NCBI RefSeq assembly: GCF_002119805.1
Contig: NZ_CP021059.1
Location: forward strand, 1,364,001 to 1,428,000
Source of the DNA: Macrococcoides canis
GTDB lineage: Bacteria > Bacillota > Bacilli > Staphylococcales > Staphylococcaceae
DNA length: 64,000 nt
Direction of reading: 5' to 3'
Positions 1 through 64,000 of the stretch are shown piece after piece. A program made the position numbers and the translations under genes. Numbering within the stretch: the first letter of the stretch is position 1; the number at the start of each line of letters is the position of its first letter. The notes beneath the pieces are model-generated. The model was not told the DNA's origin and made no database searches. It saw nothing but the letters and a program-made list of their open reading frames with translations.

Positions 1-425
1 GTCGGATTGTTTCAATTTCTGATACGCTTGCTGTAGAATTAAAGAATATTATAACAAAACGTAAACAGACTAAAGAAGTTTTCGGCGAACAATATATTGA
101 TGAAGACTTTTTGTTTTGCGATCACTTCGGCGATCCATACAAATCTGGGGTAGTGTATAAACGATTCAGAGTTGCTTGTAAGGCTATCGGGATCGAAGAT
201 AAGAAGTTTCGACCTCATACATTCAGACATACCCATACTACCAATTTAATTGAAGCTGGAGTATCTCCGAAAGACATTCAGGAGAGATTGGGTCATAAAA
301 GTATAAATACAACATTAGGAATATATGCACACGTTACTCAAAAGTCACGTAACCAAGTTGTTAAAATTTTTGATGACCACATGGAAAAAGCGTTAAAACT
401 AGATAAAAAAGAAATAGAAAATTGA
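1..425 (+). CDS. int: Tyrosine-type site-specific integrase, C-terminal part (5' end outside window)
   Basis: The reading frame is open from the first base (codons start at base 3) to a TGA at 423-425, so the N-terminal part lies to the left of the window. The visible 140 residues are the catalytic domain of a tyrosine recombinase: the HTFRHTHTT box carries the His-x-x-Arg pair, LGHKS follows, and Tyr in LGIYAHVT is the expected nucleophile. Such enzymes insert and excise phages and genomic islands. The gene points towards a truncated comGC less than 100 bp away, which fits an integrase lying next to its own attachment site. Phage, ICE or resistance island cannot be told apart from this fragment. 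Confidence 0.93.
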   Translation, partial: RIVSISDTLAVELKNIITKRKQTKEVFGEQYIDEDFLFCDHFGDPYKSGVVYKRFRVACKAIGIEDKKFRPHTFRHTHTTNLIEAGVSPKDIQERLGHKSINTTLGIYAHVTQKSRNQVVKIFDDHMEKALKLDKKEIEN

Positions 426-430
426 AATCT

Positions 431-448
431 GTGGTCAGAATGTGGTCA
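431..448 (+). other. Direct repeats behind int, possible arm-type integrase binding sites
   Basis: The heptamer GTGGTCA occurs at 431-437 and again at 442-448, an 11-bp period, six bases after the int stop codon. Short direct repeats close to att sites are often arm-type sites bound by the integrase N-terminal domain. The repeat is seen; the role is inferred. Confidence 0.4.
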
Positions 449-472
449 TAACTCAATTTTCAACTCAAAAAT

Positions 473-515
473 AAATGCTGAATCCCTTGTTTAATAAGGA
501 GTTCAGCATTTTCTA
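473..515 (+). terminator. Hairpin at the element/comGC boundary, probable int terminator
   Basis: AAATGCTGAA at 473-482 pairs with TTCAGCATTT at 502-511, and the inner bases extend the stem. A short T-rich run follows on the plus strand. It sits exactly between int and the interrupted comGC, so it probably ends int transcription. It could also be part of the attachment site. Confidence 0.6.
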
Positions 516-593
516 TACTATAATCATTTCAATCAACGTAAATCCATCATTCTTACTAAACTGTTTTTTAAATCTACGAGCGATACGTTTCAT
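513..593 (-). pseudogene. comGC: comGC, 5' fragment (major pseudopilin) cut by an inserted element
   Basis: ATG at 593-591 is preceded by GGAGG with good spacing and lies 12 bp after the end of the comGB frame. It opens 26 codons ending in GFTLIEMIIV and then TAG. GFTLIE is the type IV prepilin processing site and start of the hydrophobic helix. A normal ComGC continues through about 20 more hydrophobic residues and a globular domain, none of which is present here. The break falls where the integrase-bearing element begins, so the insertion most likely separated the rest of comGC. The fragment cannot make a pseudopilin. Confidence 0.85.
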
Positions 594-605
594 GATAATT
601 CCTCC

Positions 606-1679
606 TTATTTTATACCTTCCATCATTTGCAGCATCGGTAATATGATGACGAGATACATTGTCACGATCAGCAATGCTAATATCATAAAGATAACTGGCT
701 GAATTGCTTTTATACAGCGTAATAATCGGTGCTGAAAACGAGAAAATATATATTCACTGTAATATTACAGCTCTTTATCTAATTTTGAATTTCGTTCTCC
801 ATGCTCCATGAATTGTACTAGGGATGACTCGAAAATATTCATCTCCTTTACGGCATCAGGGAGTGACCTTCCTTCTAAAAGCTTCCCATTAATTTTAAGG
901 GCAATATAGCGAAAGACCTCATTTTTATTTTGTGAAGACAATATGTGCAGTATTCTTTTCATCATCACACCATTGGACAGAAAAAATGAGAGCATTTCAC
1001 TAAAGCGATACGTGATATACAGACGATACAGATCTCTAATCAGCGGTATAGAATATAATAATTTGAGCTGACGCGCTACAGGCTGTTTCTTAAAATAGAA
1101 AGTATAGGCTAAAAGAAGTGCGATAATTAAGAATATAAAGCTGTAGATGATATAAGGAAGTGAAAATAAAATCGCGGTCATTACTTTTATTTCTATCCCT
1201 ACATCTATATCCATAGTGTCATACATAGATTGAAACTGTGGAAGCACTGTAAAATTTACCGTAAATATAAGTGCGATAAATATAAGGATTAAAATTAGGG
1301 GGTATTGAATTGTCTTTATAAGTTGGGAGGCTAGCTTTGATTTACTTTCTAAATAATCGTAACATCGTACTAATGATGTGTTAACATCACCGTACTGCTC
1401 AGCAAATTGTATCTGCATTACGATGTCGTCACTATATTCGTAGTAGTCGAGCAGCTCCGATAACTGCTTTCCTGATTCTAATAATATTAAAGCTTCTTTC
1501 TTTATTCCTTCTTCAATTTCTATATATTGCGTATTCAAGAAAGCGACTGTTTCATATAGTGTAAAACCATTACGCGTCATTTCAGAAATTCTGATCAAGA
1601 AATCTTTATGATACATTCGCAATCGATTTTTATAGATCAAATTTTTCGAATTCATAGTGTGAAATCTGATTTGTTTCAT
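606..1679 (-). pseudogene. comGB: comGB, competence pilus membrane platform protein, with internal stop
   Basis: This is a GspF/PilC-type polytopic inner-membrane protein that anchors assembly of the competence pseudopilus. Hydrophobic segments are visible near residues 125-145 and 165-195. The frame opened by ATG 1679 (AAGGAG just upstream) reaches TAA at 765-767 after 304 codons. Beyond that stop the same frame continues for 52 codons, starting YYSEYIFSRFQ and including the expected last membrane helix, to a second TAA at 606-608. The total of about 357 codons is the normal family length. One base change (a Leu codon such as TTA to TAA) would explain the stop. Its start overlaps the end of comGA. 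The truncated product lacks the C-terminal helix and is probably non-functional; a sequencing error is possible. Confidence 0.82.
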
Positions 1680-2601
1680 AGAGCTCCTTAAATTGATCGG
1701 TCAACGTTCTATAGTTAATATGTTCACCTTGTAAATATTTTTCAATATCCTTTTTTGTCAAAAATTCATAGGTCAATAGACGCCCCTTCCCATCTTTCTT
1801 TCTTACAAGCCTCTGATTAATAATCAGATTGATACTTTGATATAGATCAACAGTATTAATACCCATTTCTTTTAACCGAAATAATGCACCGATGCAATCA
1901 TTCGCATGTAATGTCGTTAAAACGAGATGACCGCTTAGTCCTGCATTGATCACTTGCTGTGCTACGACTGAATCTCTGATTTCACCTAGCATAATGATAT
2001 CCGGATCACATCTAAGGATTGCCTTTATCGCGGTATGATATGTTATCTCTGCTTTTTCGTTAACATTAACTTGTATAATTCCTTCAATATGCTGTTCAAC
2101 AGGATCTTCTATTGATATTATTTGTCTCTTCAATGTGTTCCTCGCATAATGTACAAGCTGATACATCAATGTGCTTTTCCCGCTTCCAGTTGGTCCACTT
2201 ATGATGATAATACCGCTTGATTTTTTTATTTGATTGAACAATATCTTGTCATCCGTCTGATATTCATCTATAAAATTTTGTCTGATGATTCTCAGTACAC
2301 ATGCTTCATCGCCTAATGCTCGAGGTAAAGTAGATGCGCGAATATTATATCTTACGTCTTTCAGATTAAAATGGATGATTCCACTCTGTGCCTTATTCTT
2401 TTCTGATACATCAAGATGTGCCGTAAATTTAATATAAGAAAGTAATTTCCTGAATAACATGTCGTCGATTTCTCTATAGTCTTCAATATCACCATGTATC
2501 CTAAATTTGATAGATATGCTTTTATCGTTTGGTATGAAGTGAATATCTGATGCACCTTGTATAATTGCTTCCTCTATTATTTCATTGAATAATTTTTCCA
2601 T
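1630..2601 (-). CDS. comGA: ComGA, competence pilus assembly ATPase
   Basis: Cytoplasmic GspE/PilB-family ATPase that powers assembly of the DNA-uptake pseudopilus. Walker A GPTGSGKST and the Walker B region DIIMLGEIRD are intact, as is the Asp/His-rich stretch between them. I chose ATG 2601 over the in-frame ATG at 2622 because GAGGAGG stands five bases before 2601 and the protein then starts MEKLFNEIIEEA, as in the family. It is the first gene of a comGA-comGB-comGC operon. The two genes downstream are broken, so the ATPase probably has no working pilus to drive. Confidence 0.93.
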   Translation of the reverse strand: MEKLFNEIIEEAIIQGASDIHFIPNDKSISIKFRIHGDIEDYREIDDMLFRKLLSYIKFTAHLDVSEKNKAQSGIIHFNLKDVRYNIRASTLPRALGDEACVLRIIRQNFIDEYQTDDKILFNQIKKSSGIIIISGPTGSGKSTLMYQLVHYARNTLKRQIISIEDPVEQHIEGIIQVNVNEKAEITYHTAIKAILRCDPDIIMLGEIRDSVVAQQVINAGLSGHLVLTTLHANDCIGALFRLKEMGINTVDLYQSINLIINQRLVRKKDGKGRLLTYEFLTKKDIEKYLQGEHINYRTLTDQFKELYETNQISHYEFEKFDL

Positions 2602-2741
2602 CTCTACCTCCTCATCAACCATATAAAAAAATTCTCAGACTTTCTTCTTAAATTAATAAAAATCGTATAAACAAATAAAATTACCTTGATTTACGAATAA
2701 AAAAGAAAAATATGGATGTTACAAATTTCGTAAAATTAAGG

Positions 2742-2770
2742 TTTACTTATCTTATCGTTAACTTTATAAT
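2742..2770 (+). promoter_or_regulatory. Sigma-A promoter of the DUF2626 gene
   Basis: A -35-like TTTACT (2742-2747) and a perfect TATAAT (2765-2770) are separated by 17 bp, and the gene starts 43 bp after the -10. An AGGGGGA ribosome site follows. Confidence 0.65.
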
Positions 2771-2812
2771 AATAAGTGATATGAAGAGTCTGAGATTAGG
2801 GGGAATTGCCAA

Positions 2813-3061
2813 ATGGATAAGGTTTTTAAAACTTTAGGATTCTGGACAGCAATCTTTGCAGTAATGTTCTATGTAGGCGGAATGTCTATGATGTCATTTG
2901 TATTCGTTGCTCAAACAGGATTTTTTGTATTACTTGGATATTTAAACTTGTCAGAAAGAATGTACATGTATATATTTGCAGCATACTTAATCGTGTGTTT
3001 TGTAGGCTTCACTTATTATTCTACATTTTTATTAGAGCCAAGCTTTGGCCATCACGAATAA
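2813..3061 (+). CDS. yqgY: DUF2626 family membrane protein (YqgY-like)
   Basis: 82 residues with hydrophobic segments at about 10-30, 33-50 and 55-75, so a small integral membrane protein. The LSERMYMYIF stretch and the conserved length match B. subtilis YqgY. The gene has its own promoter and a strong terminator, so it is monocistronic, and it sits between comGA and yqgX as in Bacillus. The function of the family is not established. Confidence 0.88.
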   Translation: MDKVFKTLGFWTAIFAVMFYVGGMSMMSFVFVAQTGFFVLLGYLNLSERMYMYIFAAYLIVCFVGFTYYSTFLLEPSFGHHE

Positions 3062-3088
3062 AACCTTCCGGATTCGGAAGGTTTTTTT
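3062..3088. terminator. Bidirectional terminator between yqgY and yqgX
   Basis: AACCTTCCG and CGGAAGGTT form a stem with a GATT loop, followed by a T run on the plus strand. It fills the gap between two converging genes and can serve both. Confidence 0.85.
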
Positions 3089-3709
3089 CTATAAGTATGG
3101 ATTATTTAATTTCTCATATCCGACAGTTGTGTCCGGTCCATGGCCCGGACAAATGATACATGCTTCATCTAATGAAAATAATTCCCTGTCGATACTACTG
3201 AGTAATTGTGATGTATCTCCTTGATAAAGATCTGTTCTACCGATACCTTCTTTAAATAAAGTATCACCAACAATCGCAAAATTCTTAAAAATAAAACTCA
3301 GGCTCCCCGGTGAATGTCCTGGTGTATGTCGTACTTCGAAGCTAAATGTCCCAATTTGCTGTACGCCATTATCCAGATATTTCGGCTGCTGATTCACTAT
3401 GACTGGCTCTATTCCATACTGTCTGAATTTCTCTGAGCCATTCTTAAGCGGGTCTGTTAAAAAGTATTTTTCAATTTGAGACATATAAAGTGCACATTGA
3501 TAATGGCTACATATCGCATCAACTGCTCCAATATGGTCAAAATGTGCATGCGTCAGCAGTACACCGCTCACTTTTTTGTCGGTATTGCCGATAGAGTCGA
3601 TTAACCTTTCCGGTTCACTTCCTGGATCAACGATTAAGATTTCTTGTTCATTCTCTATTATGTAGCAGTTCGTTTCAATCATTCCTAAAGCAATTTTCTT
3701 CTTCTTCAA
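3089..3709 (-). CDS. yqgX: MBL-fold metallohydrolase (YqgX, glyoxalase II-like)
   Basis: 206-residue metallo-beta-lactamase-fold hydrolase. The metal-binding motif THAHFDH is at about residue 54, with further His ligands in RHTPGHSPGS and near CPGHGPDT. Homologues are annotated as hydroxyacylglutathione or bacillithiol-linked thioester hydrolases; the substrate here is not known. The start is TTG at 3709, eight bases after an AGGAGG site. It converges on yqgY and diverges from yqgW. Confidence 0.88.
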   Translation of the reverse strand: MKKKKIALGMIETNCYIIENEQEILIVDPGSEPERLIDSIGNTDKKVSGVLLTHAHFDHIGAVDAICSHYQCALYMSQIEKYFLTDPLKNGSEKFRQYGIEPVIVNQQPKYLDNGVQQIGTFSFEVRHTPGHSPGSLSFIFKNFAIVGDTLFKEGIGRTDLYQGDTSQLLSSIDRELFSLDEACIICPGHGPDTTVGYEKLNNPYL

Positions 3710-3798
3710 ACTGAATTCCTCCTAAAATGTACTCGACAAATATATACTTTAATTATACAATATTAATGATAACAAAAGAAATTCATGGGGGTTATACT

Positions 3799-4038
3799 AT
3801 GCCATTTATTAACACGGGCGAACTATTCGAAGTTTTTGGCGTAAAAATTCACATTGGTGTGAATATTTTTGCGATTCTAATGTTTTTAGTTTTCTTATTA
3901 TCAGTTAAAGCATTATTAAATTCATTAAAGTCTAAAAATGTATTAGGAATTATTTTTGGTCTACTTGCAACTTTATCTTTTGGATTCTTCTCATTAGCAA
4001 CAATCTTTACTTACGGATATCCAATTTTGCATCATTAA
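3799..4038 (+). CDS. yqgW: DUF2759 family small membrane protein (YqgW-like)
   Basis: 79 residues from ATG 3799, chosen over an upstream ATG at 3727 because TGGGGGT lies just before it and family members begin near this point. Two hydrophobic segments (about 18-38 and 48-72) predict a membrane protein. Position between yqgX and yqgV matches B. subtilis. No function is established. Confidence 0.82.
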   Translation: MPFINTGELFEVFGVKIHIGVNIFAILMFLVFLLSVKALLNSLKSKNVLGIIFGLLATLSFGFFSLATIFTYGYPILHH

Positions 4039-4067
4039 AAAAAGACATCATTCGATGTCTTTTTTTA
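4037..4067. terminator. Bidirectional terminator between yqgW and yqgV
   Basis: AAAAAAGACATC pairs with GATGTCTTTTTT around an ATTC loop. A and T runs flank both sides, so it can end transcription of both converging genes. Confidence 0.88.
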
Positions 4068-4376
4068 ATGCATATGTTTCTTTACTGAATCAAGTTTGTC
4101 ATTCATCTTTCTCTGCTTATCTCTTCGGTCATCAATTCTAATATTTGTACACACACGTTCAACGCCTGCTTGAAACGGAGACTCATGAATACGCTCTAAT
4201 GCAGCAAGACAGTCATGCAGCTCGCCTTCAATCAATGTGCTCATCGGTGTCAGCTGATAGTCAATTTTCCCTTCTTGCTTCATCTCTTCAAGAATATTCT
4301 GTACTTCTGCTACATATTTACTGATACTGATAGATTGTCCATCCATCGGTATAATTACAACATCTATTATCGCCAT
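4065..4376 (-). CDS. yqgV: MTH1187/YqgV family protein (thiamine-binding-like fold)
   Basis: 103 residues matching the DUF77/MTH1187 family: an N-terminal beta strand AIIDVVIIPM, then SKYVAEVQNILEEM and a TPMSTLIEGE region. Relatives form small ferredoxin-like oligomers, some of which bind thiamine or its precursors; the cellular role in Firmicutes is unclear. It is translationally coupled to glcK (TAATG, one-base overlap), so it is the last gene of the yqg operon. Confidence 0.82.
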   Translation of the reverse strand: MAIIDVVIIPMDGQSISISKYVAEVQNILEEMKQEGKIDYQLTPMSTLIEGELHDCLAALERIHESPFQAGVERVCTNIRIDDRRDKQRKMNDKLDSVKKHMH

Positions 4377-5344
4377 TATATCTTCTCTCCTAGAACATAA
4401 ATTTTAATCAATCCTGCTGCTCCAATCATACCTGCATCATTACCTAGCTCGGCAGTTACAATCTTTGTCCCTTCATAAGCTGGTGGAAACGTTAAATCTT
4501 TATAATACTGTTCGATATGATCCACAAGAAACTGTCCTGCTTTCGATACGCCACCGCCTATAATAATGTGTTTAGGATTTGTCATGACGCTGATAATGCT
4601 GAATGCGTAAGCAAGATGTTTCGCCACTTTCTTGATTACATATACTGAAAACTCATCCCCTGCTTTTGCAGCATCAAATATCATCTTTGCCTGAAGCTCC
4701 TTTTTGATAATTGCCTCTTCTATCACTGTCTTGAATTGAAGCTCTTCATAATAATGATACGCTAGATTTACGACACCTGTAGCACTTGCAACCGTCTCAA
4801 GACAGCCATGCTTACCACAATTACATTTAAACCTCTGTTTCGTATCTACAGTAATATGCCCGAATTCACCTGCTGCACCATTGAATCCATGAATGAGTTC
4901 ATGATTGCTGACGATACCACCGCCTACACCTGTGCCAAGTGTAACACATACGACATCAGATTCATTTCTACCTGCGCCTTGAAATTTTTCACCGAGTGTT
5001 GCAACATTTGCATCATTATCTACATATACAGGTAGACCGCTCAATGCTTCAAACTGCGCTTTAATGTTAATCTTGCCATGCCAGTTTAAGTTAATCGCAC
5101 CATTAATGATGCCGTTGTTAAAGTCAACAGGACCAGGAACCCCAAGACCTACACCTATACAGTCTTTGATGTTTAAGTTAATCGTACTTAAATGCTTAAT
5201 AAATGAATCATAGATATTCTTTAGGATATGTGTTCCGTTATCATCTTTATTCGTAACGATTTCCCATTTTTTGATAATATTTAGATTTGAATCTAGTATC
5301 CCTAGCTTACAAGTAGTTCCACCTATATCTGCTGCTAAAATCAT
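4376..5344 (-). CDS. glcK: Glucokinase, ROK family
   Basis: Cytoplasmic kinase converting glucose to glucose-6-phosphate with ATP. The N-terminal phosphate motif DIGGTTCKLG, the sugar-binding GLGVPGPVD, the ATP region TLGTGVGGG and the ROK zinc motif CNCGKHGCLE are all present in 322 residues, the usual length. An ATGA overlap couples its start to yqgQ. The same gene pair occurs in B. subtilis, where the kinase is GlcK (YqgR). ROK repressors are excluded by the absence of an N-terminal helix-turn-helix. Confidence 0.94.
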   Translation of the reverse strand: MILAADIGGTTCKLGILDSNLNIIKKWEIVTNKDDNGTHILKNIYDSFIKHLSTINLNIKDCIGVGLGVPGPVDFNNGIINGAINLNWHGKINIKAQFEALSGLPVYVDNDANVATLGEKFQGAGRNESDVVCVTLGTGVGGGIVSNHELIHGFNGAAGEFGHITVDTKQRFKCNCGKHGCLETVASATGVVNLAYHYYEELQFKTVIEEAIIKKELQAKMIFDAAKAGDEFSVYVIKKVAKHLAYAFSIISVMTNPKHIIIGGGVSKAGQFLVDHIEQYYKDLTFPPAYEGTKIVTAELGNDAGMIGAAGLIKIYVLGEKI

Positions 5345-5532
5345 AGTTTATTCATCCTTCTTTGATTAATCAGTAAACGTGCCTGAATAAAAGTTTCATT
5401 ATCGATCAACATTGCATCATGCAATGATTTTAATTCTTCATCCATCATCGCTAATGTATTCTTTTCATCTTTAAAATAGATGATAATACCAAATTTTTGC
5501 AATAGTTTCTGTACATCATAGAATTGCTTCAT
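5341..5532 (-). CDS. yqgQ: YqgQ family (DUF910) small protein
   Basis: 63 residues, highly charged, no membrane segment, beginning MKQFYDVQKLLQKFG and with an HDAMLIDNETF stretch typical of YqgQ. AGGTGAGC precedes the ATG. It lies four bases after gluP and overlaps glcK by ATGA, so the three are one transcription unit. The family folds as a short helical bundle and has no assigned biochemical role. Confidence 0.85.
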   Translation of the reverse strand: MKQFYDVQKLLQKFGIIIYFKDEKNTLAMMDEELKSLHDAMLIDNETFIQARLLINQRRMNKL

Positions 5533-5536
5533 TTGC

Positions 5537-6985
5537 TCACCTGAATTCCTGAATCTCTTTTTTTAATTTTATATAGTCTTCCTTCTCATTAATTGCAATC
5601 GTTCTATCAATATATTTCTCGGCTTTCTGATAATCATCCATCGCTCGGTACGCCAATGCAAGCTGAAAATTAAGCTGTTCACTATCGGGATACTTTTTCA
5701 AAGCATCCAACCATACGAGCAGACCATTCGATAAACTTTCATCTTTTGTTTTCCACAGGCCATAAAGTACATAAGTTTCATCATTCTGATAACCTTTATC
5801 AATGGTCTTGCGAATAATATCGATGCTCTCACTATCTTTTCCTTCAAGTAAATATTGTTTAGCATATTCATTATATATATGATGTTCCCGCTCTGAAAAA
5901 ATATTGATGACGAGCAATCCTAAAATAACAATCAGTCCGAGTGCCATATAATAGAAATATTTTTTACTGAATCGATAAATAAAAAACATCGAAGCGATAA
6001 ACAACCCACCAAATAATCCACCAAAGTGTGCATAATGATTTACGTTCTCAAAGATTGCACTGGCAATCAGAAAGATAAGTATGCCGATAAAAGTCTGTAC
6101 AAGAAATTTTTTCTCGAATTTTCCACTAAAAACTAAGTAGCTCATCAGCGCACCAATCAGCGCACAGATGGCTCCACTGGCTCCAACAGATATTGATACA
6201 TTATCAAACGTCAATGATATCAGGTTCCCGATTATACCACCTATGAAATAAATACATAAATATTGCCAGCGTGTATATAAATATTCTACAAGCTTACCAA
6301 AAATAAAAAGCGACATCATATTATAAAGCAGGTGCTGCAAGTCAAAATGTATGAAGATAGAAGTAAAGATTCTATAGTAATCTCCATGCACAAAATTAAA
6401 ATGCGTCAGTCCCCCTTTATCAATAATCAATTCAACTTTATGCGTATGCTGCCATATGCTCGTAAAAATAAAAATAATGACATTGAGCAACATCATTAAG
6501 TATGTTAGTGGGGAAAACTTTCTTATTGCATTTTCAATCATATTTCCATTTAATACACTTCTCTTATACGTATTCATTGCCTTATCATTACTCTTGCTCG
6601 TAAGCATGCGATAAGGATGTCCAAAAAGACGCTTTATATCGTCTTTATCATTACACTGCTCAATAAATATATGATTCGGCATGTTATCCTGAAAATGATT
6701 TGTCTGATTTACGAGAATAATTTCAAACTTATTGATTGTCTGACCTGCTGTATCCTCAATATCATTAAAATGATCCATAATTTTTTGCACCATAAAAAGT
6801 GTAGACTGTGCAGTCTCTTTTTTCATGATAACTCTTTTTATAAAACCTTTCTTTCGATTAATCAGCCAAATATCGTCTTCTGCTTCACTATGTGTGAAAT
6901 ATTCAAAATCACTGTATTTCGTGTATTCATAAATTGCCTTCCAAATCTTTTTCTGTTCTATCATTGTTTCGTACCTGTATGCCAT
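5537..6985 (-). CDS. gluP: Rhomboid-family intramembrane serine protease with TPR tail (GluP/YqgP)
   Basis: 482 residues in three parts: a soluble N-terminal region (1-165), a rhomboid core with about six or seven membrane helices (165-365), and a C-terminal TPR region (about 390-480). The catalytic Ser is in GASGA and the His in NHYAHFGGLFGG; the HFDLQHLLYNM loop is also typical. Rhomboids cut membrane proteins within the bilayer; the B. subtilis homologue is YqgP. ATG 6985 overlaps fthC by 25 bp. A second ATG at 6964 forms an ATGA overlap with the fthC stop and is a real alternative start. Confidence 0.92.
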   Translation of the reverse strand: MAYRYETMIEQKKIWKAIYEYTKYSDFEYFTHSEAEDDIWLINRKKGFIKRVIMKKETAQSTLFMVQKIMDHFNDIEDTAGQTINKFEIILVNQTNHFQDNMPNHIFIEQCNDKDDIKRLFGHPYRMLTSKSNDKAMNTYKRSVLNGNMIENAIRKFSPLTYLMMLLNVIIFIFTSIWQHTHKVELIIDKGGLTHFNFVHGDYYRIFTSIFIHFDLQHLLYNMMSLFIFGKLVEYLYTRWQYLCIYFIGGIIGNLISLTFDNVSISVGASGAICALIGALMSYLVFSGKFEKKFLVQTFIGILIFLIASAIFENVNHYAHFGGLFGGLFIASMFFIYRFSKKYFYYMALGLIVILGLLVINIFSEREHHIYNEYAKQYLLEGKDSESIDIIRKTIDKGYQNDETYVLYGLWKTKDESLSNGLLVWLDALKKYPDSEQLNFQLALAYRAMDDYQKAEKYIDRTIAINEKEDYIKLKKEIQEFR

Positions 6986-7515
6986 TCTCTTTCTTCCGTT
7001 ATGATATACGCTACCGGAATATCATGAGGTTCTATGATTACATCACCCATCTGTACTTCAAATACGAGACTTATAGTGTGACCTTCAAAAGTGCTTAAAT
7101 ATTTGTCATAATAACCGCCACCATAACCTATACGATATCCTGATTCATTGAAACGAACACCAGGAACAATCAGAAGTTCTGGCTGCTCATTTTTTCCGTC
7201 ATCATGTTTCATTACATCAATTCCAAAACTATCTTTAACCATATCATCTGGAGATGTATAGTATGTAAAATACATTTGTTTTTTACTGTAATCACACTTC
7301 GGGACAAATACAGTCTTTCCTAATAGTTGTGCGTAACGAATGATAAATCGTGTATCAATCTCATGATCCATTGACAACGTTATACCAATCGACTGCGCAT
7401 TTTTAAACTGCTGATGCTGCATTAATTTCTCAATGATTAAATTTTCTTTAGCATATTTGTCTGTTAACGATTTTAATTGATTTATCGTTGACTTCCTTAA
7501 TTCTTTTTTAGTCAT
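6961..7515 (-). CDS. fthC: 5-formyltetrahydrofolate cyclo-ligase
   Basis: Converts 5-formyl-THF to 5,10-methenyl-THF with ATP, returning a storage folate to one-carbon metabolism. GYGGGYYDKYL is the family's ATP/substrate loop, and VPGVRFNESGYRIG precedes it. Start ATG 7515 (GGGTGATG upstream) gives 184 residues and is preferred to the in-frame ATG 7527, which overlaps the likely transcription start after a TATAAT at about 7531-7536. The gene is first in a fthC-gluP-yqgQ-glcK-yqgV string. Confidence 0.92.
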   Translation of the reverse strand: MTKKELRKSTINQLKSLTDKYAKENLIIEKLMQHQQFKNAQSIGITLSMDHEIDTRFIIRYAQLLGKTVFVPKCDYSKKQMYFTYYTSPDDMVKDSFGIDVMKHDDGKNEQPELLIVPGVRFNESGYRIGYGGGYYDKYLSTFEGHTISLVFEVQMGDVIIEPHDIPVAYIITEEREWHTGTKQ

Positions 7516-7570
7516 ATCATCACCCATATATAATTATACAATAAACTGAACAAAATTTTATTGTTTAACA

Positions 7571-7600
7571 AAAAAACAGACACAAAATGTGTCTGTTTAA
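7571..7600 (-). terminator. Terminator of rpmG
   Basis: AACAGACACA and TGTGTCTGTT form a stem with an A-rich loop; on the minus strand it is followed by a long T run. It stands just after rpmG and upstream of fthC. Confidence 0.85.
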
Positions 7601-7604
7601 AATA

Positions 7605-7754
7605 TTATTTAGTTTCTCTGTGTAAAGTTTTCTTATTATCTCTTGCACAGTATTTTGACATTTCAATACGTTCTGGGTTATTACGTTTATTTTTTTTAGT
7701 GATGTAGTTACGGTCACCACATTCAGTACAAGCTAAAGTAACATTAACGCGCAT
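7605..7754 (-). CDS. rpmG: 50S ribosomal protein L33
   Basis: 49 codons beginning [15 protein letters not shown], clearly L33 of the large ribosomal subunit. One CxxC pair (CTEC) is present, but the second pair is reduced to a single Cys (KYCARDN), so this paralogue is not a full four-Cys zinc ribbon, as in the RpmG2 type of staphylococci. GAGGAGG lies ahead of the ATG. Followed at once by its own terminator, so transcribed separately from fthC. Confidence 0.95.
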
Positions 7755-7842
7755 AGTTGTTCCCTCCTCACGTTTCTAAATATCCATACGACTTTTATAT
7801 AATACCACGAGACGTGTGAATTATCTAGTGTAAATTTGTGAT

Positions 7843-8472
7843 TTAGGAAAATCTTTCCCCAGTAATCGTGAAATAGACACTTTCTGCGATATTTGTAATA
7901 TGGTCGCCAATGCGTTCAAGATATCTCCCTGCTAAATGGGCCTGACCTGAAATATAAGGGTCATTATCAATTAAGTAAGCACTATTAATAATTTCCTTAT
8001 ATAAATCGTCGATATCATTATCGCGCTCAATAATCTCTTTAACTAAGTTAACATCTTTACTCTCATACGCTTCTTTTAAATCAGCAAGCATCATCATACT
8101 AAGTTTTCCCATCGTTTTTAGACGTGTAAGAATGTAAGCATCTTCAAACTTCACACGTTTACGAATTTTAGCGATGTTCGCAGCATTATCACCCATTCTT
8201 TCCAGTTCAGATGACACTTTACTAGAAGAAAGGATCATTCTTAAATCCGTTGCGATTGGCTGTTGCTTTGTAATTAAACTAATGATCTGATCATCAATAT
8301 CACTTTCCATATCATTGATAACGTGATCATGTTCAATGATTTCTCTTGCATTATTTTTGTCGCCATCGCTGAGAACATCGATACTTTTCTCGATTGTTCT
8401 ATACACTTCATCAGCCAGTTTAAGCACACTGTCTTCCAGATGCTGTAAACTTTCCTCGTAAATTTCTCTCAT
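7843..8472 (-). CDS. phoU: PhoU, phosphate signalling and transport regulator
   Basis: 209 residues from ATG 8472, one base after the pstB stop, with AGGAAGG upstream. An upstream in-frame extension to 8556 would overlap pstB and is not needed. The two PhoU repeats carry the acidic metal motifs ERMGDNAANI (near residue 80) and ERIGDHITNI (near 180). PhoU links the Pst transporter to the PhoR kinase and restrains phosphate uptake. It is the last gene of pstSCAB-phoU. Confidence 0.95.
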   Translation of the reverse strand: MREIYEESLQHLEDSVLKLADEVYRTIEKSIDVLSDGDKNNAREIIEHDHVINDMESDIDDQIISLITKQQPIATDLRMILSSSKVSSELERMGDNAANIAKIRKRVKFEDAYILTRLKTMGKLSMMMLADLKEAYESKDVNLVKEIIERDNDIDDLYKEIINSAYLIDNDPYISGQAHLAGRYLERIGDHITNIAESVYFTITGERFS

Positions 8473-8473
8473 A

Positions 8474-9364
8474 TTAACCAAACCTTCCTGAAATATATCT
8501 CTCTGTCTGTTCATCAGCTGGGTTAGAGAAGATCTTATCTGTAGTATCATATTCATTTACATATCCGTTTAAGAAGAATGCAGTTTTATCAGAGATACGT
8601 GCAGCTTGCTGCATATTATGCGTAACAATGATAATTGAATACTTATCTTTAATTTCCTGCACTAACTCTTCTACCTTTAATGTAGAAATTGGATCTAACG
8701 CTGATGTAGGCTCGTCCATCAGGATAACATCTGGTTCAATCGCTAAGCAGCGTGCGATACAGATACGTTGCTGCTGCCCCCCAGATAAGCCGTAAGCATT
8801 CTTGTCCAGACGATCTTTCGTCTCATCCCAGATTGCAGCACCGCGTAAAGATTTTTCAACGATTTCATCTAAGATTTTCTTATCAGTAATGCCGTGAATT
8901 CTTGGACCATACGTAATGTTATCATAGATTGATTTTGGGAATGGATTTGGTTTTTGGAAGACCATACCTACACGAGTTCTTAAATGCTCAACTTTATAGC
9001 TTTTATCAAAGATATTATCTCCACGGTAAAGAATTTCACCAGATGTACGCACGCTAGGAATCAATTCGATCATTCGGTTTAACGTTTTAATATACGTCGA
9101 CTTACCACAACCTGATGGTCCGATAATTGCCGTTACTTCATTCTCTAAAATATCAAGATTGATATTTTGTAATGCATGATGGTCACCGTACCAAAGGTTT
9201 AAATTTTTTGTCTGATAAACGATCTTACGATTATTAGGGTTTGGTGTCTCCCCTGTAACAATCGTACGTTCTTTATTCGTCAATGCTGGTTGATTTTCAG
9301 TAACAATTTCCTTATTTTCTGTTGAAGCTTCATTTGTATTAATAATTTTAACTTTTGAATTCAT
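8474..9364 (-). CDS. pstB: Phosphate ABC transporter ATP-binding protein
   Basis: Cytoplasmic ATPase of the high-affinity phosphate importer. Walker [10 protein letters not shown], signature LSGGQQQR, Walker [13 protein letters not shown] and the switch His in VTHNMQQA are all present. Start ATG 9364 follows GAGAGGGG by eight bases; an in-frame TTG at 9382 is unlikely. The first 45 residues are a polar extension not usual in PstB, ahead of the core that begins near [14 protein letters not shown]. Confidence 0.96.
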
Positions 9365-9388
9365 TTTATAGACCCCTCTCAAAATGAG

Positions 9389-10282
9389 CTAGAATTTTTT
9401 CTGATATTTATTTCGGATAAATATAGCGATAGAGTTCATCGCTATTAATATTATAAGTAACACGATAATCGCTGCTGAAGATACAAACTGGAACTCTGCC
9501 TTAGGTAATTTCGCCCAAGTAAAGATTTGCATAGGTAAAGCTTGAAAACGGTCCATAATACTATCTGGTGTTTTCATAAAGATTGTCGGAATACCAATAA
9601 CTACTAACGGTGCTGTTTCACCAATTGCACGAGATAGTGCAAGAATTGTTCCAGTTAATATCCCTGGAATAGACGCTGGAAGTACAACGTTCGTTATTGT
9701 CTGCCATTTTGTTCCGCCTAATCCTAAAGATGCTTCACGAATGGCATTTGGCACTGCACGAATTGCTTCTTGTGACGATACGATAATAACCGGTAAGATC
9801 ATAAGAGACATCGTCAAAGCTGCAGCTAAAACAGATTTTCCTAATGAAAGTGCTTCTATTCCTCCTCCACGAACGAATAGAGTTAATCCTAATAGACCGA
9901 ATACTACAGAAGGTACAGATGCTAAGTTAGCAATATTTACTCTGACAAAACGAGTAAAGAAATTATCTTTAGCATACTCTTCCATATAAATGGCTGTCGC
10001 AACCCCAAGTGTTATTGCAATCGGAGCAATCGTCATCATAAGCCATAATGTACCGATTAATGCTCCTTTAATACCAGCTTTAGAAGGTGTAGTACTAGAA
10101 AAATTCGTGAAGAATTCTGGTGTTAGATAACCTGCACCTTTTCTGATAATATCAAAAAGTAACATTGCTAGTACGATTAATCCGATAATCGTACATAAGA
10201 AGAAGATAAATTTAACTATCGCGTTTTTAGTAAGACGTCCAGAGAGTTTTTTCGCGACTCTTTCCTGATTAATTAATTCCAT
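9389..10282 (-). CDS. pstA: Phosphate ABC transporter permease PstA
   Basis: 297-residue membrane subunit with about six hydrophobic segments. The EAA loop that docks on PstB is seen as REASLGLGGTKWQTI. It starts one base after the end of pstC and runs in the order C-A-B typical of Firmicutes. Confidence 0.95.
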   Translation of the reverse strand: MELINQERVAKKLSGRLTKNAIVKFIFFLCTIIGLIVLAMLLFDIIRKGAGYLTPEFFTNFSSTTPSKAGIKGALIGTLWLMMTIAPIAITLGVATAIYMEEYAKDNFFTRFVRVNIANLASVPSVVFGLLGLTLFVRGGGIEALSLGKSVLAAALTMSLMILPVIIVSSQEAIRAVPNAIREASLGLGGTKWQTITNVVLPASIPGILTGTILALSRAIGETAPLVVIGIPTIFMKTPDSIMDRFQALPMQIFTWAKLPKAEFQFVSSAAIIVLLIILIAMNSIAIFIRNKYQKKF

Positions 10283-10283
10283 C

Positions 10284-11213
10284 CTAATACTCCTCTCTGA
10301 ATTTGTTTGTGATCCATTGTGAAATCATATTCATAATTAATGTAAATACAAACAATGTAAATCCAACTGCATAGATACTATAGTAAATATCTGAACCAAA
10401 TGTTGCATCACCAGTAGCAACTTGTACGATAAATGCCGTCATTGTCTGCAACGAATTTGTAAAGTCTAATGAGAATTCTGGTGAACTACCTGCTGCTAGT
10501 GATACGATCATTGTTTCTCCAATTGCACGTGATACAGCAAGGACGATTGATGCTAAAATACCAGATAAAGCAGCTGGGAATACAACTTTAAGCGCCGTTT
10601 CTAAACGCGTTGATCCTAGTCCTAATGCCCCTTCTCTAATTGCTTGTGGCACTGCACTCATCGCATCTTCAGAAAGACTCGCAATCATTGGTACAATCAT
10701 AATACCGATAACTAGCCCAGGACTGATTGCATTGAATGAACCTAAGTCCGGCCATACAGAACGAAGCATTGGTGTAACAAAAGTTAACGCAAAAAAGCCG
10801 TATACAATTGTTGGAATCCCTGCAAGAATCTCTAAAATTGGTTTAATGATTCTTCTTACTTTGTCACTAGCATATTCACTTAAGTAAAGTGCCGCGCCTA
10901 ATCCTACCGGTACAGCAAAAATTGTTGCAATAAGGGTTACTTTCAATGTCCCTAAAATTAAAGAGATGATTCCGTATTTTGGATCCTGTCCGAAGGCATT
11001 CCATGTCTTCTCAAGGAAAAATTCACTGAAAGATACTCTTGTAAAGAAAGTAATCGTCTCTGTTAATAATGTGATCAAAATCCCAATTGTAGTTAAAATA
11101 GAAATAGATGCGATTACAGCAAGTATCGTCGGGATAAATTTCTCTATGATATTTTTAGAACCCTTACTTTGACGCTGCTGAATCAATTCCTGTACAGATA
11201 CTTTATTTTCCAT
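10284..11213 (-). CDS. pstC: Phosphate ABC transporter permease PstC
   Basis: 309-residue membrane subunit that pairs with PstA to form the phosphate channel. The EAA loop REGALGLGSTRLETA and about six membrane segments are visible; a 30-residue polar N-terminus precedes the first helix. Separated from pstS by 69 bp that hold a hairpin. Confidence 0.95.
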   Translation of the reverse strand: MENKVSVQELIQQRQSKGSKNIIEKFIPTILAVIASISILTTIGILITLLTETITFFTRVSFSEFFLEKTWNAFGQDPKYGIISLILGTLKVTLIATIFAVPVGLGAALYLSEYASDKVRRIIKPILEILAGIPTIVYGFFALTFVTPMLRSVWPDLGSFNAISPGLVIGIMIVPMIASLSEDAMSAVPQAIREGALGLGSTRLETALKVVFPAALSGILASIVLAVSRAIGETMIVSLAAGSSPEFSLDFTNSLQTMTAFIVQVATGDATFGSDIYYSIYAVGFTLFVFTLIMNMISQWITNKFREEY

Positions 11214-11231
11214 AGCATTGACTCCTTCATT

Positions 11232-11257
11232 TTAAAAGGGACGAAAAATTTCGTCCC
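11232..11257 (-). terminator. Attenuating hairpin between pstS and pstC
   Basis: GGGACGAAA and TTTCGTCCC form a strong stem after pstS, followed on the minus strand by TTTTAAAA. A leaky terminator or mRNA-protecting hairpin here would give more PstS than permease, as expected for a binding protein. Confidence 0.7.
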
Positions 11258-11282
11258 TGAAAAATTTCAAATATAATGTTAA

Positions 11283-12245
11283 CTATTTAACTTCTTCTAA
11301 TTTCTTTAAATCTTCTTCATATACTTTATCTTCTAAAGGTACATAACCTGATTCTTTAGAAGCATCTTTAGCTTTTTCTAAAGTAAATTTCATAAATGTT
11401 TTGAATGCTTCGTTGCTCTTAAGTGATTCGTTCTTAGCATAGATGTATAATGGGCGGCTTAATGGGTAAGAACCATCTTTAACTGTTTCTTCAGTAGCTT
11501 CAACGCCTTCCCCTTCACCTTCTTTTTGAATCTTAACTGCTTTTAAGTTATCTTTGTTTTCTTGGTAGAAGTTATAACCGAAGAATCCAACACCGTTTTT
11601 GTTATCTTGTACAGATTTAACGATAACGTTAGTGTCTGCATTTTTCTCAGCTTTAATTTCCCCTTTATCTAATATTTCTTCACTGAAGAAGTCATAAGTA
11701 CCATGTGATTGGTCTGGAGAAAATGCTTTAATTTCTTCAGCTGGGAAGTCAGCACGAACATCTTTCCAAGTTTTTGCTTCACCAGTATAGATTTTTTTCA
11801 ACTCATCAAAAGTTAAGTACTCAACGAAGTCATTATCTTTATTAACTGCAACTGTTAAACCGTCGCTTGCAATTTTAAATTCAGTATATTCGATTTTTTT
11901 ATCTTCTAATGCTTTTTTCTCTTCATCTTTAATATCACGTGATGCATTTGAGAAATCAGTTTCTCCTGCGATAAATTTCTCGAAACCACCACCAGTACCT
12001 GAAGTACCGATTGAAACAGTAACATCTGGATATTCAGTTACAAATTGTTCGTTGATTTTTTCTACTACAGGAGCTACTGTCGTAGAACCATCACCATTTA
12101 CTTCACCTTTAATATCTTTAGCTGCTGTGTCTGTGCCTTTATCTTCACTCTTTGTGTCAGTTTTCTCAGCTGCACCACCACATGCACCTAATAATAATGC
12201 TGTACCTAAAACAGTTGTTGATCCTACTAATTGCCACTTTTTCAT
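11283..12245 (-). CDS. pstS: Phosphate-binding lipoprotein PstS
   Basis: Extracellular lipid-anchored receptor of the Pst importer. A signal peptide ends in the lipobox LLGAC with the lipidated Cys at residue 22, followed by an acidic/Lys-rich linker. Phosphate-binding segments DGSTTVAP and GTSGTGGGFEKF are present. 320 residues. First gene of the operon; a PhoP-type box lies directly upstream. Confidence 0.96.
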   Translation of the reverse strand: MKKWQLVGSTTVLGTALLLGACGGAAEKTDTKSEDKGTDTAAKDIKGEVNGDGSTTVAPVVEKINEQFVTEYPDVTVSIGTSGTGGGFEKFIAGETDFSNASRDIKDEEKKALEDKKIEYTEFKIASDGLTVAVNKDNDFVEYLTFDELKKIYTGEAKTWKDVRADFPAEEIKAFSPDQSHGTYDFFSEEILDKGEIKAEKNADTNVIVKSVQDNKNGVGFFGYNFYQENKDNLKAVKIQKEGEGEGVEATEETVKDGSYPLSRPLYIYAKNESLKSNEAFKTFMKFTLEKAKDASKESGYVPLEDKVYEEDLKKLEEVK

Positions 12246-12305
12246 TGTAAAGAATCCTCCTAAAATTAAGACGAATAAATTTTTTGATTTGTTATTACAT
12301 TTCTA

Positions 12306-12359
12306 ACTATATAGTTTTATTGTTAATTTAGAATGAATGTATTGTAAATTTTATGTAAA
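12306..12359 (-). promoter_or_regulatory. pst promoter with four-repeat PhoP (Pho) box
   Basis: Read on the minus strand, TTTACA (12359-12354), TTTACA (12348-12343), TTCATT (12337-12332) and TTAACA (12326-12321) occur with an exact 11-bp period. This is the layout of the Bacillus PhoP box, TT(A/C/T)ACA every 11 bp. A -10-like TATATA lies just downstream at about 12306-12313, so phosphorylated PhoP would sit where a -35 is lacking. Three hexamers are good matches and the third is weak. Confidence 0.82.
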
Positions 12360-12370
12360 GAACGTACAAA

Positions 12371-12403
12371 ATTAAAAAGCAGTCAACTATTTGTCGACTG
12401 CTT
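12371..12403 (-). terminator. Terminator of the pbp gene overlapping its stop codon
   Basis: AGCAGTC (12379-12385) pairs with GACTGCT (12396-12402), and a T run follows on the minus strand. The stem includes the last codons of pbp and separates it from the pst promoter. Confidence 0.82.
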
Positions 12404-14441
12404 CTTTCTCTTTAAAATATTCATTGATAATTTCTTTACCTAAATCTCCCCCTGGTAACCAAGGCGGTGGTACTGGCTGGTTCGTATAGATGATCGAAAA
12501 ACTCATTTCAGGATTCTTTATCGGGGCATACCCAATATAAGTTGAATTTACTCGTGATTCCCCATCTTGCGTAACCTCAGCTGTACCTGTCTTACCTGCA
12601 GCTTTGACAGCGGTATTGTTAAAGCTTGCATATCCTGTACCTTCTGGCTGGTTGAATACCATATCGAAACCAGACTTCACTTGTGCTATTTCTTTATCTG
12701 TATTATTGATTTTATTTAATACCTTTCCATTAAAATGGCTCTTAACCGGACCTACTTTATCTGTCTTAGACGCTCCTCTGATTTCTTTGACGATATGCGG
12801 CTGAATACGATATCCATCATTTGCGATTGTTGAAATATATTGAGAAAGCTGTAATGGTGTGTATGTATCATATTGTCCGATTGCCAGATCCAGAAAATTA
12901 CCAGGATTATTTTTCAGGATACCCGTTTGCCCTGTCACTTCATTTGGCAGATCGATGCCTGTTTTCACACCTAGACCAAATTGATTCATGCCTTTTCTTA
13001 ATTTCTGTCCTGCTTCTGAAATATCGTCAGGAAGCGTCATTCCAGATGAATAACTGAGTCCAGCAAGTTTAAGCGCTGTCTTAAACATATAGACGTTTGA
13101 TGAGTGCATCAATGCCTGCTTGTCATTGATGGCGATACTGCCACTTTGATTAAAATATGAACGTTTCTGAATACCGCCTTTAAATACTAATGGCTGATCT
13201 GTCATCGTTTCTCCGACTTTAATGGCACCATTACTATACCCTGTGAGTAACGTAGCACCTTTTACAGAAGAACCTACTGCATACTGCGAAGTAAAAGTAC
13301 CATAATGATAATCGGTTATATTACCTGATTTATCAATCTGACGGCCTGCTAACGCCAGTATATCTCCATTATGCGGATCCTGTACAACGACCAGTACTTT
13401 ATCCATATCTTTAGCGCCCATACTTCTCAGTTTTCTAATGTTATTATCCACTAGTTTTTCTACCTTAAGCTGCAGCTCAATATCGATGGATAATATGAGG
13501 TCATCTCCTCTTGATCCTTCTGAGAGTACTTCTGAATCGATGATCTTTCCTGATTTATTTGTGATATATCTCATTTTTTTCTTTTTACCGCGCAGCACAT
13601 TTTCATATTGATATTCCAGATAGCTTTGACCAACTCTGTCATTTCTAGAATACCCTTTCGCTAAATAATAGTCTGTAAGCTCCTTCGGTAAGCCTTCTTC
13701 TTTAGAAGATACGCGACCAAATAAAGTACGTAATGTATCATCGTATAGATACTTTCTATCCCAGTCCATAGAAGTATTGACGCCAGGTAATTCTCCTAGA
13801 TTCTGAGATACTAATGCATATTCTTTTTCTGTCACATCTTCATTTTTAATTATTTGTGGACTTAATTGACTTCCACTGGACATTTCTCTGTATATTGCAG
13901 CAACTTGAAGCTCTTTTTTCGATAGTTTATTGATTTGCTTTGATGTTAATTTTTTGTAGAGTGCTGCGTTATAAGCTTCTTCAGTAATCTCTCCATTTTC
14001 AAGTAAAGCATTTTCTTTCTTCATCAATTGATCGACAGCTTCTTTATGCGTCAATATATAGAAATCCTGCTTATCTCTCAGAGTCAGTGCATCTGTCGGC
14101 ATATCAATTATTTTTTGAAGTTTCTTTGCTATGGATAATATCTCTTTACTCGTAGTCATTCGATCTCTCGTATAGGTGATTGATTTTTTTGATGTATTAT
14201 CGACGAGCAGCTTACCATTACGATCATAGATTCTTCCGCGTGGGACAGATTCATTGACTTCAATATTTTCATTGTTGTCAACAGCTTGTCGATATGCTTC
14301 TCCTTTTACAATCTGTAAGTAGCCTAATCTTAATACGAGTATTATTAGCAAGGAGACGATCGCCATAAAAATGACGCTGATCCTTCTATTTGTCATTCGT
14401 TTTTGCTTTAGTTCATTGGATTCCTGTTTTACACGTTTCAA
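12387..14441 (-). CDS. Class B penicillin-binding protein, transpeptidase (PBP3/PbpA-like)
   Basis: Membrane-anchored transpeptidase that cross-links peptidoglycan. One N-terminal helix (about residues 22-42) is followed by the PBP dimer domain and a C-terminal transpeptidase domain with SSVK (SxxK with the active Ser), SSN and KTGTAEV. 684 residues, full length. In S. aureus the gene beside sodA is pbp3; in B. subtilis pbpA lies beside pst and sodA, so orthology to that group is likely. A GGGGGA site precedes ATG 14441. The left end of the large repeat lies inside this gene at 14,147, so its first 98 codons recur at 47.3-47.6 kb. This copy is intact. Confidence 0.94.
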   Translation of the reverse strand: MKRVKQESNELKQKRMTNRRISVIFMAIVSLLIILVLRLGYLQIVKGEAYRQAVDNNENIEVNESVPRGRIYDRNGKLLVDNTSKKSITYTRDRMTTSKEILSIAKKLQKIIDMPTDALTLRDKQDFYILTHKEAVDQLMKKENALLENGEITEEAYNAALYKKLTSKQINKLSKKELQVAAIYREMSSGSQLSPQIIKNEDVTEKEYALVSQNLGELPGVNTSMDWDRKYLYDDTLRTLFGRVSSKEEGLPKELTDYYLAKGYSRNDRVGQSYLEYQYENVLRGKKKKMRYITNKSGKIIDSEVLSEGSRGDDLILSIDIELQLKVEKLVDNNIRKLRSMGAKDMDKVLVVVQDPHNGDILALAGRQIDKSGNITDYHYGTFTSQYAVGSSVKGATLLTGYSNGAIKVGETMTDQPLVFKGGIQKRSYFNQSGSIAINDKQALMHSSNVYMFKTALKLAGLSYSSGMTLPDDISEAGQKLRKGMNQFGLGVKTGIDLPNEVTGQTGILKNNPGNFLDLAIGQYDTYTPLQLSQYISTIANDGYRIQPHIVKEIRGASKTDKVGPVKSHFNGKVLNKINNTDKEIAQVKSGFDMVFNQPEGTGYASFNNTAVKAAGKTGTAEVTQDGESRVNSTYIGYAPIKNPEMSFSIIYTNQPVPPPWLPGGDLGKEIINEYFKEKEAVDK

Positions 14442-14510
14442 AAAAAATCCCCCATTGATACATTATCCTTCTATGATATATGAAATGCTGACAGTTTTCT
14501 ATAATAAACA

Positions 14511-14539
14511 TAAAAAAACACCGTTCATATGAACGGTGT
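14511..14539 (-). terminator. Terminator of sodA
   Basis: ACACCGTTCA and TGAACGGTGT form a perfect stem (14518-14539), followed on the minus strand by a seven-base T run. Eleven bases after the sodA stop. Confidence 0.9.
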
Positions 14540-14549
14540 GTAATAAATA

Positions 14550-15149
14550 TTACTTCGCTGCTAAGTATAATTCGTTTACTTTGTCCCAGTTAACAACATT
14601 CCAGAATGCTGCGATATAATCTGGGCGTTTATTTTGATAGTTTAGATAGTAAGCATGTTCCCAAACGTCTAATCCTAGGATCGGTGTTTTACCTTCCATT
14701 AATGGATTCTCCTGGTTTGGAGTTGAAGTAACTTCAAGCTCTCCGTTATTAACAACTAACCATGCCCAGCCTGAACCGAAACGCGTAGCTGCAGCATCTG
14801 CGAATTCTTGTTTAAATGCATCTAAAGAACCGAATTTTGATTCGATTGCATCTACGACTTCGCCTTTTGCTTCTTTACCTGGAGCAAGTAATGTCCAGAA
14901 TAATGAGTGGTTATAGTGACCGCCACCATTATTAACTACAGCAGTTTTCTTATCAGCAGGAACTTCATTGATTCTCTTCATTAAGTCTTCGATAGATACG
15001 TTCTCAAACTCTGTACCTGCGACTGCATCATTTAATTTCGTTACATAAGTGTTATGATGTTTTGTATGGTGAATCTCCATCGTTTCTTTGTCGATGTGTG
15101 GTTCTAATGCATCATATGCATATTCTAATTTTGGTAGTTCAAATGCCAT
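14550..15149 (-). CDS. sodA: Superoxide dismutase, Mn/Fe type
   Basis: Cytoplasmic enzyme that dismutates superoxide to oxygen and peroxide. Metal ligands are visible as His in MEIHHTKHH (about 27), His in NHSLFW (about 81), Asp in LDVWEH (about 161) and His four residues later. 199 residues, full length. It has its own promoter and terminator. Whether it is Mn- or Fe-loaded cannot be read from sequence; staphylococcal SodA is Mn-dependent. A second identical copy is at 47.7 kb. Confidence 0.97.
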
Positions 15150-15193
15150 AATAAATCATCCTCCTGTGTTTTACGAAAATTGTTTACATTTAA

Positions 15194-15222
15194 ATAGTAT
15201 CAATTTCACGGACTGTTCTCAA
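15194..15222 (-). promoter_or_regulatory. Sigma-A promoter of sodA
   Basis: On the minus strand, TTGAGA (15222-15217) and TACTAT (15199-15194) are separated by 17 bp, 45 bp ahead of the sodA start. Confidence 0.7.
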
Positions 15223-15281
15223 ATAGTTTGCTTATTTTCGCACGATTTCTGATAAAATAATAGAAGTCAGGAGGTTATTCA

Positions 15282-16013
15282 TTGTATATTCAACATCTAA
15301 AACGTTTATTCCAGCCGAAGCGATATCCTTTATATAGAATCGTCAAGATGAGATATATCTTATTACATATTTTAATACTTTCAATAATCATGGCATCACC
15401 AGCAATAATCAATTATTTCAAAACGTTTCAGGCAATCAATCAGATTAGCCAGTCTGAACTTACAGCTATACCTGATTTTAAGGTTGTAGATCACGAGCTG
15501 ATACTTTCTCAGGAGAAAGAGATTGAACTGAGTACGCTCACTTTAGCTTTCACAAAAAACAATGTGCAGCCTCGTTCAGATTTTATTATTTTAGATAAGG
15601 ATGAAATATTAATCAGCAAAAGTTCACGCATTCAATATGCAAATATCAATATGTTTCAGGATAAGGAGACGTTAATTCAGTTTCTCAAGACATTTACAGA
15701 CTCAATTTATTTTTATTTCCTCATCCTGGTGTTACTGATAATCAGTTCTCAGTATTTTATTACTATATTAAAGATTATCATCATAAGCATTGTCAGCCAT
15801 ATAATATCAAATAGTTTAAACAAAAAGTCACGCTATATGAACTGGCTGAAAATCAATACATTCATACTTACATTGCCTACTCTATTATTATTGCTCGGTG
15901 TCATCTTTAAATTTATTATTTTAACAGTCGCTTCATGGATTGTTCTGATAATTCTTGATGTATTAACAATCAAATATCTACCGAAGCAAAAGCATAAAGC
16001 TAAACAAAATTGA
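15282..16013 (+). CDS. DUF1189 family membrane protein
   Basis: 243 residues: one hydrophobic segment near 27-46, an extracytoplasmic region of about 90 residues, and three or four helices between 140 and 230, the layout of DUF1189 (B. subtilis YqgB-like). The start is TTG 15282, seven bases after AGGAGG; the preceding codons have no better start. Function unknown. It is divergent from sodA and lies 76 bp before ispG. Confidence 0.78.
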
Positions 16014-16089
16014 TTTCCAACTATATAATAGAAGTGTTATTCTAGTATGGATAGTAATTAATAAGTTTAAATATGAAGGAGAATTATCA

Positions 16090-17205
16090 ATGCCTGAAAT
16101 TACACATAGAAAAAATACACGTCCGGTTAAAGTCGGAGATCTTACTATTGGCGGTTCAAATGAACTTGTGATTCAAAGTATGACGACAACAAAGACACAT
16201 GACGTTGAAGCTACCGTAGCTGAAATCAAACGTCTTGAAGAAGCGGGCTGTCAAATTGTCCGTGTCGCTTGCCCTAAAGAAGAAGATGCTCTTGCAATCG
16301 CAGAAATAAAAAAGCAGATCAATATTCCTTTAGTCGTTGATATTCATTTCGACTATAAACTTGCATTACTTGCGATTGAAGGTGGTGCTGACAAAATTCG
16401 TATCAATCCAGGTAACATCGGCCGTCGAGAAAAAGTAGAAGAGGTCGTTAAAGCTTGTAAAGCAAAAGGAATCCCGATTCGAATCGGTGTCAATGCAGGT
16501 TCACTTGAAAAACATATATTAAAAAAATATGGTTACCCTACTGCTGATGGTATGGTAGAAAGCGCACTGCATCATATTAAAATATTAGAAGATCTTGATT
16601 TTCATGATATTATCGTTTCAATGAAAGCAAGTGATGTTAACTTAGCGATCGAAGCCTATACAAAGGCAGCGCAAGCATTCGATTATCCACTTCATCTAGG
16701 AATCACTGAAAGTGGTACATTATTTGCTGGAACAGTAAAATCTGCTGCTGGCCTTGGAGCTATCATGAGTTTAGGTATCGGGAATACATTACGTATTTCT
16801 TTATCAGCAGACCCTGTAGAAGAAGTAAAAGTAGCAAGAGAGCTTCTGAAATCATTTGGTCTTGCGAGCAATGCTGCAACACTGATTTCTTGTCCGACAT
16901 GCGGTCGTATTGAAATCGACTTAATTTCTATTGCGAATGAAGTTGAAGAATATATTTCTACAATTAAAGCACCGCTTAAAGTTGCAGTATTAGGATGTGC
17001 AGTGAATGGTCCAGGAGAAGCACGAGAAGCTGATATTGGAATCGCAGGAGCACGTGGAGAAGGATTACTGTTTATGAAAGGTAAGACGGTAAGAAAAGTG
17101 CCAGAAGAAACGATGGTTGAAGAATTGAAGATGGAAATCGATAAACTTGCTGAAGAATATTTCAAAAAACAGGAAGCAGAAAAATTAGCGAATGCAGAAA
17201 AATAA
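16090..17205 (+). CDS. ispG: 4-hydroxy-3-methylbut-2-enyl diphosphate synthase (flavodoxin)
   Basis: Penultimate step of the MEP isoprenoid pathway, making HMBPP from the cyclic diphosphate with a [4Fe-4S] cluster. The cluster ligands are seen in SCPTCGR and [10 protein letters not shown]. 371 residues with the N-terminal TIM-barrel motif [19 protein letters not shown] precedes ATG 16090. Together with ispH at 22.2 kb it indicates a working MEP route, whereas Staphylococcus aureus uses mevalonate. Confidence 0.96.
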
Positions 17206-17770
17206 AATAAGATTTGGTATCGATATTGATGGTACTGTTACTTGTCCGACAGCACTCGTGCCATATCTCCAGAAATCCTTTAATCCTGACTTTAAATACG
17301 AAGATATAACTGCATATGAACTTACGACTGTATTAGGCATCAGTAATGATGAAGTTGCCCAGTGGTTCAAAGAAAATGAACGCGCGCTATATAAGAATTC
17401 ACCAGTACACAAAGATGCAGATTTAATATTAAGACAGTGGTCAGAACAATTCGAGCTGTTTTTCATCAGTGCAAGACATACTTTACTCACTGATATCACT
17501 TACGATTGGTTTGATAGACATAATATTCCGTATCATCATATCGAACTTACTGGATCTCATAATAAGATTGAAACAGCACGCAGTCTGCAGGTCGACGCTT
17601 TCTTTGAAGATAAGCTCGATAATGCCCTTGATATTCAGCAGGCGCTTGATATACCGGTTTATCTTTTTGACACGCCGTACAATCAGGCAGAGTTACCAAC
17701 GGGTGTGTTTCGTGTGCATTCTTGGTTAGAAACGAATCAACTCATTCAACAGCATTTTAATACAAAATAA
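17192..17770 (+). CDS. HAD-family 5' nucleotidase-like protein (YqfW type)
   Basis: 192 residues with HAD motif I as DIDGTVT near the N-terminus (nucleophile and acid Asp), motif II region FISARHT and motif III/IV region FFEDKLDNA. This matches the NT5C/YqfW group of putative (deoxy)nucleotidases. Its ATG lies inside the last codons of ispG (14-bp overlap), so it is cotranscribed. The natural substrate is not known. Confidence 0.85.
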
Positions 17771-17797
17771 AAAAAGATGCCGCGGCATCTTTTTTTA
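17769..17797. terminator. Bidirectional terminator between the nucleotidase gene and zur
   Basis: AAAAAGATGCCG pairs perfectly with CGGCATCTTTTT. A and T runs on both sides serve the two converging operons. Confidence 0.9.
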
Positions 17798-18202
17798 TTT
17801 GCATTTTTCACATAATCCATAGAGTTCTATTTTATGACTTTCGATTTCAACATCAGGAAGTTCATCCTTAAATATTTCTATCGGACAATGCTCCACGACT
17901 CGTGTATCTCCGCACTGTTTACAGATAAAATGATGGTGATGATGATGACTACAAGCGAGTCTGAATTTCTTCTCTCCTTCCAGCTCAGTTGTTTCTATAA
18001 TGTCTAACGATTCAAAAAGATGCAGATTGCGATAAATTGTATCAAATGAAATACCCGGATACTTATCGTTCAGTGCCTGCTGCATCTGTTTGGCGTTTAA
18101 GTATTTGCTATTATCATAGAGAAATGTGATCATATCTTTTCTCTTGTCCGTATATTTATGACCATTATCTTTCAGAATTTGAATTGCATCATTAATCTTC
18201 AT
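17795..18202 (-). CDS. zur: Fur-family zinc repressor Zur
   Basis: 135 residues: an N-terminal winged helix ([15 protein letters not shown] recognition region), then a metal site with a run of six His, and two CxxC pairs (CKQC near 98 and CEKC at the C-terminus) for structural zinc. The gene overlaps the znuB stop by 11 bp, so permease, ATPase and regulator share one transcript. That neighbourhood favours zinc over iron or peroxide sensing. The His run (HHHHHH) is longer than in most Fur proteins. Confidence 0.9.
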
Positions 18203-19043
18203 GCAAGCGTCCTCCTTTTTCTTTATTTTTCTTGATTATGATGGATAACAATAAAATCGCTACGAGTAACATGACAATCACGCCGCCTGGTGATATATCA
18301 AGATAGAATGCTGTCACTAAACCGGCAATAACAGCAATTTCCCCGATGATGACACTCCAAATCATCAGTTCTTTGTAACTTCTTGTGAGTCGCATCGCAC
18401 TTGCAACAGGTAATGTGATGAGACTTGATACTAATAGTATCCCCACAACACGCATTGATGCTGAGATGACAAGTGCGACCATTAGCATGAACAATAGATG
18501 TACATATCTTGGTACTCCAATAATCGAAGCATATTCTTCATCAAATGATAGGATAAATAATTCTTTGTAGAGCAGTACGATAAACAGCAGCACAACTACA
18601 AAAATAGAAAAGATGACGATAACATCATTAAATGTTACTGCGCTGATACTTCCAAATAAATAACCGAATAGATCCTGGTTAAAACCATCTGCAAAAGAAA
18701 TAAATATTACGCTCAGTCCAATACCAAGGCTCATAATAATCGGAATTGCAAGCTCCTGATAATGTTTATAGACACTACGCAGCCTTTCAATCATAAGTGA
18801 TCCAGCAATCGAGAATAAAATGCCTGTCCACACGGGGTTTATCGTAAATGCCAATAATTTTGTGAGCAGCATACCAAATGCAATACCGCCTAGTGTAACA
18901 TGGCTGAGTGCATCTGCAATTAATGACAGTCTTCTAACAACGATAAAAGTCCCAATTAATGGTGCCAGTAATCCTATCAGGATGCCGGCAATAAATGAAT
19001 AACGTATAAAATCAAATTCTAATAGTGCATCAATCAGACTCAT
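18192..19043 (-). CDS. znuB: Zinc ABC transporter permease (ZnuB-like)
   Basis: 283-residue integral membrane protein of the metal-transport ABC-3 permease family with about eight hydrophobic segments. [20 protein letters not shown] is the conserved cytoplasmic stretch that meets the ATPase. ATG 19043 overlaps the znuC stop (ATGA) and is preferred to the GTG at 19052. Zinc rather than manganese is inferred from the following zur. Confidence 0.9.
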
Positions 19044-19810
19044 AAACAGCACTCCCTATCATGTCCGCTATGATCGATGAACTGTACAGGATGTCCATAT
19101 ATCTTAGAGATTTCAACTTCATCAAGGGACTTAAATTGATGTGTCGTTCCGTGGAAATGCAGATGTTCGTTAAGACAAGCGACCTGTGTTGCTGTATCAA
19201 CGACGACACCGATATCATGGGTTACAAGTAGAATCGTGATACCTTCTTGCTTAAGCTGTTCAAGTAACGTATAGAATTCCGCCACATGTTTCGCATCGAT
19301 TCCTACAGTAGGTTCATCCAGGACGAGCACTGATGGGTTTGAGATTAAAGCTCGTGCGATATATACACGCTGCTGCTGTCCACCAGAAAGATCTGAAATG
19401 TTTTTATCCTTTAGCTGCTCAATATGCAGACGTTTTAAAATATCATCCACTTTTTTATGATCATTCCTGTCAAACCTTTTAAACATTGGTTTTATCTGTA
19501 TTAAACCACTTCTTACAACTTCAAAAACATTTGCAGGAAACCCTGAATTCCCTGCATTTGATTTTTGAGATACGTAACCGATGCCTGTACGATTCTTTAG
19601 TTTACGGATGTCCGTACCATTCATCAGAATGCTGCCTTCCTGCAAATTCAAAATGCCAAGTATCAGTTTCAGCAAAGTTGATTTTCCTGAACCATTTGGA
19701 CCCACAATTGCGAGAAAATCACCTGGATATACACTAATATTGATATGAGATAATGCTTTTTTATCTGGGTAACGGTATGATACATCTTTTATTTCAAATA
19801 CGGGTTCCAT
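19040..19810 (-). CDS. znuC: Zinc ABC transporter ATP-binding protein (ZnuC-like)
   Basis: 256 residues with Walker A GPNGSGKST, signature LSGGQQQR, Walker B VLVLDEPTVGID and VTHDIGV. The C-terminus is rich in His and Cys (GHPVQFIDHSGHDRECC), which may bind metal. No binding lipoprotein gene is next to it, so the solute-binding partner must be encoded elsewhere. First gene of znuC-znuB-zur. Confidence 0.9.
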   Translation of the reverse strand: MEPVFEIKDVSYRYPDKKALSHINISVYPGDFLAIVGPNGSGKSTLLKLILGILNLQEGSILMNGTDIRKLKNRTGIGYVSQKSNAGNSGFPANVFEVVRSGLIQIKPMFKRFDRNDHKKVDDILKRLHIEQLKDKNISDLSGGQQQRVYIARALISNPSVLVLDEPTVGIDAKHVAEFYTLLEQLKQEGITILLVTHDIGVVVDTATQVACLNEHLHFHGTTHQFKSLDEVEISKIYGHPVQFIDHSGHDRECCL

Positions 19811-19840
19811 ATCCTCATCCTTCTATAAACAAAAACAAGC

Positions 19841-19857
19841 ATTAATCATAGATTAAT
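19841..19857 (-). promoter_or_regulatory. Palindrome between nfo and znuC: Zur operator or nfo terminator
   Basis: ATTAATC-ATA-GATTAAT is a perfect 7-3-7 inverted repeat 30 bp upstream of znuC. On the minus strand TTGACA lies upstream at 19877-19872, so the palindrome would cover a -10 region, where an operator is expected. It lacks the CGTAAT half-site known for Bacillus Zur. AAACA/TGTTT also flank it and a T-rich run follows, so it could instead end nfo transcription. Confidence 0.5.
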
Positions 19858-19878
19858 CCCTGTTTCTATTGTCAATTT

Positions 19879-20775
19879 CTACTGCAATTTAATCTTTTCT
19901 AATAATTCAGGATCAAAAGTTCTGCTTTTAATCATATCGATTTCAAATTTATAAGGTGGTTTTTTATTTTTCTTATCATCACCAACTTGAACATAAGGTG
20001 TCTCTAAAATCTTAGGAATATTTTCAAATGCCTCATGATAGACGATGTTAGTTAATGCATCAAATCCAATATTGCCAAAGCCGAAATTTTCATGTCTATC
20101 TTTTCTGGCACCTAGCACATTTTTGCTGTCATTGACGTGCACAACTTTTATACGATCGATTCCAACAATGTCATCGAATTCCTGTAATACACCGTCCAGG
20201 TCATTGACAATATCATATCCTGCATCATGTGTATGACAAGTATCAAAACATACAGAAAGTCGCTCATTATGTGTTACACCTGAAATAATTTCTGCAAGTT
20301 CTTCAAATGATTTCCCACATTCTGAGCCTTTACCCGCCATTGTTTCAAGTGCAATACGCACATCGTTATTATTTGTCAGGACTTCGTTCAGACCTTCTAT
20401 TATCTTCTTGATCCCTGCTTCTTCTCCAGCCCCGACATGTGCACCTGGATGCAGCACGATATCTTTTGCACCAAGCGCTTCTGTACGCTCGATTTCCTTT
20501 TGTAAAAACTCGACTCCTAAATTAAATACTTCAGGCTTTACCGTATTTGCAATATTGATGATATAAGGTGCATGCACAACAATATTTGACAGACCATGTG
20601 CCTGCATATGTGCTTGTCCTGCTTCAATATTTAAGTCTTCGATCGCTTTACGTCGTGTATTTTGAGGTGCACCCGTATAGATCATAAATGTAGAAGCACC
20701 GTAGATTGCTGCTTCTTCAGATGCCTGCAGGAGCATCTTCTTTCCGCTCATTGATACATGAGATCCGATTAACAT
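19879..20775 (-). CDS. nfo: Endonuclease IV, AP endonuclease
   Basis: Cuts DNA 5' to abasic sites during base excision repair; three-zinc TIM barrel. Ligand motifs visible are [46 protein letters not shown] and HVNDSKN. Start ATG 20775 ([11 protein letters not shown]) gives 298 residues. A further upstream ATG would add 21 residues overlapping cshB and is unlikely. The ATG falls 11 bp past the cshB stop. Confidence 0.95.
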
Positions 20776-20785
20776 AGCTTTCACC

Positions 20786-22114
20786 TTAACCTTTTCTGTT
20801 TTGCTTATTAACGCGCTTAGAGTGTGCTTTTTTCTCATTGCGTTTAATCTTATCTAGTTCATATCTGAACTTCTTCTTATACCCTGGTTTCACTTTCTTT
20901 TTCTTCTTTACTTTATGAACTAATGACTTTTCAATATTATCTTCTTTTTTCTGACGACTTCTACGTTCAGTACGGTCTTTTATTTCTGTGAGTTCACCAT
21001 TTTTAATATCTGAATGAATAAATGAGAAGCCTTTTTTCTCAATCTGGTTGATTAAGTCCTCTTCATCTGGTGTATAAAGCGTAATTGCTACACCTGTGTA
21101 ATTCCCACGTCCTGTTCGACCGACACGATGTGTAAAGAAATCGATATCCTTTGGAATATCATAGTTAAACACATGGCTTACACCTTCTATATCGATACCA
21201 CGACTTGCAAGGTCACTCGCTATAATATATTGAAATTCTAAGTTCTTGACACGTTTCATCATCTGAGTTCGTTCTCTAGGAGCCAGACCTCCATGGATGA
21301 TTCCAACTTTCATCCCTTGATCCTGCAGAAACTCAGCAAGTTCGTCTGCTCGGTCACGACTATTCGCAAAGATAATAGCTAAATATGGATTACACGTGTT
21401 CATAACGCTCACTAGCTTTTCTTTCTTATCATTACTCTTTGTCGGAACAAGATAGAACGTAATATTCTTATTCGTCTTACTATCAGGTTCAATTTCAATG
21501 AATTCTGGTTTTGATAAATATTTGTTTAAGAAAGGATGTAATGCTTTAGGAATCGTTGCTGAAAAGACAGCAATCTGAGCATCACGCGATACGTTCGCTG
21601 CAATTTTATCGACTGTCGGTAAGAATCCAAGATCAATCATCAGATCCGCTTCATCAACTACTACTGCATTTGCTAAATGAATATGCAGTACATTTTCCTC
21701 TGCTAAATCTTTAATACGGTTTGGTGTGCCTATAACGATTTGAGGCTGTACTTTAGATTTCTGTATATCTTTATTCTTATCTGTTCCTCCGATATAAAGG
21801 CCTGCTTTAATACCTTCAGTAAAGGAGATCAAATGTTCACTCGCATCATATAATTGTTTTGCAAGTTCACGCGTAGGTGCTAGCACAATCACCTGCGGCT
21901 GTATTAAGTCTTTATCAATTTTATTGATCAACGGCAACAGGAATGCATGTGATTTACCTGTACCAGTTTGAGATTGTCCGATTAAATGTGTATCTTTCTT
22001 TAATTTAGGAATAACTCTTCTCTGGATTTCTGTGGGCTGGTTGAAATTAAGATCTTTCACCGCTTCTATCAAATATGGTGCAAGTTCAAAATGTTCAAAT
22101 GGGTGTTTGTCCAT
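20786..22114 (-). CDS. cshB: DEAD-box RNA helicase CshB
   Basis: 442 residues with the full helicase set: Q motif region [10 protein letters not shown], Walker [23 protein letters not shown] (VVDEADLM), SAT, and HRVGRTGRG. The last 70 residues are very Lys/Arg-rich, as in CshB, and likely bind RNA. ATG 22114 stands six bases from AGGAGG; the neighbouring ATG 22117 is too close. Cold-shock and mRNA-decay roles are known for the family. Confidence 0.94.
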
Positions 22115-22244
22115 CATAATCCTCCTCTTTTTCTTCATCTAATGTATTATATAGGAAACATTACTAAAAAGAAAGTAAACATTTTTAAAACCATATTATA
22201 AGTGGTATGATGAAAGTACTGATTCATGAATTGGAGGCACAATA

Positions 22245-23213
22245 ATGGAAATCATTAAAATTACACCGCGTGGCTATTGTTATGGTGTAGTTGACGCGAT
22301 GGTCATCGCGCGTAACGCATCCTTAGACAAATCATTACCACGCCCTATTTATATACTCGGTATGATCGTTCATAATAAACATGTCACTGATGCATTTGAA
22401 AGTGACGGCATCATTACACTGGATGGTCCAAACAGACTTGAAATCTTAGAACAGATCGAAACAGGAACCGTTATCTTCACTGCGCATGGCGTAAGCCCAG
22501 AAGTAAAACGTCGTGCGAAAGAAAAAGGACTTGTCTGTATCGATGCAACTTGTCCTGATGTAGAGAACACCCATGCATTGATACGTCGTAAGAAAGCAGA
22601 TGGCTATCATGTCATCTATATCGGTAAGAAAGGTCACCCTGAACCTGAAGGAGCGGTAGGTGTCGCACCAGATATCGTACACCTTGTTGAAAACAAGCAG
22701 GATATCGAACAGTTACCGCAGTCTTTAAATGAACAGAAGCTCATCGTTACAAACCAGACTACAATGAGTCAGTGGGATGTTAAGCATCTGATGGAAGACT
22801 TAGAAGAGAAGTTTCCTCATATTGAGGTACATAAAGAAATTTGTCTTGCAACTCAAGTCAGACAGGAAGCTGTCGCGAATCAGGCATCAAGTGCTGACGT
22901 GCTTATCGTAGTCGGTGACCCTAAAAGCAATAACTCTAACAGACTCGCACAAGTATCGAAGGAGATCGCACATACTGAAGCTTATCGCATTTCAGACATC
23001 AGTGAATTAAAGCTAGAGTGGCTTGAAGGCAAATCAACGATTGCAGTTACAGCAGGTGCTTCGACACCAACGCCTATCGTAAAAGAAGTCATCGACTATA
23101 TAAAAAGCTATGATCCGTTGAACGTTACACCGATTCCTGAAAAATCTGGAGTTCCAGTTGAGAAGATCTTACCTAAAATTAAAAATGCAACACCGGTGAA
23201 GATTTTAGACTAA
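22245..23213 (+). CDS. ispH: 4-hydroxy-3-methylbut-2-enyl diphosphate reductase
   Basis: Last step of the MEP pathway, giving IPP and DMAPP from HMBPP through a [4Fe-4S] cluster. The three cluster Cys are in [18 protein letters not shown] and [18 protein letters not shown] and TAGASTP are also conserved. 322 residues. TTGGAGG precedes the ATG. Transcribed divergently from cshB. Confidence 0.96.
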
Positions 23214-23215
23214 TC

Positions 23216-23248
23216 ATTAAAGCCATCGTCAAATGACGATGGCTTTAT
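23216..23248. terminator. Bidirectional terminator between ispH and yqfO
   Basis: AAAGCCATCGTCA and TGACGATGGCTTT form a perfect 13-bp stem followed by a T-rich tail. The two genes converge here. Confidence 0.88.
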
Positions 23249-24331
23249 TTATACTTCGTTAAAAGGATTTGTATTTGTAGCAGAAGCATATACTAACATA
23301 TCAGGTATTAGACGGTTAAAAATCGACTTTAACCCATCTTTCATAACATATTCACTGTAATGTCCGATATCTATAGCCATTTGACCTTCCATCAGAAGAT
23401 CATGTGCCTCGTGATACTTAATATCTCCTGTTAAGAAAACATCCGACTTACCACTTATTTCAGACATATATGATACACCTGCACCACCAATTATTGAAAC
23501 CGATGCTATTTCCGCATCCATATCCCCTATCACTTTAACAGAAGGAATATCAAGCTTTTCTTTTAGCCGTTCAGCAAACTTTCGTACAGTCATCTTGCCA
23601 ATCGTTCCGATGCTTCCAGTTCCGTACTCTGCATCAACCGTATAATCAAATATATCATATGCCGGTGTTTCATATGGATGTACATCTGAAATTACATTTT
23701 CAATATGTTTTCTTAGATGAGGTTCGAATACACATTCAACCTTCAATTCTTGTTCGTAATGAATTTCCCCGCGTTCACCTACATATGGCTGCGCATCTTG
23801 TGACGGTTTAAATTGACCCACACCTTCAGTCGTATAGAAACAATGAGAATATTCTCCAATCTGCCCTGCACCAGCATCAGCCAGTGCAGCTTTGACACGT
23901 TCGGCTGCTTCTGTCGGCACAAATAACTGTAATTTACAGAGCGTCTTGCGTTCACGCAGTAAAATCGACTGGTTCTTAAGTCCAATCTGTTCTCCGATCA
24001 TATAGCTCACGCCATATTTATAATTGTCCAGATTCGTATGCATCGCAATAAGCTGCATATCATTCTTTATAGCGTATCTCATAATCGTTCCGTATCCACC
24101 GGCATTAATTTGTTTAATCCCGCTAAATATTAACGGATGATGACAGATGATCGTATTCACACCTTTACTCACCGCTTCATCAATAACTGCGACAGTACAG
24201 TCCAGAGTGGTCATTATCCCTGTAACTTGTGTCGTTTCATCCCCAATCAATAGACCTACATTATCCCAAGACTCTGCTGTATGTGCCGGAATCTCTCTAT
24301 GAATAATCTGTAATAATTCACGTATGTTCAA
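23249..24331 (-). CDS. yqfO: Nif3/YqfO family dinuclear-metal protein
   Basis: 360 residues in the typical YqfO layout: two Nif3 halves with an inserted PII/CutA-like domain (about 130-235, LQLFVPTEAAERVKAALAD). Metal ligands are seen as CHHPLIF, MHTNLDNYKYG and the C-terminal DIGHYSEY. The family forms hexamers and is annotated as GTP cyclohydrolase-like in places, but the reaction is not firmly known. It overlaps trmK by 14 bp. Confidence 0.92.
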   Translation of the reverse strand: MNIRELLQIIHREIPAHTAESWDNVGLLIGDETTQVTGIMTTLDCTVAVIDEAVSKGVNTIICHHPLIFSGIKQINAGGYGTIMRYAIKNDMQLIAMHTNLDNYKYGVSYMIGEQIGLKNQSILLRERKTLCKLQLFVPTEAAERVKAALADAGAGQIGEYSHCFYTTEGVGQFKPSQDAQPYVGERGEIHYEQELKVECVFEPHLRKHIENVISDVHPYETPAYDIFDYTVDAEYGTGSIGTIGKMTVRKFAERLKEKLDIPSVKVIGDMDAEIASVSIIGGAGVSYMSEISGKSDVFLTGDIKYHEAHDLLMEGQMAIDIGHYSEYVMKDGLKSIFNRLIPDMLVYASATNTNPFNEV

Positions 24332-25007
24332 TGTTTAAGACCTCCTTTAATCTGTCGATATCTGATGACAATTGTGAAGCTTTATATGCATGTCTTTCAT
24401 CTGATTTTATTGCGTCAAATACTGTGTTCAGATGATGAAATTCTCGCATCCATTTCTCTTTGAATATCTCATCTTTCTGCTGCATAAGCACCGGGCCAAA
24501 TTTCAGCTCTGTATCAGTGTATGATATGTTATCAACATTACGTTCTGCCACAATAATTTCATAGACATGCTTACGTTCTTTCATTATCACTTCATCTTTA
24601 ATCATATACCCTAGTTCCAGCAGTTTACGTCTGACCGCTTCTGTATGAATATTACTTTGCAGAATAAGCGTTGGATAATCTGAAAGTTTGTCCTTACCGT
24701 TGTCCAATATCTCACTGATTAACGGGCCACCCATTCCACAGATCGCGATACAGTCCACTTCACCTATCTCAATCACTTCAAGACCATTACCGAGCCTTAC
24801 ATCTATTTTATCTTGCAGTTCATACTTTCTCACGTTTTCTTTTGCAGCATTAAATGGACCGATGACTACTTCCCCTGCCACTGCACCTTCGATCATTCCT
24901 TGCTGCAATGCATAGATTGGTAAATAGGCATGATCTGAACCGATATCAGCTAGCTTATTATGATTAATATAGTTTGCAACTGCCATTAACCTATTATTTA
25001 TCATCAT
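24318..25007 (-). CDS. trmK: tRNA (adenine(22)-N1)-methyltransferase
   Basis: 229-residue SAM-dependent methyltransferase. The SAM site is ADIGSDHAYLPI, and AICGMGG holds the catalytic region; the C-terminal half is helical and polar. TrmK makes m1A22 in tRNAs of Gram-positive bacteria. AAAGGA lies five bases before ATG 25007. Confidence 0.93.
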   Translation of the reverse strand: MMINNRLMAVANYINHNKLADIGSDHAYLPIYALQQGMIEGAVAGEVVIGPFNAAKENVRKYELQDKIDVRLGNGLEVIEIGEVDCIAICGMGGPLISEILDNGKDKLSDYPTLILQSNIHTEAVRRKLLELGYMIKDEVIMKERKHVYEIIVAERNVDNISYTDTELKFGPVLMQQKDEIFKEKWMREFHHLNTVFDAIKSDERHAYKASQLSSDIDRLKEVLNIEHT

Positions 25008-25035
25008 TAAAATCCTTTCCGTAATTCATTATAAA

Positions 25036-25065
25036 AGAGGATGAGACAACGTTGTCCCATCCTCT
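25036..25065 (-). terminator. Terminator of cccA
   Basis: AGAGGATGGGACAAC pairs with GTTGTCTCATCCTCT on the minus strand, followed by TTTT. It isolates cccA from trmK. Confidence 0.88.
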
Positions 25066-25080
25066 CATATAGATAAAATA

Positions 25081-25431
25081 TTATTTTGCGTCTTTAAGGT
25101 ACTTAACTAACGTATCTAAATCTTTATCAGAAATTTTAGATTGATCGTGTGCTGGCATCGCACCTTTACCTTCACGGATTGTTTTCTTAACAGCTGCATC
25201 ATCTTTAGAGATACCTGCTAATTTAGGTCCCATAGCACCTTCTAAGTTTTGACCGTGACAAGATGTACAGTTATCCTTTGCAAACGTTTTTGCATCAAAT
25301 TTCTGTTCAGTTTTAGCACCGTCTCCGCCTTCTTCTTCCCCTTTGTTCGCACCATGTGCTGACATAAAGAAAATAAGACCTACACCCATAAGCATAATAA
25401 GTATAAACGGTATCACTGGATTACGATTCAT
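25081..25431 (-). CDS. cccA: Cytochrome c-550, membrane-anchored
   Basis: 116 residues: an N-terminal membrane anchor (about 7-24), a Gly/Glu-rich linker, then a c-type haem domain with CTSCHG and the axial Met in GAMPAHD. It faces outside and passes electrons to cytochrome c oxidases. Position next to sigA is the same as in B. subtilis. Confidence 0.94.
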   Translation of the reverse strand: MNRNPVIPFILIMLMGVGLIFFMSAHGANKGEEEGGDGAKTEQKFDAKTFAKDNCTSCHGQNLEGAMGPKLAGISKDDAAVKKTIREGKGAMPAHDQSKISDKDLDTLVKYLKDAK

Positions 25432-25469
25432 TCAATTAACCTCCCTTTAAATTCACCATATACATATCT

Positions 25470-25497
25470 ATTTTATATTAAAAAGTAGGATTGTCAA
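25470..25497 (-). promoter_or_regulatory. Sigma-A promoter of cccA
   Basis: On the minus strand a perfect TTGACA (25497-25492) and TAAAAT (25475-25470) are 16 bp apart, 39 bp before the start codon. Confidence 0.7.
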
Positions 25498-25520
25498 AGA
25501 CTTTTCACAATTTAATTTAA

Positions 25521-26621
25521 TTAATCCATAAAATCTTTTAAACGTTTACTTCGTGAAGGATGACGTAATTTTCTAAGTGCCTTCGCTTCAATCTGTCTAA
25601 TACGTTCACGTGTCACTCCAAACACCTTACCTACTTCCTCAAGTGTGCGCGTACGGCCATCATCAAGACCAAATCTTAAACGCAGGACATTCTCTTCTCT
25701 GTCCGTCAGCGTATCAAGAACGTCTTCTAGTTGTTCTTTCAGAAGTTCGTATGCAGCATGATCTGCAGGACTTTGCGCATCCTGATCTTCAATAAAGTCA
25801 CCTAGATGACTGTCATCTTCTTCCCCAATCGGTGTTTCAAGAGAGACTGGTTCTTGAGCAATCTTCAAGATTTCTCTTACTTTTTCCGCTGGCAGATCCA
25901 TTTCTTCACCAATTTCTTCTGGAGAAGGATCGCGACCTAAATCTTGCAGCAGCTGACGTTGAACACGAATTAATTTATTTATCGTTTCAACCATATGAAC
26001 TGGAATTCGAATTGTACGTGCCTGGTCAGCGATTGCACGTGTGATTGCCTGACGAATCCACCACGTAGCATAAGTTGAAAATTTAAAACCTTTTGTAAAG
26101 TCAAATTTCTCTACTGCTTTAATAAGACCCATGTTCCCTTCCTGAATTAAATCAAGGAACAGCATACCACGGCCAACGTAACGCTTAGCAATACTAACTA
26201 CGAGTCGTAAGTTTGCTTCTGCAAGTCGCGCTTTCGCTTCTTCGTCACCTTGTTCGATACGTTTTGCAAGTTCAATTTCTTCTTCTGCACTTAATAAATT
26301 TACACGACCAATTTCTTTTAGATACATACGTACAGGGTCATTAATCTTAACACCTGGTGGTGCTGAAAGATCATTTAAATTAATTTTGTCGTCCGTATCC
26401 TGTGCATCTTTTTCATTGATTAAAGTAATATCATTCTCAGCAATGGCTTCGAAGAATTCGTCCATATGATCAGAATCCATTTCAAAATTCTGCAGCTTAT
26501 CTGCAATCTCTTCATGACTGAGATGACCATTTTTCTTACCAGTCTCAATCAACTGTGCTTTAACCTGGTCAATCGTCAATAATACATCATCTTTAGTTTT
26601 TTTCGTTTCTTTTTTGGCCAT
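25521..26621 (-). CDS. sigA: Primary RNA polymerase sigma factor SigA (RpoD)
   Basis: 366 residues. Region 1.1 is at the N-terminus; regions 2.1-2.4 run from [12 protein letters not shown] to [17 protein letters not shown]; region 4.2 has the helix-turn-helix [20 protein letters not shown]. Directs RNA polymerase to housekeeping promoters. It lies 21 bp after dnaG in the macromolecular synthesis operon. AGGGGGT lies upstream of the ATG. Identical second copy at 58.7 kb. Confidence 0.97.
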
Positions 26622-26642
26622 AATGGTAACCCCCTGTAGAAT

Positions 26643-28394
26643 CTACTGTTTCTTTTGTCGTTGTAAATTAATAATTTCACGCATCAGCTGCGCACGTCTT
26701 TCATGATCCTCTGTACGTACTGCATCGCTAAGCTGTGCCTTTAACGATTGCAGTCGCTCTATTTCTTTCGGTTCCTGCTGAAAGACATAGAGGTAATCAT
26801 TGACTTCTTCGATAGAAGGTTCATGATTTACGTGCATCGCATCAATCTTTAAACATGTTTCATGACATTCATGTGGGACATGTGATGAGAAATTGCTTAG
26901 CTTAAATGTCTCTTCTATTTTATAGTACCCACTTAACGCTTCATAAATCATCTGATGCACTTTAGCGCTAAAATGAGCTTCTGTAATCTGATCTTTAAAT
27001 TGCATAAATAGCATACGATCATTCATAAAATATTTCAGTACCGTACGTTCAGCTAACATTTGTCGTGACAATGTCCCGCTTTCAAATGTCGGCATATGCG
27101 CTTGTGTTCTATTATCCTTTTGCACCTTGAATTTTAAGCTGTCAAAGTCTACATTAAACAATTCAGTGATTTCATGCAATACTTTTTTCTGTAAATGCTC
27201 GGAATTCATTAGTTTAGCATCTTGGATAACGTTATTCAAATGTTTTTCATAAGCAAGATCATTATTTTTAATTTCATCGAGATAATGACGCATATAAAAA
27301 CTCACATATGTAAGCTTATTATGATTAAAATAACTTAAAAATTTATCCGTTCCAAGTTCTGTAATCATCTCATCAGGATCGTACCCTTTTTTCATCGGTA
27401 CGACAAATACATTCATACCTTCCTGATTCAATTGTTTACCAATTTTAAGCGTTGCATCAATACCTGCGCGATCGCCATCATACATCAATGTAATATTTGA
27501 TGCTAATTTCTTGAGCTGCAGTACATGTTCACGGCTGAGTGCCGTACCCATCGTTGCAATGGCATTTAATATTCCGACCTCATTAAGTTTAAGGACATCC
27601 ATAAACCCTTCCAGCAGGATGACTTCATCATTATTTCGAATCGGTTTTCTTGCAACATCAATGTGATAAAGTACATTTCTTTTTTGGAAGATCAAGGTTT
27701 CAGGACTATTTAGATACTTCGGTTCGCTGCCATCAATCGATCGTGCTGAAAAACCGATAACCTTACCACGAAAGTCCTTAATAGGAAACATGATGCGGTT
27801 TCTAAACCGATCAAAATATGAAATCGTTTCTTCATTACGACTCAGCAAACCTGCGTCATAGGCCAGCGCTTCGTCATAACCTTTATTCTTTAAATAATCA
27901 CGTGTAAATGTTGACACGTTAGGACTATAGCCGATTTTCTCACGTGCAATCTGTTCATCTGTGAACCCTCTGGAATATAAATATTTAAGCGCTGGTTCAG
28001 CCTGTTCAATCGCCTTAAGCACATAATTGTAATAATGCGCCATCGCTTCATGCATCGCGATCATCTTGCTCTGTTCATTATCTGGCTTTGGCGTATCGTC
28101 ATCTGTCTTAACTTCAATCCCTGCACGCTCACCTAATATCTTCACTGCTTCTATAAAACTGATGGATTCTATCTGCTCTAAAAACTGAAAGACATTCCCA
28201 CCTTTTTTGCAGCCGAAACAATGGCAGATCTGTTTTTCTACTGAGACCGAGAACGAAGGGGTCTTTTCATCATGAAAGGGACATAAACCGATGTAGTTTC
28301 GTCCCCTTTTTTCTAACTTGACATATTGACTGACAACGTCCAATATATCGTTCTTCTGTTGAATTTCATTGATTAGCTCTGGCTCTATATGCAA
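26643..28394 (-). CDS. dnaG: DNA primase
   Basis: Makes RNA primers at the replication fork. CHC2 zinc finger (CPFHDEKTPSF then CHCFGC), the RNA polymerase core with TOPRIM motif LLEGFMDVL and MYDGDRAG, and a C-terminal helicase-binding domain are present in 583 residues. I chose TTG 28394, eight bases after AAAGAGG, giving MHIEPELINEI, which fits relatives. The GTG at 28403 directly abuts the ribosome site. Confidence 0.95.
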   Translation of the reverse strand: MHIEPELINEIQQKNDILDVVSQYVKLEKRGRNYIGLCPFHDEKTPSFSVSVEKQICHCFGCKKGGNVFQFLEQIESISFIEAVKILGERAGIEVKTDDDTPKPDNEQSKMIAMHEAMAHYYNYVLKAIEQAEPALKYLYSRGFTDEQIAREKIGYSPNVSTFTRDYLKNKGYDEALAYDAGLLSRNEETISYFDRFRNRIMFPIKDFRGKVIGFSARSIDGSEPKYLNSPETLIFQKRNVLYHIDVARKPIRNNDEVILLEGFMDVLKLNEVGILNAIATMGTALSREHVLQLKKLASNITLMYDGDRAGIDATLKIGKQLNQEGMNVFVVPMKKGYDPDEMITELGTDKFLSYFNHNKLTYVSFYMRHYLDEIKNNDLAYEKHLNNVIQDAKLMNSEHLQKKVLHEITELFNVDFDSLKFKVQKDNRTQAHMPTFESGTLSRQMLAERTVLKYFMNDRMLFMQFKDQITEAHFSAKVHQMIYEALSGYYKIEETFKLSNFSSHVPHECHETCLKIDAMHVNHEPSIEEVNDYLYVFQQEPKEIERLQSLKAQLSDAVRTEDHERRAQLMREIINLQRQKKQ

Positions 28395-28407
28395 ATTATG
28401 CACCTCT

Positions 28408-29223
28408 TTAACGTTGATTCTCAGTGATAATCTTAATGATTTCGTTTGCTGTTTCTTCTATCGCTTTATTCGAAACATCGATCACCTTACATCCAATTCT
28501 ATCGACAATCGAATGGAAATAGTCAAGCTCTTCGTGGATACGGTCATCCTTAGCATAGTTCGCATCATTCTTTAACCCAAGTTGTGCAAGTCGCTCCACT
28601 CTTATCTTGTTTAACTTAGCTGGATCAATCTTTAAGGCGATACACTTGGCTGGATCTATATTAAACAGCTGCTCAGGTGGATCTACCTCTGGTACAAGCG
28701 GCACATTCATTACCTTATAACGCTTATGTGCTAAGTATTGACTTAACGGTGTCTTAGAAGTACGAGAAACACCGATCAGTACGATATCAGCTTTAGCTAA
28801 TCCACGCACATCTCTGCCGTCATCATACTTTACCGCGAACTCAATCGCTTCAATTTTCTTGAAATAATCTTCATCCAGCTTATGTACTATACCTGGTTCA
28901 TTTAAAGGATGTTCATCTAAAGCATCGACCAGCAATGTCATCAATGGTCCCATAATATCGACACTGTTAATACCATATGTCTCAAGCTGCTGCTGCATAT
29001 ACTTTCTGATTGCTGGTTTAACGAGTGTGTAAACGACAATTGATTCTTGTTCCTTTGCCAGATGAATAACCTCATCAATATTCTCGGTTGTCTCGATATA
29101 AGGTAGTCGTATCGTATCAATTACATTATTCAGTAGATTAAATTGTGATACACATGCTTTTGTAACAAGTTCTGCAGTCTCTCCTACAGAATCTGATGCG
29201 ATGATTAATCTAATTTCCTTCAT
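28408..29223 (-). CDS. yqfL: Pyruvate, phosphate dikinase regulatory protein-like (YqfL/DUF299)
   Basis: 271 residues of the PDRP family, bifunctional kinase/phosphorylase proteins that switch PPDK or PEP synthase. [11 protein letters not shown] at the N-terminus and the P-loop-like [11 protein letters not shown] near residue 150 are diagnostic. In B. subtilis the homologue YqfL is cotranscribed with ccpN, and the same pair is adjacent here. No PPDK gene is in the window, so the target is unknown. Confidence 0.9.
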
Positions 29224-29234
29224 AAATTTATCCC

Positions 29235-29867
29235 CTATTCATCCTCAATTAGTGATACAAAGGCACGCGTAATTGTTGTCTTAGTGATACGTCCTGTCAC
29301 TTCATAATGTTCTCCCGACTTCTGTACAACGGGCAATGAATCAATCTGTTTCTCTATCAAAAGATTTGCTGCGTAGATAAGCAGATCATCCTGCACGCAC
29401 ACTGAAATATTTGGCATACGGGACATAAAGACATGTACCGGCAGATTATGGATCTCCTGGTTCCCCATCGATGCACGCAGCAGATCTTTACGTGAACATA
29501 CACCGACAAGATGATTGTCATGATTTGTCACAAAAAGTGTCCCTACATCCTCCAGGAACATCGTACAAATTGCATCATATGCTGAAATATCTTCGTGGAT
29601 AACGACCGGAATAGACTGAAAATCTTTAACCTTAAACTTCTTAATAGACGCTGATAATAGCTGTGTGCTTGACTTACCGGTATAAAAGTATCCTACTCGT
29701 GGTCGTGCATCTAAATAGCCAGCCATAGTCAGAATTGCCAAATCCGGTCTTAATGTTGCTCGGGTTAAACTTAATTTTTCAGCGATTTTCTCTCCAGTAA
29801 TGGGGCCATTATTTTTTACGATCTGTATTATCTTTTCCTGTCTTTTATTCAGCTCTATGCTAACCAC
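29235..29867 (-). CDS. ccpN: CcpN-like HTH/CBS repressor of gluconeogenesis
   Basis: About 210 residues: an N-terminal winged helix ([22 protein letters not shown] recognition region, split as [12 protein letters not shown] and [10 protein letters not shown]) and two CBS domains. CcpN represses gapB and pckA on glycolytic carbon. The promoter at 29,895-29,923 rules out starts upstream of about 29,888. Three starts remain: ATG 29876 and GTG 29867 (no clear ribosome site) and ATA 29858, which has GGGGTGG five bases before it. GTG best fits Bacillus CcpN (M-S-T-I-E-L) and is used here. Confidence 0.85.
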
Positions 29868-29894
29868 CCCATACATGCATAATTTAATAACTTT

Positions 29895-29923
29895 ATTATA
29901 CCCATCAACCGCAATTTTTACAA
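29895..29923 (-). promoter_or_regulatory. Sigma-A promoter of ccpN-yqfL-dnaG-sigA
   Basis: On the minus strand TTGTAA (29923-29918) and a perfect TATAAT (29900-29895) are 17 bp apart. Transcription would begin at about 29,888, leaving a very short leader before ccpN. Confidence 0.75.
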
Positions 29924-29940
29924 ATGACATGGCTAACATC

Positions 29941-29969
29941 TTGAGTCTCAGAAAGAAAGATGATATATT
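29941..29969 (+). promoter_or_regulatory. Sigma-A promoter of the glyS T-box leader
   Basis: TTGAGT (29941-29946) and TATATT (29964-29969) are separated by 17 bp. It is divergent from the ccpN promoter, with the two -35 elements 17 bp apart. Confidence 0.75.
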
Positions 29970-29975
29970 CTAATT

Positions 29976-30121
29976 AAGCGAGTTAAGGGTGGTGTGAGCT
30001 TAACAAATCATTTGGCGTAACGATCACAACTTAACATTTAAAAGTGAGTAGACACTAATTTGGGTGGAACCGCGGGTTTTATATACTCGTCCCAAGGCTT
30101 AATTGCCTTGGGACTTTTTTG
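29976..30121 (+). ncRNA. Glycine-type T-box riboswitch leader of glyS
   Basis: The T-box core GGGTGGAACCGCGGG is at 30062-30076. A terminator hairpin (GTCCCAAGGC / GCCTTGGGAC with a T run) follows at 30088-30119. The leader is short, as in glycyl T-boxes that lack stem II. A GGC at about 30015-30017 is a candidate Gly specifier, not proved here. Uncharged tRNA-Gly would pair with the T-box and allow glyS transcription. Confidence 0.93.
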
Positions 30122-30151
30122 TTTACTCTAAATTAATAGGAGGTTATTTAT

Positions 30152-31540
30152 ATGGCAGAAAAAAACATGGAAACAATTGTTAATCTTGCAAAACACAGAG
30201 GATTTGTCTTTCCCGGAAGTGAAATTTACGGTGGACTTGCTAACACATGGGATTACGGTCCATTAGGTGTCGAACTAAAAAACAACGTAAAACGTGCATG
30301 GTGGCAGAAATTTGTTCAGCAATCCTCTTACAATGTTGGATTAGATGCTGCAATCTTAATGAACCCAAAAACTTGGGAAGCAAGCGGTCACTTATCAAAC
30401 TTCAATGATCCGATGATCGATAACAAAGATTCAAAAATACGTTACCGCGCAGATAAGCTCATTGAAGATTATATGCACGCACAAGGTGATGAGCACTTCA
30501 TCGCTGACGGAATGAGCTTCGAAGAAATGAAACAATTTATCGATGACAAGGGAATCGTATGTCCTGTATCAGGTACTGCAAACTGGACAGATATCCGTCA
30601 GTTCAACTTAATGTTCAAAACATTCCAGGGTGTAACAGAATCTTCTACTAACGAAATCTTCTTACGCCCAGAAACAGCACAAGGTATCTTTGTAAATTAT
30701 AAGAATGTTCAGCGCTCTATGCGTAAGAAACTACCATTTGGTATCGCACAAGTCGGTAAATCTTTCCGTAACGAAATCACACCAGGTAACTTCATCTTCA
30801 GAACACGTGAATTCGAACAGATGGAATTAGAATTCTTCTGTAAGCCAGGAACAGAGATTGAATGGCAGGAATACTGGAAGAACTTCGCAGCGAAATGGCT
30901 GAAAGATTTAGGAATTAAAGAAGAGAATACAAAACTTCGCGACCATGATGAAGATGAATTATCTCACTATTCTAATGCAACAACGGATATCGAATATAAG
31001 TTCCCATTTGGCTGGGGTGAGCTGTGGGGTATCGCGAGCCGTACAGACTTTGACTTAAAAGCACATATGGCAGCGAGCGGAGATGACTTCAGCTATCACG
31101 ACCAGGAAACAAACGAGAAATATGTACCGTACTGTATCGAACCATCATTAGGGGCAGACCGTGTGACATTAGCATTCTTATGTGATGCATTTGAAGAAGA
31201 GACTTTAGAAGGTGGAGATACACGTACCGTGATGCACTTCCATCCGGCACTCGCACCGTATAAAGCTGCGATTCTGCCATTAAGTAAAAAGCTCTCACCA
31301 GATGCGATGAAAGTATATGAAGAACTTAGCGCATACTTTGCGATCGACTTTGATGAAAGTCAGTCCATCGGTAAACGTTACAGAAGACAAGATGAAATCG
31401 GTACACCATTCTGTATCACATTTGATTTCGATTCATTAGAAGACAATCAAGTAACAGTACGTGACCGTGATACGATGGAGCAAGTACGTATGCCAATTAG
31501 TGAAGTTAAAGCATTTTTAGATGAGAAAATTAAGTTTTAA
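30152..31540 (+). CDS. glyS: Glycyl-tRNA synthetase, class II single-chain
   Basis: 462 residues, the dimeric alpha2 form rather than the GlyQ/GlyS pair of B. subtilis. Class II motif 2 is seen as [19 protein letters not shown] and motif 3 as [23 protein letters not shown] is characteristic. AGGAGG lies ahead of the ATG. The enzyme charges tRNA-Gly and its own leader senses that tRNA. The first 660 bases recur at the window end. Confidence 0.96.
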
Positions 31541-31703
31541 CAGAAGGCTGCCAAAATAACGCTTTGGCACTAAGCAAAACCCATGCAGCACATAGAAAAT
31601 GCTTTTTATTTTCTGTGTTGAATGGGTTTTGTCGTAAGTGACAGTTGTTTTGGCACCGTAAACAGAAGGTTGCCAAAATAACGCTCTGGCGCTAAGCAAA
31701 ACC
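31541..31703. repeat. Palindromic repeat element with a partial second copy, after glyS
   Basis: Bases 31,541-31,660 can fold end to end: GCCAAAATAAC near the left pairs with GTTGTTTTGGC near the right, GCAAAACCCAT with ATGGGTTTTGT, and CACATAGAAAAT with ATTTTCTGTG around the centre. A second left arm, about 90% identical to 31,541-31,582, begins at 31,663 (CAGAAGGTTGCC). No protein is encoded. It resembles a small dispersed intergenic palindrome or a non-autonomous mobile element; other genome copies cannot be checked here. Confidence 0.75.
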
Positions 31704-31710
31704 TATTTTA

Positions 31711-31742
31711 CTAGGCTGATAATAATCAGCCTAGTTTTTTAA
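31711..31742 (+). terminator. Terminator of glyS
   Basis: CTAGGCTGAT (31711-31720) and ATCAGCCTAG (31725-31734) form a perfect 10-bp stem followed by six T residues. It lies beyond the palindromic element. Confidence 0.9.
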
Positions 31743-31749
31743 TATATAA

Positions 31750-31792
31750 AGAAAGCGTTTCCACTTGCACTTTGTGTCTATAAAGATAAAAT
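31750..31792 (+). promoter_or_regulatory. kyn operon promoter with a cre-like site
   Basis: TTGCAC (31765-31770) and TAAAAT (31787-31792) are 16 bp apart, 21 bp before kynU. Directly upstream, 31750-31763 reads AGAAAGCGTTTCCA, matching the CcpA cre consensus TGWAANCGNTNWCA at all but two defined positions. CcpA binding beside the -35 would place the operon under carbon control; this is inference. Confidence 0.55.
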
Positions 31793-31812
31793 GTAAATAA
31801 AGGAGGATGATT

Positions 31813-33075
31813 ATGACTACATTTGAACAGATACAGAGACTTGATCAAAATGATGGTTTAAAGCAGTACAGAGAGGAATTTTATTTCAATAAAGATAACA
31901 TATACTTCAATGGTAATTCGCTCGGCCTGATGAGTAAACGTGCTGAAGCTTCTGTCATGGAGATAATGGATATGTGGAAACAATATGGAATCGATGGCTG
32001 GATGTCTGGTACACGTCCATGGTTCTATTTAACGGATGAAATATCAAAATTATTTGAACCGCTGATTGGTGCCCAGGCAAAGAATATCTGTATCACGGGT
32101 TCGACAACAACAAACATTCATCAGATGGTAGCAACGCTCTATGAGCCGACACCAGAGCGCTATAAAATTATAGCAGATACGCTTAATTTTCCTTCAGATA
32201 TTTATGCCCTGCAATCTCAGCTGTCCTTAAAAGGTTATCCGGACGCACTCATTGCGATTGAAAGTTCAGATGATCAGACATTGTGTACGGAGACTATTAT
32301 TGAAGCAATGGCAGAAGATGTGTCGCTCATATTACTTCCGAGCATCTTATATCGTAGCGGCCAAATTCTTGATATGGAACGTATCACAAAGGCAGCTCAT
32401 GACAGAGGAATCCTGGTCGGCTTCGATCTATGTCACTCCATCGGCAGCATTCCACATGAACTTGAGCGTTATGACGTAGATTTCGCGGTGTGGTGCACAT
32501 ATAAGCATTTAAATGGTGGTCCAGGCAGTGTCGGCGGATTATACATACACGAACGTCATCATCATAAATCACCTGGACTTGCAGGCTGGTTCGGCTCAGA
32601 TAAAGATAAACAGTTTGATATGGCACATACGTTTACAAAAGCAGAAGATGCTAAAGCTTATCAGATTGGTACCCCTCACCTACTGAGCTTAGCTCCGATC
32701 ATCGGTGCTGTTCAGATGGTTAATGAGGCAGGGATACATAATATCAGGGCAAAATCACTTAAATTAACCGATCTGCTCATCGATCTAATCACAGTGCATC
32801 TTACTTCATATGGCTTTAGCATAACGACACCGATAGCTCATAACGAACGTGGCGGGCATGTTTATATCGAACATAACGATGCAGCACGTATCGTCAAGGC
32901 TATGAAAGCACAAGGAATCATTCCCGACTTCAGAGCACCAAGAGGTATCAGACTCTCACCTGTTGCATTATACAATACATATGAGGATGTATATAATGCC
33001 GTGATGACAATAAAAACTATTATGGAAGATGAAGTGTATAAACAATATAGTAATGAAAGAGATGTGGTTGCATAA
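31813..33075 (+). CDS. kynU: Kynureninase
   Basis: PLP enzyme cutting kynurenine to anthranilate and alanine. The PLP Lys is in CTYKHLNGGPG, and SDIYALQ, GFDLCHSIGS and FRAPRGIRLSP are further family motifs. 420 residues from ATG 31813. The ATG at 31807 directly abuts the GGAGG site and is less likely. First gene of kynU-kynB-kynA; its TAA overlaps the kynB ATG by one base. Confidence 0.95.
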   Translation: MTTFEQIQRLDQNDGLKQYREEFYFNKDNIYFNGNSLGLMSKRAEASVMEIMDMWKQYGIDGWMSGTRPWFYLTDEISKLFEPLIGAQAKNICITGSTTTNIHQMVATLYEPTPERYKIIADTLNFPSDIYALQSQLSLKGYPDALIAIESSDDQTLCTETIIEAMAEDVSLILLPSILYRSGQILDMERITKAAHDRGILVGFDLCHSIGSIPHELERYDVDFAVWCTYKHLNGGPGSVGGLYIHERHHHKSPGLAGWFGSDKDKQFDMAHTFTKAEDAKAYQIGTPHLLSLAPIIGAVQMVNEAGIHNIRAKSLKLTDLLIDLITVHLTSYGFSITTPIAHNERGGHVYIEHNDAARIVKAMKAQGIIPDFRAPRGIRLSPVALYNTYEDVYNAVMTIKTIMEDEVYKQYSNERDVVA

Positions 33076-33707
33076 TGTGGATCGATATATCACAACCGCT
33101 TGATCGTAAGATTGCTCATTGGGAAGGTGATCAGCCGTTTAAATATTCACTGTCATTCACCAAACAAGAGACGGGTTCTGTCAATATTGGACATATCGCG
33201 ACAAGTACACATACCGGTACTCATGTGGATGCCCCTTTCCATTTTGATGATGATGGTAAACGTATCATCGATATGGAAATAGATCGTTTCATCGGGGACT
33301 GTTGCGTTATCGATCAGTCAGAGGAACCCTATATCACAGCTGACTCACTTGCAAGCTGTATACCTGATGATACACCTCGTGTACTCATAAAGACACGTGT
33401 ACCAAATGACAGAATGCGCTTCCCGTCTGAAATTCCTTTTATAACACCTGAAGCAGCAGCACTGCTTCATTCTAAAGGCGTCAAGCTTATTGGAGTCGAT
33501 GTCCCATCTGTTGATGATAGAACGAGCAAATCTTTACAAGGTCATCATGCACTCCATCAGTTCGATATTTACATTCTGGAAAACTTAATGCTTGATCACA
33601 TTGAAACAGGTCATTACGAAATGATTGCGTTACCGCTCCCTCTCATTGAAGCAGATGGTAGTCCTGTACGTGCAGTAATCAGAAGAAAGGATGAAGTGTA
33701 TGAATAA
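33075..33707 (+). CDS. kynB: Kynurenine formamidase (arylformamidase), bacterial KynB type
   Basis: Hydrolyses N-formylkynurenine to kynurenine and formate. 210 residues of the cyclase-like metal hydrolase family, with the metal-binding [14 protein letters not shown] and later [12 protein letters not shown]. It overlaps kynU by one base (TAATG) and kynA by eight bases, so the operon is tightly coupled. Confidence 0.95.
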
Positions 33708-34533
33708 AGTATTTGATAACGAAAAACATATACATACGGATTTTAAGCAAGATATGACGTATAGCAGCTATTTAAGTTTAGATACGCTGCTGAACAGCCA
33801 TCACCCACTGAGCAATCATCATGATGAGATGCTTTTTATTACGGTTCATCATGTCAGCGAAATCTGGATGAAACAGTTATTGCATGAACTTAAAGCTGCA
33901 ATAGACAATCTGGAACGCAATGAATTTAGAATTGCATTCAAGAACTTAGCACGTATCTCAAATATTCAGGAACAGATCATAAACGTATGGGATGTGCTGT
34001 CGACTTTAACACCGAGCGAATACTTGCAATTCCGAGATAAACTCGGTCACTCTTCTGGTTTCCAATCGTATCAGAATCGTCTGATTGAATTTTATCTTGG
34101 ATATAAGACAGATTATATATTAAAGATATATGCACATGACGAAAGTATATATCAGCAGCTAAAAGCAGCATATGACAGTCCGAGTCTATACGATGTAGCT
34201 ATTAAAAAGCTACATGAACAAGGATTTAATATTAGTGAAAGTGTATTGAATCGTCCTGTTCAGCAGGCATACAGCAAACACGATGATGTTAAAGCGGCAT
34301 GGAAGCACATTTATCAACATCACGAAGCGTATTTCGAACTGTATGAACTTGCTGAGGAATTAATGGATATCGAAGACCGATTCCAGCAATGGCGTTTCAG
34401 ACATATGAAGACGGTGGAACGTATCATCGGATTTAAGATGGGTACGGGTGGATCAAATGGTGTGAACTATTTAAAGAAAGTTTTAGACCAGTATTTCTTC
34501 CCTGAACTATGGGAGTTAAGAACAGAACTATAA
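33700..34533 (+). CDS. kynA: Tryptophan 2,3-dioxygenase
   Basis: Haem enzyme opening the indole ring of tryptophan to give N-formylkynurenine, the first step of the pathway although last in the operon. [14 protein letters not shown] near residue 45 and the haem His region [13 protein letters not shown] with MGTGGSNGV near the C-terminus are diagnostic. 277 residues from ATG 33700, nine bases after AAGG; the in-frame ATG at 33691 lacks a ribosome site. Confidence 0.95.
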
Positions 34534-34534
34534 A

Positions 34535-34582
34535 ATAAAAGCTTGTAAAGGAAGATTTCTTCCTCTACAAGCTTTTATTTTA
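34535..34582. terminator. Bidirectional terminator between kynA and recO
   Basis: AATAAAAGCTTGTA pairs with TACAAGCTTTTATT, with an inner GGAAGA/TCTTCC stem. T runs occur on both strands. Confidence 0.88.
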
Positions 34583-34601
34583 TATCCATTTCATCCTACG
34601 T

Positions 34602-35351
34602 TCATCCTTCGAGTCGCTTCATCTGCTCCAGAATCTTCCTCGACTTGATATAGACACCTACAAATTCATCATACATCTTATACACGAGTGTTTCCATCTC
34701 GTCAATTATGCTCTGGTCGATTTTTATAGAGCTTAAACTTTCAACCGGTACTTCACTGAGCAGATATAGCATATACAGACTCTTATTCGTCATACGGATT
34801 GCATGTGGGTCTTCAATAAGCGCCTCTTTCGTAATCACGCTATTAAACTGAAATGAATACGCAATAAAATCTTTATGTGTCATATTGCCGTCATAAGTAC
34901 TGTACTTAAAATTCGGTACATAACCATAGAGCGGCATGCATTTAATACTCACTAGCAGCGCAATAAGTCTTGCATTATCACTTTCACTCATATGTGTCAG
35001 TGCGACTTTAAGTAACTGGTATGCATATGGATTCGCCTCATCTTCTTCAAGTGCACGGTCAATCAACTCAACAACATACTGTGCATACGTCATCACATAG
35101 ATATCTTCACGTATCGCATAATGGCTGTTAATTGTATCAACTGAAGATAATGTACCCATTCCTTTGAACTGAGAGAAGATAAACAGATTTTCATAGAACA
35201 GATCTAAACCCACGCCATACTTTGTTGATTTACGTGCATTCCTAGCCATTAACGCAACTTTAACTCCCGCTTCATTCAAAAAGGTGATAATCAGATGATT
35301 ATCACCATAAGCGACACGTCTAATGACGATACCTACAGCTTTCTTAAGCAT
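34602..35351 (-). CDS. recO: DNA repair protein RecO
   Basis: 249 residues: an N-terminal OB fold (GIVIRRVAYGDNHLIITF) followed by a helical region (SIKCMPLYGYVPNF). RecO loads RecA at gaps together with RecR and anneals SSB-coated DNA. It overlaps the era stop by one base. In related genomes recO directly follows glyS; here the kyn operon stands between them. Confidence 0.93.
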   Translation of the reverse strand: MLKKAVGIVIRRVAYGDNHLIITFLNEAGVKVALMARNARKSTKYGVGLDLFYENLFIFSQFKGMGTLSSVDTINSHYAIREDIYVMTYAQYVVELIDRALEEDEANPYAYQLLKVALTHMSESDNARLIALLVSIKCMPLYGYVPNFKYSTYDGNMTHKDFIAYSFQFNSVITKEALIEDPHAIRMTNKSLYMLYLLSEVPVESLSSIKIDQSIIDEMETLVYKMYDEFVGVYIKSRKILEQMKRLEG

Positions 35352-36253
35352 TAATATTCGTCTTCTCTATAGCCAATTTGACGTATGAAGTTCGGTTTAT
35401 TTCTCCAGTCCTTCTGCACTTTCACCCAAAGCTCCAGATATACTTTAGAACCTAACAACATCTCGATATCTTTACGGGCAAGCTGTCCAATCTTTTTAAG
35501 CATTGACCCTTGTTTACCGATAACAATCCCTTTTTGAGATTCTCGTTCGATATAGATCGTCGCTTCAATATGAACACGTTCTTCCGTTTCTTTGACCATC
35601 TTCTCCACCTGCACACCAATAGCATGCGGAATTTCCTGGCTCGTTAAATGCAGCGCTTTCTCACGAATTAGTTCTGCTACGATAAATTCTTCCGGATGAT
35701 CTGAAATCTGATCTTTCGGATAGTACATCGGACCTTCCGGCATATATCCTTCTATCACCTGTACAAGATGATCGACATTATTACCTTGCAATGCTGAAAT
35801 CGGAACAATTTCTGCAAACGGTAATAAATCTTTATACTTTTCAATCTCCTTGATCAGTTCGTCAGGATGTATCTTATCAATTTTATTCAGTACTAAAAAT
35901 ATCGGCGTGCGATTATTCTTCAGCAGTTCGATAATAAATTCATCACCTCGTCCGATACTCTCTTCAACATTGACCATAAACATAATTGCATCAACTTCAC
36001 GTAACGTATTCTTCGCAACTTTCATCATATAGTCACCAAGCATGTGTTTCGGCTTATGGATACCCGGTGTATCGATAAAGATAATCTGTGACTGCTCTGT
36101 CGTTAATACTCCTTGTACCTTGTTACGCGTCGTCTGTGCTTTATCTGACATAATCGCTACTTTCTGTCCTAGCACTTTATTCATAAATGTAGATTTCCCT
36201 ACATTCGGGCGTCCGATAATCGCTACAAACCCTGATTTAAATTCATTTGACAT
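35351..36253 (-). CDS. era: GTPase Era, ribosome assembly
   Basis: 300 residues. G1 GRPNVGKS, G3 DTPG, G4 NKID and G5 SAL are in the N-terminal GTPase domain; the C-terminal KH domain carries [14 protein letters not shown]. Era binds the 3' end of 16S rRNA during 30S maturation. Coupled to cdd and recO by one-base overlaps. Confidence 0.96.
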
Positions 36254-36657
36254 TACTCCAAATCCTTTCCTGAGAACCCTAGTGGTAATAGATCGTCGAC
36301 AGTACGTTCAATAACATCGCCTTTTACATTCGTTAAGAATACAGGCATGTCATCATCACACAACTCTTTAATAACTTGTCGACAAGAGCCGCATGGAGAT
36401 GAAGGATGCTCAGTATCTGTCGTAACGACCAATACTTCAAAGTCACCCGGCTTATAGCCATCTGCAATCGCAGATACTAAAGCTGTACGTTCAGCGCAGA
36501 TGCAATCTCCATATGCTGCATTCTCGACATTACATCCATCAAAGGATTTCCCGTCTTTCGTGATTAAATATGCACCAACTTTAAAGTTGGAATAAGGTGC
36601 ATGTGCCTTTTGCTGTGCACGAATGACGCCTTCTAACCATTCCTGTTTAAATTCCAT
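36253..36657 (-). CDS. cdd: Cytidine deaminase
   Basis: Deaminates cytidine to uridine in pyrimidine salvage. Zinc site CAERTAL (Cys and catalytic Glu) and PCGSCRQ are present; 134 residues, the tetrameric short type. ATG 36657 lies seven bases after GGGGGA; ATG 36663 is too close to it. Between era and dgkA as in B. subtilis. Confidence 0.95.
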
Positions 36658-36669
36658 GATCATTCCCCC

Positions 36670-37017
36670 TTAGAATAACTTCAATAAATAAGGTAAAAAT
36701 ATGATAACTCCAATGAATAAACTCATAAATGAGGCGATTAATACGGCAAGACTTGCTGTATCCTTCGCATACTTCGCTAATTCATGATACTCATCGGTCA
36801 CGAGATCTACTACATATTCTACAGAAGTATTGATGACTTCCATAAAGAGCACTGCACTAATTGCAATAATAACAAATAACCATTCTGTCGCAGTGATATT
36901 AAATATTACACCACTTAGGATGACACCCATCGCTGCAATCAGATGCAGTAAAAAGTTTTTGTCCTTCTGTAATAATACAACGAGTCCTGCTATCGGATGT
37001 TTAAATCGTTTGATCAT
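36670..37017 (-). CDS. dgkA: Diacylglycerol/undecaprenol kinase, small integral type
   Basis: 115 residues, three membrane helices, with the conserved stretch [16 protein letters not shown] that carries the catalytic Glu and metal site. The Gram-positive form usually acts on undecaprenol, recycling the lipid carrier. It overlaps ybeY by four bases. Confidence 0.92.
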
Positions 37018-37478
37018 GCGTCTCTACGTAATCCGAATGCATTTAATATTTCATCCTGACGACCGAACATACGCGCTTCATCCGCTTCGTTCATGTGATC
37101 ATAACCTAGCAGATGCAGTAATCCGTGTAACGATAAGAAACCAAGTTCACGCTCAAATGAATGACCATACTCCTCTGCCTGTTCCTTAGCGCGCTTCACA
37201 CAGATGATAATGTCCCCCAGCACACGTGGTGCATCCGGCATTTCAAAGTCATCCTCGCCTTCTTCAAGCGCGAAGCTGATTACATCTGTTACCGCATCTT
37301 TATTGCGATATGCTTTATTGATAGCCTGAATCTCATCTTCATCTACAAATGACACTGCAACTTCAGCCTCTTCGTCAATACCTTCCTGATCGGCAGCGAA
37401 AATGAGCAGACGCTCGATCTCTGGTAAGTGCTTTTGTTCAATCTGCTGATTATCATCAATAAAATCTACTGTTAACAT
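37014..37478 (-). CDS. ybeY: Endoribonuclease YbeY, rRNA maturation
   Basis: 154 residues with the zinc motif [11 protein letters not shown]. YbeY takes part in 16S rRNA 3' processing and ribosome quality control. One base from the phoH stop and overlapping dgkA, so part of a phoH-ybeY-dgkA-cdd-era-recO operon. The pgpH (yqfF) gene found between ybeY and phoH in Bacillus is absent. Confidence 0.95.
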
Positions 37479-38423
37479 TTAAACGTCTCCTTCATATGCA
37501 TTGATTATCTTACCAACGAGCGGATGTCTCACTACATCAGCACCGTCGAAATGATGGATTTCTATACCTTTTACATTATTTAAGCGCTGAACCGCTTCAA
37601 TCAGGCCGCTCTTTACACCTTTTGGTAAGTCAATTTGTGTTTCATCACCTGTTATCACCATCTTAGATCCAAATCCGAGACGTGTTAAGAACATCTTCAT
37701 CTGAGCATGTGTCGTGTTCTGTGCTTCATCCAATATAACGAATGCGTCTTCTAATGTACGTCCGCGCATATATGCAAGCGGCGCGATTTCAATCACTCCG
37801 CGTTCAATCAGTCGGGCTGTATGTTCTGCACCGAGCACGAAATGCAGGCCATCATATAACGGACGTAAATATGGATCGACCTTCTCTTTCAAATCTCCTG
37901 GTAAGAATCCGAGAGACTCACCCGCTTCAACAGCAGGACGTGTTAATACGATACGCTTCACCTTTCCGCTGCGTAGACTCTGTGCAGCCATGACTACTGC
38001 AAGAAACGTCTTCCCTGTCCCAGCAGGTCCAATACCAATCACGAGATCGCTCTTCTTGATCTGATGGACATATAGACGTTGACCCATCGTCTTCGCACGA
38101 ATAGACTTTCCTGTAGCGTCTTTTGTGATTTCTTCATCGTACAGATCACTTAAGTAATGTATCGTGCCTTTGTCAGACATCTGAACAGCAGACTGTACAT
38201 CACGTAACGTTATATTCGTCCCTTTCTGGATTATCTTAAGCAAGCTTCTGATAACGACCTCAGCCTTAGAAACCGCGTCAGCCTCACCGTGTATCGTAAG
38301 TTCCTGACCACGTGTATGCAGTTCAACACCATAAACTTCCTCAAGATAATTTAAATGTTCATCGTTATTGCCAAGCATCGCCTGGGCTTCGTTTATATTG
38401 TCAAAGCGAATGATATCAGACAT
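37479..38423 (-). CDS. phoH: PhoH-family ATPase (PhoL type)
   Basis: 314 residues: an N-terminal KH-like region, then a P-loop with GPAGTGKT, Walker B FVILDEAQNTT and GDETQIDLP. The family is linked to RNA metabolism, often beside ybeY as here. The RNA target is not defined. Confidence 0.92.
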   Translation of the reverse strand: MSDIIRFDNINEAQAMLGNNDEHLNYLEEVYGVELHTRGQELTIHGEADAVSKAEVVIRSLLKIIQKGTNITLRDVQSAVQMSDKGTIHYLSDLYDEEITKDATGKSIRAKTMGQRLYVHQIKKSDLVIGIGPAGTGKTFLAVVMAAQSLRSGKVKRIVLTRPAVEAGESLGFLPGDLKEKVDPYLRPLYDGLHFVLGAEHTARLIERGVIEIAPLAYMRGRTLEDAFVILDEAQNTTHAQMKMFLTRLGFGSKMVITGDETQIDLPKGVKSGLIEAVQRLNNVKGIEIHHFDGADVVRHPLVGKIINAYEGDV

Positions 38424-38482
38424 TCAAAAACTCCTTTATTTATCGTTACCTTAACTTTATCAGTTTGGGAAATAACACACAA

Positions 38483-38902
38483 TTATTTTATATCAGCAAC
38501 TCTAGTAAGCATTGCATCGGCTAAATTGAAGTTCTGAATATGAATATCCGGATTAACCTTCTTCAAGTGCGCAATAAATTCTAAGGTTAACTTAGGTTTC
38601 ACAACTATCTTCTGCTCTTTACCATAAATCTCTACGAATACATTATCTCGTACTTTCACACAGTTTAATAATTCAATATCGCGAATATTAACTGCTTTAC
38701 GCTCAAAACCTTTCGTTATATAAAGAACATGGCCCTCTATATCATAATATTCATTTAATAGCGTATAGATTAGAAGACTGCCTAGTACAAAAGAAGCGAC
38801 ACCACTCGTCAATGGATTTAAATAGAATGCAATGGAAACGAGTGTGATAATAATGACGAGTATTGACTTCTGAAATGAATTGACGATACTTTTATATCTC
38901 AT
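38483..38902 (-). CDS. Uncharacterised membrane protein, 139 aa
   Basis: I do not recognise a characterised family. Two adjacent hydrophobic segments (about 14-28 and 32-48) are followed by a soluble C-terminal region of about 90 residues with alternating strands (GHVLYITKG, VFVEIYGKEQKIVVKP) that looks like a small PH-like domain. AGAGGTGATGGC precedes the ATG. It occupies the place where sporulation genes yqfC/yqfD lie in Bacillus, between phoH and floA, but resembles neither. Confidence 0.65.
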   Translation of the reverse strand: MRYKSIVNSFQKSILVIIITLVSIAFYLNPLTSGVASFVLGSLLIYTLLNEYYDIEGHVLYITKGFERKAVNIRDIELLNCVKVRDNVFVEIYGKEQKIVVKPKLTLEFIAHLKKVNPDIHIQNFNLADAMLTRVADIK

Positions 38903-38989
38903 GCCATCACCTCTTACGTCTATTTTATCAAATTTTACTCGCGAAACGTTAATAGTTTCTCTGTAAACTAATAAATTATCATCTTAAAA

Positions 38990-39025
38990 TAAAAGACCTT
39001 AAGTGACTGAAACAATCACTTAAGG
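38990..39025 (-). terminator. Terminator after the 175-aa gene
   Basis: CCTTAAGTGA (38997-39006) pairs with TCACTTAAGG (39016-39025); a T-rich run follows on the minus strand. It ends the nfeD-floA-175-aa unit. Confidence 0.8.
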
Positions 39026-39030
39026 TTAAT

Positions 39031-39558
39031 TTATTGCAATGATTTCGGTTTACCGAGCACTTCGCTCATAATAATACCATTTAATACAGCAGCCTTATCA
39101 AACGTCAAGTCGTCTGATGCAACTTCAATTTCCTGCGCCATCACTAGACTTTGAATTCGATTCTGTTTTTGGCGTGATGTGAGATTCTGATCATTTTCTA
39201 TCTTGTAGATTTGTTCAGCTAATGTGAAATTATGCGTTGCAGCTTTCTTCTGTCTTGCAGGAACTGCTTGCTCTTTCACTTTCTGCTTCACATCTTCTTT
39301 CACATTCCTTTGATGCTGCACAACTTTCTTCGGCTTCATCTGACCACGCGCATTTGAAGCAGTTTTACTTGTCTCATCGTTTATACCTTGATTCACCGTT
39401 GCTTCGATCTGCTGCAGCTGTTTCTGAAATTCTGATAGCACACCTTTTGATGCACCACCCTTTTTACCAGGAGCAGCTTTCTTCTTATCATTATCTAATA
39501 AAGAAGAGACACCGCTAATTATAGCAATCAAGATAAATATTATCGTACCTACACTCAT
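39031..39558 (-). CDS. Uncharacterised single-pass membrane protein next to floA, 175 aa
   Basis: One N-terminal membrane helix (about 4-20), then a long, very basic, Gln/Lys-rich tail (residues 24-115, many Lys pairs, probably disordered or coiled) and a short ordered C-terminal part, LNGIIMSEVLGKPKSL. It starts 11 bp after floA, so it is in the nfeD-floA operon. Similar C-terminal ILSE-LG-P motifs occur in unnamed Firmicute proteins; no function is known to me. Confidence 0.68.
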   Translation of the reverse strand: MSVGTIIFILIAIISGVSSLLDNDKKKAAPGKKGGASKGVLSEFQKQLQQIEATVNQGINDETSKTASNARGQMKPKKVVQHQRNVKEDVKQKVKEQAVPARQKKAATHNFTLAEQIYKIENDQNLTSRQKQNRIQSLVMAQEIEVASDDLTFDKAAVLNGIIMSEVLGKPKSLQ

Positions 39559-39569
39559 GTAATCACCCT

Positions 39570-40559
39570 TTATTTTTTAGGCGTATCATCGTTCTTATCT
39601 GTCATCTTGTTGATAGCATTACGCATGCCTGTATCTGACTCAATATTCTTTAAGTTATAATATTCTTTAACACCGATATTACCAGACTTCAATGCTTCTG
39701 CCATTGCAAGCGGCACTTCTGCTTCCGCTTCCACAACTTTCGCACGCATCTCTTGTACACGCGCTTTCATCTCCTGCTCCTGTGCAACCGCCATCGCACG
39801 GCGTTCTTCAGCTTTCGCCTGTGCGATATTCTTATCTGCCAGCGCTTGTTCTGTCTGAAGATCTGCACCGATGTTCTTACCGATATCTACATCAGCAATA
39901 TCAATCGATAGAATCTCAAACGCAGTACCTGAGTCTAAACCTTTTCCTAATACAGTCTGAGAGATCATATCCGGATTCTCTAATACCGATGTGTGCGAAC
40001 GACTTGAACCGATTGTCGAAACGATACCTTCTCCGACACGGGCTACAATCGTCTCTTCACCTGCACCACCGACAAGACGCTCAATGTTTGCACGCACTGT
40101 AATTCGTGCTTTCGCTTTTACTTCGATACCGTTCATCGCAACACCGGCGATAAATGGTGTTTCAATGACTTTTGGGTTAACGGACATCTGTACCGCTTCT
40201 AACACGTCACGACCAGCAAGATCGATTGCTGCTCCGCGCTCGAACGGTAAGTTAATGTCTGCACGTTGCGCTGCAATGATTGCATCAACAACACGGTCAA
40301 CGTTACCCCCTGCTAAATAATGAGACTCTAACTGGTTCGTCGTCAACGATAATCCTGCTTTATGCGCTTTAATTAACGGATCAATAACGCGACGCGGCGA
40401 TACACGACGTAAACGCATACCGACAAGTGTACCAATACCGACTTTAACACCTGCAGCTAATGCTGAAATCCATAGACCTACAGGTACGAACGAGAATAAT
40501 ATCATCAAGAAGACGATAACGATAAATGCAATAATTCCAATACCTATTAATCCTGACAT
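39570..40559 (-). CDS. floA: Flotillin-like protein FloA
   Basis: 329 residues of the FloA/YqfA family: an N-terminal membrane hairpin (about 4-45), an SPFH domain, and an Ala/Glu-rich coiled tail ([19 protein letters not shown] region). Organises lipid-raft-like membrane domains in Gram-positive bacteria. Found with an NfeD partner just upstream, the usual pairing. Confidence 0.95.
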
Positions 40560-40576
40560 TCATTCCACTCCTTCAA

Positions 40577-41206
40577 TTATATTGATTTAACAACGACACG
40601 TGTGCCTTCAACTTCAATAATTTTCACTGAAGTATCCTTCTTAATAAACGCACCTTCACTTACAGCGTCAATGCGTTTATCATCGTGCACGATAATACCG
40701 GAAGGTCTTAGATCAGTCAGACAAACAGCTACCTGCCCGACTAAGTATGACCTATCGTCATGCGATGTGTAACCTGCCTCCTTATTCGTCGAGTCATGTA
40801 ACACGACTTGCTGAAATAGAGGAATTTTCTTCTTGAAAAACTTCACTATGATCACCCATTCTATAAGCGCTATTATTAAGCAGATCGATACGAATAAAGT
40901 CATCATCATCATGTTGTCTCCAATAAGCAGAAAACTGATGATTATGCATATAATACCGATGATTCCAATAATAGCGCCGATAATAAACAACTCTAAAATG
41001 ACAAGAAGGATACCACCGATAAATAAAATAATAGCGAGTGCTTCCATATCACCGTTATAGATGTTCATGACAAAGAATAATAAGCTCGCAATTGCGCATA
41101 TTATCCCTGCACTACTGATTTTCGGGGTATAAAGCTGCCATATGCATGACATTGTCATAACAATCATCAACATAAGCAGGATGATATCCTGTAACTGCAA
41201 ATCCAA
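40577..41206 (-). CDS. NfeD-like membrane protein, FloA partner
   Basis: 209 residues with four to five membrane helices (about 7-130) and a C-terminal OB-like domain (GQVAVCLTDLRPSGII to the end), the short YqeZ/NfeD layout without an N-terminal protease domain. Start TTG 41206, eight bases after AAGGAGG. Cotranscribed with floA, 17 bp apart. Confidence 0.88.
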   Translation of the reverse strand: MDLQLQDIILLMLMIVMTMSCIWQLYTPKISSAGIICAIASLLFFVMNIYNGDMEALAIILFIGGILLVILELFIIGAIIGIIGIICIIISFLLIGDNMMMMTLFVSICLIIALIEWVIIVKFFKKKIPLFQQVVLHDSTNKEAGYTSHDDRSYLVGQVAVCLTDLRPSGIIVHDDKRIDAVSEGAFIKKDTSVKIIEVEGTRVVVKSI

Positions 41207-41297
41207 CTGAACACCTCCTTAATTTCATTATACAGAAAATTCACTCACAATATATGTAAAAACATAAACTTTATGAAAAATTCACAAATAACAGACA

Positions 41298-41331
41298 TAA
41301 AAAAAGAAGCCTGGATAATCCAGACTTCTAC
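41298..41331 (-). terminator. Terminator of rpsU
   Basis: GAAGTCTGG / CCAGGCTTC stem (with one mismatch) around GATTAT, then a seven-base T run on the minus strand. Confidence 0.88.
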
Positions 41332-41361
41332 ATCTATTAATAACATTTGAGGGAGCAAATA

Positions 41362-41538
41362 TTATTTGAATTTACGTTTACGCGCTGCTTCTGATTTCTT
41401 TTTACGTTTAACACTTGGTTTTTCGTAGAATTCACGTTTACGAACTTCTTGAATCGTACCATTTTTAGAGACAGTACGCTTGAAACGACGTAAAGCATCT
41501 TCAATTGATTCGTTTTTACGAACTACAGTTTTAGACAT
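41362..41538 (-). CDS. rpsU: 30S ribosomal protein S21
   Basis: 58 residues starting [11 protein letters not shown] and ending in a Lys/Arg-rich tail, clearly S21. ATG 41538 follows GGGAGGGA; the reading frame upstream (to 41,625) is not translated. Needed for initiation on 30S subunits. The yqeY gene seen next to it in Bacillus is absent. Confidence 0.96.
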
Positions 41539-41656
41539 ATAATTTCCCTCCCTCCAAATATCAACGGAACATTTTAAACATAGATATAAGTAAAATATTC
41601 TATGTACTAAAATATTATAATACAACAGTTACAAGAGGTCAATAACGAATTTTACG

Positions 41657-43000
41657 TTAATGAACTTGCATCTCTGCCTTCTTGTAAGCATTCGGAATGA
41701 CAGTAACAAACGTACCTTCATTCACAGGATAACCACTCTTATCAATCTTCACCTTAACAAGCTCACCAATTAAACGCTCATCTGCTTCAAACTGAACCTT
41801 TAGATAGTTATCCGTATAACCCACAAGCATGTTGCCATTGCTTGCTTTCTCTTCCGGAATCACTTCCAGCACTTCACCTTCGAAACGACTTGCGTATTCT
41901 TTTGCAAGCTGATCGCTTAACGCAATTAAGCGATGAACACGGTCATTCTTCACGTTCTCATCAATCTGATCCGTCATTCTTGCAGCAGGTGTACCTGTAC
42001 GCATTGAGTACGGGAAAACATGTAGTTCACTGAACCCATGCGCTAAAATAAAGTCATATGTTTCCTGGAATTCTTCTTCAGTTTCACCAGGGAAACCGAC
42101 AATAACATCACTCGTTACCGCTAGACCTGGCATAATCGCATGCAATTTCTTCAGACGCTCAGAGAAATGTGACATCGTATATTTACGACGCATACGCTTT
42201 AATACCGTATCACTACCTGACTGAAGCGGAATATGTAAGTGACGCACGACTTTATTACTCCTGTCGATAACATCTATCACTTCATCTGTTAACTGACTCG
42301 CTTCAATAGAAGAAATACGAATACGTTTCAGACCATCGATTGTTTCGAGATCACGCAGTAACTGCGCTAGATTATAATCCTTTAAATCTTCACCATAACC
42401 ACCCGTATGAATACCCGTTAACACAATCTCCTGGTAACCAGACTGAACAAGCTGTGTTGCCTGACGAACAACTTCTTTCGGATCACGAGAACGCATTAAA
42501 CCACGCGCCCAAGGGATGATACAGAATGTACAGAAGTTATTACAACCTTCCTGAATCTTCAAAGATGCACGCGTGCGGTCAGTAAAGTAAGGTACATCTA
42601 ACTCCTCATACGTACGATTCTTCATAATATTTGTCACGCCGTTAATCGGCTGACGCTCTGCGCGATATTGTTCGATATATGGCAGCATCTTGTGACGATC
42701 CTGCGTACCGACAACAATATCCACACCAGCAATATCCATAATTTCTGCAGATGATGTTTGTGCGTAACAACCCGTAACACAAATTACCGCATCAGGATTA
42801 CGTCGAATCGCACGACGAATCACCTGACGACTCTTCTTATCACCTGTGTTCGTTACAGTACACGTATTAATAACATAGACATCAGCATTCTGTTCAAAAT
42901 CAACACGCTCATAATCAGCATCTTTAAATAACTGCCAAATCGCTTCTGTTTCATAATGGTTTACTTTGCAGCCCAATGTATGAAATGCAACTGTTGACAT
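41657..43000 (-). CDS. mtaB: tRNA t6A37 methylthiotransferase MtaB
   Basis: 447-residue radical-SAM enzyme making ms2t6A in tRNAs reading ANN codons. It has an N-terminal UPF0004 domain with Cys in TLGCKVN, NTCTVTN and CVTGCYA, the radical-SAM cluster motif CNNFCTFC, and a C-terminal TRAM domain. The B. subtilis gene is yqeV. Confidence 0.95.
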   Translation of the reverse strand: MSTVAFHTLGCKVNHYETEAIWQLFKDADYERVDFEQNADVYVINTCTVTNTGDKKSRQVIRRAIRRNPDAVICVTGCYAQTSSAEIMDIAGVDIVVGTQDRHKMLPYIEQYRAERQPINGVTNIMKNRTYEELDVPYFTDRTRASLKIQEGCNNFCTFCIIPWARGLMRSRDPKEVVRQATQLVQSGYQEIVLTGIHTGGYGEDLKDYNLAQLLRDLETIDGLKRIRISSIEASQLTDEVIDVIDRSNKVVRHLHIPLQSGSDTVLKRMRRKYTMSHFSERLKKLHAIMPGLAVTSDVIVGFPGETEEEFQETYDFILAHGFSELHVFPYSMRTGTPAARMTDQIDENVKNDRVHRLIALSDQLAKEYASRFEGEVLEVIPEEKASNGNMLVGYTDNYLKVQFEADERLIGELVKVKIDKSGYPVNEGTFVTVIPNAYKKAEMQVH

Positions 43001-43095
43001 ATGTTCACCTCATTTATAATTCTTTGCATTATATAAAAATACCACGAATAGTAATAAGTTTCAATCTCATTGCACGGAATATTATTGATATACAA

Positions 43096-43122
43096 TAAAA
43101 AGACACCGAAAAATCAGTGTCT
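43096..43122 (-). terminator. Terminator of rsmE
   Basis: AGACACTGA and TCGGTGTCT form a stem with one G-T pair, followed on the minus strand by five T residues. It overlaps the rsmE stop. Confidence 0.72.
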
Positions 43123-43858
43123 AATTCAACTCAAAATGAAAGCTCATTGATGACAATGCATAAAGCGGTGCTGTCTCTGCTCTTAATATACGAGGTCCGA
43201 GCCCTATTACTTTACTGCCAAACTGAGCCACTTCCGCTTCACTCAGTCCACCTTCCGGACCAAAGATTACACAAACTTTGTCACCATGCTTCACATTTTG
43301 CAATGCTTCCATAAAGCTCTTCATCTCACCAGACTTCGCTGTCTCTTCATACGCAATCAGCACATGATCAAATGCTTCAAGCTTTTGTGCGAGTGCTTTC
43401 CCACTTACAGCAAAGTCAATCGTCGGAACGATTTGTCTGTAACTCTGCTCAGCTGCTTCTTTAACGATCTTCGAAAATCTTTCTAATTTCTTCTGAAACT
43501 TCTTCTCGTCCACTTTAACGATCGTTCGCTCACTTACAAACGGGATAAACGCACTTGCGCCAAGTTCTGTCGCTTTCTGTATCATCCATTCATACTTATC
43601 GTTTTTAAGTAACCCGCTCGCAATCGTTACAGTTACAGGCATTTCCGTCTGTATATCGATGTGTTCAATCGATTTTACTATAATTTCAGATTGTATATCA
43701 GTAATCTCACAGATCATCGTTTCATTCTTAAAGTTAACGATCACTTTATCGCCAATTTGCTGTCGCATGACGTTCTTTATATGATGCACATCGTCTTTAC
43801 TACTGATCTGATATGTTTGATTGAATGCACTCATTTCATCAAGAAAATAACGTTGCAT
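43121..43858 (-). CDS. rsmE: 16S rRNA m3U1498 methyltransferase
   Basis: 245 residues of the SPOUT class: an N-terminal PUA-like part and a C-terminal knot with FGPEGGLSEAEV and LGPRILRAETAPLYAL. ATG 43858 is one base after the prmA stop, with AGAGG upstream; a longer frame to 43,903 would overlap prmA. Confidence 0.95.
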   Translation of the reverse strand: MQRYFLDEMSAFNQTYQISSKDDVHHIKNVMRQQIGDKVIVNFKNETMICEITDIQSEIIVKSIEHIDIQTEMPVTVTIASGLLKNDKYEWMIQKATELGASAFIPFVSERTIVKVDEKKFQKKLERFSKIVKEAAEQSYRQIVPTIDFAVSGKALAQKLEAFDHVLIAYEETAKSGEMKSFMEALQNVKHGDKVCVIFGPEGGLSEAEVAQFGSKVIGLGPRILRAETAPLYALSSMSFHFELN

Positions 43859-43859
43859 A

Positions 43860-44795
43860 TTACGCCTCTTTTCTTGCTGCAATTGCAACCCATCCACTAT
43901 CACGCATCACTTCGATGATCGTATACCCGACGCGTTTTAAGTGGTCGATAATCATCTTTTCTTTTTCTTCGATAATACCTGACGTGATCAACAGCCCATT
44001 ATCATTTAATAATGCATAACTATCATCGATCATCATATCCACGATATGCGCTAATATATTCGCAAATATTACGTCACGTTTTTCTGTCTCACCTTTAAGC
44101 AAGTTCCCAGGCTCTGCTTGTATCGCATCAAGGCAGTCATTTTTCTCGAAGTTATCTTCTGCTACTTTCACTGCAACTGAATCTAAATCCAGTGCTTTTA
44201 TTGGCTCAGCGCCTAGTTTATGTGCCGCAATACTTAAAATTCCTGAACCTGTACCTACGTCAATTACTGATTGACCTTGTTCTACATACTTCTCGATTAA
44301 TTTCAGACACATCGAAGTTGTCGCATGATCTCCTGTTCCAAATGCCATTCCAGGGTCCAGGTGTATCGCATGTTCATCATCCTGCAGACCGTCATAGCTT
44401 TCCCAGCTCGGTACGATAACGAACTTGTCTGACACTTTAAAGGCATGGAAATGATTCTTCCATTCGTTTGCCCAGTCTTCCTCCTGTACCGTATTCGTAC
44501 TGAATTCAAGTCGGGTAACGTCAACATCGTTTAATGCATATACTTTTTCTTTAATTTGTTCAATGACAGAAGCATTATAATCCAGCTCACTAAAGTAAAC
44601 TTTAACGCGTACATCTTCTTCCGGGAAATCATCCGGATTTAATTCATAGATTTCTCCGAATGTTTCAATACGGCCCTTTATAAGTTCAAGACTATCTTCA
44701 ATCACGACACCATTCGCACCAACTTCGTTCAGTATCTCTGCAATAAATGGCTCAAGCTCATGATTGATCATCATCGTTATCTCTACATAGTTCAT
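43860..44795 (-). CDS. prmA: Ribosomal protein L11 methyltransferase
   Basis: 311 residues. SAM motif DVGTGSGILSIAA and catalytic region FANILAHIV; HLDPGMAFGTGDHATT precedes them. Methylates L11. Lies two bases after dnaJ, in the dnaK-dnaJ-prmA-rsmE-mtaB order typical of Bacillales. Confidence 0.95.
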   Translation of the reverse strand: MNYVEITMMINHELEPFIAEILNEVGANGVVIEDSLELIKGRIETFGEIYELNPDDFPEEDVRVKVYFSELDYNASVIEQIKEKVYALNDVDVTRLEFSTNTVQEEDWANEWKNHFHAFKVSDKFVIVPSWESYDGLQDDEHAIHLDPGMAFGTGDHATTSMCLKLIEKYVEQGQSVIDVGTGSGILSIAAHKLGAEPIKALDLDSVAVKVAEDNFEKNDCLDAIQAEPGNLLKGETEKRDVIFANILAHIVDMMIDDSYALLNDNGLLITSGIIEEKEKMIIDHLKRVGYTIIEVMRDSGWVAIAARKEA

Positions 44796-44797
44796 CT

Positions 44798-45913
44798 TTA
44801 TTCTCCTTTAAAGAAGCGTTTCGTTTTGTCGAAGAAGTTTGAAGGCTGCTCTGTAATATCATGACCGTCGATTTCTGCAAATTCTCTTAATAATTCTGCC
44901 TGTCTATTCGTCATCTTCACAGGAGTCATCACTTTAACCGTTACATATTCATCACCGCGGCCATAGCCGTGTACATTCTGTATCCCTTTTTCTTTCAGAC
45001 GGAATCGTTTACCAGTTTGTGTTCCTGCTGGTATCGTGATCTTCGCTTTACCTTCTAACGTTGGTACTTCCACTTCATCACCAAGTGCTGCCTGCGCAAT
45101 TGAGAGTTCAAGCGTATAGAAGATATCATCTCCTGAACGATCAAAGTAGGCATGATCCTGTACATTAAATACAACATATAAATCTCCCGCCGGTCCACCG
45201 TTGATACCTGGTTCACCTTGTCCTGATAATCGAATCTGCTGACCTGTATCAACACCTGCCGGTACTTTTACATTGATCTTAACCGTCTTAATCTTTCTGC
45301 CTGTACCGCCACAATCTGAGCATCTCTCTTCAAACTGCTTACCAGTTCCACCACAGTCTGGACAAGTACGTTCGGTTCTCACACGGCCGAACGGTGTGTT
45401 CTGTTCAACATGAACATTACCGCGACCACATGTCGGACATGTCTTGATGTTCGTTCCAGGTTTCGCACCACTTCCGTCACATGTATCACATTCGACTTCC
45501 TTTTTCACCGAAATTTCTTTCTCAGCACCAAAGACCGCTTCTTCAAACGATACATTCATCTGATACTGCAGATCATTTCCCTGACGTGGTGCATTCGGAT
45601 CACGTCGTGCACCGCCACCGAAGAATGAACTGAAGATATCTTCAAACCCACCGAAGCCGCCAAAGTCCTGACCACCGAAGCCTGTACCCTGACCCATACC
45701 TGCATGACCAAACTGATCATACTGTGCTTTCTTCTGATCATCACTTAATACTTCATATGCTTCAGCAATTTCTTTAAATTTATCTTCTGCGTCTGCTTCT
45801 TTATTAATATCCGGATGATATTTCTTTGATAATTTCTTATATGCTCTTTTAATCTCATCTTTAGAAGCACCTTTAGATAACCCAAGTACTTCGTAATAAT
45901 CCCTTTTCGCCAC
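44798..45913 (-). CDS. dnaJ: Chaperone DnaJ, one residue short in the second zinc repeat
   Basis: 371 residues: J domain with the HPD motif ([10 protein letters not shown]), Gly/Phe linker, four zinc repeats and substrate-binding C-terminus. Three repeats are regular CxxCxGxG ([24 protein letters not shown]). The second reads CPTCGRGN, one Gly short of the expected CPTCGGRG, which a 3-bp deletion in a GGT repeat would cause. The frame is kept. This lies about 1.9 kb before the repeat junction, where other deletions occur. Confidence 0.92.
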
Positions 45914-45969
45914 GTTTCATTCTCCCTTTCTTACTCTTAATTACTATATCAGTGTATCGTACATTTTAA

Positions 45970-46007
45970 AAGAAAAAGCCAAAGCCAATAAATTGACTTT
46001 GACTTTA
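45970..46007 (-). terminator. Probable terminator or hairpin between dnaK and dnaJ
   Basis: On the minus strand AAAGTCAAAGTCA pairs with TGGCTTTGGCTTT (several G-T pairs), followed by TTCTTTT. It lies just after the normal dnaK stop and could modulate dnaJ expression. Confidence 0.6.
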
Positions 46008-46016
46008 AAAGAGTAC

Positions 46017-47335
46017 TTATTTATTATCGTCGTCTTTCACTTCTGTAAATTCAGCATCTACAACATCATCATCTTGTGATGTAGCACCTTCAGCACCTTG
46101 CTGTGCTTGAGCCATCTGCTCATAAAGTTTCATCGATAACCCTTGAACGATTTCATTTAAAGCGTTTTTTTCGTCTTAATATCTTCAAGATCATTGCCTT
46201 CTAGAGCTTTCTTAAGGTCTTCTTTCGCAGCTTCTGCTTTTTCCTTGTCTGCTGCATCTACTTTATCTTCTAAATCTTTAATCGCTTTATCTGTAGCGAA
46301 GATTAACTGATCAGCTTCGTTACGTAAATCTACTTCTTCACGACGTTTCTTATCTGCTTCAGCATTTGCTTCAGCGTCTTTAACCATACGATCGATTTCT
46401 TCGTCGCTTAAAGATGAAGAAGACTGAATCGTAATCTTCTGTTCTTTTTGAGTGCCAAGGTCTTTTGCTGTAACGTTAACGATACCGTTCTTATCGATAT
46501 CAAATGTTACTTCGATTTGTGGCATACCACGTGGTGCTGGTGGAATGTCCGTTAACTGGAAGCGACCTAATGTTTTGTTATCTGCTGCCATCTGACGTTC
46601 ACCTTGTAATACGTGAATGTCTACTGCCGGCTGATTATCCGCTGCAGTTGAGAACACTTGTGATTTAGATGTAGGAATTGTCGTGTTACGCTCGATTAAT
46701 ACTGTAGACACGCCACCCATTGTTTCGATACCAAGTGATAATGGTGTTACGTCTAATAATACAACGTCTTTCACATCACCAGTGATAACGCCACCTTGAA
46801 TTGCAGCACCCATCGCTACAACTTCATCCGGGTTAACACCTTTGTTCGGTTCTTTACCTAATTCTTTCTTAATTGCTTCCTGTACAGCTGGGATACGTGT
46901 AGATCCACCAACAAGGATAACTTCATCGATATCTGAATTTGATAATCCAGCATCTTTCATCGCCTGACGTGTTGGTCCCATCGTACGTTCTACTAATGTA
47001 TGAGATAATTCTTCAAATTTCGCACGTGATAATGTTAATTCTAAGTGTAATGGACCTGCTTCACCTGCAGAGATGAATGGTAATGAAATTTGTGTAGAAG
47101 ATACACCTGATAAGTCTTTTTTCGCTTTCTCAGCAGCATCTTTTAAACGTTGCATCGCCATTTTATCCTGAGATAAATCTAAACCATTTTCTTTCTTGAA
47201 CTCTTCTACTAAGTAGTCGATAATCACTTGGTCAAAGTCATCTCCACCTAACTTGTTGTCACCTGAAGTTGATAATACTTCAAATACACCGTCTCCAAGT
47301 TCAAGGATAGATACGTCGAACGTACCGAATACTAA
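46017..47335 (-). pseudogene. dnaK: dnaK, 3' two-thirds, truncated at the repeat junction and frameshifted
   Basis: Hsp70 chaperone fragment. It runs from [13 protein letters not shown] (end of phosphate motif 2) through [12 protein letters not shown] and the substrate-binding domain. At 47,335 the gene is cut by the jump to pbp, so about 190 N-terminal residues are missing. Two further defects are visible. Between 47,326 and 47,327 four codons (Asp-Leu-Gly-Gly of VFDLGGGTFD) are absent. At 46,165-46,171 a run of seven T is probably one short: the frame stops after DIKTKKTL, but adding one base restores the normal C-terminus ending in Glu-Val-Lys-Asp-Asp-Asp-Asn-Lys and TAA at 46,017-46,019. 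Confidence 0.9.
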
Positions 47336-47630
47336 TACTCGTAGTCATTCGATCTCTCGTATAGGTGATTGATTTTTTTGATGTATTATCGACGAGCAGC
47401 TTACCATTACGATCATAGATTCTTCCGCGTGGGACAGATTCATTGACTTCAATATTTTCATTGTTGTCAACAGCTTGTCGATATGCTTCTCCTTTTACAA
47501 TCTGTAAGTAGCCTAATCTTAATACGAGTATTATTAGCAAGGAGACGATCGCCATAAAAATGACGCTGATCCTTCTATTTGTCATTCGTTTTTGCTTTAG
47601 TTCATTGGATTCCTGTTTTACACGTTTCAA
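47301..47630 (-). pseudogene. pbp 5' fragment running into out-of-frame dnaK at the junction
   Basis: Bases 47,336-47,630 repeat the first 98 codons of the class B PBP: short cytoplasmic tail, membrane helix and start of the dimer domain, ending DRMTTS. After the junction 11 codons are read from dnaK in a wrong frame, then TGA. The product would be a 109-residue membrane stub with no transpeptidase domain. Confidence 0.88.
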
Positions 47631-47699
47631 AAAAAATCCCCCATTGATACATTATCCTTCTATGATATATGAAATGCTGACAGTTTTCTATAATAAACA

Positions 47700-47728
47700 T
47701 AAAAAAACACCGTTCATATGAACGGTGT
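47700..47728 (-). terminator. Terminator of sodA, copy 2
   Basis: Same ACACCGTTCA/TGAACGGTGT hairpin as at 14,511-14,539. Confidence 0.88.
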
Positions 47729-47738
47729 GTAATAAATA

Positions 47739-48338
47739 TTACTTCGCTGCTAAGTATAATTCGTTTACTTTGTCCCAGTTAACAACATTCCAGAATGCTG
47801 CGATATAATCTGGGCGTTTATTTTGATAGTTTAGATAGTAAGCATGTTCCCAAACGTCTAATCCTAGGATCGGTGTTTTACCTTCCATTAATGGATTCTC
47901 CTGGTTTGGAGTTGAAGTAACTTCAAGCTCTCCGTTATTAACAACTAACCATGCCCAGCCTGAACCGAAACGCGTAGCTGCAGCATCTGCGAATTCTTGT
48001 TTAAATGCATCTAAAGAACCGAATTTTGATTCGATTGCATCTACGACTTCGCCTTTTGCTTCTTTACCTGGAGCAAGTAATGTCCAGAATAATGAGTGGT
48101 TATAGTGACCGCCACCATTATTAACTACAGCAGTTTTCTTATCAGCAGGAACTTCATTGATTCTCTTCATTAAGTCTTCGATAGATACGTTCTCAAACTC
48201 TGTACCTGCGACTGCATCATTTAATTTCGTTACATAAGTGTTATGATGTTTTGTATGGTGAATCTCCATCGTTTCTTTGTCGATGTGTGGTTCTAATGCA
48301 TCATATGCATATTCTAATTTTGGTAGTTCAAATGCCAT
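47739..48338 (-). CDS. sodA: Superoxide dismutase, copy 2
   Basis: Protein identical to the 199-residue SodA at 14,550, with promoter (48,383-48,411) and terminator also repeated. If the repeat is real this is a second full expression unit. Confidence 0.92.
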
Positions 48339-48382
48339 AATAAATCATCCTCCTGTGTTTTACGAAAATTGTTTACATTTAA

Positions 48383-48411
48383 ATAGTATCAATTTCACGG
48401 ACTGTTCTCAA
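48383..48411 (-). promoter_or_regulatory. sodA promoter, copy 2
   Basis: TTGAGA and TACTAT 17 bp apart on the minus strand, the same as upstream of the first sodA. Confidence 0.68.
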
Positions 48412-48470
48412 ATAGTTTGCTTATTTTCGCACGATTTCTGATAAAATAATAGAAGTCAGGAGGTTATTCA

Positions 48471-49202
48471 TTGTATATTCAACATCTAAAACGTTTATTC
48501 CAGCCGAAGCGATATCCTTTATATAGAATCGTCAAGATGAGATATATCTTATTACATATTTTAATACTTTCAATAATCATGGCATCACCAGCAATAATCA
48601 ATTATTTCAAAACGTTTCAGGCAATCAATCAGATTAGCCAGTCTGAACTTACAGCTATACCTGATTTTAAGGTTGTAGATCACGAGCTGATACTTTCTCA
48701 GGAGAAAGAGATTGAACTGAGTACGCTCACTTTAGCTTTCACAAAAAACAATGTGCAGCCTCGTTCAGATTTTATTATTTTAGATAAGGATGAAATATTA
48801 ATCAGCAAAAGTTCACGCATTCAATATGCAAATATCAATATGTTTCAGGATAAGGAGACGTTAATTCAGTTTCTCAAGACATTTACAGACTCAATTTATT
48901 TTTATTTCCTCATCCTGGTGTTACTGATAATCAGTTCTCAGTATTTTATTACTATATTAAAGATTATCATCATAAGCATTGTCAGCCATATAATATCAAA
49001 TAGTTTAAACAAAAAGTCACGCTATATGAACTGGCTGAAAATCAATACATTCATACTTACATTGCCTACTCTATTATTATTGCTCGGTGTCATCTTTAAA
49101 TTTATTATTTTAACAGTCGCTTCATGGATTGTTCTGATAATTCTTGATGTATTAACAATCAAATATCTACCGAAGCAAAAGCATAAAGCTAAACAAAATT
49201 GA
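48471..49202 (+). CDS. DUF1189 membrane protein, copy 2
   Basis: Identical to the protein at 15,282, with the same TTG start and AGGAGG site. Confidence 0.75.
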
Positions 49203-49278
49203 TTTCCAACTATATAATAGAAGTGTTATTCTAGTATGGATAGTAATTAATAAGTTTAAATATGAAGGAGAATTATCA

Positions 49279-50394
49279 ATGCCTGAAATTACACATAGAA
49301 AAAATACACGTCCGGTTAAAGTCGGAGATCTTACTATTGGCGGTTCAAATGAACTTGTGATTCAAAGTATGACGACAACAAAGACACATGACGTTGAAGC
49401 TACCGTAGCTGAAATCAAACGTCTTGAAGAAGCGGGCTGTCAAATTGTCCGTGTCGCTTGCCCTAAAGAAGAAGATGCTCTTGCAATCGCAGAAATAAAA
49501 AAGCAGATCAATATTCCTTTAGTCGTTGATATTCATTTCGACTATAAACTTGCATTACTTGCGATTGAAGGTGGTGCTGACAAAATTCGTATCAATCCAG
49601 GTAACATCGGCCGTCGAGAAAAAGTAGAAGAGGTCGTTAAAGCTTGTAAAGCAAAAGGAATCCCGATTCGAATCGGTGTCAATGCAGGTTCACTTGAAAA
49701 ACATATATTAAAAAAATATGGTTACCCTACTGCTGATGGTATGGTAGAAAGCGCACTGCATCATATTAAAATATTAGAAGATCTTGATTTTCATGATATT
49801 ATCGTTTCAATGAAAGCAAGTGATGTTAACTTAGCGATCGAAGCCTATACAAAGGCAGCGCAAGCATTCGATTATCCACTTCATCTAGGAATCACTGAAA
49901 GTGGTACATTATTTGCTGGAACAGTAAAATCTGCTGCTGGCCTTGGAGCTATCATGAGTTTAGGTATCGGGAATACATTACGTATTTCTTTATCAGCAGA
50001 CCCTGTAGAAGAAGTAAAAGTAGCAAGAGAGCTTCTGAAATCATTTGGTCTTGCGAGCAATGCTGCAACACTGATTTCTTGTCCGACATGCGGTCGTATT
50101 GAAATCGACTTAATTTCTATTGCGAATGAAGTTGAAGAATATATTTCTACAATTAAAGCACCGCTTAAAGTTGCAGTATTAGGATGTGCAGTGAATGGTC
50201 CAGGAGAAGCACGAGAAGCTGATATTGGAATCGCAGGAGCACGTGGAGAAGGATTACTGTTTATGAAAGGTAAGACGGTAAGAAAAGTGCCAGAAGAAAC
50301 GATGGTTGAAGAATTGAAGATGGAAATCGATAAACTTGCTGAAGAATATTTCAAAAAACAGGAAGCAGAAAAATTAGCGAATGCAGAAAAATAA
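49279..50394 (+). CDS. ispG: HMBPP synthase IspG, copy 2
   Basis: Identical 371-residue protein with all three cluster Cys; see 16,090. Confidence 0.92.
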
Positions 50395-50959
50395 AATAAG
50401 ATTTGGTATCGATATTGATGGTACTGTTACTTGTCCGACAGCACTCGTGCCATATCTCCAGAAATCCTTTAATCCTGACTTTAAATACGAAGATATAACT
50501 GCATATGAACTTACGACTGTATTAGGCATCAGTAATGATGAAGTTGCCCAGTGGTTCAAAGAAAATGAACGCGCGCTATATAAGAATTCACCAGTACACA
50601 AAGATGCAGATTTAATATTAAGACAGTGGTCAGAACAATTCGAGCTGTTTTTCATCAGTGCAAGACATACTTTACTCACTGATATCACTTACGATTGGTT
50701 TGATAGACATAATATTCCGTATCATCATATCGAACTTACTGGATCTCATAATAAGATTGAAACAGCACGCAGTCTGCAGGTCGACGCTTTCTTTGAAGAT
50801 AAGCTCGATAATGCCCTTGATATTCAGCAGGCGCTTGATATACCGGTTTATCTTTTTGACACGCCGTACAATCAGGCAGAGTTACCAACGGGTGTGTTTC
50901 GTGTGCATTCTTGGTTAGAAACGAATCAACTCATTCAACAGCATTTTAATACAAAATAA
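50381..50959 (+). CDS. HAD 5' nucleotidase-like protein, copy 2
   Basis: Identical to the protein at 17,192 and again overlapping ispG by 14 bp. Confidence 0.82.
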
Positions 50960-50986
50960 AAAAAGATGCCGCGGCATCTTTTTTTA
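50958..50986. terminator. Bidirectional terminator, copy 2
   Basis: AAAAAGATGCCG/CGGCATCTTTTT stem, the same as at 17,769. Confidence 0.88.
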
Positions 50987-51391
50987 TTTGCATTTTTCAC
51001 ATAATCCATAGAGTTCTATTTTATGACTTTCGATTTCAACATCAGGAAGTTCATCCTTAAATATTTCTATCGGACAATGCTCCACGACTCGTGTATCTCC
51101 GCACTGTTTACAGATAAAATGATGGTGATGATGATGACTACAAGCGAGTCTGAATTTCTTCTCTCCTTCCAGCTCAGTTGTTTCTATAATGTCTAACGAT
51201 TCAAAAAGATGCAGATTGCGATAAATTGTATCAAATGAAATACCCGGATACTTATCGTTCAGTGCCTGCTGCATCTGTTTGGCGTTTAAGTATTTGCTAT
51301 TATCATAGAGAAATGTGATCATATCTTTTCTCTTGTCCGTATATTTATGACCATTATCTTTCAGAATTTGAATTGCATCATTAATCTTCAT
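50984..51391 (-). CDS. zur: Zinc repressor Zur, copy 2
   Basis: Identical to the 135-residue protein at 17,795, in the same overlap with znuB. A doubled zur together with its target operon would keep regulator and target in step. Confidence 0.87.
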
Positions 51392-52232
51392 GCAAGCGTC
51401 CTCCTTTTTCTTTATTTTTCTTGATTATGATGGATAACAATAAAATCGCTACGAGTAACATGACAATCACGCCGCCTGGTGATATATCAAGATAGAATGC
51501 TGTCACTAAACCGGCAATAACAGCAATTTCCCCGATGATGACACTCCAAATCATCAGTTCTTTGTAACTTCTTGTGAGTCGCATCGCACTTGCAACAGGT
51601 AATGTGATGAGACTTGATACTAATAGTATCCCCACAACACGCATTGATGCTGAGATGACAAGTGCGACCATTAGCATGAACAATAGATGTACATATCTTG
51701 GTACTCCAATAATCGAAGCATATTCTTCATCAAATGATAGGATAAATAATTCTTTGTAGAGCAGTACGATAAACAGCAGCACAACTACAAAAATAGAAAA
51801 GATGACGATAACATCATTAAATGTTACTGCGCTGATACTTCCAAATAAATAACCGAATAGATCCTGGTTAAAACCATCTGCAAAAGAAATAAATATTACG
51901 CTCAGTCCAATACCAAGGCTCATAATAATCGGAATTGCAAGCTCCTGATAATGTTTATAGACACTACGCAGCCTTTCAATCATAAGTGATCCAGCAATCG
52001 AGAATAAAATGCCTGTCCACACGGGGTTTATCGTAAATGCCAATAATTTTGTGAGCAGCATACCAAATGCAATACCGCCTAGTGTAACATGGCTGAGTGC
52101 ATCTGCAATTAATGACAGTCTTCTAACAACGATAAAAGTCCCAATTAATGGTGCCAGTAATCCTATCAGGATGCCGGCAATAAATGAATAACGTATAAAA
52201 TCAAATTCTAATAGTGCATCAATCAGACTCAT
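51381..52232 (-). CDS. znuB: Zinc ABC transporter permease, copy 2
   Basis: Identical to the permease at 18,192, same ATGA overlap with znuC. Confidence 0.87.
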
Positions 52233-52999
52233 AAACAGCACTCCCTATCATGTCCGCTATGATCGATGAACTGTACAGGATGTCCATATATCTTAGAGAT
52301 TTCAACTTCATCAAGGGACTTAAATTGATGTGTCGTTCCGTGGAAATGCAGATGTTCGTTAAGACAAGCGACCTGTGTTGCTGTATCAACGACGACACCG
52401 ATATCATGGGTTACAAGTAGAATCGTGATACCTTCTTGCTTAAGCTGTTCAAGTAACGTATAGAATTCCGCCACATGTTTCGCATCGATTCCTACAGTAG
52501 GTTCATCCAGGACGAGCACTGATGGGTTTGAGATTAAAGCTCGTGCGATATATACACGCTGCTGCTGTCCACCAGAAAGATCTGAAATGTTTTTATCCTT
52601 TAGCTGCTCAATATGCAGACGTTTTAAAATATCATCCACTTTTTTATGATCATTCCTGTCAAACCTTTTAAACATTGGTTTTATCTGTATTAAACCACTT
52701 CTTACAACTTCAAAAACATTTGCAGGAAACCCTGAATTCCCTGCATTTGATTTTTGAGATACGTAACCGATGCCTGTACGATTCTTTAGTTTACGGATGT
52801 CCGTACCATTCATCAGAATGCTGCCTTCCTGCAAATTCAAAATGCCAAGTATCAGTTTCAGCAAAGTTGATTTTCCTGAACCATTTGGACCCACAATTGC
52901 GAGAAAATCACCTGGATATACACTAATATTGATATGAGATAATGCTTTTTTATCTGGGTAACGGTATGATACATCTTTTATTTCAAATACGGGTTCCAT
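52229..52999 (-). CDS. znuC: Zinc ABC transporter ATPase, copy 2
   Basis: Identical to the ATPase at 19,040, with the same upstream palindrome (53,030-53,046). Confidence 0.87.
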   Translation of the reverse strand: MEPVFEIKDVSYRYPDKKALSHINISVYPGDFLAIVGPNGSGKSTLLKLILGILNLQEGSILMNGTDIRKLKNRTGIGYVSQKSNAGNSGFPANVFEVVRSGLIQIKPMFKRFDRNDHKKVDDILKRLHIEQLKDKNISDLSGGQQQRVYIARALISNPSVLVLDEPTVGIDAKHVAEFYTLLEQLKQEGITILLVTHDIGVVVDTATQVACLNEHLHFHGTTHQFKSLDEVEISKIYGHPVQFIDHSGHDRECCL

Positions 53000-53067
53000 A
53001 TCCTCATCCTTCTATAAACAAAAACAAGCATTAATCATAGATTAATCCCTGTTTCTATTGTCAATTT

Positions 53068-53964
53068 CTACTGCAATTTAATCTTTTCTAATAATTCAGG
53101 ATCAAAAGTTCTGCTTTTAATCATATCGATTTCAAATTTATAAGGTGGTTTTTTATTTTTCTTATCATCACCAACTTGAACATAAGGTGTCTCTAAAATC
53201 TTAGGAATATTTTCAAATGCCTCATGATAGACGATGTTAGTTAATGCATCAAATCCAATATTGCCAAAGCCGAAATTTTCATGTCTATCTTTTCTGGCAC
53301 CTAGCACATTTTTGCTGTCATTGACGTGCACAACTTTTATACGATCGATTCCAACAATGTCATCGAATTCCTGTAATACACCGTCCAGGTCATTGACAAT
53401 ATCATATCCTGCATCATGTGTATGACAAGTATCAAAACATACAGAAAGTCGCTCATTATGTGTTACACCTGAAATAATTTCTGCAAGTTCTTCAAATGAT
53501 TTCCCACATTCTGAGCCTTTACCCGCCATTGTTTCAAGTGCAATACGCACATCGTTATTATTTGTCAGGACTTCGTTCAGACCTTCTATTATCTTCTTGA
53601 TCCCTGCTTCTTCTCCAGCCCCGACATGTGCACCTGGATGCAGCACGATATCTTTTGCACCAAGCGCTTCTGTACGCTCGATTTCCTTTTGTAAAAACTC
53701 GACTCCTAAATTAAATACTTCAGGCTTTACCGTATTTGCAATATTGATGATATAAGGTGCATGCACAACAATATTTGACAGACCATGTGCCTGCATATGT
53801 GCTTGTCCTGCTTCAATATTTAAGTCTTCGATCGCTTTACGTCGTGTATTTTGAGGTGCACCCGTATAGATCATAAATGTAGAAGCACCGTAGATTGCTG
53901 CTTCTTCAGATGCCTGCAGGAGCATCTTCTTTCCGCTCATTGATACATGAGATCCGATTAACAT
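53068..53964 (-). CDS. nfo: Endonuclease IV, copy 2
   Basis: Identical to the 298-residue protein at 19,879. Confidence 0.91.
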
Positions 53965-53974
53965 AGCTTTCACC

Positions 53975-55303
53975 TTAACCTTTTCTGTTTTGCTTATTAA
54001 CGCGCTTAGAGTGTGCTTTTTTCTCATTGCGTTTAATCTTATCTAGTTCATATCTGAACTTCTTCTTATACCCTGGTTTCACTTTCTTTTTCTTCTTTAC
54101 TTTATGAACTAATGACTTTTCAATATTATCTTCTTTTTTCTGACGACTTCTACGTTCAGTACGGTCTTTTATTTCTGTGAGTTCACCATTTTTAATATCT
54201 GAATGAATAAATGAGAAGCCTTTTTTCTCAATCTGGTTGATTAAGTCCTCTTCATCTGGTGTATAAAGCGTAATTGCTACACCTGTGTAATTCCCACGTC
54301 CTGTTCGACCGACACGATGTGTAAAGAAATCGATATCCTTTGGAATATCATAGTTAAACACATGGCTTACACCTTCTATATCGATACCACGACTTGCAAG
54401 GTCACTCGCTATAATATATTGAAATTCTAAGTTCTTGACACGTTTCATCATCTGAGTTCGTTCTCTAGGAGCCAGACCTCCATGGATGATTCCAACTTTC
54501 ATCCCTTGATCCTGCAGAAACTCAGCAAGTTCGTCTGCTCGGTCACGACTATTCGCAAAGATAATAGCTAAATATGGATTACACGTGTTCATAACGCTCA
54601 CTAGCTTTTCTTTCTTATCATTACTCTTTGTCGGAACAAGATAGAACGTAATATTCTTATTCGTCTTACTATCAGGTTCAATTTCAATGAATTCTGGTTT
54701 TGATAAATATTTGTTTAAGAAAGGATGTAATGCTTTAGGAATCGTTGCTGAAAAGACAGCAATCTGAGCATCACGCGATACGTTCGCTGCAATTTTATCG
54801 ACTGTCGGTAAGAATCCAAGATCAATCATCAGATCCGCTTCATCAACTACTACTGCATTTGCTAAATGAATATGCAGTACATTTTCCTCTGCTAAATCTT
54901 TAATACGGTTTGGTGTGCCTATAACGATTTGAGGCTGTACTTTAGATTTCTGTATATCTTTATTCTTATCTGTTCCTCCGATATAAAGGCCTGCTTTAAT
55001 ACCTTCAGTAAAGGAGATCAAATGTTCACTCGCATCATATAATTGTTTTGCAAGTTCACGCGTAGGTGCTAGCACAATCACCTGCGGCTGTATTAAGTCT
55101 TTATCAATTTTATTGATCAACGGCAACAGGAATGCATGTGATTTACCTGTACCAGTTTGAGATTGTCCGATTAAATGTGTATCTTTCTTTAATTTAGGAA
55201 TAACTCTTCTCTGGATTTCTGTGGGCTGGTTGAAATTAAGATCTTTCACCGCTTCTATCAAATATGGTGCAAGTTCAAAATGTTCAAATGGGTGTTTGTC
55301 CAT
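53975..55303 (-). CDS. cshB: DEAD-box RNA helicase CshB, copy 2
   Basis: Identical to the helicase at 20,786, same AGGAGG-preceded start. Confidence 0.9.
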
Positions 55304-55433
55304 CATAATCCTCCTCTTTTTCTTCATCTAATGTATTATATAGGAAACATTACTAAAAAGAAAGTAAACATTTTTAAAACCATATTATAAGTGGTATGAT
55401 GAAAGTACTGATTCATGAATTGGAGGCACAATA

Positions 55434-56402
55434 ATGGAAATCATTAAAATTACACCGCGTGGCTATTGTTATGGTGTAGTTGACGCGATGGTCATCGCGC
55501 GTAACGCATCCTTAGACAAATCATTACCACGCCCTATTTATATACTCGGTATGATCGTTCATAATAAACATGTCACTGATGCATTTGAAAGTGACGGCAT
55601 CATTACACTGGATGGTCCAAACAGACTTGAAATCTTAGAACAGATCGAAACAGGAACCGTTATCTTCACTGCGCATGGCGTAAGCCCAGAAGTAAAACGT
55701 CGTGCGAAAGAAAAAGGACTTGTCTGTATCGATGCAACTTGTCCTGATGTAGAGAACACCCATGCATTGATACGTCGTAAGAAAGCAGATGGCTATCATG
55801 TCATCTATATCGGTAAGAAAGGTCACCCTGAACCTGAAGGAGCGGTAGGTGTCGCACCAGATATCGTACACCTTGTTGAAAACAAGCAGGATATCGAACA
55901 GTTACCGCAGTCTTTAAATGAACAGAAGCTCATCGTTACAAACCAGACTACAATGAGTCAGTGGGATGTTAAGCATCTGATGGAAGACTTAGAAGAGAAG
56001 TTTCCTCATATTGAGGTACATAAAGAAATTTGTCTTGCAACTCAAGTCAGACAGGAAGCTGTCGCGAATCAGGCATCAAGTGCTGACGTGCTTATCGTAG
56101 TCGGTGACCCTAAAAGCAATAACTCTAACAGACTCGCACAAGTATCGAAGGAGATCGCACATACTGAAGCTTATCGCATTTCAGACATCAGTGAATTAAA
56201 GCTAGAGTGGCTTGAAGGCAAATCAACGATTGCAGTTACAGCAGGTGCTTCGACACCAACGCCTATCGTAAAAGAAGTCATCGACTATATAAAAAGCTAT
56301 GATCCGTTGAACGTTACACCGATTCCTGAAAAATCTGGAGTTCCAGTTGAGAAGATCTTACCTAAAATTAAAAATGCAACACCGGTGAAGATTTTAGACT
56401 AA
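55434..56402 (+). CDS. ispH: HMBPP reductase IspH, copy 2
   Basis: Identical to the 322-residue protein at 22,245; its terminator is repeated at 56,405-56,437. Confidence 0.92.
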
Positions 56403-56437
56403 TCATTAAAGCCATCGTCAAATGACGATGGCTTTAT

Positions 56438-57520
56438 TTATACTTCGTTAAAAGGATTTGTATTTGTAGCAGAAGCATATACTAACATATCAGGTATTAG
56501 ACGGTTAAAAATCGACTTTAACCCATCTTTCATAACATATTCACTGTAATGTCCGATATCTATAGCCATTTGACCTTCCATCAGAAGATCATGTGCCTCG
56601 TGATACTTAATATCTCCTGTTAAGAAAACATCCGACTTACCACTTATTTCAGACATATATGATACACCTGCACCACCAATTATTGAAACCGATGCTATTT
56701 CCGCATCCATATCCCCTATCACTTTAACAGAAGGAATATCAAGCTTTTCTTTTAGCCGTTCAGCAAACTTTCGTACAGTCATCTTGCCAATCGTTCCGAT
56801 GCTTCCAGTTCCGTACTCTGCATCAACCGTATAATCAAATATATCATATGCCGGTGTTTCATATGGATGTACATCTGAAATTACATTTTCAATATGTTTT
56901 CTTAGATGAGGTTCGAATACACATTCAACCTTCAATTCTTGTTCGTAATGAATTTCCCCGCGTTCACCTACATATGGCTGCGCATCTTGTGACGGTTTAA
57001 ATTGACCCACACCTTCAGTCGTATAGAAACAATGAGAATATTCTCCAATCTGCCCTGCACCAGCATCAGCCAGTGCAGCTTTGACACGTTCGGCTGCTTC
57101 TGTCGGCACAAATAACTGTAATTTACAGAGCGTCTTGCGTTCACGCAGTAAAATCGACTGGTTCTTAAGTCCAATCTGTTCTCCGATCATATAGCTCACG
57201 CCATATTTATAATTGTCCAGATTCGTATGCATCGCAATAAGCTGCATATCATTCTTTATAGCGTATCTCATAATCGTTCCGTATCCACCGGCATTAATTT
57301 GTTTAATCCCGCTAAATATTAACGGATGATGACAGATGATCGTATTCACACCTTTACTCACCGCTTCATCAATAACTGCGACAGTACAGTCCAGAGTGGT
57401 CATTATCCCTGTAACTTGTGTCGTTTCATCCCCAATCAATAGACCTACATTATCCCAAGACTCTGCTGTATGTGCCGGAATCTCTCTATGAATAATCTGT
57501 AATAATTCACGTATGTTCAA
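56438..57520 (-). CDS. yqfO: Nif3/YqfO family protein, copy 2
   Basis: Identical to the 360-residue protein at 23,249. Confidence 0.88.
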   Translation of the reverse strand: MNIRELLQIIHREIPAHTAESWDNVGLLIGDETTQVTGIMTTLDCTVAVIDEAVSKGVNTIICHHPLIFSGIKQINAGGYGTIMRYAIKNDMQLIAMHTNLDNYKYGVSYMIGEQIGLKNQSILLRERKTLCKLQLFVPTEAAERVKAALADAGAGQIGEYSHCFYTTEGVGQFKPSQDAQPYVGERGEIHYEQELKVECVFEPHLRKHIENVISDVHPYETPAYDIFDYTVDAEYGTGSIGTIGKMTVRKFAERLKEKLDIPSVKVIGDMDAEIASVSIIGGAGVSYMSEISGKSDVFLTGDIKYHEAHDLLMEGQMAIDIGHYSEYVMKDGLKSIFNRLIPDMLVYASATNTNPFNEV

Positions 57521-58196
57521 TGTTTAAGACCTCCTTTAATCTGTCGATATCTGATGACAATTGTGAAGCTTTATATGCATGTCTTTCATCTGATTTTATT
57601 GCGTCAAATACTGTGTTCAGATGATGAAATTCTCGCATCCATTTCTCTTTGAATATCTCATCTTTCTGCTGCATAAGCACCGGGCCAAATTTCAGCTCTG
57701 TATCAGTGTATGATATGTTATCAACATTACGTTCTGCCACAATAATTTCATAGACATGCTTACGTTCTTTCATTATCACTTCATCTTTAATCATATACCC
57801 TAGTTCCAGCAGTTTACGTCTGACCGCTTCTGTATGAATATTACTTTGCAGAATAAGCGTTGGATAATCTGAAAGTTTGTCCTTACCGTTGTCCAATATC
57901 TCACTGATTAACGGGCCACCCATTCCACAGATCGCGATACAGTCCACTTCACCTATCTCAATCACTTCAAGACCATTACCGAGCCTTACATCTATTTTAT
58001 CTTGCAGTTCATACTTTCTCACGTTTTCTTTTGCAGCATTAAATGGACCGATGACTACTTCCCCTGCCACTGCACCTTCGATCATTCCTTGCTGCAATGC
58101 ATAGATTGGTAAATAGGCATGATCTGAACCGATATCAGCTAGCTTATTATGATTAATATAGTTTGCAACTGCCATTAACCTATTATTTATCATCAT
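57507..58196 (-). CDS. trmK: tRNA m1A22 methyltransferase, copy 2
   Basis: Identical to the 229-residue protein at 24,318, with the same 14-bp overlap with yqfO. Confidence 0.89.
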   Translation of the reverse strand: MMINNRLMAVANYINHNKLADIGSDHAYLPIYALQQGMIEGAVAGEVVIGPFNAAKENVRKYELQDKIDVRLGNGLEVIEIGEVDCIAICGMGGPLISEILDNGKDKLSDYPTLILQSNIHTEAVRRKLLELGYMIKDEVIMKERKHVYEIIVAERNVDNISYTDTELKFGPVLMQQKDEIFKEKWMREFHHLNTVFDAIKSDERHAYKASQLSSDIDRLKEVLNIEHT

Positions 58197-58269
58197 TAAA
58201 ATCCTTTCCGTAATTCATTATAAAAGAGGATGAGACAACGTTGTCCCATCCTCTCATATAGATAAAATA

Positions 58270-58620
58270 TTATTTTGCGTCTTTAAGGTACTTAACTAAC
58301 GTATCTAAATCTTTATCAGAAATTTTAGATTGATCGTGTGCTGGCATCGCACCTTTACCTTCACGGATTGTTTTCTTAACAGCTGCATCATCTTTAGAGA
58401 TACCTGCTAATTTAGGTCCCATAGCACCTTCTAAGTTTTGACCGTGACAAGATGTACAGTTATCCTTTGCAAACGTTTTTGCATCAAATTTCTGTTCAGT
58501 TTTAGCACCGTCTCCGCCTTCTTCTTCCCCTTTGTTCGCACCATGTGCTGACATAAAGAAAATAAGACCTACACCCATAAGCATAATAAGTATAAACGGT
58601 ATCACTGGATTACGATTCAT
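58270..58620 (-). CDS. cccA: Cytochrome c-550, copy 2
   Basis: Identical to the 116-residue protein at 25,081; terminator at 58,225-58,254 and promoter at 58,659-58,686 are repeated too. Confidence 0.9.
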   Translation of the reverse strand: MNRNPVIPFILIMLMGVGLIFFMSAHGANKGEEEGGDGAKTEQKFDAKTFAKDNCTSCHGQNLEGAMGPKLAGISKDDAAVKKTIREGKGAMPAHDQSKISDKDLDTLVKYLKDAK

Positions 58621-58709
58621 TCAATTAACCTCCCTTTAAATTCACCATATACATATCTATTTTATATTAAAAAGTAGGATTGTCAAAGACTTTTCACAAT
58701 TTAATTTAA

Positions 58710-59810
58710 TTAATCCATAAAATCTTTTAAACGTTTACTTCGTGAAGGATGACGTAATTTTCTAAGTGCCTTCGCTTCAATCTGTCTAATACGTTCACGT
58801 GTCACTCCAAACACCTTACCTACTTCCTCAAGTGTGCGCGTACGGCCATCATCAAGACCAAATCTTAAACGCAGGACATTCTCTTCTCTGTCCGTCAGCG
58901 TATCAAGAACGTCTTCTAGTTGTTCTTTCAGAAGTTCGTATGCAGCATGATCTGCAGGACTTTGCGCATCCTGATCTTCAATAAAGTCACCTAGATGACT
59001 GTCATCTTCTTCCCCAATCGGTGTTTCAAGAGAGACTGGTTCTTGAGCAATCTTCAAGATTTCTCTTACTTTTTCCGCTGGCAGATCCATTTCTTCACCA
59101 ATTTCTTCTGGAGAAGGATCGCGACCTAAATCTTGCAGCAGCTGACGTTGAACACGAATTAATTTATTTATCGTTTCAACCATATGAACTGGAATTCGAA
59201 TTGTACGTGCCTGGTCAGCGATTGCACGTGTGATTGCCTGACGAATCCACCACGTAGCATAAGTTGAAAATTTAAAACCTTTTGTAAAGTCAAATTTCTC
59301 TACTGCTTTAATAAGACCCATGTTCCCTTCCTGAATTAAATCAAGGAACAGCATACCACGGCCAACGTAACGCTTAGCAATACTAACTACGAGTCGTAAG
59401 TTTGCTTCTGCAAGTCGCGCTTTCGCTTCTTCGTCACCTTGTTCGATACGTTTTGCAAGTTCAATTTCTTCTTCTGCACTTAATAAATTTACACGACCAA
59501 TTTCTTTTAGATACATACGTACAGGGTCATTAATCTTAACACCTGGTGGTGCTGAAAGATCATTTAAATTAATTTTGTCGTCCGTATCCTGTGCATCTTT
59601 TTCATTGATTAAAGTAATATCATTCTCAGCAATGGCTTCGAAGAATTCGTCCATATGATCAGAATCCATTTCAAAATTCTGCAGCTTATCTGCAATCTCT
59701 TCATGACTGAGATGACCATTTTTCTTACCAGTCTCAATCAACTGTGCTTTAACCTGGTCAATCGTCAATAATACATCATCTTTAGTTTTTTTCGTTTCTT
59801 TTTTGGCCAT
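58710..59810 (-). CDS. sigA: Primary sigma factor SigA, copy 2
   Basis: Identical to the 366-residue protein at 25,521. Two identical copies of the housekeeping sigma factor would be very unusual in this family. Confidence 0.92.
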
Positions 59811-59831
59811 AATGGTAACCCCCTGTAGAAT

Positions 59832-61583
59832 CTACTGTTTCTTTTGTCGTTGTAAATTAATAATTTCACGCATCAGCTGCGCACGTCTTTCATGATCCTC
59901 TGTACGTACTGCATCGCTAAGCTGTGCCTTTAACGATTGCAGTCGCTCTATTTCTTTCGGTTCCTGCTGAAAGACATAGAGGTAATCATTGACTTCTTCG
60001 ATAGAAGGTTCATGATTTACGTGCATCGCATCAATCTTTAAACATGTTTCATGACATTCATGTGGGACATGTGATGAGAAATTGCTTAGCTTAAATGTCT
60101 CTTCTATTTTATAGTACCCACTTAACGCTTCATAAATCATCTGATGCACTTTAGCGCTAAAATGAGCTTCTGTAATCTGATCTTTAAATTGCATAAATAG
60201 CATACGATCATTCATAAAATATTTCAGTACCGTACGTTCAGCTAACATTTGTCGTGACAATGTCCCGCTTTCAAATGTCGGCATATGCGCTTGTGTTCTA
60301 TTATCCTTTTGCACCTTGAATTTTAAGCTGTCAAAGTCTACATTAAACAATTCAGTGATTTCATGCAATACTTTTTTCTGTAAATGCTCGGAATTCATTA
60401 GTTTAGCATCTTGGATAACGTTATTCAAATGTTTTTCATAAGCAAGATCATTATTTTTAATTTCATCGAGATAATGACGCATATAAAAACTCACATATGT
60501 AAGCTTATTATGATTAAAATAACTTAAAAATTTATCCGTTCCAAGTTCTGTAATCATCTCATCAGGATCGTACCCTTTTTTCATCGGTACGACAAATACA
60601 TTCATACCTTCCTGATTCAATTGTTTACCAATTTTAAGCGTTGCATCAATACCTGCGCGATCGCCATCATACATCAATGTAATATTTGATGCTAATTTCT
60701 TGAGCTGCAGTACATGTTCACGGCTGAGTGCCGTACCCATCGTTGCAATGGCATTTAATATTCCGACCTCATTAAGTTTAAGGACATCCATAAACCCTTC
60801 CAGCAGGATGACTTCATCATTATTTCGAATCGGTTTTCTTGCAACATCAATGTGATAAAGTACATTTCTTTTTTGGAAGATCAAGGTTTCAGGACTATTT
60901 AGATACTTCGGTTCGCTGCCATCAATCGATCGTGCTGAAAAACCGATAACCTTACCACGAAAGTCCTTAATAGGAAACATGATGCGGTTTCTAAACCGAT
61001 CAAAATATGAAATCGTTTCTTCATTACGACTCAGCAAACCTGCGTCATAGGCCAGCGCTTCGTCATAACCTTTATTCTTTAAATAATCACGTGTAAATGT
61101 TGACACGTTAGGACTATAGCCGATTTTCTCACGTGCAATCTGTTCATCTGTGAACCCTCTGGAATATAAATATTTAAGCGCTGGTTCAGCCTGTTCAATC
61201 GCCTTAAGCACATAATTGTAATAATGCGCCATCGCTTCATGCATCGCGATCATCTTGCTCTGTTCATTATCTGGCTTTGGCGTATCGTCATCTGTCTTAA
61301 CTTCAATCCCTGCACGCTCACCTAATATCTTCACTGCTTCTATAAAACTGATGGATTCTATCTGCTCTAAAAACTGAAAGACATTCCCACCTTTTTTGCA
61401 GCCGAAACAATGGCAGATCTGTTTTTCTACTGAGACCGAGAACGAAGGGGTCTTTTCATCATGAAAGGGACATAAACCGATGTAGTTTCGTCCCCTTTTT
61501 TCTAACTTGACATATTGACTGACAACGTCCAATATATCGTTCTTCTGTTGAATTTCATTGATTAGCTCTGGCTCTATATGCAA
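59832..61583 (-). CDS. dnaG: DNA primase, copy 2
   Basis: Identical to the primase at 26,643, with the same TTG start choice. Confidence 0.9.
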   Translation of the reverse strand: MHIEPELINEIQQKNDILDVVSQYVKLEKRGRNYIGLCPFHDEKTPSFSVSVEKQICHCFGCKKGGNVFQFLEQIESISFIEAVKILGERAGIEVKTDDDTPKPDNEQSKMIAMHEAMAHYYNYVLKAIEQAEPALKYLYSRGFTDEQIAREKIGYSPNVSTFTRDYLKNKGYDEALAYDAGLLSRNEETISYFDRFRNRIMFPIKDFRGKVIGFSARSIDGSEPKYLNSPETLIFQKRNVLYHIDVARKPIRNNDEVILLEGFMDVLKLNEVGILNAIATMGTALSREHVLQLKKLASNITLMYDGDRAGIDATLKIGKQLNQEGMNVFVVPMKKGYDPDEMITELGTDKFLSYFNHNKLTYVSFYMRHYLDEIKNNDLAYEKHLNNVIQDAKLMNSEHLQKKVLHEITELFNVDFDSLKFKVQKDNRTQAHMPTFESGTLSRQMLAERTVLKYFMNDRMLFMQFKDQITEAHFSAKVHQMIYEALSGYYKIEETFKLSNFSSHVPHECHETCLKIDAMHVNHEPSIEEVNDYLYVFQQEPKEIERLQSLKAQLSDAVRTEDHERRAQLMREIINLQRQKKQ

Positions 61584-61596
61584 ATTATGCACCTCT

Positions 61597-62412
61597 TTAA
61601 CGTTGATTCTCAGTGATAATCTTAATGATTTCGTTTGCTGTTTCTTCTATCGCTTTATTCGAAACATCGATCACCTTACATCCAATTCTATCGACAATCG
61701 AATGGAAATAGTCAAGCTCTTCGTGGATACGGTCATCCTTAGCATAGTTCGCATCATTCTTTAACCCAAGTTGTGCAAGTCGCTCCACTCTTATCTTGTT
61801 TAACTTAGCTGGATCAATCTTTAAGGCGATACACTTGGCTGGATCTATATTAAACAGCTGCTCAGGTGGATCTACCTCTGGTACAAGCGGCACATTCATT
61901 ACCTTATAACGCTTATGTGCTAAGTATTGACTTAACGGTGTCTTAGAAGTACGAGAAACACCGATCAGTACGATATCAGCTTTAGCTAATCCACGCACAT
62001 CTCTGCCGTCATCATACTTTACCGCGAACTCAATCGCTTCAATTTTCTTGAAATAATCTTCATCCAGCTTATGTACTATACCTGGTTCATTTAAAGGATG
62101 TTCATCTAAAGCATCGACCAGCAATGTCATCAATGGTCCCATAATATCGACACTGTTAATACCATATGTCTCAAGCTGCTGCTGCATATACTTTCTGATT
62201 GCTGGTTTAACGAGTGTGTAAACGACAATTGATTCTTGTTCCTTTGCCAGATGAATAACCTCATCAATATTCTCGGTTGTCTCGATATAAGGTAGTCGTA
62301 TCGTATCAATTACATTATTCAGTAGATTAAATTGTGATACACATGCTTTTGTAACAAGTTCTGCAGTCTCTCCTACAGAATCTGATGCGATGATTAATCT
62401 AATTTCCTTCAT
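61597..62412 (-). CDS. yqfL: PPDK regulatory protein-like YqfL, copy 2
   Basis: Identical to the 271-residue protein at 28,408. Confidence 0.86.
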
Positions 62413-62423
62413 AAATTTATCCC

Positions 62424-63056
62424 CTATTCATCCTCAATTAGTGATACAAAGGCACGCGTAATTGTTGTCTTAGTGATACGTCCTGTCACTTCATAATGTT
62501 CTCCCGACTTCTGTACAACGGGCAATGAATCAATCTGTTTCTCTATCAAAAGATTTGCTGCGTAGATAAGCAGATCATCCTGCACGCACACTGAAATATT
62601 TGGCATACGGGACATAAAGACATGTACCGGCAGATTATGGATCTCCTGGTTCCCCATCGATGCACGCAGCAGATCTTTACGTGAACATACACCGACAAGA
62701 TGATTGTCATGATTTGTCACAAAAAGTGTCCCTACATCCTCCAGGAACATCGTACAAATTGCATCATATGCTGAAATATCTTCGTGGATAACGACCGGAA
62801 TAGACTGAAAATCTTTAACCTTAAACTTCTTAATAGACGCTGATAATAGCTGTGTGCTTGACTTACCGGTATAAAAGTATCCTACTCGTGGTCGTGCATC
62901 TAAATAGCCAGCCATAGTCAGAATTGCCAAATCCGGTCTTAATGTTGCTCGGGTTAAACTTAATTTTTCAGCGATTTTCTCTCCAGTAATGGGGCCATTA
63001 TTTTTTACGATCTGTATTATCTTTTCCTGTCTTTTATTCAGCTCTATGCTAACCAC
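62424..63056 (-). CDS. ccpN: CcpN-like repressor, copy 2
   Basis: Identical to the protein at 29,235, with the same ambiguous start (ATG 63065, GTG 63056 or ATA 63047) and promoter at 63,084-63,112. Confidence 0.82.
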
Positions 63057-63129
63057 CCCATACATGCATAATTTAATAACTTTATTATACCCATCAACCG
63101 CAATTTTTACAAATGACATGGCTAACATC

Positions 63130-63310
63130 TTGAGTCTCAGAAAGAAAGATGATATATTCTAATTAAGCGAGTTAAGGGTGGTGTGAGCTTAACAAATCAT
63201 TTGGCGTAACGATCACAACTTAACATTTAAAAGTGAGTAGACACTAATTTGGGTGGAACCGCGGGTTTTATATACTCGTCCCAAGGCTTAATTGCCTTGG
63301 GACTTTTTTG
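63130..63310 (+). ncRNA. glyS promoter and glycine T-box leader, copy 2
   Basis: TTGAGT/TATATT promoter at 63,130-63,158, T-box core at 63,251-63,265 and terminator hairpin ending near 63,308, all as at 29,941-30,121. Confidence 0.88.
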
Positions 63311-63340
63311 TTTACTCTAAATTAATAGGAGGTTATTTAT

Positions 63341-64000
63341 ATGGCAGAAAAAAACATGGAAACAATTGTTAATCTTGCAAAACACAGAGGATTTGTCTTT
63401 CCCGGAAGTGAAATTTACGGTGGACTTGCTAACACATGGGATTACGGTCCATTAGGTGTCGAACTAAAAAACAACGTAAAACGTGCATGGTGGCAGAAAT
63501 TTGTTCAGCAATCCTCTTACAATGTTGGATTAGATGCTGCAATCTTAATGAACCCAAAAACTTGGGAAGCAAGCGGTCACTTATCAAACTTCAATGATCC
63601 GATGATCGATAACAAAGATTCAAAAATACGTTACCGCGCAGATAAGCTCATTGAAGATTATATGCACGCACAAGGTGATGAGCACTTCATCGCTGACGGA
63701 ATGAGCTTCGAAGAAATGAAACAATTTATCGATGACAAGGGAATCGTATGTCCTGTATCAGGTACTGCAAACTGGACAGATATCCGTCAGTTCAACTTAA
63801 TGTTCAAAACATTCCAGGGTGTAACAGAATCTTCTACTAACGAAATCTTCTTACGCCCAGAAACAGCACAAGGTATCTTTGTAAATTATAAGAATGTTCA
63901 GCGCTCTATGCGTAAGAAACTACCATTTGGTATCGCACAAGTCGGTAAATCTTTCCGTAACGAAATCACACCAGGTAACTTCATCTTCAGAACACGTGAA
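63341..64000 (+). CDS. glyS: Glycyl-tRNA synthetase, copy 2, 5' part (3' end outside window)
   Basis: The first 220 codons, identical to 30,152-30,811. The window ends within class II motif 2. Confidence 0.9.

Follow-up and report, generated by a model that had tools for sequence, protein, structure and literature searches.

A YqfB-family membrane protein as a candidate third component of the Bacillota NfeD-FloA flotillin module

We propose that a 175-amino-acid (aa) protein encoded directly behind floA in the Macrococcoides canis DNA analysed here (a stretch of 64,000 nucleotides, referred to below as the window) belongs to the YqfB family and is a third component of the NfeD-FloA flotillin module of Bacillota, a reading to which, judging from sequence comparison, we assign a probability of about two in three. 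Bacterial flotillins organise membrane microdomains, and the family in question is a large one of small predicted membrane proteins that in our sample is exclusive to genomes with FloA and is covered by no curated model. An earlier note on this DNA had suggested that the protein and its 139-aa neighbour could be raft-associated factors specific to non-sporulating Staphylococcaceae; this is partly supported, being right in spirit for one protein, the FloA-associated one, and wrong in scope.

The floA locus and its predicted transcription units

On the minus strand of the window ORFs and Pfam matches give the order rpsU, nfeD, floA, the 175-aa gene, the 139-aa gene, phoH and ybeY, and comparison of loci indicates that the arrangement nfeD-floA-X-phoH-ybeY is conserved. 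The first gene of the operon, nfeD (40577..41206, TTG start; PF24961 and PF01957), is followed by that for the flotillin-like protein FloA (39570..40559; PF12127 and NF010186), by the 175-aa gene (39031..39558), which profile searches and locus comparison identify as encoding a YqfB-family, FloA-linked membrane protein, by the 139-aa gene (38483..38902) and, about 60 bp 3' of the latter, by phoH (37479..38423; Pfam), all on the minus strand. The two ORFs that had been described between floA and phoH are present at the coordinates given and are no chance ORFs: phmmer searches found matches to the 175-aa protein in 74 of 101 genomes of the taxonomic family and to the 139-aa protein in 22 of the 101.

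The gap between the floA stop and the start of the 175-aa ORF is 11 bp, and a plausible ribosome-binding site precedes the ORF. A hairpin-plus-T scan, which returned six sites per 6 kb vs 3.3 expected, placed a strong predicted intrinsic terminator 3' of rpsU (41305..41329, minus strand), at the upstream border of the operon, and another with a 14-pair stem directly 3' of the 175-aa gene (38996..39026, minus strand). Since these two sites flank nfeD, floA and the 175-aa gene, the three would by prediction form a single terminator-bounded operon with the 139-aa gene outside it, in agreement with the cotranscription of the 175-aa gene and floA claimed earlier. Terminator-like sites were found 3' of the family gene at 87 of 135 loci as compared to 5 of 135 random windows, the control being one such window per locus.

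Separately, a stretch of 33,189 bases that includes the floA region (window 14147-47335) is repeated head to tail at 47336 to about 80520, with 31,283 bases identical, the remainder 99.8% alike with small gaps, and the second copy running beyond the window. The repeat is either a tandem duplication of recent origin or an artefact of the assembly.

Anatomy of the 175-aa protein

The 175-aa protein has a single N-terminal hydrophobic segment (KD19 up to 2.5), which hydropathy places at about residues 3-23, followed by DKKK (39490..39552, minus strand); its pI is 9.7 and its tail holds 27 K+R vs 17 D+E. Only two parts are conserved in the family alignment, this N-terminal helix and a C-terminal motif at residues 158-172, VLNGIIMSEVLGKPK (39043..39087, minus strand), for which the consensus is GIIxSEILxxPK/R and in which Glu166 and Pro171 are invariant throughout the 27 rows. 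The membrane helix, basic tail and short C-terminal motif noticed at first reading are thus borne out, the motif being conserved in relatives, and between helix and motif lies a linker rich in K, E, Q, R, S and P that changes freely from member to member. An AF2 model from the single sequence was of low confidence.

Among 136 distinct family members (ORFs of fetched loci taken by profile score at E<0.05, with no position filter) the N-terminal hydrophobic segment is found in 130, and in three of the six helix-less members the helix may be missing because the ORF caller misplaced the start. The 15 residues after the helix carry a net positive charge in 119 of the 130 and those before it in 2 of the 130; by the positive-inside rule, this flip across the helix argues for a cytoplasmic tail, and hence for a predicted C-terminus inside. 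The motif columns of 126 pattern-matched members read I/V, I, W/M/F/L, S/A, E (122), I/V, L (115), x, P/K and P (126), this last count being partly fixed by the search pattern itself. Conservation across the family is uneven and in several lineages the motif is degenerate. At two loci of one lineage (L154 and L155, in genomes G432 and G478) the relative of YqfB is 52 aa long, having kept the motif and lost the membrane helix.

No Pfam model reached its cut-off in 12 proteins of the 175-aa family and no NCBIfam model did so in 10, so a label from either collection was dropped. Pfam searches likewise gave no PF01957 OB-domain match, as would be expected of an NfeD domain, in the 175-aa or the 139-aa protein, and no match of either to the sporulation-protein models PF07873 (YabP) and PF06898 (YqfD); the latter two models do match yqfC and yqfD of the relative at L154.

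Distribution of the family

A first profile, A1, matches 154 of the 157 genomes of the order and, weakly, 87 of 299 of the class, where some of the matches are chance ones to coiled linkers of long unrelated ORFs (e.g., of 715-1410 aa) that were left out of the members. Of 17 distant A1 matches hand-picked for follow-up, mostly by C-terminal coverage, 16 adjoin floA and the other, at L119, has one intervening ORF. At this last locus (family f3) the successive ORFs 4260-4739 and 4736-5068 behind floA both score E<0.05 in the family search. The family is present in named Bacillaceae genera, in Paenibacillus and in many further Bacillota families, and the Bacillota-wide profile matches rule out the restriction to Staphylococcaceae that had been suggested. 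Listeria innocua (E 0.0016) and Acetoanaerobium (E 1.2e-6) have the family gene with a weaker motif.

Some observations on Listeria may be added here. The YqfB-like protein of L. innocua retains the helix, and the gene before floA (L252:2651-2950) is annotated as NfeD and encodes just 99 aa with no evident membrane part. Four unannotated records labelled Listeria phage, H9-H12 (OR848161, OR846751, OR848103 and OR846717), contain a floA 62% identical to that of the window, the same identity as that of Listeria floA matches in a plasmid collection, and the floA of the phage records is probably host DNA.

An annotated Paenibacillus record reads rpsU-yqeY-nfeD-floA-hypothetical-yqfC-yqfD-phoH, the hypothetical protein having the motif (E 1.1e-13), and this order indicates that the 175-aa family gene occupies the yqfB slot. 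The idea that the two M. canis genes lie at the site of Bacillus sporulation genes therefore holds for the 139-aa gene, which sits in the place of yqfC and yqfD, and fails for the 175-aa gene, as yqfB is no sporulation gene. As the 175-aa family coexists with yqfC-yqfD, it does not replace sporulation genes, and with no YabP or YqfD match either, a sporulation origin was dropped.

The 139-aa neighbour

The 139-aa protein combines a hydrophobic N-terminal part with a bPH_4 domain (PF06713; residues 52-117, E 5.4e-6, 26.8 bits vs a cut-off of 22.9), which confirms the PH-like part ascribed to it earlier; within that hydrophobic part, both the alignment of the family and a model of low confidence show the two helices also ascribed to it. 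The single-sequence AF2 prediction of strands and a C-terminal helix has a mean pLDDT of 46.6, too weak to use, and a PDB search with the family gave two weak matches. Its 22 phmmer matches lie next to phoH in every genome and comprise 9 of 9 genomes of the window's own genus, 1 of 1 of genus g2, 8 of 8 of g4 and 4 of 6 of g5. The Staphylococcus-like genus g3 gave none in 77 genomes, and each of the 77 matches the profile of the 175-aa family. The protein is probably a separate bPH_4 membrane protein, transcribed apart from floA and perhaps together with phoH, and its gene is probably an ordinary neighbour with no link to FloA beyond the neighbourhood.

The suggested raft association can be divided accordingly: the 175-aa protein is very probably FloA-associated, given its operon and its floA-only family, and for the 139-aa protein, encoded behind the predicted terminator and missing from all sampled g3 genomes, a link to FloA finds no support. 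That both are raft factors specific to non-sporulating Staphylococcaceae, replacing sporulation genes, we find barely credible. The position of the 139-aa gene, with the floA operon on one side and phoH on the other, is indeed that of yqfC-yqfD at other loci, but the gene lies beyond the end of the predicted operon and is lacking in 77 of 77 g3 genomes, while the 175-aa family is Bacillota-wide and occurs alongside yqfC-yqfD in Paenibacillus and at L154.

Linkage to floA rather than to NfeD

Profile A3 describes the C-terminal motif alone (37 positions; 27 rows, all found by sequence, a few of them in loci that had been fetched for the gene next door) and at E<=0.01 gives 123 matches in 121 of 299 Bacillota genomes. 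FloA (PF12127) is present in 205 of the same genomes and lacking in 94, and all 121 have it. Where the place of floA is listed, 103 of 104 A3 matches lie directly downstream of it on the same strand, the 104th (G512 C18) having a floA upstream within its own locus, L127; for 19 of the 123 matches at this threshold the floA place is not listed. The wider profile A4 matches 171 of the 299 genomes at E<=0.01, all with floA, and 0 of the 94 without; because 11 of its rows were chosen by their position behind floA its sensitivity is partly circular, while the zero among the 94 is not. Fisher tests give 3e-49 for A4 and 6e-28 for A3, values that overstate the significance because genomes are not independent. 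Profile searches, which the earlier note had proposed as a check, thus tie the family to floA in 121 of 121 and 171 of 171 matched genomes, respectively.

These counts were extended by a named set of 80 loci. The family gene stands directly behind floA in all 46 named floA loci, with E<1e-5 in 45, these loci partly overlapping the genomes counted above and so not all independent; none of the 34 stretches without floA gives a match below 0.01, "without" here meaning none within the fetched stretch, several of which are short. Among 30 A3 loci followed, floA was found in 29 (at L133 as a 60-aa piece only); L151 covers 1981 bp at the end of a contig.

Matches away from floA appear when the threshold is relaxed. 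At E<=0.1, 8 of 120 placed A3 matches have no listed floA beside them, and two matches come from genomes that lack floA (E 0.034 and 0.057); G512 C18, with its own floA, is the only off-floA match to have reached 0.01. Conversely, 15 floA-containing genomes missed by A3 were inspected, and each has an ORF behind floA that follows the plan of helix, linker and weaker motif or, in G432 and G478, has the motif only. Thirteen of these ORFs score below 0.01 under A4, 11 of them being A4 rows themselves and one a twin of such a row; the match at L153 (0.0011) is independent, L158 scores 0.077 and L167 is alike by eye only. In all, 34 of the 205 genomes with floA have no A4 match at E<=0.01, two of the 34 having been inspected.

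NfeD, the other potential partner, is found in 261 of the 299 genomes, namely all 205 with floA and 56 without. The motif might dock on the cytoplasmic OB domain of NfeD and not on FloA, given that the shared operon usually begins with nfeD and that every genome with floA has an NfeD match. We regard this as improbable, as none of the 56 genomes with NfeD and no floA carries the motif (A4, E<=0.01), on which ground NfeD was rejected as the partner that the family tracks, and as the family gene follows floA with no nfeD adjacent at L154, L155, L166 and L247. No nfeD ORF lies directly before floA at L154 and L155, and at L247, in Sporolactobacillus putidus, where the motif scores E 0.097, a yqeY-like ORF is followed directly by floA.

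Alternatively, the conserved gene order could be a coincidence, with YqfB as an unrelated membrane protein that an ancient operon happens to keep in place, the order nfeD-floA-X-phoH-ybeY being itself conserved. This is in our view very improbable: the gene stays with floA at those four loci where nfeD is not adjacent and at L118, where there is no phoH within the 11-kb stretch; G512 has two floA genes and two copies of the family gene, one behind each; and none was found in floA-less genomes at E<=0.01. On the other hand, the family gene is absent from 2 of 2 Bacteroidota floA loci, which indicates that FloA as such does not need YqfB. With the family directly behind floA across the Bacillota sample and none found without floA, the 175-aa protein is probably a third part of the flotillin machine, and its partnership with FloA is strongly supported on genetic grounds by these sequence comparisons.

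A proposed role in the FloA-NfeD complex

How such a partnership might work can be sketched as follows. The single N-terminal helix would anchor YqfB in the membrane and leave its tail in the cytoplasm, where the SPFH domain of FloA lies; the disordered, charged linker would act as a flexible tether, and the amphipathic motif GIIxSEILxxPK/R at the C-terminus would dock on FloA. Once docked, YqfB might tether or organise the FloA-NfeD oligomer, or deliver clients to it. More tentatively, and at slightly worse than even odds, we suggest that throughout Bacillota the FloA-NfeD complex has YqfB as a dedicated third component, the YqfB motif, with the near-invariant glutamate, docking in a conserved basic patch of the SPFH region of FloA, and that YqfB has been overlooked since the linker diverges and only some 15 C-terminal residues are conserved.

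A lead for the docking site may lie in FloA itself. Conservation reaches at least 97% in 154 columns of the 133 Bacillota FloA sequences taken from fetched loci, and 12 of these columns are changed in both Bacteroidota FloA, the two sequences on which this comparison rests; 11 of the 12 fall within residues 52-161, including K64 (E in both) and R108 (M in both). These differences are only a hint. No relative of FloA was found in the PDB at E<=0.001.

The S. aureus FloA-NfeD complex has been described as clamping unfolded proteins and, in MRSA, is reported to help keep PBP2a active (PMC11222466). In that account the flotillin gene comes second in an operon headed by nfeD, cryo-EM was done with co-produced FloA and NfeD, and the words "third gene" and "downstream gene" are absent from the main text. 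The two S. aureus proteins also interact in a bacterial two-hybrid assay without other S. aureus proteins (PMC11222466), so their contact does not require a third one. If our proposal is true, reconstituted FloA-NfeD complexes miss a component, and YqfB is missing from the structural and chaperone models now current for bacterial flotillin; a peptide of the motif, some 15 residues long, would then offer a probe for mapping the docking site on FloA.

A different possibility, which we consider unlikely, is that YqfB binds a FloA-dependent client or protease, for instance an FtsH-like enzyme or an envelope-stress factor, with the motif as a recruiting or degradation signal and the operon merely co-regulating the genes. 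FtsH-type proteases are widespread and occur also without floA, whereas the motif is confined to floA-containing genomes in our sample. Such a role would nevertheless fit with the cooperation of SPFH proteins of other groups with FtsH (PMC2636767) and with the expression of B. subtilis yqfB, which belongs to the sigma-W core regulon (PMC3498285), stands in an expression table for B. subtilis strains with overproduction of secreted, lipo- or membrane proteins (PMC3514339), and responds to fusaricidin by induction (PMC3503724). We continue to favour FloA as the partner of the motif.

Comparison with known systems

The closest parallel to the M. canis operon is that of B. subtilis, where yqeZ-yqfA-yqfB form an operon of the sigma-W core regulon with a terminator after yqfB, and yqfC and yqfD, listed as sigma-E genes, come next with some read-through (PMC3498285). 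The operon is annotated with sublancin resistance (PMC3498285, PMC8144471). The 175-aa protein resembles B. subtilis YqfB in its slot behind floA and in the same terminator-marked operon border, and the slot is filled by a sequence family common to the Bacillus sp., Peribacillus, Metabacillus and Paenibacillus genes found there; its membership in the YqfB family rests on this position and on the Bacillus relatives and not on the B. subtilis 168 sequence. The linker is not conserved. The terminator hairpins after yqfB at six Bacillus-type loci (L107, L108, L113, L114, L174 and L181) are strongly alike and hold CATACAT (CATAAAT at L172 and L185), which is near the sigma-E -10 consensus. Given the listing of yqfC among sigma-E genes, the sporulation promoter may overlap with the terminator.

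In the open-access papers found on it, B. subtilis yqfB appears in regulon, expression and sublancin-operon entries only, with no mention of a family, a motif or a FloA partnership. Papers found by S. aureus locus tags made no mention of the two tags assigned to the third gene. A gene of unknown function is mentioned beside the Thermus SPFH5-NfeD pair in a paper whose figure, by its own account, may omit further operon genes (PMC2636767).

Sigma-W control and sublancin resistance are features of the B. subtilis operon, as given in PMC3498285 and PMC8144471, and are to be read as such. The E. coli YqfB, an ASCH amidohydrolase, shares only the name as far as known. As for the 139-aa neighbour, it resembles bPH_4 proteins in scoring above the PF06713 gathering cut-off and in having a hydrophobic segment before the domain, but it is divergent and in the 101 genomes of the family was found only outside g3, at the phoH site. 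Compared with NfeD, the known partner of FloA, the 175-aa protein has neither an NfeD Pfam match nor an OB domain; it is like NfeD a small membrane protein, co-operonic with the flotillin, with its predicted cytoplasmic part on the side of FloA.
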